Shown here in pieces: positions 1 through 36,351 of a stretch of 36,351 nucleotides of DNA (positions are counted from its first letter, which is position 1; every line of letters begins with the position of its first letter). The notes under the pieces were generated by a model. It had not been told where the DNA came from. It saw nothing but the letters and a program-made list of their open reading frames with translations, and searched no databases. A program made the translations under genes and the position numbers. Where the stretch lies: the NCBI GenBank assembly GCA_016844605.1, contig JAENJD010000004.1, forward strand, positions 1 to 36,351, in the 5' to 3' direction. Source of the DNA: Steroidobacteraceae bacterium. Its GTDB lineage: Bacteria; Pseudomonadota; Gammaproteobacteria; Steroidobacterales; Steroidobacteraceae.

Positions 1-407
1 AACCGCTCATTGTCCAGCCAGATACGCTGGCGACCGAGACGGAGCGTCGTGCCGGCCGGACCTGCGTACTGCAGATAGACCTGATTCAGGTCGGTGCCTT
101 CGGGATCCGCGACAATCGGATAATTCGTCAAGCCATTTCGCGTGCTGTCGTAATGCTCGCCACCGATGACCTGCACGTGGTCGAACTCGGCAAAGCCGGA
201 GAATCCGTTGACGCTGCCGGACGCCAGATTCAGTCGCAGACGGAGGGTATTGGCACCTGCGGTGGAGGGCTTGTCTGTCTGCTCGACACTTTCGTAGCGG
301 TAGCGCAGGTCGAGCCCCGCCTTTCCGTCCGTCACAAGCGCATCCAGTCCTTCGCCGGCGGCGGAATGCGCCGCGAATAGCAGTGAAAGCAACAAGGCTC
401 TATTCAT
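1..407 (-). CDS. Alginate-export-type outer-membrane porin, N-terminal part (runs off the left edge)
   Basis: Reverse-strand translation from ATG at 407: [64 protein letters not shown]...[64 protein letters not shown]. Signal peptide plus a beta-strand pattern typical of Alginate_exp porins. Absent from the ORF track because it is truncated. Confidence 0.75.
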
Positions 408-477
408 GGCCTGGTCCAGGAGTCCTGCGTTCAGGTTACGTATTGGCGCAGCCGGTGCCTTGACCTGCATCAATGCC

Positions 478-485
478 GCTAGAAT
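478..485 (+). promoter_or_regulatory. Putative -10 box (GCTAGAAT) 7 nt upstream of acs ATG
   Basis: CGCTAGAATTAGCCCCATG; same motif and spacing as uvrD and trkA. Confidence 0.5.
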
Positions 486-492
486 TAGCCCC

Positions 493-2435
<1,943 letters not shown>

Positions 2436-2439
<4 letters not shown>

Positions 2440-3395
2440 TCCGCCTCGCGGTGTTGGCAATTGCAGTCGCGCTGGCCACGCCGGCGACAGGCGCGGATCG
2501 GCTGCGTGTCGGTACCTGGAATCTCGAGTGGATGATGACACCCGAGACATTCGACGCGCTCGCCGGGAATTGCTTCGGCAAGGACCAGCGCGCGGACGGT
2601 CACGACCGCTCCTATCCCTGCGACCTGATCCCCAGGGGGCGCTGGAGCGCGAAGGACCTGGCGCGGCTGCGTGATTTTGCGGACGAAGCGGACCTCGACG
2701 TCATCGCATTGCAGGAGATCGATGGCCGCGACGTGGCGAAGCGGATATTTCCCCAATACGTCTTTTGTTTCACCAGCCGGCACAACGTGCAGAATGTCGG
2801 CTTCGCGGTTCGCCGCGGCATCCCGCATCGCTGTGACCGCGATTACCGCCCGCTCGGCCTCGACGACTACGTGCGTCGCGGCGCGGACCTCACGCTCTAT
2901 CCCGGCACGAGCCGCGCCATCCGATTGCTGGCTGTACATTTGAAGGCCGCCTGCAACAGTGATCCCCTCAACGATCCGCGCGACGCCTGCCGGCGGCTCC
3001 AGCAGCAGGTGCCGATCCTGGAGGACTGGATCGACCGGCGCGCGCGCGCCGGCAACGCATTCGCCGTAATCGGCGACTTCAACCGGCGTTTCGACCTCGA
3101 ACGGGAAACCGCGCGCGATGCGGAGGGGCGGAACGTGGCAATCTGGCCCGAGATCAACGACGGCGAGCCCTCAGGTGCGGAACTCATGAATCCCGGCGTG
3201 GAACACGGCGCGGTCGGCTGCGGCAACGGCTTTGGCGCGCGCCAGCCGATCGATTACTTCGTACTAGGCCGAAAGTTGTCTCGTGCGCTGGTGGCCGACT
3301 CATATAAGGTCTGGGACTACCCGAAGGGCCAGCGCTGGCCCGATCATTGCCTGCTGACGATCGAACTGGAACCGGAGCGCCTCGATGACCTATGA
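2436..3395 (+). CDS. Secreted endonuclease/exonuclease/phosphatase (EEP) family protein
   Basis: ATGA overlap with acs; signal peptide [23 protein letters not shown] motifs [31 protein letters not shown]. Confidence 0.8.
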
Positions 3396-3801
3396 CCAGG
3401 ACAACATCTTCGCGCGAATCATTCGCGGCGAGATTCCCTGTCATCGCGTCTACGAGGACGCGGAAACGCTCGCATTCATGGACATCATGCCGCAGGCAGA
3501 AGGCCACACACTGGTCGTTCCGAAATCCGCCGGCGAGGACATCTTCTCGACATCGCCGGAGGCGGCTGCAGCCGCGATGCGCACCGCACAGATGGTCGCG
3601 CGCGCCGTCAAGAAGGCTTTCGCGCCACCCGGCATCATGATTGCGCAGTTGAATGGCGCCGCGGCGGGACAAAGCGTGTTTCATCTTCACATTCACGTCA
3701 TTCCACGCTACGCGGGCAAGGATCTCGGAATCCATGCCGCGAAACCGGCGGAGCATGCCGTGCTCGCGGAGCATGCCGCGCGCATCCGTGCGGCGCTTTA
3801 G
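3385..3801 (+). CDS. HIT family protein (histidine triad hydrolase)
   Basis: IFARIIRGEIPCHRVYED at the N-terminus and the histidine triad HLHIHVIPRY. Confidence 0.9.
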   Translation: MTYDQDNIFARIIRGEIPCHRVYEDAETLAFMDIMPQAEGHTLVVPKSAGEDIFSTSPEAAAAAMRTAQMVARAVKKAFAPPGIMIAQLNGAAAGQSVFHLHIHVIPRYAGKDLGIHAAKPAEHAVLAEHAARIRAAL

Positions 3802-4910
3802 TGGTGCCGCACATGGGTGAATCGGCAGATCTGCGCTTTTACGAACGCGTGCTTGCGATCGCGGGTCTCGCGCTGCTCGCGGTGCTGATGTACCAGATCC
3901 TGCTGCCATTTTTCGCGCCACTGGCCTGGGCGATCTTCCTAGCATTCCTGCTGCACCCGGCACAGGCACGCCTCACCGGTTGGCTGCGCGGCCGCGATTC
4001 CGCCGCGGCGTCATTGCTGACGATCTTCGTGCTGCTGATATTTGTCGGCCCGCTGGCGGCGCTCGCTGTCGCTTTCGGACAGCAGGCGGCGGGCCTCGCA
4101 GTCCTGATTCAACACTGGCTGGAACTGCATCAGGGCCAGGGCATCCCTGATCTCGCCGACCTGCCGTTGCTCGGCCGCGTATTCGAATGGCTCGATCAGT
4201 ACACCAGCATCAGCTCGGCCGAGGCCCAGGCCTGGGTGCTTGAGCGTGCGAAGGGCGTGTTCGAACAACTCGCCGCGCTCGGTGGCACGGCTTTGCTGGG
4301 CGCGCTCGGCACGGTCCTGAACTTCACGGCAATGCTGTTCCTGCTGTTCTTCTTCATCCGCGACGGCAAGGGGATGGCGCGTGCAGCGATCAATCTCGTG
4401 CCGATCGAGCCTACCAGGCGTGACGAACTGCAGGACCGGCTCGGGGCCGTAACCCGCGCTGTTGTGCTCGGCACGGTCGTGACCGCGATAGTGCAGGGAT
4501 TGCTGCTCGGCATCGGCTTCGCGGTGGCCGGTCTCCCCGCACCCGTCGTGTTCGGCGTGATCACAGCAGTGCTCTCCATCGTGCCATTCGGCGGCACGGC
4601 GCTGGTCTGGGTGCCGGCGGTCGGCTTGCTCCTGTTCCAGGGCCGCTACGGCGCCGCGATCGTGCTGGCAGTGATCGGTCTTGTTGTCAGTACCGTCGAC
4701 AACTTCCTGAAGCCGTTCCTGATATCCGGCCGCGCCGTCGTGCCGACGCTCGCGGTCTTCATCGGCGTGCTGGGAGGTCTTTTCGCCTTCGGCATCATCG
4801 GGATGTTCCTGGGACCGGTGGTCATCGCGCTGGCAATCGCCCTCGTGAATTTCGCCCAGGAAAAAGGGGACGCTACCCTTTTCCGGGAAACCAAGACTGG
4901 AAAAGGGTAG
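3801..4910 (+). CDS. AI-2E family transporter / PerM-like permease
   Basis: Polytopic protein with the AI-2E/PerM pattern (LLPFFAPLAWAIFLAFLLHP; FFIRDGKGM; GRAVVPTLAVFIGVLGGLFAFGIIGMFLGPVVIAL). Last ~15 residues are encoded by the repeat at 4861-4922. Confidence 0.85.
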   Translation: MVPHMGESADLRFYERVLAIAGLALLAVLMYQILLPFFAPLAWAIFLAFLLHPAQARLTGWLRGRDSAAASLLTIFVLLIFVGPLAALAVAFGQQAAGLAVLIQHWLELHQGQGIPDLADLPLLGRVFEWLDQYTSISSAEAQAWVLERAKGVFEQLAALGGTALLGALGTVLNFTAMLFLLFFFIRDGKGMARAAINLVPIEPTRRDELQDRLGAVTRAVVLGTVVTAIVQGLLLGIGFAVAGLPAPVVFGVITAVLSIVPFGGTALVWVPAVGLLLFQGRYGAAIVLAVIGLVVSTVDNFLKPFLISGRAVVPTLAVFIGVLGGLFAFGIIGMFLGPVVIALAIALVNFAQEKGDATLFRETKTGKG

Positions 4911-4922
4911 CGTCCCCTTTTT
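4861..4922 (+). repeat. Palindromic interspersed repeat copy 1 (24-bp perfect inverted repeat, 14-nt loop)
   Basis: AAAAAGGGGACGCTACCCTTTTCC (4861-4884) and its exact reverse complement GGAAAAGGGTAGCGTCCCCTTTTT (4899-4922). Same element recurs at 19234-19295. Confidence 0.9.
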
Positions 4923-4936
4923 GCTGCGGGGCGCTT

Positions 4937-4944
4937 GCTAGAAT
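4937..4944 (+). promoter_or_regulatory. Putative -10 box (GCTAGAAT) 9 nt upstream of uvrD ATG
   Basis: GCTAGAAT also found at 478-485 (acs) and 7453-7460 (trkA), each 7-9 nt before the ATG. Confidence 0.5.
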
Positions 4945-4953
4945 GCGCGCCCC

Positions 4954-7170
4954 ATGCACCGGCACGACCTCCTCGACTCGCTGAACGACGCCCAACGCGC
5001 AGCCGTTTCGGCGCCGCTTGCCCCGGTACTGGTGCTTGCGGGGGCAGGCAGCGGCAAGACACGTGTGCTGACGCATCGCGCCGCCTGGCTGATCCGCGAG
5101 CACGGTGTGTCGCCGCACGGATTGATGGCCGTCACCTTCACAAACAAGGCGGCTGCCGAGATGCGCGGACGCATCGAGGCACTGCTGGACATGCCCGGTG
5201 GCGCGCTGTGGGTCGGCACATTCCACGGCATCGCCCATCGGCTGTTGCGCCGTCATTGGCGCGAAGCAGGCCTGCCGCAGTCCTTCCAGATCCTCGACGA
5301 GGAAGATCAGCACCGGCTCGTGCGCAAGATCATCCGCGAGCAGAATCTCGACGAGCAACGCTGGGTCCCACGCGAAGTACAGGGTTTCATCAACGCCCAC
5401 AAGGACGAAGGCCGGCGCGCCAAGCGCCTGGACGACCGAGGCGACCCGACGCGCCAGCAGCTGATCAGGCTCTACGAGCAGTATCAGCAGCGTTGCGAGC
5501 AGGTCGGTGTCGTGGATTTCGCCGAATTGCTGCTCAGAAGTTTCGAGATCCTGCGCGACGTCGCCGATCTCGGCGCGTATTACCGCGAGCGCTTCCGCCA
5601 CCTGCTGGTGGACGAGTTCCAGGACACCAATGGCGTCCAGTATGAATGGCTCAAATTCCTGGCGGGAAAGCCCGGCATGCCGTTCGTGGTCGGCGACGAC
5701 GACCAGTCCATCTACCGCTGGCGCGGTGCGCGCGTCGAGAACATGCAGCACTTCCGCAGGGATTTTTCGGCAACCGTCTACAAGCTCGAGCAGAACTACC
5801 GCTCGACACCCGTGATCCTCGCCGCCGCCAACGCGATCATCGCGAAGAACACCGATCGCCTGGGCAAGGAGTTATGGACCGCGGCCGAGGGCGGCGAGCC
5901 GATCCGCGTCTACGCCGCATTTAACGAGCGCGACGAGGCCGACTTCGTGCTCGAGCGCATTCGCGAACACCAGCGTAAGGGCCTGCCGCTAGCCGCGGCG
6001 GCCGTGCTGTATCGCTCCAATGCCCAGTCGCGCGCCTTCGAGGAGGCGCTGATGGCGGCCCGCATTCCGTATCGTGTCTATGGCGGGCTGCGGTTCTTCG
6101 AGCGCGCCGAGATCAAGGATGCGCTCTGCTACCTTCGCCTGACCCAGGTGCGCGGCGATGACCTGTCCTTCGAGCGGGTCGTCAACCTGCCCACGCGCGG
6201 CATCGGCAACGCGACCATCGACCAGTTGCGCGCAGCTGCAAAGGAAAAGGGCCAGACATTGTGGGATACAGGTCAGGCCCTGCTGCCAACGCTGCCGGCG
6301 CGCGCGGCCGGCGCCCTGAAGGGATTCTTCGCGCTGATCGATCGCCTCGCCGCCGAGATTGCGGAACTGCCGCTGCACGAACAGGTGCGCGTGGTCATCG
6401 AGAACTCGGGTCTGCGCGCCCATCATGCGCGCGAGAAAGACAACAAGGGCGAGGCGCGTGTCGAGAACCTGGACGAACTGGTCAATGCAGCCGAGGGCTT
6501 CGCCCCGGAGAATGACGACGGCCTCGCGCCACTACCCGCGTTCCTCGCTCACGCCACGCTCGAATCCGGCGAGACCCAGGCCGCGACGGGGATCGACTGT
6601 GTGCAGTTGATGACATTGCATGCAGCGAAGGGCCTCGAGTTCCCGACCGTGTTCATCGTCGGGCTGGAAGAGGGCTTGTTCCCGTCGGAACGCTCAGCCT
6701 TCGACGCCGACAAGTTGCCCGAGGAGCGGCGGCTTTGCTACGTCGGCCTCACCCGCGCGATGCAGCACCTGTACCTCACGCATGCGGAGAGCCGGCGCAT
6801 TTTCGGGCATACGTCCTACCGTGACCCGTCGCGTTTCCTTGCCGAATTGCCGCCGGAAGCGATCGAAGAGGTCCGGCCCAGGATTTCTGTCAGCCGGCCG
6901 CTCTACACCGCCCCCGGACCGGCCATCGTCCGTCGCGGTGCGGAAATCGGCAGCCCGTCGCTGCAACGGCGGTCAGGCGCTGCGCCCCCGCCAGCCGGAG
7001 AAGACATGCCCATGCACCTCGGCGCCCGCGTGCGCCATCCGAAGTTTGGTGAGGGCACAATCCTGCGCTTCGCGGGCAATGGGGATAACCGCCAGGTGCA
7101 CGTCAACTTCGAGCAGGCCGGCCAGAAGTGGCTGATGTACTCGCTGGCGCGGCTCGAGCAGATCCGCTGA
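4954..7170 (+). CDS. uvrD: DNA helicase II (UvrD/PcrA-type SF1 helicase)
   Basis: LNDAQRAAVSAP, AGAGSGKTRVLTHR Walker A, VDEFQDTN, DDQSIYRWRGA, LMTLHAAKGLEFPTVFIVGLEEGLFP; UvrD C-terminal domain. Confidence 0.95.
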   Translation: MHRHDLLDSLNDAQRAAVSAPLAPVLVLAGAGSGKTRVLTHRAAWLIREHGVSPHGLMAVTFTNKAAAEMRGRIEALLDMPGGALWVGTFHGIAHRLLRRHWREAGLPQSFQILDEEDQHRLVRKIIREQNLDEQRWVPREVQGFINAHKDEGRRAKRLDDRGDPTRQQLIRLYEQYQQRCEQVGVVDFAELLLRSFEILRDVADLGAYYRERFRHLLVDEFQDTNGVQYEWLKFLAGKPGMPFVVGDDDQSIYRWRGARVENMQHFRRDFSATVYKLEQNYRSTPVILAAANAIIAKNTDRLGKELWTAAEGGEPIRVYAAFNERDEADFVLERIREHQRKGLPLAAAAVLYRSNAQSRAFEEALMAARIPYRVYGGLRFFERAEIKDALCYLRLTQVRGDDLSFERVVNLPTRGIGNATIDQLRAAAKEKGQTLWDTGQALLPTLPARAAGALKGFFALIDRLAAEIAELPLHEQVRVVIENSGLRAHHAREKDNKGEARVENLDELVNAAEGFAPENDDGLAPLPAFLAHATLESGETQAATGIDCVQLMTLHAAKGLEFPTVFIVGLEEGLFPSERSAFDADKLPEERRLCYVGLTRAMQHLYLTHAESRRIFGHTSYRDPSRFLAELPPEAIEEVRPRISVSRPLYTAPGPAIVRRGAEIGSPSLQRRSGAAPPPAGEDMPMHLGARVRHPKFGEGTILRFAGNGDNRQVHVNFEQAGQKWLMYSLARLEQIR

Positions 7171-7183
7171 CGGCGGCGCATCG

Positions 7184-7275
7184 GGCGCCCGCGGGATCCG
7201 GCGGGGTTTCTCGCTCGCAAACTCCGCCGGAACTTACGAGTTTGCTCGCGAGAACCCCGCCACCTCGCGGGCGCC
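7184..7275 (+). repeat. Structured hairpin repeat, copy A (~92 nt)
   Basis: Outer stem GGCGCCCGCG (7184-7193)/CGCGGGCGCC (7266-7275); middle stem GGCGGGGTT-CTCGC/GCGAG-AACCCCGCC; inner stem GCAAACTC (7217-7224)/GAGTTTGC (7238-7245). CTCCGCCGGAACTT (7222-7235) spans the apical loop. Confidence 0.85.
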
Positions 7276-7322
7276 AGTAGCGGCAGCGCCAATTGCGTGC
7301 CCGCACGACCGGTAGCGCCACA

Positions 7323-7411
7323 CCCGGCGTGCGAGGTGACGGGGTGTCCCCGAGCGAAGCATAAAGTTCCGGCGGAGCGAGGGGACACCCCGTCGGATCC
7401 CGCACGCCGGG
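7323..7411 (-). repeat. Structured hairpin repeat, copy B (~89 nt, inverted relative to copy A)
   Basis: Outer stem CCCGGCGTGCG (7323-7333)/CGCACGCCGGG (7401-7411); inner stem ACGGGGTGTCCCC (7339-7351)/GGGGACACCCCGT (7381-7393). Loop contains AAGTTCCGGCGGAG (7364-7377), exact reverse complement of the copy A loop motif. Confidence 0.85.
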
Positions 7412-7452
7412 GATGACCGCCGCTGTTCGCACGGTCGGCATTCCGGCGCTGC

Positions 7453-7460
7453 GCTAGAAT
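7453..7460 (+). promoter_or_regulatory. Putative -10 box (GCTAGAAT) 8 nt upstream of trkA ATG
   Basis: GCGCTAGAATCCGAGGCCATG; same motif and spacing as at acs and uvrD. Confidence 0.5.
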
Positions 7461-7468
7461 CCGAGGCC

Positions 7469-8842
7469 ATGAAAATCATCATTCTCGGCGCCGGCCAGGT
7501 CGGCAGCACGGCGGCCCAGCAGCTGTCCCGCGAACAGGTCAACGACGTCACCGTGGTCGACACCCGGGACGAAGCCCTGCGCGACCTGCAGGACCGGCTC
7601 GACATCCGCACGGTGTCCGGTAATGCCGCGCACCCGGCGGTGCTCGAAGCCGCGGGCGGCGCCGGTGCCGACATGATCGTCGCGCTGACGAGCAGCGATG
7701 AAGTCAACATGATCGCCTGCCAGATCGCCTGGACAATGTTTCGCACACCGACCAAGATCGCGCGCATCCGCTCCGGCGACTATCACCACCGTCCGGAACT
7801 CTTCGGAGACGCCGCGATCCCCGTGGACCTCGCCATCAGCCCCGAGCAACTGGTCACCGACTACGTCGAACGGCTGATCCGCTACCCGGGCGCGCTGCAG
7901 GTGCTCGATTTCGCCGACGGCCGCGTGCGTCTCGTCGGCATGCGTGCACTGAAGGGCGGCAAGCTGGTCGGCCACCAGTTGAAGGAGCTGCGCGCGCACA
8001 TACCGAACCGCGAGGTACGCGTCGCCGCGATCTACCGCGACGGGCAGAATGTGAAGCCCGGAGGCGACACGATCATCGCCGAGCACGACGAGGTGTTCTT
8101 CATCGCCGCGCGTGACGACATGCGCACGATGATGAAGGAACTGATCACCGAGGAAGCGCCGGTGCGGCGCGTCGTCATTGCAGGCGCCGGCAATATCGGT
8201 TTCCGGCTTGCACGCGCCCTCGAGGATCGCGCCCAGGTCAAGCTCATCGATCGCAGCCCCGAGCGCTCGCGTCGCGCCGCGGAAACGCTGCGCAACACGC
8301 TGGTGCTGACCGGCGACGCAGCCGACGAAGAGCTGCTGCTCGAGGAGAACATCGACGACACCGACGTGTTCGTCGCGCTGACCAACGCCGAGGAGGCGAA
8401 TATCCTTTCCGCGATGCTCGCGAAGCGCCTCGGCGCGCGGCGCGTGATGGCGCTGATCAACAAGCCCTCCTATGCCGAGCTGATGGAAGGCGGCAAGATC
8501 GACATCGCGATCTCCCCGCAGACCGTCACGATCGGCGCGCTGCTCGCGCATGTGCGCCGAGGCGACGTGGTGCGCGTGCATTCACTGCGCCGTGGTGCGG
8601 CCGAGGCGATGGAGGCGATCGTCCACGCCGACAGCCGCAATTCGCCGGTCGCCGGCAGGCGCATCGACCAGATCGATCTGCCGGAAGGAACGACCATCGG
8701 TGCAGTCGTGCGCGGCGAGCAAGTCATGATGGGGCACCATGACACGGTCATCGAAGCGGACGATCACGTGATCCTGTTCCTGACCGACCGCCGTCACGTG
8801 GAGGATGTAGGCCGGCTGTTCCAGGCCGGCTCGCGCGCATGA
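7469..8842 (+). CDS. trkA: Trk system potassium uptake protein TrkA
   Basis: Two TrkA_N/TrkA_C repeats (MKIIILGAGQVGSTAA; RRVVIAGAGNIGFRLA); directly followed by trkH. Confidence 0.95.
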   Translation: MKIIILGAGQVGSTAAQQLSREQVNDVTVVDTRDEALRDLQDRLDIRTVSGNAAHPAVLEAAGGAGADMIVALTSSDEVNMIACQIAWTMFRTPTKIARIRSGDYHHRPELFGDAAIPVDLAISPEQLVTDYVERLIRYPGALQVLDFADGRVRLVGMRALKGGKLVGHQLKELRAHIPNREVRVAAIYRDGQNVKPGGDTIIAEHDEVFFIAARDDMRTMMKELITEEAPVRRVVIAGAGNIGFRLARALEDRAQVKLIDRSPERSRRAAETLRNTLVLTGDAADEELLLEENIDDTDVFVALTNAEEANILSAMLAKRLGARRVMALINKPSYAELMEGGKIDIAISPQTVTIGALLAHVRRGDVVRVHSLRRGAAEAMEAIVHADSRNSPVAGRRIDQIDLPEGTTIGAVVRGEQVMMGHHDTVIEADDHVILFLTDRRHVEDVGRLFQAGSRA

Positions 8843-10290
8843 ACCTCCTGATGGTGCAGCGCATCCTGGGGCTGATGCTCATGATGTTCAGCTTGACGAT
8901 GTTGCCACCAGTCGGCGTCTCACTCGCCTACGCCGACGGCCATTCGCAGCCGTTTCTGACCTCATTCGTGATCGTCGCCGCAGTCGGCGCGCTCTTGTGG
9001 CTGCCGGTTCACCGCGTGCGTCGGGACCTCAGGCTGCGCGACGGCTTCCTCGTCGTCGCAGTTTTCTGGATATGCCTCGGGCTCGCCGGCGCGACGCCAC
9101 TCCTGCTCAGCGATGTGCCGCAGCTCAGCTTCACCGACGCGGTGTTCGAGGCCGTGTCCGGTTTCACCACGACAGGTGCGACGGTGATCGTCGGCCTCGA
9201 CGACCTGCCAAAGTCCATCCTGTACTACCGCCAGCAGATCCAGTGGCTGGGCGGCATGGGCGTCATCGTGCTGGCGGTCGCGCTGCTGCCCGTACTCGGC
9301 ATCGGCGGTATGTCGCTGTACAAAGCCGAGACTCCGGGGCCAGTCAAGGACCAGAAGCTGACGCCGCGCATCGCACACACGGCCAAGGCTATGTGGTTCG
9401 TCTACACGCTGCTGACCGCGGCCTGTGCGCTTGGCTATTACTTCGCTGGCATGGATGCCTTCGATGCCATCGGTCATTCGTTCAGCACGCTTTCCACCGG
9501 CGGCTTTTCACCCTACGACGCAAATCTCGGCCATTTTGGCAGCGCTGCCGTGGACGGGGTCGCCACCGCATTCATGTTCCTCGGCGGGGCCAATTTCGCG
9601 CTGCATTTCTCGGCGCTGCGTCATCGCAACCCATGGCTCTACTGGCAGGACACGGAATTCAAGGCCTATTTCTGGATGGTGGTCGTGGTCATCGCAGGCA
9701 CGGCAATTTACCTGTTGCAGCAGGGCACGTACGGGACGCTGGGGCTCGCGCTGCGCCACGCGAGCCTGCACGTGGTCTCAATGCAGACCAGCACCGGATT
9801 CACGACCACCGGATTCGCGCAATGGCCCGGCGCGCTGCCGGTGCTCCTGATGATGCTGACGATCGTCTGCGGTTGCGCCGGCTCGACGGCCGGCGGCATG
9901 AAAGTCATTCGCTGGCTGCTCGTGTTCCGGCAGGGTGTTGCAGAATTGAAGCGCCTGGTGCATCCGAGCGCTGAGATTCCGGTCAAGCTCGCGGGACGCC
10001 CGGTACCACAGCGCATCATCAGCGGGGTTGCCGGATTCTTCGCGATGTACTTCATCATCTTCGCGACCTTGACTCTGCTGCTGATGATGCTGGGCCTGGA
10101 CCAGGTGACGGCCTGGTCGGCCATCGCGACCTCCATCAACAACACGGGTCCGGGCCTTGGTGACGTCACGATGACGTTTCGTGACATTCCAGACTCTGCC
10201 AAGTGGGTCTGCGCGATCGCGATGCTGGTCGGTCGACTCGAGATCTTCACGCTGGTGCTGCTGCTGACACCGACCTTCTGGCGGCGCTGA
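8839..10290 (+). CDS. trkH: Trk system potassium uptake protein TrkH
   Basis: ATGA overlap with trkA; pore motifs SGFTTTGATV, STLSTGGFSP, MQTSTGFTTTGF, CAGSTAGGMKVIR. Confidence 0.93.
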   Translation: MNLLMVQRILGLMLMMFSLTMLPPVGVSLAYADGHSQPFLTSFVIVAAVGALLWLPVHRVRRDLRLRDGFLVVAVFWICLGLAGATPLLLSDVPQLSFTDAVFEAVSGFTTTGATVIVGLDDLPKSILYYRQQIQWLGGMGVIVLAVALLPVLGIGGMSLYKAETPGPVKDQKLTPRIAHTAKAMWFVYTLLTAACALGYYFAGMDAFDAIGHSFSTLSTGGFSPYDANLGHFGSAAVDGVATAFMFLGGANFALHFSALRHRNPWLYWQDTEFKAYFWMVVVVIAGTAIYLLQQGTYGTLGLALRHASLHVVSMQTSTGFTTTGFAQWPGALPVLLMMLTIVCGCAGSTAGGMKVIRWLLVFRQGVAELKRLVHPSAEIPVKLAGRPVPQRIISGVAGFFAMYFIIFATLTLLLMMLGLDQVTAWSAIATSINNTGPGLGDVTMTFRDIPDSAKWVCAIAMLVGRLEIFTLVLLLTPTFWRR

Positions 10291-10291
10291 G

Positions 10292-10603
10292 ATGGGCCTG
10301 CGCGAAAACCTGCATTTGATGCTGGAACGCGGCCAGGATTCGCCGCTTCTGCGCTACTCGCTCGGCCTCGAATGCATCAAGGAGGGAGATTTCCTGGCCG
10401 CAATCGATCACCTGCGCAAGGCAGTCGAGCAGAATCCAGGCTACTCGGCCGCGTGGAAGGCGCTGGGCGAAGCCCATACGCACGCCGGCTCGCCCGAACG
10501 CGCCGCGGAGATCTACGAACTCGGCATCGCCGCAGCGCAGAAAAGCGGCGATATCCAGGCCGCAAAGGAAATGAGCGTGTTCCTGAAACGCTTGCGCCGC
10601 TGA
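10292..10603 (+). CDS. Small tetratricopeptide repeat protein
   Basis: LLRYSLGLECIKEGDFLAAIDHLRKAVEQNPGYSAAWKALGEAHTHAGSPERAAEIYELGI fits the TPR consensus. Confidence 0.75.
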   Translation: MGLRENLHLMLERGQDSPLLRYSLGLECIKEGDFLAAIDHLRKAVEQNPGYSAAWKALGEAHTHAGSPERAAEIYELGIAAAQKSGDIQAAKEMSVFLKRLRR

Positions 10604-10962
10604 TGTACGAGCCCAGGCACAAACCACCCCTGCCCCGCGCGGCATTCATGCGCCGGCTGCTGGGTCATCTGCTCGTCGGCCTCTGCGTCATCGGCGCGTC
10701 GTTGTTGCTCGGCATGGCCGGCTACGTCATGTTCGAGGACCTGCCCTGGATCGACGCCTTCCTGAACGCGGCGATGCTGCTGGGCGGCATGGGCCCCGTG
10801 GACATTCCACAAACCGAAGCGGGAAAGCTGTTCGCAGGGCTTTACGCGCTCTACGCGGGACTCGTCCTTATCGTCGTCGCTGCGTTGCTCATCACGCCGG
10901 TGATCCACCGGGTGCTGCACCGCCTCCACTGGGCGGGGACATCAAGCGATGACGGCAAGTGA
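10603..10962 (+). CDS. Small membrane protein resembling a 2TM/P-loop ion channel (Ion_trans_2-like) with a non-canonical filter
   Basis: ATG at 10603 overlaps the TPR stop codon. TM (LLVGLCVIGASLLLGMAGYVMF) - re-entrant-like segment (WIDAFLNAAMLLGGMGPVDIPQTEAGKLFAGLYALYAG) - TM (LVLIVVAALLITPVIHRVLHRLH). Confidence 0.6.
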   Translation: MYEPRHKPPLPRAAFMRRLLGHLLVGLCVIGASLLLGMAGYVMFEDLPWIDAFLNAAMLLGGMGPVDIPQTEAGKLFAGLYALYAGLVLIVVAALLITPVIHRVLHRLHWAGTSSDDGK

Positions 10963-10965
10963 CGC

Positions 10966-12168
10966 TTGAATGGCCTGAAATCAAGAAAGGCACCTCGCGC
11001 TTTGCCGGCGAGTATCTGGGCGCTCGGCCTGGTCTCGATGTTCATGGATATCTCATCGGAACTCGTTCACAGCCTGCTGCCGGTATTCATGGTCACCGTG
11101 CTCGGATCCTCGATGGTCACCATCGGCGTCGTAGAAGGCGTTGCTGAAGCAGCCGCGGCATTCACGAAGGTTTTCTCCGGAGCCATCAGCGACTTTTACG
11201 GGAAGCGCAAGGTTTTCGTGGTCCTGGGCTACGGTCTTGGCGCGATCGCAAAACCGCTGTTTCCACTGGCCACCACAGTCGGTTGGGTATTCACCGGGCG
11301 ATTCCTCGATCGCATCGGCAAGGGCATTCGTGGCGCACCCCGCGATGCGTTGATAGCTGACATCACACCGCTGGAATTGCGCGGAGCGGCCTACGGGCTC
11401 CGCCAGTCGCTCGACTCCGTGGGTGCCTTCATCGGCCCGCTGCTGGCTGTGGCTTTGATGGCGTGGCTCGCGAACGACATCAAGGCCGTGTTATGGGTCG
11501 CAGTCGTACCAGCTTTCATCGCTGTCACACTTCTTGTTACCACGGTGCGCGAGCCGGATCACATGAATTCCGGTACCGGCCCGCGATTGGCGCTTACGCT
11601 CGCCGGTGCCCGGCGACTGCCGCGTCGTTACTGGCTGATCGTCCTGCTTGGCGCGCTGTTCACGTTGGCCCGCTTCAGCGAGGCTTTCCTGGTGCTTCGC
11701 GCCATGGACGTTGGTTCCGCCATTGGCTACGTGCCGGTCGTCATGATCGTCATGAATGTCGTTTACGCCGGGATTGCCTATCCCGCGGGGGCGATTGCAG
11801 ATCGGATCGGCCGGCGGAAGCTGCTCATTGCCGGGCTGGCTACGCTGATTGTGGCGGATGCCGTGCTGGCATCAGCGAACTCGCCAACGCAAGTCCTGCT
11901 CGGCGCGGCCCTGTGGGGGCTGCACATGGCGCTGACACAAGGTCTGCTGTCCGCGCTCGTGGCCGAAACCGCACCGTCAGAACTGCGCGGCACCGCGTTC
12001 GGAATCTTCAACCTCTTCAGCGGAGCCGCGCTCCTGCTTGCGAGCATCATCGCCGGGGCGCTTTGGACCGCCTACGGCGCATCAGCAACGTTTCTGGCCG
12101 GGGCGGTTTTCGCCGCCGTGGCAACAATCGGACTGCTCGGCTATCGAACAAAGGCACGCATTCCATGA
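10966..12168 (+). CDS. MFS transporter
   Basis: Multi-TM MFS pattern ([62 protein letters not shown]). Confidence 0.85.
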
Positions 12169-12617
12169 TCGGACTCCTGCAACGCGTGACTTCGGCTGCG
12201 GTCGAAGTCGAGGGCCGTGAGATTGCGCGGATCGGCCCCGGCCTGCTGGTGCTCATCGCGGTCGAGCGCGACGATACTTCGGTCGAGGTCGAACGCCTGC
12301 TGGAACGGCTGTTGAACTATCGCGTGTTCGCCGATGCCGAAGGGCGCATGAACCTCTCCGTCACGGACATCAACGGCGGGCTGTTGCTGGTGCCCCAATT
12401 CACACTGGCTGCGGACACAAAAAAGGGCCTGCGGCCCGGATTCAGCACGGCGGCCCCGCCGGAAGAGGGTAAGCGCCTGTTCGAGGAGCTGCTGGGGCTC
12501 GCAGGGAGGCGGTTTCCGGGCGTCCAGGCCGGTCAATTCGGGGCCCATATGCAGGTGTCGCTTGTCAACGACGGGCCCGTCACTTTCTGGATTCAGGCTC
12601 CGCGTCACGGGGCCTGA
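12165..12617 (+). CDS. dtd: D-aminoacyl-tRNA deacylase
   Basis: [17 protein letters not shown]...[43 protein letters not shown]...[12 protein letters not shown] overlaps the MFS stop. Confidence 0.95.
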
Positions 12618-12674
12618 AAGCCGTTTGGCGTATCATCCCCTACTGCGCCGGGTGCGCTGGCTGGAGTTGCAATT

Positions 12675-12911
12675 ATGGGTATCGGTTTCAGGGAACTGCT
12701 GATCATCCTCGCGATCGCGCTCCTGATCTTCGGGGCGAAGAAACTGCGCACCATCGGGTCCGACCTGGGGGCCGCGGTCAAGGGCTTCAAGAAGTCCATG
12801 AACGAGGGCGACAGCGAGGAAGCCGGCAAGAAGCTCGCGCAGGATGAGCGTCCGGACGCGGATTTCAGCAGCAAGAAACCCGACAACGCCGACTCCTCGA
12901 AGAACACCTGA
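12675..12911 (+). CDS. tatA: Sec-independent protein translocase TatA
   Basis: [44 protein letters not shown]-like GGAG upstream; followed by tatB and tatC. Confidence 0.93.
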
Positions 12912-12917
12912 CGCCTG

Positions 12918-13181
12918 ATGTTCGAGGTCGGCTTCACCGAGATCATCCTGATACTCGGCATCGCGCTGTTGGTGCTGGGCCCGGAGAAGCTCCCGAAACT
13001 CGCCAGCCAGGTCGGTCGCTGGGCCGGCCGCGCCCGTGCGATGGCGCGCCAGTTGCGCCAGCAGCTCGATGAAGAAGTAACGCTCGACTCAGTCACCAAA
13101 TCCGACCCGCCTGTGCGCCGCCCGCCGGGTGTTGCCCCGGTGGATCCCCCGGAAAAGACTGACGGACCGGATCCGTCATGA
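12918..13181 (+). CDS. tatB: Sec-independent protein translocase TatB
   Basis: MFEVGFTEIILILGIALLVLGPEKLPKLASQVGRW. Confidence 0.93.
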   Translation: MFEVGFTEIILILGIALLVLGPEKLPKLASQVGRWAGRARAMARQLRQQLDEEVTLDSVTKSDPPVRRPPGVAPVDPPEKTDGPDPS

Positions 13182-13948
13182 GCGACCCCGCGCCAGATAC
13201 CGACAAGCTCCCCGAGAGCTCGCTGATCTCGCACCTGCTCGAACTGCGCGACCGGCTGTTGCGTGCAATGATCGCGACGCTCGTGATCGCGGTCCCCTGC
13301 CTCTACTTTGCGAACGACATCTTCAGCTGGCTGTCAGCGCCGCTGCTGGCGCAAATGCCTCCGGGAACCAGCCTGATCGCGACCTCCGTCGTGGCGCCAT
13401 TCATGACGCCATTCAAGCTTGCGCTGCTTGCGGCGTTCTTTTTCGCAATGCCCGTGATCCTGTACCAGATCTGGGCATTCATCGCGCCCGGTCTTTACCG
13501 CCATGAGCGGCGCTTTGCGCTGCCGCTGTTCGTCTCGAGTGTCGTGCTCTTTTACGCCGGCGCGGCCTTCGCATACTCCGTCGTTTTCCCCACGGCTTTC
13601 CGCTTCTTCGTGAAGACGACGCCGGAAGGCGTGCGGATGATGACGGACATCACGCAGTACATGGACTTCGCCGTGCTGCTGTTCTTCGCATTCGGACTCG
13701 CGTTTGAGATTCCGGTCGCGACTGTGCTGCTGGTTCGCACCGGGCTCGTGAAGCTCCAGACACTTACTAGCAATCGTGGCTACGTGTTGCTCGCGATATT
13801 CATCATCGCGGCCTTCCTGACACCGCCGGATCCCATTTCGCAGACCCTGATGGCGCTGCCAATGTATGCGCTGTTCGAGGCGGGCATCATCATGGCGCGC
13901 TTGCTGGTACGCGCCCGGCCGCCCGACCCGGAAGGTGATCCGGCTTGA
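13178..13948 (+). CDS. tatC: Sec-independent protein translocase TatC
   Basis: SLISHLLELRDRLLRAMIA, FYAGAAFAYSVVFPTAFRFF, FGLAFEIPVATVLLV, LTPPDPISQTLMALPMYALFEAGI. Confidence 0.95.
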   Translation: MSDPAPDTDKLPESSLISHLLELRDRLLRAMIATLVIAVPCLYFANDIFSWLSAPLLAQMPPGTSLIATSVVAPFMTPFKLALLAAFFFAMPVILYQIWAFIAPGLYRHERRFALPLFVSSVVLFYAGAAFAYSVVFPTAFRFFVKTTPEGVRMMTDITQYMDFAVLLFFAFGLAFEIPVATVLLVRTGLVKLQTLTSNRGYVLLAIFIIAAFLTPPDPISQTLMALPMYALFEAGIIMARLLVRARPPDPEGDPA

Positions 13949-13965
13949 TGTTGCACCGCAACATC
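13947..13965 (+). other. Short stem-loop at the tatC stop codon
   Basis: GATGTTGC-ACC-GCAACATC, perfect 8-bp stem, 3-nt loop, overlapping the TGA (13946-13948); no T-tract follows. Confidence 0.6.
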
Positions 13966-13999
13966 GCCGAGACTCGCCGGACTCTGGAGTAATCAAAAA

Positions 14000-15475
14000 A
14001 TGACGACCAACGTCCACGTCCCGCCGGGAACATGGTTGGGACATCCCAAAGGCCTGTTCCTGCTGTTCATGACGGAGATGTGGGAGCGATTCAGCTACTA
14101 CGGCATGCGCGCCCTGCTGGTGCTTTACGCGGTCGCCGCCACCAACGCCGCGAACCCGGGCCTCGGTTGGGACAGCGCGCAGGCGCTGACGCTCTACGCC
14201 TGGTACACGGGGTTCGTCTATTTCACGCCGCTGTTCGGCGGCTGGCTCGCAGACAACTTCATTGGCCAGCGCAAGGCCGTGATCATCGGTGGCATCGTCA
14301 TGGCGCTCGGCCAGTTCGCGCTGGCCTCGCCGCTCGGCATCATGGGCATGACGCCGGCCTGGTCCCTCGAGTCTCTCGGCATCGCGTTTCCAGAGACGGC
14401 AACCAGTTTCTATGTCGGCCTGCTGCTGCTGGTCATCGGCAATGGCTTCTTCAAGCCGAACATCTCGACCATGGTCGGAGACCTGTACCCGCAGGGCGAT
14501 GCCCGCCGCGACGGCGCATTCACGATTTTCTACATGGGTATCAACCTCGGCGCCTTCCTCGCGCCGCTTTTCTGCTCCACGTTTGGCGAAGATCCGGCCT
14601 ATGGATGGCGAGTCGGCTTCCTGATCGCGGGTATCGGCATGATGCTGTCCGTGATCATTCAGCTCGCGTTTGCGCAACGCTACATCGGCGATATCGGCCG
14701 TGAGCCGGCGGCAAGCCGTTCGCTCGCGCTGGCCGGCGGGCAGAAGAAACCGCTGACGCCCGATGAGCGTGACCGGCTGCGCGTGATCTTCGTGGTCTTC
14801 ATCTTCGTCGTGATGTTCTGGGCAGCTTTCGAGCAGGCAGGCGGCCTGCTAAACCTGTTCGCAGAAAAGTACACGGACCGCGAGTTAGGCAGTTTCACCG
14901 TGCCGACCGGCTGGTTCCAGTCACTGAATCCATTGTTCATCGTGCTGCTGGCCCCGTTCTTCTCCATGCTGTGGAGCAAGCTCGGCCAAAGCGGCAGGAA
15001 CCCGAAGACGCCGGTCAAGATGTACCTCGGCCTGCTGCAGGTCGCGCTCGGTTTCATATTCCTGGTCGTCGCGGTTTTCGAGATGCAGCGCACCGCCGAC
15101 GTGAAATCGGGAATGCTCTGGCTGGTCCTCGGGTATCTCTTCCACACGACCGGTGAGCTGTGCATCAGTCCGGTCGGGCTCTCGATGGTCACCAAGCTGG
15201 CCCCGCTGCGCCTTGGCTCACTGATGATGGGCGTCTGGTTCATGATCAACTTTGTTGCCAACACGCTCGCGGGCTACATCGGAGCGTTCTCGGAACACAT
15301 GGGCGAATATCCCTGGATGATTTCCATCGCGACCGACGCGGGCGTGCGCGCCGAGCATGCGGGACTCCTGGGCGTGTTCGGTGGCCTGGCGCTGGCACTG
15401 ATCGGCTTCAGTATCGTGCTGTGGGCCATTTCCGGCCGCATCATTCACTGGATGCACGGCGCCGAAGGCAAGTAG
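14000..15475 (+). CDS. POT/PTR family proton-dependent peptide transporter
   Basis: HPKGLFLLFMTEMWERFSYYGMRALLVLY, GGWLADNFIGQRKAVIIGG, GNGFFKPNISTMVGDLYP, FTIFYMGINLGAFLAP are PTR2 signatures. Confidence 0.93.
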   Translation: MTTNVHVPPGTWLGHPKGLFLLFMTEMWERFSYYGMRALLVLYAVAATNAANPGLGWDSAQALTLYAWYTGFVYFTPLFGGWLADNFIGQRKAVIIGGIVMALGQFALASPLGIMGMTPAWSLESLGIAFPETATSFYVGLLLLVIGNGFFKPNISTMVGDLYPQGDARRDGAFTIFYMGINLGAFLAPLFCSTFGEDPAYGWRVGFLIAGIGMMLSVIIQLAFAQRYIGDIGREPAASRSLALAGGQKKPLTPDERDRLRVIFVVFIFVVMFWAAFEQAGGLLNLFAEKYTDRELGSFTVPTGWFQSLNPLFIVLLAPFFSMLWSKLGQSGRNPKTPVKMYLGLLQVALGFIFLVVAVFEMQRTADVKSGMLWLVLGYLFHTTGELCISPVGLSMVTKLAPLRLGSLMMGVWFMINFVANTLAGYIGAFSEHMGEYPWMISIATDAGVRAEHAGLLGVFGGLALALIGFSIVLWAISGRIIHWMHGAEGK

Positions 15476-15483
15476 GGAAACCC

Positions 15484-17277
15484 ATGCTGCGCCACGCCTG
15501 CGTTGTCTTTATTGCCGGCGCGATCGCCGCTTGCGGCAGCGAAAAGCCGAAGGAAAGCGCGGACGAGTTCGTCGCCCGCGTCAACAACGACCTGCAACAG
15601 CGCGGCCACGAGAGCGCGATGGCAGACTGGGTGCAGCAGACCTACATCACTCCCGATACCGAGCAGCTCGCGGCCAAGGCTGAAGAGCGCCTGCTCGAGT
15701 ACTACCCGAAAGCGGTCAAGGAATCGAAAGCCTACGCGGGCATGGATATCTCGCCTGAGTCACAACGGGCGATGAAGCTCTTGAAGCAGGGGCTCTCCGC
15801 CCCGGCCCCTGACGACGCGGCCAAACGCGAGGAGCTCACGACCATCATGGCGCGCATGCAATCCATGTTCGGCGCCGGCAAGTGGTGCACGGGCAGCCCG
15901 GAGACCTGCCGCAATCTCGAGGAGCTGTCCGACACGCTCGCGAAAAGCCGCGACTGGGACGAGCAGCTGGAGGCCTGGACTGGCTGGCACACGATCTCGC
16001 CTCCGATGCGCAAGGATTATCGGCATTTCGTGGAACTCGCGAACGAAGGTGCGAAGGAACTCGGCTATGGCGACCTTGGCGAAATGTGGCGCTCCCGTTA
16101 CGAATTGAGCCCCGCGGATTTCGAGGCCGAGACCGAGCGGTTATATGTGCAGGTGAAACCACTCTACGACGGTCTGCATTGCTATGCCCGCGGCAGGCTG
16201 CAGAAGCAATATGGCAAGGAGCGCGTACCGGACGGCAAGCCGATACCTGCGCACCTGTTTGGCAACATGTGGGCCCAGCAGTGGAACAACATTTACGACC
16301 TGCTCGAGCCTTACCCGGGCGTGTCGAATCTTGACGTCACCGCGGCGCTCAAGAAGCAGGGTTATGACGCGACACGCATGGCGCGGTCCGCGGAATCTTT
16401 CTACGTCTCACTGGGCTTCCCGAAACTGCCGGCGAGTTTCTGGCAGAACTCGATGCTGACGCGACCGCGCGACCGCGACGTCGTCTGCTACGCGAGTGCC
16501 TGGAACATGGACACACGTGGCGACGTGCGCATCAAGGAGTGCATCCAGCCGACCGAAGAAGAGCTGTACACGATCTATCACGAGCTGGGCCATGTGTATT
16601 ACTACCTGAGTTACCTGGAGCAGCCATTCCTGTTCCAGGGCGGCGCGCACGACGGATTCCACGAAGCGATAGGCGACACGATGAATCTTTCGATGACCGA
16701 TGCTTATCTCGCCGATGTCGGCCTGCTGCCAAAAGGAGCGAAGAGCAGCAAGGAAGCGCTGATCAACCGCCAGATGAAGGTCGCCACCGACAAGATTGCC
16801 TTCCTGCCTTTCGGCAAGCTGATCGATCAGTGGCGCTGGGGCGTGTTCTCGGGCGCGATAGCACCGGAGAAGTACAACGAGGCCTGGTGGGATCTGCGCC
16901 GCAAGTACCAGGGCGTCGAGGCGCCGGTGGCGCGCAGTGAGGAGGACTTCGACCCGGGCGCCAAGTACCACATACCGAACAACACGCCGTACACGCGTTA
17001 TTTCCTCTCCTTCATCCTGCAGTTCCAGTTCCACAAGGCGTTGTGCGACGCCACCGGCTGGAAGGGTCCCTTGCACGAATGCTCGATCTACGGGAATAGC
17101 GAGGCCGGCCGCCGCTTTCGCGAGATGCTTGCGCTCGGCGCAAGCAGGCCGTGGCAAGATGCGCTCGAGAAGCTCACCGGCACGCGCCAGATGGATGCTT
17201 CAGGCATCATCGAATACTTCCAGCCCCTGATGGGCTGGCTCGAAGAACAGAACCGCGGCCACCAGTGCGGCTGGTAA
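15484..17277 (+). CDS. M2 family peptidyl-dipeptidase (ACE-like), predicted lipoprotein
   Basis: Lipobox-type signal AGAIAAC at the N-terminus; HELGH zinc motif in TIYHELGHVYYYL and downstream GAHDGFHEAIGDTMNLS. The ORF opens at 15160, but ATG 15484 with upstream AGGG is the probable start. Confidence 0.9.
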   Translation: MLRHACVVFIAGAIAACGSEKPKESADEFVARVNNDLQQRGHESAMADWVQQTYITPDTEQLAAKAEERLLEYYPKAVKESKAYAGMDISPESQRAMKLLKQGLSAPAPDDAAKREELTTIMARMQSMFGAGKWCTGSPETCRNLEELSDTLAKSRDWDEQLEAWTGWHTISPPMRKDYRHFVELANEGAKELGYGDLGEMWRSRYELSPADFEAETERLYVQVKPLYDGLHCYARGRLQKQYGKERVPDGKPIPAHLFGNMWAQQWNNIYDLLEPYPGVSNLDVTAALKKQGYDATRMARSAESFYVSLGFPKLPASFWQNSMLTRPRDRDVVCYASAWNMDTRGDVRIKECIQPTEEELYTIYHELGHVYYYLSYLEQPFLFQGGAHDGFHEAIGDTMNLSMTDAYLADVGLLPKGAKSSKEALINRQMKVATDKIAFLPFGKLIDQWRWGVFSGAIAPEKYNEAWWDLRRKYQGVEAPVARSEEDFDPGAKYHIPNNTPYTRYFLSFILQFQFHKALCDATGWKGPLHECSIYGNSEAGRRFREMLALGASRPWQDALEKLTGTRQMDASGIIEYFQPLMGWLEEQNRGHQCGW

Positions 17278-17293
17278 AGGGAAGAAGTCCAAT

Positions 17294-19222
17294 ATGAGTT
17301 CTCCGGATGCTGCACGGCAGCTGACCGCACGCGCGATCATCCTGTCCCTGATCCTGACGGTGCTGCTGGCGGCGGCAAATGCCTATCTCGGCTTGTTTGC
17401 CGGACTCACGGTCGCAACCGCGATCCCGGCGGCGGTCGTCTCGATGGGCGTACTGCGCATGCTGGGCCGCTCCAGCATCCTCGAAAACAACATCGTCGCG
17501 ACCGGCGCCTCAGCAGGCTCGTCGATTGCGGCCGGCACGATCTTCACGATTCCAGCGCTCGTCATCATGGGTCACTGGACTCACTTCGAATACTGGTGGG
17601 TGCTCGCGATCGCAGGTCTCGGCGGCCTGCTCGGCGTGCTGTTCTCCGTCCCGCTGCGCCGCACGCTGATTCTCGACCAGAAACTTCAGTTTCCCGAGGG
17701 CGTCGCGACCGCCGAAGTGCTCAAGATCAGCGTGGACCCCGGCCCAGGAGTGAAGTCGCTGGCGTACGCCGCCGGGGCGGCCGCGCTCTTCAAGCTCGCG
17801 CTGTCGGGCCTCAAGTTCTCGCCGGAATCATTCATCACCGCGCGTTTCTTCGGCGAACGCACCATCGGATTCTTCGGGATCAGCCTGTCCCCCGCGCTGC
17901 TCGGTGTCGGCTACATCGTCGGATTGAACATCGGCGTGCTGATGCTGTCCGGCGGGGCATTGTCCTGGTGGATCTTCATCCCCTGGTACAACACGTTCAT
18001 GTCGGGCCACGACCCCGTACTCGCGGCGGACCTCGTCGGGCTCTCAGCCGGTGACGCGGCCTACCTGATCTGGAGCCGGCAGATCCGGTTCATCGGGGTC
18101 GGCGCGATGCTGATCGGCGGCCTGTGGTCGCTGTGGTCGTTGCGCAAGTCGCTGCTGTCCGGCATCAAGACCGGCCTGAAAGTGCGTGGCATCGCCGGCG
18201 CAGACATTCCGGAAACCGAGCGCGACCTGCCGATGAGCATGATCATGACCGGCATCGTGCTGTTCGTGATTCCGATCTTCGCGCTTTATTACGTGGTTGT
18301 GGACAGCTTCGGTATCGCCCTGACCATGGCGGTGATCATGGTGATCACCGGTTTCGTGTTTTCATCGGTCAGCGGCTACATGGCAGGCCTCGTCGGCTCT
18401 TCCAACAATCCGGTCTCCGGCATCACGATCTCGACGATCCTGTTCGCGTCGCTGATCCTGCTCGGCATCATGGGCAAGGGTTCCACGGTCGGCCCGGTCG
18501 CCGCAATCATGATCGGCGCCGTCATCTGCAACGCCGCCGCGGTCGCCGGCGACAATTTGCAGGATCTCAAGGCAGGCCAATTGATCGGCGCCACGCCGTG
18601 GCGCCAGCAAGTGATGCTCGGCATCGGCGCACTGGCAAGTGCGGCCGTCATGGCGCCGGTGCTGAATCTCCTGCTCGAGGCCTATGGCATCGGCACGCCG
18701 GCGCGTGAAGGCGTCAACGCGCTCGCCGCGCCGCAGGCGATGTTGATGGCGTCCGTCGCGAGCGGCATTTTCGGCAATGGGCTTCCCTGGAACATGGTCG
18801 CAACCGGCGCCGTGGTCGGCGCCATCACGATCACGCTGGATGAATACCTGCGCCGAAAGGGCTCGAACTGGCGCTCGCCCGTACTGGCGGTTGCCGTCGG
18901 CATCTACCTGCCGCTCGAACTTTCCACGCCGATCTTCGTCGGCGGCCTGATAGCGGAACTCGCCACACGCTGGCACAAGCGCCGCAATCCGAAGGGCGAT
19001 CCGGAAATACTGAAGCAGAATGGCCTGCTGTTCTCCGCCGGCCTGATCGCGGGTGAGGCGATCGTCGGCGTGCTGATCGCCATCCCGATCGTCGCGAGCG
19101 GCAATGCCGACGTGCTGGCGGTCGCGGAATCGATGCGGCCGGGGCAGTGGGCCGGCATTGCGGCACTTGCCGCGTTCGGCTGGTGGATGCACCGGGTGGC
19201 GACGCGCGGGGCGCGCGCCTGA
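17294..19222 (+). CDS. OPT family oligopeptide transporter
   Basis: Polytopic OPT pattern: LTARAIILSLILTVLLAAANAYLGLFAGLTVATAIPAAV, LQFPEGVATAEVLK, GDNLQDLKAGQLIGATPWRQQ. Confidence 0.9.
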   Translation: MSSPDAARQLTARAIILSLILTVLLAAANAYLGLFAGLTVATAIPAAVVSMGVLRMLGRSSILENNIVATGASAGSSIAAGTIFTIPALVIMGHWTHFEYWWVLAIAGLGGLLGVLFSVPLRRTLILDQKLQFPEGVATAEVLKISVDPGPGVKSLAYAAGAAALFKLALSGLKFSPESFITARFFGERTIGFFGISLSPALLGVGYIVGLNIGVLMLSGGALSWWIFIPWYNTFMSGHDPVLAADLVGLSAGDAAYLIWSRQIRFIGVGAMLIGGLWSLWSLRKSLLSGIKTGLKVRGIAGADIPETERDLPMSMIMTGIVLFVIPIFALYYVVVDSFGIALTMAVIMVITGFVFSSVSGYMAGLVGSSNNPVSGITISTILFASLILLGIMGKGSTVGPVAAIMIGAVICNAAAVAGDNLQDLKAGQLIGATPWRQQVMLGIGALASAAVMAPVLNLLLEAYGIGTPAREGVNALAAPQAMLMASVASGIFGNGLPWNMVATGAVVGAITITLDEYLRRKGSNWRSPVLAVAVGIYLPLELSTPIFVGGLIAELATRWHKRRNPKGDPEILKQNGLLFSAGLIAGEAIVGVLIAIPIVASGNADVLAVAESMRPGQWAGIAALAAFGWWMHRVATRGARA

Positions 19223-20193
19223 AAAAGGGCCTGAAAAAGGGGACGCTACCCTTTTCGGCGCAACCAGGACCGGAAAAGGGTAGCGTCCCCTTTTTCACAC
19301 CCCGGTCCAGGCTCGCGATCGCTCTCGCGATCATCTACCTCGTCTGGGGATCGAGCTTCCTCGCAGGCAAGATCCTGGTGACCGACGAGCCGCCTCTGGT
19401 TGCCGCAGGCCTGCGCTTCACCGCCGCGGGGCTGTTGTTGCTGGCATTTGCCTGGTGGCGTTCCGGCCCGCCGGTGTTCACGCGCATCGAGGTATGGCAT
19501 CTGCTCGCGATGAGTTTCCTGTCGGTGTTCTTCAGCAATGCCTGCCACATGATCGCGATGCAGTTCGTGCAGTCCAACACGGCTGCGCTGCTGAATGCGA
19601 CTCCAGCGCTCTGGATCGCCTGGCTCGGGACCTTCGGCCATCGCCGCAGCCAGCTCTCGGGTTCGGCGCGGCTCGGGCTGCTCGTGGGGCTCATCGGCGT
19701 GCTGCTGGTGCTCGCGCCGAAGGGTGGATTTCACCTTGCCGGGCTTGGCTGGCAGCTCCTGATCCTGCTCGGCTGCCTGAGCTGGTCGCTTGGCACGATC
19801 TACTATCGCAATGCCGGCGCGGCCAACACGCCGCTGATGTTCACGGCGGTACAGATGCTGACGGGCGGCATCGGCCTGCTCGCGGCAGGCGCTGTCGCCG
19901 GCGAGTCGTTTGCGTTTCAATGGACGCCGCGCGCAGTCGCCGCCATCCTGTGGCTGACGCTGATGAGCTCCTGCCTTGCCTACTCCGCCTATGCCTGGCT
20001 CACGGTTCACGCGCGCCCGATCGTGGTCGGTTCCTACGGCTATGTCTGCCCGGCCGTGGCGGCACTGGTCGGCTGGATCGTGCTCGACGAGACGCTCGCC
20101 TGGATGCAGATTACCGGAATGCTGGTGATTCTCCTCGGGATTGCGTTGGTGACGGGGTATCTGAGGCCCATGCCAAGAATGGCCGCCAGGTGA
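19183..20193 (+). CDS. EamA/DMT-family transporter (start uncertain; the repeat lies in its apparent N-terminus)
   Basis: RLAIALAIIYLVWGSSFLAGKILVTDEPPLVAAGLRFTAAGLLLLAFAWWR is a DMT N-terminus. No ATG/GTG/TTG lies between the repeat and TM1; the nearest in-frame starts are GTG 19183 and GTG 19147, inside the OPT gene. Confidence 0.8.
   Translation: MDAPGGDARGARLKKGLKKGTLPFSAQPGPEKGSVPFFTPRSRLAIALAIIYLVWGSSFLAGKILVTDEPPLVAAGLRFTAAGLLLLAFAWWRSGPPVFTRIEVWHLLAMSFLSVFFSNACHMIAMQFVQSNTAALLNATPALWIAWLGTFGHRRSQLSGSARLGLLVGLIGVLLVLAPKGGFHLAGLGWQLLILLGCLSWSLGTIYYRNAGAANTPLMFTAVQMLTGGIGLLAAGAVAGESFAFQWTPRAVAAILWLTLMSSCLAYSAYAWLTVHARPIVVGSYGYVCPAVAALVGWIVLDETLAWMQITGMLVILLGIALVTGYLRPMPRMAAR
19234..19295 (+). 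repeat. Palindromic interspersed repeat copy 2 (23-bp perfect inverted repeat, 16-nt loop)
   Basis: AAAAAGGGGACGCTACCCTTTTC (19234-19256)/GAAAAGGGTAGCGTCCCCTTTTT (19273-19295); same arms, size and orientation as copy 1, with partly conserved loop (AACCARGACYG). Confidence 0.9.
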
Positions 20194-20990
20194 ATATCAA
20201 GCGACCGGAAGCCGGCAATTACGAATCCTTCTATCGGGAGTTCGACTCGCCGCCGATGCGCCAATTCCGGCGCGACGCCTATGGCGAGGACATCGGCCAG
20301 CATTCCTGGGTGGACGCCAATGAATTGCGCGCGGACATCCCGCGTCTCGGACTTTCGTCTTCCAGCCGCCTGCTCGATCTTGGCTGCGGACCCTGTGGGC
20401 CGTTGACCTTCATTCTCGCCAATGTTGGCTGTCACGGTGTCGGTCTGGAACAGAGTCCCGCAGCACTGAGGATCGGGCGCGAGCGCGCGGCCTCGCTTGG
20501 CATCGAAGCCTTGCTCTCGGTTCAGGTAGCCGACCTGAATGAGCCTCTTCCGTTCGAGCCCCACTCCTTCGATGCCGCGATCTCAATCGACGTGATCCTG
20601 CATCTTCGCGATCGTCAACAGTTTTTCCGCGAAGTTGCGAGCATGCTGCGGCCGGGCGGACGGTTCCTGGCCACCGATGCAGGTGTGTTGACGGGCGACG
20701 TGTCGAATGAGGAACTGCGCAGGCGCAGCGTCCACGGCTTTACGCAATTCGCGGCCGCCGGCCGGAATGAACAATTGCTCGAAGCCGCGGGTCTTCGGGT
20801 GATCGAGATCGAAAACCGGACCACGAGTGCGCTCAGGAACGCCAGCGGCCGGCTGGCAGCCCTGCAGGCGCATCCAGTGCAACCCGGGAAGCAGCAGGAA
20901 TATCTCGAGACTGTCATCGAGTTGTCACGCAGGGGAGCGATGTCGCGCTTCATGTATCTCGCCGAAGCTCGTGAGCCGTGTACAACATGA
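20190..20990 (+). CDS. Class I SAM-dependent methyltransferase
   Basis: SRLLDLGCGPCGPLTFILANVGCHGVGLEQS (motif I), SFDAAISIDVILHLRDRQQFFREVASMLRPGGRFLATDAG. GTG start overlaps the EamA stop. Confidence 0.8.
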   Translation: MNIKRPEAGNYESFYREFDSPPMRQFRRDAYGEDIGQHSWVDANELRADIPRLGLSSSSRLLDLGCGPCGPLTFILANVGCHGVGLEQSPAALRIGRERAASLGIEALLSVQVADLNEPLPFEPHSFDAAISIDVILHLRDRQQFFREVASMLRPGGRFLATDAGVLTGDVSNEELRRRSVHGFTQFAAAGRNEQLLEAAGLRVIEIENRTTSALRNASGRLAALQAHPVQPGKQQEYLETVIELSRRGAMSRFMYLAEAREPCTT

Positions 20991-21000
20991 CTCGCCGCCG

Positions 21001-22449
21001 ATGAATGAAGCCTCTCCAGTCCAGGACGAAACGGCCGCCCGCGGAATGCCGCGGGTCCTGAGGCGCTGGGCGCTGGTAGCTGGCATCGCCGCCGCGATTC
21101 TGTGGGTTGGCCCGCCAGCCGGCATCACGCCGCAGGGCTGGCGGCTGCTCGCCATATTTGTCGCGACGATCGCCGCATCCATCGTGCGACCGGCGCCGAT
21201 GGGCGCTGTCGTCTTCATTGCCGTCTGCGTGCTCGCAGTCACCGGCACAATGACGCCGGCTGACGCGCTCGCCGGTTACGCGGACCCGATCGTCTGGCTG
21301 GTGCTTTGCGCTTTCATGATCTCGCGCTCCGTCACGAAGACCGGCCTGGGCCGGCGCATCGCCTACGAGTTCATCAGGCTGCTCGGCGGCCGCTCGCTGG
21401 GTCTCGCGTATGCTCTGGTCGCGACCGACACGGTCCTCGCTTCCGTCGTGCCATCCAACGCTGCCCGCGCGGGTGGCATCGTGTTTCCTGTGGCCCGCAG
21501 CGTGGCCGAGGCCTACGAGTCCACGCCGGGCCTGACCCGGCGACGCCTGGGCGCCTTCCTGATGACGGCCGTGTACCAGGCCGACGTGGTCGCCTGCGCG
21601 ATGTTCCTGACCGGCCAGGCGTCCAACGTCATCATCGCGAAGTTCGCGCTGAGTACCGGCGGTGTCGAGCTCTCCTACGCCACGTGGTTCATCGGCGGCG
21701 TGGTCCCCGGCATCGCCTCCCTGCTGCTGGTCGTCTACCTCATCTACCGGATCTATCCGCCCGAGGTCAGGCTCACTCCGCATGCAACGCAGCTTGCGCG
21801 CGACGAACTCAGGCGCATGGGCCCGATGTCCCGCGACGAACGCATCATGCTCGCGGTCTTCGTGCTGATCGCAGGCCTCTGGATGACGACGGCCTGGCAC
21901 CATATTCCCTACACCGTGGTGGCACTGTTCGGCGTCAGTGCCCTGCTCCTGACGAATGTGCTTACCTGGGAGGATGCGCTGAGCGACAGGCAGGCCTGGG
22001 ACACATTCATCTGGTACGGCGGCCTCGTGCACATGGCCGAGGCGCTCGGCGACACCGGCGTCACGCGTCAGTTCGCGGAATTTTCCGCCGGCATGACCGC
22101 CGGCTGGGGCTGGGAACTCGCGCTGGCCGTCCTGCTGCTCGTCTATTTTTACGCCCACTACGGCTTCGCAAGCATCACCGCCCACGTCACAGCGATGTAC
22201 ATCCCCTTTCTGGTCGTGATGATCGCGGCGGGTGCGCCCCCAGTGCTCGCAGTGCTCGGGCTCGCGTATGCGTCCAATCTCCAGGCATCCCTGACCCATT
22301 ACGGCACGACCCCGGCCCCGATCTATTTCGGTTCGGGCTATGTGACGCAGCGGGAGTGGTGGACCGTCGGCTTCGTGATCTCGATCGTCACGCTGACGAT
22401 CTGGGGGACGCTGGGTCTCGCGTGGTGGAAATTGCTGGGGTGGTGGTGA
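21001..22449 (+). CDS. SLC13/DASS family anion:sodium symporter-like permease
   Basis: PPAGITPQGWRLLAIFVATIAASIVRPAPMGAVVF, LASVVPSNAARAGGIVFPVARS, YFYAHYGFASITAHVTAMY match DASS pattern. Confidence 0.85.
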   Translation: MNEASPVQDETAARGMPRVLRRWALVAGIAAAILWVGPPAGITPQGWRLLAIFVATIAASIVRPAPMGAVVFIAVCVLAVTGTMTPADALAGYADPIVWLVLCAFMISRSVTKTGLGRRIAYEFIRLLGGRSLGLAYALVATDTVLASVVPSNAARAGGIVFPVARSVAEAYESTPGLTRRRLGAFLMTAVYQADVVACAMFLTGQASNVIIAKFALSTGGVELSYATWFIGGVVPGIASLLLVVYLIYRIYPPEVRLTPHATQLARDELRRMGPMSRDERIMLAVFVLIAGLWMTTAWHHIPYTVVALFGVSALLLTNVLTWEDALSDRQAWDTFIWYGGLVHMAEALGDTGVTRQFAEFSAGMTAGWGWELALAVLLLVYFYAHYGFASITAHVTAMYIPFLVVMIAAGAPPVLAVLGLAYASNLQASLTHYGTTPAPIYFGSGYVTQREWWTVGFVISIVTLTIWGTLGLAWWKLLGWW

Positions 22450-22508
22450 CCCTGCCGCGGATTGCGCTGTTGACGGGTGCGCTGGGCCAGTACATCCTCT
22501 TGCGCGAG

Positions 22509-23687
22509 ATGCGCCAACACGATCCCGCACGGCGAATGTTGCTGCGCCAATCGATTGCCATCGCCGGTGCGGCGGTTCTCGGCGGCGCGTCAGGCTGCAC
22601 GTTGACTGCAACGGTCCGCGGCGCGGACGCCGGCCCGCCCTCGTCCGACCCGCATCCGGCGCTTGGGCGCACATTGACGCGCATCGGCTTCGGGTCCTGC
22701 GCGAATGAGGGGAAATCCCAGCCGGTCTGGGACGCGATACTCGCGAGGCAGTCCGACCTGTTCATGTTCCTCGGCGACAACATCTACGGGGACACGCGCG
22801 ACATGGCGGTGCTGCGCGCGAAGTACGCGCAATTCGCCGCGCAATCCGGCTTTGCCCGATTGCGCGAAACGACTCCGGTCGTCGCAATCTGGGACGACCA
22901 TGATTTCGGCGAGAACGATGCGGGCGGCGATTACCCGATGAAGGAAGAGACGCGGCGGATCTTCCTCGATTTCTGGAATGAGCCCTCCGGATCGCCGCGC
23001 CGGGACCGCGACGGTGTTTACGCGTCCTATGTCTTCGGCCCGCCGGGCAAGCGCGTGCAGGTGATCCTCCCGGATCTGCGCTACAACCGTACGCCGCTTC
23101 TCAAGCTCGATCTGGCGGGTGCCGACTACGAGACCTGGGCCAGGGCCAGGCTGGCGGCGGGGCTGCCGGTGCCGGGGCCGTATGCGCGCAATCCGGATCT
23201 CAAGGCAACGATGCTCGGTGAGCGGCAGTGGCATTGGCTCGAGCGGCAGCTCGAGGTGCCAGCCGATTTGCGCCTGATCGGGTCCAGTCTGCAGGTGCTC
23301 GCCGATTTCACCGGCTGGGAGGCATGGGTCACTTACCCGCGGGACCATCAGCGCCTCATCGACCTGATCCGCCGCAAGAACGCGAATGGCGTCGTGTTCC
23401 TGAGCGGCGACATTCACTACGCCGAGCTGTCGAAGCTGGACGTCAACGTGCCGTACACGCTGTGGGACCTGACGTCGAGCGGCCTGACGGAAGAATGGCC
23501 CGTGCCGACACCCAATGCGAATCGCATGAGCGAGGTGCTGCCCGAGGCCAATTTCGGGTTCATCGACATCGACTGGCAGGGACCGTCGACGCGTCTCACG
23601 CTCGGCATCGTCGATGCCGCCGGCAAGACGCGGATGTCCTGGGATGTCGAGCTGGCCAGCCTGGCCGGCGGCGGCCGTCAGACGTAG
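22509..23687 (+). CDS. Alkaline phosphatase D (PhoD-like) family protein with Tat-lipoprotein-like signal
   Basis: RIGFGSCANEG, DLFMFLGDNIYGDTRD, VVAIWDDHDFGENDAG, VVFLSGDIHYAEL; N-terminus ARRMLLRQSIAIAGAAVLGGASGC has a twin Arg and lipobox-like Cys. Start could also be 22536. Confidence 0.85.
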   Translation: MRQHDPARRMLLRQSIAIAGAAVLGGASGCTLTATVRGADAGPPSSDPHPALGRTLTRIGFGSCANEGKSQPVWDAILARQSDLFMFLGDNIYGDTRDMAVLRAKYAQFAAQSGFARLRETTPVVAIWDDHDFGENDAGGDYPMKEETRRIFLDFWNEPSGSPRRDRDGVYASYVFGPPGKRVQVILPDLRYNRTPLLKLDLAGADYETWARARLAAGLPVPGPYARNPDLKATMLGERQWHWLERQLEVPADLRLIGSSLQVLADFTGWEAWVTYPRDHQRLIDLIRRKNANGVVFLSGDIHYAELSKLDVNVPYTLWDLTSSGLTEEWPVPTPNANRMSEVLPEANFGFIDIDWQGPSTRLTLGIVDAAGKTRMSWDVELASLAGGGRQT

Positions 23688-23980
23688 CGGAATATCAGGA
23701 CGGCAACGGCGACCGATACGAGCGTCGCGGGCCACAGCGGCATGCCAATGAACGCGAGCCACAGCAGGTGAACGAACGCCGCCGCCAGCAACGAGACGAA
23801 CAGCCGGTCACCGCGCGTCGTGTCGATGCCCAGCACACCGCGGCGCGGATTTCCTCCCGGGGCGCGCAACTCCCAGACCGTCATGACGACCAGCATTGCG
23901 GCGATGAAGCCGAAGAAGCTGGCCGTCTGCCAGGTCCAGGCCATCCAGTCCATCGCGCCGGGTTCCATCGCCGCCTCCAT
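23678..23980 (-). CDS. DUF2160-like small membrane protein of the glycerol ABC transporter (GlpU-like)
   Basis: MEAAMEPGAMDWMAWTWQTASFFGFIAAMLVVMTVWELRAPGGNPRRGVLGIDTTRGDRLFVSLLAAAFVHLLWLAFIGMPLWPATLVSVAVAVLIFRYV, immediately downstream of the permease with an ATGA overlap. Confidence 0.75.
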   Translation of the reverse strand: MEAAMEPGAMDWMAWTWQTASFFGFIAAMLVVMTVWELRAPGGNPRRGVLGIDTTRGDRLFVSLLAAAFVHLLWLAFIGMPLWPATLVSVAVAVLIFRYV

Positions 23981-24780
23981 CAGACCCGCCCGAGGGCGAA
24001 GCCCTTGGCGATGTAATTGCGGACGAAATAGATCACGAATGCGCCGGGCACGATGGTCAGCGCCCCCGCCGCGGCCAGCAGGCCCAGTTCGTATCCCGAA
24101 GTGCTCGCGGTCCGCGTCATCACCGCCGCGATCGGCTTGGCGACGACCGCCGTCAGCGTCTTCGCCAGCAACAGCTCGACCCAGGAGAACATGAAGCAGA
24201 AAAATGCCGCGACCCCGATGCCTGCGGCGATCGTCGGAATGAAGATGCGGATGAAGAAGCGCCAGAACGGATAACCGTCGACGAAGGCAGTTTCGTCGAG
24301 TTCCTTGGGCACGCCGGACATGAATCCCTCGAGGATCCATACCGCCAGCGGTATGTTGAACAGGCAGTGCGCAAGTGCCACTGCGACATGGGTGTCGAAC
24401 AGCCCGATTGCGGAATACAACTGGAAGAACGGCAGCGCGAATACCGCGGGTGGCGCCATGCGATTGCTGAGCAGCCAGAAGAACAGGTGCTTGTCGCCCA
24501 TGAAGCGGTAGCGCGAAAACGCGTATGCCGCGGGCAGAGCCAATGACACGCTGATGACCGTATTCATCAGTACATAGGCGAGTGAATTGAGATACCCGGT
24601 GTACCAGGTCGGGTCGGTCAGGATCGTGCGGTAGTTTTCCAGCGTGAAGTGGTCGGGCCACAGGGTGAACGATCCGAGGATCTCATTGGTCGTCTTGAAC
24701 GACATGTTCAGCAGCCAATAGATCGGCAGCAGCACGAACACGATGTACAGCGCCGGGACCAGCCACTTGATCCGCTTCAT
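23980..24780 (-). CDS. Glycerol-type carbohydrate ABC transporter permease (GlpQ-like)
   Basis: MalG-type permease: MKRIKWLVPALYIVFVLLPIYWLLNMSFKT, with EGFMSGVPKELDETAFVDGYPFWRFFIRIFIP (EAA loop). Confidence 0.85.
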   Translation of the reverse strand: MKRIKWLVPALYIVFVLLPIYWLLNMSFKTTNEILGSFTLWPDHFTLENYRTILTDPTWYTGYLNSLAYVLMNTVISVSLALPAAYAFSRYRFMGDKHLFFWLLSNRMAPPAVFALPFFQLYSAIGLFDTHVAVALAHCLFNIPLAVWILEGFMSGVPKELDETAFVDGYPFWRFFIRIFIPTIAAGIGVAAFFCFMFSWVELLLAKTLTAVVAKPIAAVMTRTASTSGYELGLLAAAGALTIVPGAFVIYFVRNYIAKGFALGRV

Positions 24781-24808
24781 TGCCGCACCGACGCGCACCG
24801 GGTTCTCA

Positions 24809-25671
<863 letters not shown>

Positions 25672-25675
<4 letters not shown>

Positions 25676-26751
25676 CCGGGCTCTCCGCCCTGGCGCCATC
25701 CATCCGCGTAGAGGTACGTAAACGAGGGATCAAATCGCAGGAACGCGCGTTCCGAAGGTAGCGGCGTGTCCTCGCCCACCAGCAGCCGGATGGTGGACTG
25801 CTCGTGCCGCGTCTCCACCACGCGGAAGCGTCCGGCGTCCGCCACTTTTTCGATATTGACAGGGATGCCGGTTCCCGCAAATGAGACGAACTCCGGCCGC
25901 ACGCCTATCTGCAGTTGCGCTCCCACGGGTGCCGCTCCCGGCGCAGCGGCCATCTGCACTGCGTGCCCGGCGAATCGCGTCACGCCGCCGTCAAGTGTCG
26001 CCGGCAGCAGGTTCATGCCCGGCGAACCGATGAAATGCCCCACAAAGGTGTGCTGCGGCCGCTCAAACAGGTCCACCGGCGTTCCCGCCTGCACCACGAT
26101 TCCGTCGTTCATGACGATCACGCGGTCGGCGAAGGTCAGCGCTTCCGTCTGGTCGTGCGTCACGTAGATCATCGTGATGCCGAGCCGCCGGTGCAGTTCC
26201 TTCAACTTGGAACGCAGGCGCCACTTCAGCTGTGGATCGATCACCGTCAATGGCTCGTCGAACATGATCACGTTGACGTCGGAACGCACCAGACCGCGCC
26301 CCAGCGAAATCTTCTGCTTCCCGTCCGCGGTCAATCCGGATGCCCTGCGATCCAGCATGTCCCCCAGATCGAGCATTGCCGCAATCTCGCGCACGCGGCG
26401 GTCAACCGCGTCACCCGGCACGCCGCGATTGCGCAGCGGAAAGGCGAGATTGTCGTACACGCTCATCGTGTCGTAGACGACCGGGAACTGGAACACCTGC
26501 GCAATTTCGCGCGCATCGGGAGCGAGCGACGTGACATCGCGCTCGTCGAACCAGACCGATCCTTCACTCGGCTTCAGCAGCCCGGAAATGATGTTCAGCA
26601 GCGTGGTCTTGCCGCAGCCGGACGGTCCCAGCAGCGCGTTGGCGCTGCCGTCCGGGAATTCCAGTTCGAATCGCTTCAGCGCCCAGTCGGATTCCGCGGC
26701 CGGGTTGTGCCTGTAGCAGTGCCTCAGATTTCTTAAGGAGATGCGCGCCAT
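25672..26751 (-). CDS. Glycerol-type ABC transporter ATP-binding protein (GlpT-like ATPase)
   Basis: Walker A GPSGCGKTTLLNI, Walker B VNVIMFDEPL, H-loop VTHDQTEAL, C-terminal TOBE-like region. Confidence 0.88.
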
Positions 26752-26759
26752 GTGCGTCC

Positions 26760-27848
26760 TCAGTCTTCCGCCGAGCCAACGCAGCGTCCGTCGGGAGCGA
26801 AGTACAGGGCGCGCGAAACATCAAGGCCGAATGCCGCGGTCGCGCCAACGTCATATCCACATACGCCATGCGACTGCGACACCCAGGTTTGCCCACGCAG
26901 GTCGAAGTGCACGACGCTTTCCGAACCGCTGATCTCGGCGATCGCGACGCGTCCTTCAACCCTGATTGCGCCATCCGCGCCACCGGCCAGCGGCTGCACG
27001 CGATGCGGTCGCAGGCCGCAGGTGTATGGCCCGTCGGTAAGCGCAGCGAGTCCGCGCTCGGCCGGCCAGGAGGTCACGTCGGCCAGCTCGAAGCGCCCGC
27101 CGCGCTTCAGCACCGGCGCGCAGTTCATCGGCGGATCGGAAAAGGCGCGCGCGGCAAGCAGGTCGGCCGGCCGGCGATAGACGTCCGATGTCGCGCCGAA
27201 CTGGGTCACGCGTCCCTCGTGAATCGTCGCCGTGTGGCCGCCGAGCAGCAGTGCCTCGGTGGGTTCGGTCGTGGCATAGACCACGGTGCAGTCCCGATCG
27301 GCGAATATGCGTGGCAACTCGTCGCGCAGCGCCTCGCGCAGCTTGTAGTCGAGATTGGCGAGCGGTTCATCGAGCAGCACGAGGCCGGCATCCTTTACCA
27401 GCGCGCGCGCCAGCGCCGTGCGCTGCTGCTGTCCGCCGGACAGTTCAGCCGGTCGCCGATCCAGCAGCGGGGACAACTGCAGGAGCTCCGCGATGCGCCC
27501 GACCCTGGCCTTGATTTCGTCGCGGCTGGCGCGCGCGACCCTCAACGGCGAGGCGATGTTCTCAAAGACGCTCAGGTGCCCGTAATTGATGAACTGCTGA
27601 TAGACCATTGCCACGCCGCGTGCCCGCACCGGCACGCCGGTGACGTTGCGTCCGTCAAACCACAGCTCGCCGGCGGTAGGCTTCAACAGGCCCGCCATCA
27701 GGCGCATCAATGTGGTCTTGCCGGCCAGCGTTGGCCCGAGCAGGATGTTGAATCCCTGCGGTGCGAGCGCGACATCGACCGGGTGGATGTGCGTCTGGCC
27801 ATCCACCCGCAGTTCGATGCCGCGAAGTTCGAGTCCCGGTCGGGTCAC
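26760..27848 (-). CDS. Glycerol-type ABC transporter ATP-binding protein (GlpS-like ATPase)
   Basis: Walker A GPTLAGKTTLMRLMAG, LSGGQQQRTALARALVKDAGLVLLDEPLANLDYKLR. Confidence 0.88.
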   Translation of the reverse strand: MTRPGLELRGIELRVDGQTHIHPVDVALAPQGFNILLGPTLAGKTTLMRLMAGLLKPTAGELWFDGRNVTGVPVRARGVAMVYQQFINYGHLSVFENIASPLRVARASRDEIKARVGRIAELLQLSPLLDRRPAELSGGQQQRTALARALVKDAGLVLLDEPLANLDYKLREALRDELPRIFADRDCTVVYATTEPTEALLLGGHTATIHEGRVTQFGATSDVYRRPADLLAARAFSDPPMNCAPVLKRGGRFELADVTSWPAERGLAALTDGPYTCGLRPHRVQPLAGGADGAIRVEGRVAIAEISGSESVVHFDLRGQTWVSQSHGVCGYDVGATAAFGLDVSRALYFAPDGRCVGSAED

Positions 27849-27864
27849 GAATGTATCGTTCAGG

Positions 27865-29610
27865 TCACTTCGTCGCCCAGCGTTTCACCAGTTCGTCGTA
27901 GTCGATGGTCTGGCCCTTGGGCTTTTCGTTTGCGAGCCTGGCCTTTGGACCGTCGGGCTTGCCCAGCCACAGCTTCGGATCCTTCGGCTTGTTCAGGCGC
28001 GGACCGCAGCCACCGTAGGTCTTCGCCCTTTCATCGGCCGACTGCATGCGCGCCATCACGTCATCCATTTCGCCGGCCAGCCGGTCCATCGCCTGCTGCG
28101 CCGTGGATGCACCGGAGTTCACGTCCCCGATGTTCTGCCACCAGAGCTGGGCCAGCTTCGGATAGTCGGGAATATTGATGCCGGTCGGGGTCCACAGCAC
28201 GCGGTCGGGCGAGCGGTAGAACTCGACCAGTCCGCCGAGCTTCGGCGCGCGATCAGTGAAGGACTTGTGCCGGATCGTGCTGTCGCGGACGAATGTCAGG
28301 CCGACCTGGCTTTTCTTCACGTCCACCGTCTTCGAGACGGTGAACTGCGCATACAGCCAGGCAGCCTTGCGGCGGTTCACCGGCGTGGACTTGAGCATTG
28401 TCCAGGAACCGGCATCCTGGTAACCGAGCTTCATGCCCTCCTGCCAGTACGGTCCGTGCGGCGACGGCGCCATCCGCCACAACGGCATGCCCTTGTCGTC
28501 GACGGTGTTGTTGCCGTCCTTCCTGGGCCTGACCATCTCCGAAGTGAAGGCCGTGTACCAGAAGATCTGCTGCGCGACGTTGCCCTGCGAGAGGGCCGGC
28601 AGTGACTGGTAAAAATCGTAGTCGGCCGCGCCGGGCGGGGCGTACTTGCGCAGCCATTCGTCCCACTTCGCGATCGCGTACACCGCGGCCGGGCCATTGG
28701 TCTCGCCACCGCGCGTAACCGACGCACCGGCCGGATTGCAGGACCCCTTTTCCATCCGGATGCCCCACTCGTCGATCGGGCGGCCGTTGGGCAGGCCTTT
28801 GGAACTCGCACCGGCCATCGATAGCCAGGCATCGGTCATGCGCCAGCCGAGATCCGGCGCGCGCTTGCCGTAGTCCATGTGGCCATAGATGCGCTTGCCG
28901 TCGATCTGCTTCACCTGGACGCTGAAGAACTCGGCGATGTCCTCATAGGCGGACCAGTTCACCGGCACCCCCAGCTCGTAGCCGTACTTTTCCTTGAACC
29001 GCTTCTTGAGGTCGGGGCGCTTGAACCAGTCGTAGCGGAACCAGTACAGATTGGCGAATTGCTGGTCGGGCAACTGCCAGATCTTGCCGTCGGGGCCGGT
29101 GGTGAACGAGATGCCGATGAAATCCTTGATGTCGAGCGTCGGCAGCGTCACTGCCTTGCCTTCGCCGGCCATCCAGTCGGTGAGGTTGATCGCCGACTGC
29201 AGGCGGGAGTGCGTGCCGATCAGGTCGGAGTCATTGATGTAGCCGTCATACAGATTGCGGTTGGTCTGCATCTGCGTCTGCACAGCCTGCACGACCTCGC
29301 CTTCGCCGAGCACCTGGTGATTCACCTTGATGCCGGTGATCTCCGTAAAGGCCCTGGCCAGGGTCCTCGATTCATATTCGTGGGTCGGGATGGTCTCCGA
29401 CAGCACGTTGATCTCCATGCCCTTGAATGGCTTCGCGGCGTTGACGAACCATTCCATCTCCTTCAACTGCTGCTCTTTCGTCAGCGTGGAAGGCTGGAAC
29501 TCCTTGTCAACCCATTGCTTTGCAGCCGCCATGTCGGCGTGGCTCGCCGTGATGCTTGCCGTCGCCAGGACGGTCGCGAGAAATCCTGCCGCCAGCCGCT
29601 TTTTTCTCAT
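27865..29610 (-). CDS. Glycerol-type ABC transporter substrate-binding protein (GlpV-like)
   Basis: MRKKRLAAGFLATVLATASITASHA signal; EITGIKVNHQVLGEGEVVQAVQTQMQTNRNLYDGYINDSDLIGTHSRLQ resembles rhizobial glycerol-binding GlpV proteins. ORF opens at 30141, but CAT at 29608-29610 is the signal-peptide start. Confidence 0.85.
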   Translation of the reverse strand: MRKKRLAAGFLATVLATASITASHADMAAAKQWVDKEFQPSTLTKEQQLKEMEWFVNAAKPFKGMEINVLSETIPTHEYESRTLARAFTEITGIKVNHQVLGEGEVVQAVQTQMQTNRNLYDGYINDSDLIGTHSRLQSAINLTDWMAGEGKAVTLPTLDIKDFIGISFTTGPDGKIWQLPDQQFANLYWFRYDWFKRPDLKKRFKEKYGYELGVPVNWSAYEDIAEFFSVQVKQIDGKRIYGHMDYGKRAPDLGWRMTDAWLSMAGASSKGLPNGRPIDEWGIRMEKGSCNPAGASVTRGGETNGPAAVYAIAKWDEWLRKYAPPGAADYDFYQSLPALSQGNVAQQIFWYTAFTSEMVRPRKDGNNTVDDKGMPLWRMAPSPHGPYWQEGMKLGYQDAGSWTMLKSTPVNRRKAAWLYAQFTVSKTVDVKKSQVGLTFVRDSTIRHKSFTDRAPKLGGLVEFYRSPDRVLWTPTGINIPDYPKLAQLWWQNIGDVNSGASTAQQAMDRLAGEMDDVMARMQSADERAKTYGGCGPRLNKPKDPKLWLGKPDGPKARLANEKPKGQTIDYDELVKRWATK

Positions 29611-29766
29611 GATGGCTCGGGTCCTGTATGCGCCGGATGTTCCGCGGCATCGTATCAGCGAACCGCAAATGAATGTAATCACCGCGAAGTTGAGATGATA
29701 TCCCGTGCCGCCCTTCACGGCCTGCGCGGATTCGCGCATGATCGGACATCTGCAGCCGAGCCCGCA

Positions 29767-30606
29767 ATGACCAAGTCGTCTGACGCCGAGACCTTCCAGG
29801 CCGAGATCATCAGGCGCTACGACGCCCCGATGTACCGGGCCATGCTTGAGGTCTATGGCGACCAGATTCATCCGGGGTTCCTGGAGGGCGACGACGACGA
29901 CATCCGGGAGGCGGCGCTGCGCGCAACCGCGCGGCTGGCGCAACTGGCGAACATCACTGCCGGCGCGAGCGTGCTTGAAACCGCGTGCGGCGTCGGCGGC
30001 ACGGCACGATATCTGGCGGCAGCGCGCGGCGCGACGGTGGTCGCCACCAACATCGCGCGCTCCCAGCTCGCCACCGCCGAGGAATGGACGCGGAATGCCC
30101 CCGGCGCCGGGCGCATCCGCTTTGAGTTCGCCGATTACCACGCGCTGCCCTACGCCGATTCCAGTTTCGACGTCTACTGGTGCCAGGACTCATTGCTGTT
30201 CTCGACGGACAAGCCGCGCGCGCTGGCCGAGGCGGCGCGTGTGGTTCGCCCCGGCGGCATCATTGCGATCTCGGATCTGGTCGTCGTCGGCACACCGGTG
30301 CCGGATGCCGCCGCACTCCTCACCGCAATCTCGGCGCCCGGCTTCTGGTCTGCCGAAGATTATCGAAATGGCCTCACGGCGGCGGGATTCGAAGGAATTG
30401 TGGTGGAGGACTGGAGCCGCCACGTGCTGCCGTCATTCGATCTCCTCACCGCGGAGATCGCGGCCAAGCGCGCGCAGCTTGCCGCAATCGCGAGCGAAGC
30501 GGACGTCGCGGAGACCCTGGAACGCTATGCGCTGTGGTGCAAGGCGTCACGCACCGGCAATCTTGGCTGGGTCGCGCTCGTCGGAATCCGGCGGACAATG
30601 CCGTGA
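29767..30606 (+). CDS. SAM-dependent methyltransferase (sarcosine/dimethylglycine methyltransferase-like)
   Basis: SVLETACGVGGTARYLAAARGATVVATNIARSQ; SSFDVYWCQDSLLFSTDKPRALAEAARVVRPGGIIAISD. Alternative upstream start at 29695. Confidence 0.75.
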   Translation: MTKSSDAETFQAEIIRRYDAPMYRAMLEVYGDQIHPGFLEGDDDDIREAALRATARLAQLANITAGASVLETACGVGGTARYLAAARGATVVATNIARSQLATAEEWTRNAPGAGRIRFEFADYHALPYADSSFDVYWCQDSLLFSTDKPRALAEAARVVRPGGIIAISDLVVVGTPVPDAAALLTAISAPGFWSAEDYRNGLTAAGFEGIVVEDWSRHVLPSFDLLTAEIAAKRAQLAAIASEADVAETLERYALWCKASRTGNLGWVALVGIRRTMP

Positions 30607-31538
30607 CCAGTGCGGCCGACCGCGCCGCTGCGCGGGCGGCGATTGCAACTGTGCCCGCACTCAGTCGCCTCGACGCGGCCGCACTCGACATCGTGCGCCT
30701 TGGTGGGCTGACCAACCAGGTGTTCAGCGTGCGGGCCGGTGCCGAAGCCTACTGCCTGCGCGTTCCCGGGAAGGGCACCGATGCCTACATCGATCGCCGT
30801 GTCGAGGCGGTCAACGCGCGCGCCGCAGCAGCAGCCGGCGTCGGCCCCGAGGTGCTCTACTTCGGGGATCACGGCATCATGGTCACGCGGTTCCTCGCCG
30901 GCTGCGTCACGATGACGCCTGAAACCCTGCGTACGACGCCAGGCGCCCCGGTTCGTGCCGCCCGCGCATTCCGGCAACTGCATTTGTCCGGCCGGGTGTT
31001 CGCGTTCCGCTTCGAACTGTTCGCGATGATCGACGGTTACCTCGCTCATCTCGAGACGCTCGGAGCGAGCTTGCCAGAGGACTATCACGAGACCGTGGCC
31101 AGTGCGCGAATCGTACGCGAGGCGCTGGCGGCACGCCCGCTGCCGCTTGCGCCCTGCCACTGCGATCCCTTGTGCGAAAACCTGCTCGACGACGGCCGGC
31201 GCATGTGGCTCGTCGACTGGGAGTACTCGGGCATGAACGATCCGATGTGGGACCTTGGAGATCTCTCGGTCGAGGCCGGATTCGGGCCCGAGCACGACCG
31301 CGCGATGCTCGAGGCCTATTTCGACGGGCCCGCGCGCCCCGCCGATCTGGGCCGCATGGTCATCTACAAGGCGATGTGCGATCTGCTGTGGACACTCTGG
31401 GGGCTGATCCAGCACGCCAACAGGAATCCCGCCGACGATTTCTGGAGCTATGCCGTCAAGCGCTTCGCGCGCTGCCGCGGGTTGATGGCAACCCCCGCCT
31501 TCGCCGCCCACCTCGCCGCGATCAGGTCGGCCGAATGA
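30603..31538 (+). CDS. Choline/ethanolamine kinase-like (LicA/APH fold) phosphotransferase
   Basis: LGGLTNQVFSVRAGAEAYCLRVPGKGTDAYIDR; catalytic CHCDPLCENLLDDGRRMWLVDWEYSGMNDPMWDLGDLSVEAGF. GTG start overlaps the methyltransferase stop. Confidence 0.8.
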   Translation: MTSAADRAAARAAIATVPALSRLDAAALDIVRLGGLTNQVFSVRAGAEAYCLRVPGKGTDAYIDRRVEAVNARAAAAAGVGPEVLYFGDHGIMVTRFLAGCVTMTPETLRTTPGAPVRAARAFRQLHLSGRVFAFRFELFAMIDGYLAHLETLGASLPEDYHETVASARIVREALAARPLPLAPCHCDPLCENLLDDGRRMWLVDWEYSGMNDPMWDLGDLSVEAGFGPEHDRAMLEAYFDGPARPADLGRMVIYKAMCDLLWTLWGLIQHANRNPADDFWSYAVKRFARCRGLMATPAFAAHLAAIRSAE

Positions 31539-33109
31539 CCACCGATCGCGATGCGCGCTATCGTGACGTCATGCGTCAGGTGCAGGCGCACAACTGGCGC
31601 GAAGCCGATGCACGCGGCCGTGAGCTGAACATTGCCGACCCCACATTCGCCCCGGGCTGGTTGCTGGCGAGCGTGATCGCCCAGCATCTTCATGACCACG
31701 AACGTGCGTTGCAACTCGCCGAGCGCGCCGTCGCTGTCGCCCCGGACGACGCGTCCGTGCTCCTGCGCCAAGCGCAATGCCTGGATGGTCTGCGGCGCCG
31801 GCCGGAAGCGCTGAGCGCAGCGGCAGAGGCCGAGCGCGCATCCGGCGACAACCCGCGCGCCCTCGCAGCAATCGGCCTGTTCTACAGCGCAGCAGACGAG
31901 CACTTTCTTGCGTTGGCCACCTACGACCGCGCCTGCCGCCAGGCGCCCGACAACACGCAACTGCTGTTCAGCCGTGCCGTGGTGCGCAGGACCGTCGGCC
32001 AGGTCGAGGAAGCGGAAGCCGACTACGACCGCGTACTCGAGCTGGATCCGAAGTATTACGAGAGTTACGCGAATCGATCCAACCTGCGCACGCAGACGCC
32101 GGATCGCAATCACGTGAACCTGCTCGAGCAGTTGCTCGAGCACGGTGGCGCCGACGCGAATGGAGAAGTGCAGCTGCGTTACGCGCTCGCGAAGGAGTAC
32201 GCGGACCTCGGGCGGCATGCCGAATCGTGGATGAATCTGGAACGCGGCGCGCGGCTGCGACGCGGCCAGCTCGCGTATGACATCAATACCGACCTGAATA
32301 CCGTGGACTGGCTGATCGAGACCTATCCTGCCGGTCCGTTGCGGGCGGCCGAAGGAGCGCCGGCCGATGCACCGATCTTCATCGTCGGCCTCCCGCGCGC
32401 AGGGTCGACGCTCGTCGAGCGCATTCTGTCGAGTCATTCACAGCTGCACGCGGCCGGCGAACTGCGGCACTTCACGCTGGCGATCACCGCTGCCGCGCGC
32501 TTGAAAAGCGGCCTCGAGGATCCGCCGCTGCGGCAGATCATCGCGCTCTCGGCACAGCACGACTTCGCATCACTCGGCCGGGAATACCTGGCTCGTTGCC
32601 GTCCGGTCGCGGGCGACACGCCACGGTTCATCGACAAGATGCCGGTCAACTACCTGCATTGCGGCCTGATCCGCCGCGCGTTGCCGAATGCCAGGATCGT
32701 CCACGTCGCGCGCCAGCCGCTCGCCGCCTGTTACGCGATGTACAAGATGCTGTTTCGGGACGGCTACCCGTTCTCCTACGACCTCGACGAGATGGCGCAG
32801 TACTACATCGCCTACCGCCGGTTGATGGATCACTGGCACAGCACGATGCCGGGCGTTATCCACGAGCTGTCCTATGAACGCCTGGTCGCCGATCAGCCCG
32901 GCGAAACGCGCCGGCTGCTCGCGTTCTGCGGCCTCGAATGGGAAGACGCCTGCCTCGACTTTCACCTGAACCCCGCCGCGAGCACGACGGCGAGCGCGCA
33001 CCAGGTGCGCCAGCCGATTTACCAATCGGCCGTGAATGAGTGGCGCAACTACGCCACGCAGCTCGCCGGACTGCGTGCCAGACTCGAGGCGGCAGGGATC
33101 GCGGTCTAG
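31535..33109 (+). CDS. TPR-domain sulfotransferase
   Basis: N-terminal TPRs; PAPS 5'-phosphosulfate-binding motif PIFIVGLPRAGSTLVERILSSHSQLHAAGE; ATGA overlap with the kinase gene. Confidence 0.85.
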   Translation: MTTDRDARYRDVMRQVQAHNWREADARGRELNIADPTFAPGWLLASVIAQHLHDHERALQLAERAVAVAPDDASVLLRQAQCLDGLRRRPEALSAAAEAERASGDNPRALAAIGLFYSAADEHFLALATYDRACRQAPDNTQLLFSRAVVRRTVGQVEEAEADYDRVLELDPKYYESYANRSNLRTQTPDRNHVNLLEQLLEHGGADANGEVQLRYALAKEYADLGRHAESWMNLERGARLRRGQLAYDINTDLNTVDWLIETYPAGPLRAAEGAPADAPIFIVGLPRAGSTLVERILSSHSQLHAAGELRHFTLAITAAARLKSGLEDPPLRQIIALSAQHDFASLGREYLARCRPVAGDTPRFIDKMPVNYLHCGLIRRALPNARIVHVARQPLAACYAMYKMLFRDGYPFSYDLDEMAQYYIAYRRLMDHWHSTMPGVIHELSYERLVADQPGETRRLLAFCGLEWEDACLDFHLNPAASTTASAHQVRQPIYQSAVNEWRNYATQLAGLRARLEAAGIAV

Positions 33110-33153
33110 ACACCCGAATGACCCGCGTCTCCCGGGTATGCGAGGATGGGTCC

Positions 33154-33885
33154 ATGGGTCCCAGCGCGAGCGTTCATGTGACCGGGGTCCGGCCAGTGCG
33201 TGCTGTGCTCTTCGACCTCGACGGCACGCTGGTAGACAGCGAGATACACACGGATCAGTCGATCAGCGCGGCGCTTGCGCAGTACGGGCTCGCGGACTTC
33301 AGGCTTCCGCACACGGATACCCAGGGCCGCACCTGGATCTATATCGCCGACAAGATCCGGGCACGCACGAATATTGATCGCGCCTCAAGCTTGATTGCCG
33401 CCGACCTGTTGACTCACTGGAATGACGTTGCGACCGACGTGAAGCCGATACCCGGTGCACCGGAAGCCGTGCGCGCCGCCGCGGCACGCGGCCTGCAACT
33501 CGGTGTCGTTTCCTCGAGCCCGCGCTCCGTGATCGACTCTTTCCTCGACAAGCTCGGCGTTGACGACTGCATTGGCCCTGGCGCAAGAATCGGCGGTGAC
33601 GCCGTCACCAATACCAAGCCCGACCCGGAAGGTTTTCTGCTCGCGGCGAGCGCGCTCGCGGTCGATCCCGCAGACACGCTGGTGTTTGAGGACAGCCAGG
33701 CAGGCCTGCTTGCGGCAAGGGCTGCCGGCATGCGCTCCGTTTTCGTGACCTGCTGCGCGTCGGACATCCCCGCGAACACGGCGCTCGCCACCGCCAGCTG
33801 CACCCACTACCGCACATTGCCTCCGCGTTTCTGGGACGAACTCGCGGACGGCAGCTGCGATTTCGCCAGCAGGTCATTCACATGA
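33154..33885 (+). CDS. HAD-superfamily phosphatase (beta-PGM-like)
   Basis: AVLFDLDGTLVDSE, LGVVSSSPRS, KPDPEGFLLAASAL, LVFEDSQAGLLAARAAGM. Alternative start ATG 33118. Confidence 0.85.
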   Translation: MGPSASVHVTGVRPVRAVLFDLDGTLVDSEIHTDQSISAALAQYGLADFRLPHTDTQGRTWIYIADKIRARTNIDRASSLIAADLLTHWNDVATDVKPIPGAPEAVRAAAARGLQLGVVSSSPRSVIDSFLDKLGVDDCIGPGARIGGDAVTNTKPDPEGFLLAASALAVDPADTLVFEDSQAGLLAARAAGMRSVFVTCCASDIPANTALATASCTHYRTLPPRFWDELADGSCDFASRSFT

Positions 33886-35165
33886 GTGCGACGAAACAGG
33901 AGCAGTTGCGCCGCTATCGCATGCAGTTGTTCACGGCGACCTGGCTTTCCTACGCCGGTTTCTACTTTGCGCGGAAGGTCTACGCGGTCCTGAAACATCC
34001 GCTGAAGGAGCAGTTCGGCCTCGACGATATCCAGATCGCCTATCCATGGACCATCTATCTCGTCACCTACATGCTGGGCCAGTTCCTCGCAGCGTGGCTC
34101 GGCAGGCGCATGGAGAGCCGGCGCGTGCTCGCGTACGGCATGTGCATCGCGGCCGCGTGCAACATCGTGCTGGGGCTGCTCGTCGACTCGCATCTCGCGA
34201 GCGTGTTCCTGTGGATGTGCGTGACGATGGGAATCCACGGCCTCGCGCAGGCGACGGGCTGGCCGCACAATGTCGCCCTGTTTGCGAACTGGACGCTCCG
34301 CTCGGAACGCGGAACTTTGTTCGGCATCTGGGGCACCTGCTACCAGATTGGCGGAATTGCAGGAAAAGGCCTGGCCGGATTCCTGCTCGGCTGGCTGGGA
34401 ATGGCGTGGTCGTTCTTCGGCTCGAGCATCGTGCTGCTCGCATTCACGCTGTATTTCGTCCTGTTCGCGCGCGAGCGGCCACAATCGGTCGGACTGTCGC
34501 TTGAAGACGATGCGGAACCGGACGCCGCCGTACCAGGCTCGCGTGAAGCAGTCGCGGCCCGCGATGCACTGTTGCCACCGGGATTCATGGCATCGATCGT
34601 CGCGATGGGCCTGATCTACTTCGGCTTCAAGTTTCTCCGCTACGCGCTCGACAGCTGGTCCACGCTGATCCTCGGCGAGCAATTCGGAATGACGACATCG
34701 GTTGCCGCCTACTGGTCAACCGCGTTCGACTGGATCGGCTTCCTCGGCGTGATCGCCGGCGGGATCTGGTCGGACCGCCTGCCGGGCTCACGACGAACGC
34801 CGGTGATCTTCTGGATGACGGCCGGTTGTCTCGTGTTCACGTCGCTGATGTGGTTCGTCGGCCTGTCGTCGCCGGTCCTGTTCGTCGCGCTGCTGGGCCT
34901 GATCGGATTCACGGCGATGGGGCCCGACTCGCTGCTTTCCGGCGCCTGCGCGATGGATGTGGGCAACCGGCGCCAGGCTGCGCTCGCCGCCGGTGTCATC
35001 AACGGCTTCGGATCGATCGGCCCGATACTGCAGGAGCCGATCATCGGCTGGCTGAAGCAGACCCGTGGCCTGGATTCGGTCTTCCTGCTGTTGGTAGGTG
35101 TCGTATTCCTGACTACAGTCGCCACCGGGCTGCTTGCCCGATTCGAGCGGCGTCGCGGGATCTAA
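33882..35165 (+). CDS. OPA-family (GlpT/UhpT-like) organophosphate:phosphate antiporter, MFS fold
   Basis: RYRMQLFTATWLSYAGFYFARKVYAVLKHPLKEQFGLDDIQIAYPWTIYLVTYMLGQF; GIHGLAQATGWPHNVALFANWT; GFTAMGPDSLLSGACAMDVG. ATGA overlap with the HAD gene. Confidence 0.82.
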   Translation: MSATKQEQLRRYRMQLFTATWLSYAGFYFARKVYAVLKHPLKEQFGLDDIQIAYPWTIYLVTYMLGQFLAAWLGRRMESRRVLAYGMCIAAACNIVLGLLVDSHLASVFLWMCVTMGIHGLAQATGWPHNVALFANWTLRSERGTLFGIWGTCYQIGGIAGKGLAGFLLGWLGMAWSFFGSSIVLLAFTLYFVLFARERPQSVGLSLEDDAEPDAAVPGSREAVAARDALLPPGFMASIVAMGLIYFGFKFLRYALDSWSTLILGEQFGMTTSVAAYWSTAFDWIGFLGVIAGGIWSDRLPGSRRTPVIFWMTAGCLVFTSLMWFVGLSSPVLFVALLGLIGFTAMGPDSLLSGACAMDVGNRRQAALAAGVINGFGSIGPILQEPIIGWLKQTRGLDSVFLLLVGVVFLTTVATGLLARFERRRGI

Positions 35166-35956
35166 CCGGGCCCAAAGGAAAGTTCGCGGGCGAGGTGCTG
35201 CACGAGCGCGCGATTGCCGAACAACGAATCCACCTTGTTCGGCACTTTTGAGCGGAAGATCAAGGCCGTCCCGCCAGCCTCCTCGATCAATGCCTGCGTC
35301 GGCAGGACGTCCCAGGGATTCAGCGCGGGGTCCATCATCGCCCCGAGCGCGCCGCTGATGACCAGGCCGTGGCCGAAACAGTCTGTGTAGCCGCGCACGT
35401 ATCCATGCAGGGCTGACAAACGGCAGTAATCCTCAAAGCGGCTGGCGGCGACAAACTGCGCAATGTCGCCCACGCCGATGATGGCATCCTCGATCGCCAC
35501 GGACTCCGGGAGCCGCAGGGTCTCACCATTGCGGGTGACCCCCTGCCCCCTGGCGGCCGCATACGTGACCCCGAGCATCGGCAGGTGAATGACACCCAAT
35601 ACGGGCCGCTCATCATTCATGTCCTGCAAGGCGATCATCGTCCCGCAGAGCGGAATGCCGTGAATGAACGAGCGGGTGCCGTCGATCGGGTCCACGGTCC
35701 ATCGCCAGCGTGTGCCCTGGCCCGTGAAACCCTGTTCCTCGCCGAGGATGTCCAGCGGTCCGGTCGAAGCTTTTGACAACAGGTGCGCACGGATCACCGC
35801 TTCCGCCTCCTGATCAGCGAGAGTCACCGGTGACCCATCGCGCTTCTGCTGCACACCGAGTTGCTGACTGCCGAAATACTTCCTGATGCCGACTGCCGCG
35901 GCCAGCGCGGCATCGACGGCGGTTTGCAACAGTTGCCTCAGTTGTTCATCGGTCAT
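35162..35956 (-). CDS. Inositol monophosphatase-family phosphatase (histidinol-phosphatase-like)
   Basis: DGSPVTLADQEAEAVIRAHL, GEEQGF, WTVDPIDGTRSFIHGIPLCGTMIAL, ALNPWDVLPTQALIEEAGG. Confidence 0.88.
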   Translation of the reverse strand: MTDEQLRQLLQTAVDAALAAAVGIRKYFGSQQLGVQQKRDGSPVTLADQEAEAVIRAHLLSKASTGPLDILGEEQGFTGQGTRWRWTVDPIDGTRSFIHGIPLCGTMIALQDMNDERPVLGVIHLPMLGVTYAAARGQGVTRNGETLRLPESVAIEDAIIGVGDIAQFVAASRFEDYCRLSALHGYVRGYTDCFGHGLVISGALGAMMDPALNPWDVLPTQALIEEAGGTALIFRSKVPNKVDSLFGNRALVQHLARELSFGPG

Positions 35957-36110
35957 CGGATCCGTCTCGCCGAATCGTAGCTTCCGGGTCTTCTGTAGCC
36001 ACCCGCCCCGTCCATGAAGCGCCCCGGAGCGCTATCCTAATCGGACCGGTCGCGCGCTGCAGAACCGGGTAAATCCTGTGCTACCATTTGCCGGTCATCA
36101 GGTTGACAGT

Positions 36111-36142
36111 CCCTGCAGGGTCCGCGGACCCTAAAAGTCCGC
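36111..36142 (+). promoter_or_regulatory. Overlapping palindromes upstream of the ProX-like gene (operator or leader structure)
   Basis: CCCTGCAGGG (36111-36120), AGGGTCCGCGGACCCT (36117-36132, perfect 16-nt palindrome) and GCGGAC-CCTAAAA-GTCCGC (36124-36142); TTGACA at 36103-36108. Confidence 0.5.
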
Positions 36143-36184
36143 AGCATAATCAAAACTCCGCTTTGTCGGGGGGTGGGTGTCGCC

Positions 36185-36351
36185 ATGAACCAGCGCCTGA
36201 AGAACTTTGCCGTCGCGGCCGCCGTTGCCGTGTTGGCCGTCGCATTGGCCAGCTGCGCCAAGACCAAGGAGCCGATCAAGCTGACGCTGCACGATTGGAC
36301 CGGCCAGCTCATCACCACGCGGATCATGGGCTCGGTGCTGGAGAAGGCGGG
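36185..36351 (+). CDS. Glycine betaine/choline-type (ProX/OpuAC-like) ABC substrate-binding lipoprotein, N-terminal part (runs off the right edge)
   Basis: MNQRLKNFAVAAAVAVLAVALASCAKTKEPIKLTLHDWTGQLITTRIMGSVLEKA: lipobox LASC and an OpuAC-like first strand. Confidence 0.65.
   Translation, partial: MNQRLKNFAVAAAVAVLAVALASCAKTKEPIKLTLHDWTGQLITTRIMGSVLEKA

Follow-up and report, generated by a model that had tools for sequence, protein, structure and literature searches.

The window analysed here, a stretch of 36,351 nt of Steroidobacteraceae DNA, carries two large hairpins in the spacer between uvrD (4954–7170, plus strand, an ORF of 738 aa) and trkA (7469–8842, plus strand, an ORF of 457 aa), both genes being named from their own sequence without a family search. 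Copy A, of subtype A, lies on the plus strand at 7184–7275 and copy B, of subtype B, on the minus strand at 7323–7411, separated by a linker (7276–7322). On the plus strand, copy A begins with stem P1 (7184–7195/7264–7275, GGCGCCCGCGGG/CTCGCGGGCGCC), which has 12 bp including an invariant G·T, and continues with a 4 × 2 internal loop ATCC/AC (ATCC 7196–7199, AC 7262–7263), stem P2 (7200–7214/7248–7261; 14 bp with one bulge), a 2 × 2 loop TC/TC (7215–7216 with 7246–7247), stem P3 (7217–7224/7238–7245; 8 bp) and an apical loop of 13 nt, CGCCGGAACTTAC (7225–7237). Copy B follows the same plan in the opposite orientation, with a shorter P3 and the loop CCGCCGGAACTTTAT. The unpaired or edge parts common to both are CGGGATCCG, CTCCGCCGGAACTT and CACCTCG, and it is the 3′ (ACCTCG) sides of A and B that face each other across the linker.

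Alone, each hairpin folds at about −72 kcal/mol with z about −7 (−7.4 for A, −6.8 for B), and none of 200 shuffles was equally stable. The whole spacer (7171–7468) is strongly stable as well, at −184.7 kcal/mol (z −6.9), and pairing of A with B, which the preliminary description had considered possible, is seen in the centroid fold. Just 5′ of trkA, at 7452–7462 on the plus strand, lies GCGCTAGAATC, which varies by one or two bases at most across genomes G001–G006 and is kept upstream of trkA both with and without repeats. It is the probable −10 region, which would place the repeats upstream of the promoter core.

The preliminary description had read A and B as copies of one structured repeat whose stem differences are compensatory, and both points hold. 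The two copies have a common apical loop, internal loops and covarying stems, and in an alignment of 19 copies 93% of the cells are paired and 21 of the 34 pairs are altered on both sides; when the partner was slid by 1–3 columns as a control, pairing fell to 37–50%. Its invariant 14-nt loop was only partly right: the apex is conserved, but its CTC is part of stem P3, and the loop itself differs between copies (GCCGGAACTT, CCAGAACTT, GCGGGAACTT). In the alignment the apical loop is conserved better than any other element of the superfamily, and CGCCGGAACTTAC is found exactly in 26 of the 73 hairpins tallied, a filtered set, as unfiltered scans also picked up unrelated hairpins. These 73 have a mean of 42 pairs and loops of 9–13 nt. 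The core of the superfamily is the TC/TC mismatch plus the apical loop, and the ATCC/AC loop is the mark of subtypes A and B; several hairpins of G002 are without it and are near-perfect palindromes.

Further copies exist well beyond the window, contrary to the outcome that the preliminary description had named as refuting its reading. Searching the host genome at the DNA level gave 11 matches, and the pattern GGATCCG..GGAACTT..ACCTCG gave seven exact matches there, against none for the reversed control pattern; it also occurs in three other species of the host genus and in one genome of another genus. With a covariance model we found 10 matches in the host genome, the best being copy A (115.9 bits, E 7e-24), and copy B was matched with 90.3 bits on 7319–7414 (minus strand). 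Ten of 217 genomes of the family Steroidobacteraceae were matched, including all seven of the host genus, with 4–17 copies per genome, and two of genus g24, with 12 and 17 copies, and in a sample of 397 genomes of the order the matches were confined to the host genus and g24. Roughly 590 further genomes of the family and order gave a single match, a weak one, outside the two carrier genera. This match, in genus g19 (G184, L235 1590–1669), has a different apical loop and is probably an unrelated hairpin. A pattern scan of the wider genome contigs returned 61 stretches, which is about the chance expectation in order of magnitude, and only four of them, from G003 and G004, were treated as real. 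Near-identical 74-nt cores are found at many unlinked loci. Rfam gave no match at the gathering score and, below it, only chance miRNA and riboswitch matches far under the cut-off; the repeat was not found in plasmid and phage libraries, and no earlier description of it was found in the open-access literature. The repeats are one family and not a chance similarity, and this family is previously unlisted and confined to two genera of Steroidobacteraceae.

The two hairpins of the window had been called a head-to-head pair, which is better worded as a pair with its 3′ sides facing. Thirty of 31 neighbouring copies have this same orientation, with the ACCTCG sides facing each other as in A and B. 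The gaps of the other pairs are mostly 4–48 nt, and when all copies were read with their flanks, a strong copy was usually accompanied within 50 nt by a weaker partner with a different stem. The facing pair is the normal unit of the family. P1 was considered as a pre-existing target palindrome and has a locus-specific look in G000, but it is shared among the G003 copies and the linkers are partly conserved, and therefore P1 belongs to the unit. At two loci of G004, C14 (L205) and C13 (L208), the repeat hairpin is directly preceded by what may be a further imperfect palindrome (CTTCATTGTGCACAGACTTG and CTTCATCATTCACGGACTTG, respectively), perhaps a terminator or a second type of repeat.

The content of individual sites differs between species. 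Between imuB and dnaE2 the site is empty in G002, where the stop of imuB and the start of dnaE2 overlap, and occupied in G000 (A+ C−), G003 (C+ A−), G006 (A+) and G004 (a single related hairpin); in G001 (L257) it is rearranged, with a chimeric remnant of two hairpins. This chimera is as expected from a deletion between inverted copies. A 3–4 nt CATC repeat at the site is only suggestive of a target-site duplication, and no clean one was seen. Between uvrD and trkA, G000 has A and B, G001 has B only, G005 has a truncated B and G003 has two other hairpins, and there is none in G002, G004 or G006. The notion of a structured mobile repeat put forward in the preliminary description agrees with the many genomic copies and the compensatory differences between them, and it fits the empty imuB–dnaE2 site and the differences in content and orientation between species.

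As to gene context, 30 of the 73 hairpins lie between convergent and 24 between codirectional genes, 11 lie inside ORFs and at most four are divergent, in a crude classification that labelled the codirectional imuB–dnaE2 site as divergent. The copies avoid promoters. Their gene neighbours are housekeeping genes, and among 89 neighbouring proteins no recurrent transposase family appears in the 25 commonest families listed. We point out that copies are found in or beside repair or replication genes, namely uvrD, imuB–dnaE2 (L012 4263–4453), polA and a gyrA/parC-type gene (L009 234–323); some REPs have likewise been reported in or beside DNA repair and replication genes (PMC3733652).

Two genes carry copies in frame, polA for DNA polymerase I and trpC for a tryptophan enzyme. 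One copy is found in trpC of G000, G005 and G001. The G001 trpC copy (L214 1563–1661) has a partial internal duplication in which GGATCCCGGCCGTGGCGCGC is repeated, giving a longer protein insert with the frame kept. In polA of five species the copy lies in the linker between the 5′-3′ and 3′-5′ exonuclease domains; in G001, G004, G005 and G006 (L287–L290) it encodes ASERVSSGGASEP or close variants, and in G003 (L291) a hairpin at the same place has the opposite orientation and encodes SLAPPELTRSLAGS, the gene staying open. The G003 arrangement could be either an inversion or an independent acquisition, and whichever its origin, conservation applies neither to a single RNA strand nor to a single peptide. 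The linkers that contain the hairpin exceed those without it by only about 5–7 residues, so that replacement instead of simple insertion is possible there. The two orientations in polA form a natural experiment: the hairpin, turned round, re-codes the protein linker and leaves the gene open.

The copies are dispersed, organised as facing pairs, and lost and rearranged between species, and one site is empty. We consider it likely that A and B together are one paired unit of a family of mobile DNA palindromes that are interspersed and non-autonomous and occur in two genera only, and the one clear empty site suggests that the unit inserts. It is best read as operating in the manner of the REP, REPIN and RPE repeats, with stems of about 40 bp and with neither a GTAG/CGTC tag nor a linked RAYT.

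Alternatively, a host RAYT (an IS200/IS605-type HUH transposase) could be moving a REPIN population, in which case the repeats would be genuine REPs whose stems are unusually long. Facing doublets, hairpins, a preference for the 3′ side of genes, intragenic units and compensatory stem changes are all as in REPs and REPINs (PMC3116915; PMC3733652), and Y1 transposase genes are present in four of the seven genomes. We nevertheless find this option rather unlikely, as the six Y1_Tnp loci have no repeat closer than 1.5 kb, by motif or covariance model, the repeat carriers G001, G005 and G006 (75–87% complete) gave no Y1 match, and the terminal tags are not above the expectation from shuffled flanks: GTAG is near the left end of 9 and the right end of 6 of the 73 hairpins against 14.7 expected, and CGTC near 27 and 24 against 31.6. 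Since the tags are absent, no RAYT lies beside the repeats and the stems are about 40 bp long, we file the family under interspersed palindromic mobile repeats and not as REP.

A functional structured RNA family, 3′-UTR or intercistronic and acting for example in mRNA stability or termination, that happened to spread would explain the strong covariation between copies, their placement downstream of genes, loops conserved in a manner typical of an RNA motif, and the presence of the repeat inside the imuB–dnaE2 operon in five of six species. The mutation patterns speak against it, with the RNase P RNA of these genomes as control in both a paralogue and an orthologue comparison. In the paralogue alignment, two-sided and one-sided changes number 76 and 9, against 138 and 125 in similarly diverged RNase P. 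Between orthologues (at trpC, C14, trkA-B, dnaE2-A and polA) single transitions yielded 16 G·U and 14 A·C, the latter breaking the pair (8 and 8 with polA left out), compared with 58 and 0 when RNase P was counted over these species pairs, all these being small numbers from species pairs with shared branches, with both structures taken mostly from RNAalifold. Neutral DNA sequence has, by strand symmetry, a G·U to A·C ratio of 1:1. RNA-type constraint is lacking at the fixed loci, and the structured RNA family offered as an option in the preliminary description is not supported as one under strand-specific selection. Two-sided Watson-Crick changes between orthologues amount to 7 against about 0.9 by chance, an excess compatible with a DNA palindrome being corrected from arm to arm, or with renewed selection for pairing in the DNA. 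The idea of an RNA family is further opposed by orientation, which is reversed for the paired unit between two species at imuB–dnaE2 and for the polA copy of one species, and by the result from Rfam; we regard it as very improbable. The family shows that a mobile DNA hairpin can produce strong covariation between its copies, which is usually taken as evidence for a structured RNA, and the transition counts provide a clean natural contrast between stem conservation at the DNA and at the RNA level.

We give equally little credence to a process without any transposase, in which palindromes arise, grow and homogenise by replication template switching and recombination with covariation as a mutational by-product, for although two-sided changes above chance without a G·U bias and the in-place inversions, truncations and chimeras at imuB–dnaE2 and trkA agree with it, it could not alone place near-identical cores at many unlinked loci or fix the orientation of nearly all pairs.

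We return to the paired mobile palindrome. The propagated entity would be a DNA hairpin defined by the apical loop CGCCGGAACTTAC and the TC/TC mismatch, plus the ATCC/AC loop in subtypes A and B, and its stems would need only to be complementary. We suggest that the unit spreads in the form of single-stranded or cruciform DNA and that a putative enzyme acting in trans reads the loop and mismatches. Once inserted, the unit may drift, be trimmed to one hairpin and sometimes be inverted, the stems staying complementary through arm-to-arm copying by template switching, and it would survive where insertion harms little, that is, at 3′ ends, in spacers and in flexible protein loops. A bolder proposal, which we put forward only tentatively and think unlikely on balance, is that a putative recombinase or transposase of these genera identifies the single strand, once folded, through its apical loop and mismatch bubbles, whatever the sequence of the stems, transposes the paired unit in one piece and can invert it at its site, which would make these repeats a new, structure-addressed class of mobile DNA and not a REP variant. 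Since small genomes hold few copies, comparison of carrier with non-carrier genera should lead to the mobilising enzyme. What the family adds is a repeat whose host range is very narrow and whose structural signature is clear.

Among known systems, integron attC sites are imperfect palindromes of about 100 nt that are recognised as folded single strands, by structure over sequence. The present repeats resemble them in size, imperfect pairing and the precedence of structure, but they are without GTTRRRY/RYYYAAC boxes at the base and lie outside cassette arrays. Like MITEs, they are short dispersed stretches of non-coding DNA with inverted repeats, for which movement in trans is presumed; MITEs differ in having a constant terminal inverted repeat, whereas here the ends are the variable part, and no parental IS was found. 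The palindromic elements of Rickettsia (RPE) sit in frame in unrelated protein genes, where they are tolerated in loops and linkers (PMC3733652), and the in-frame units in trpC (three species) and polA (five species) are alike in this respect; the clade and sequence are other ones, however, our copies are mostly intergenic pairs, and the polA copy occurs in both orientations. CGTC-type repeats are without a known transposase (PMC3733652), and they and RPE have a terminal CGTC, a stem of 8–9 bp and a loop of 4–5 nt, as opposed to the far longer stems and 9–13 nt loops seen here. The closest likeness in organisation is to REP, BIME and REPIN sequences, imperfect palindromes with unpaired internal bases that form inverted doublets with spacers of 20–100 nt, are placed in convergent and codirectional intergenic regions, have intragenic copies often in replication or repair genes and show compensatory stem changes (PMC3733652; PMC3116915). 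The present family has in common with them the doublets, inverted and with a short spacer and an almost uniform facing orientation, the convergent placement, the intragenic copies and the compensatory stem changes; it differs in stems of about 40 bp instead of the 5–13 bp of REP, and in an apex that is conserved above a base that is variable.
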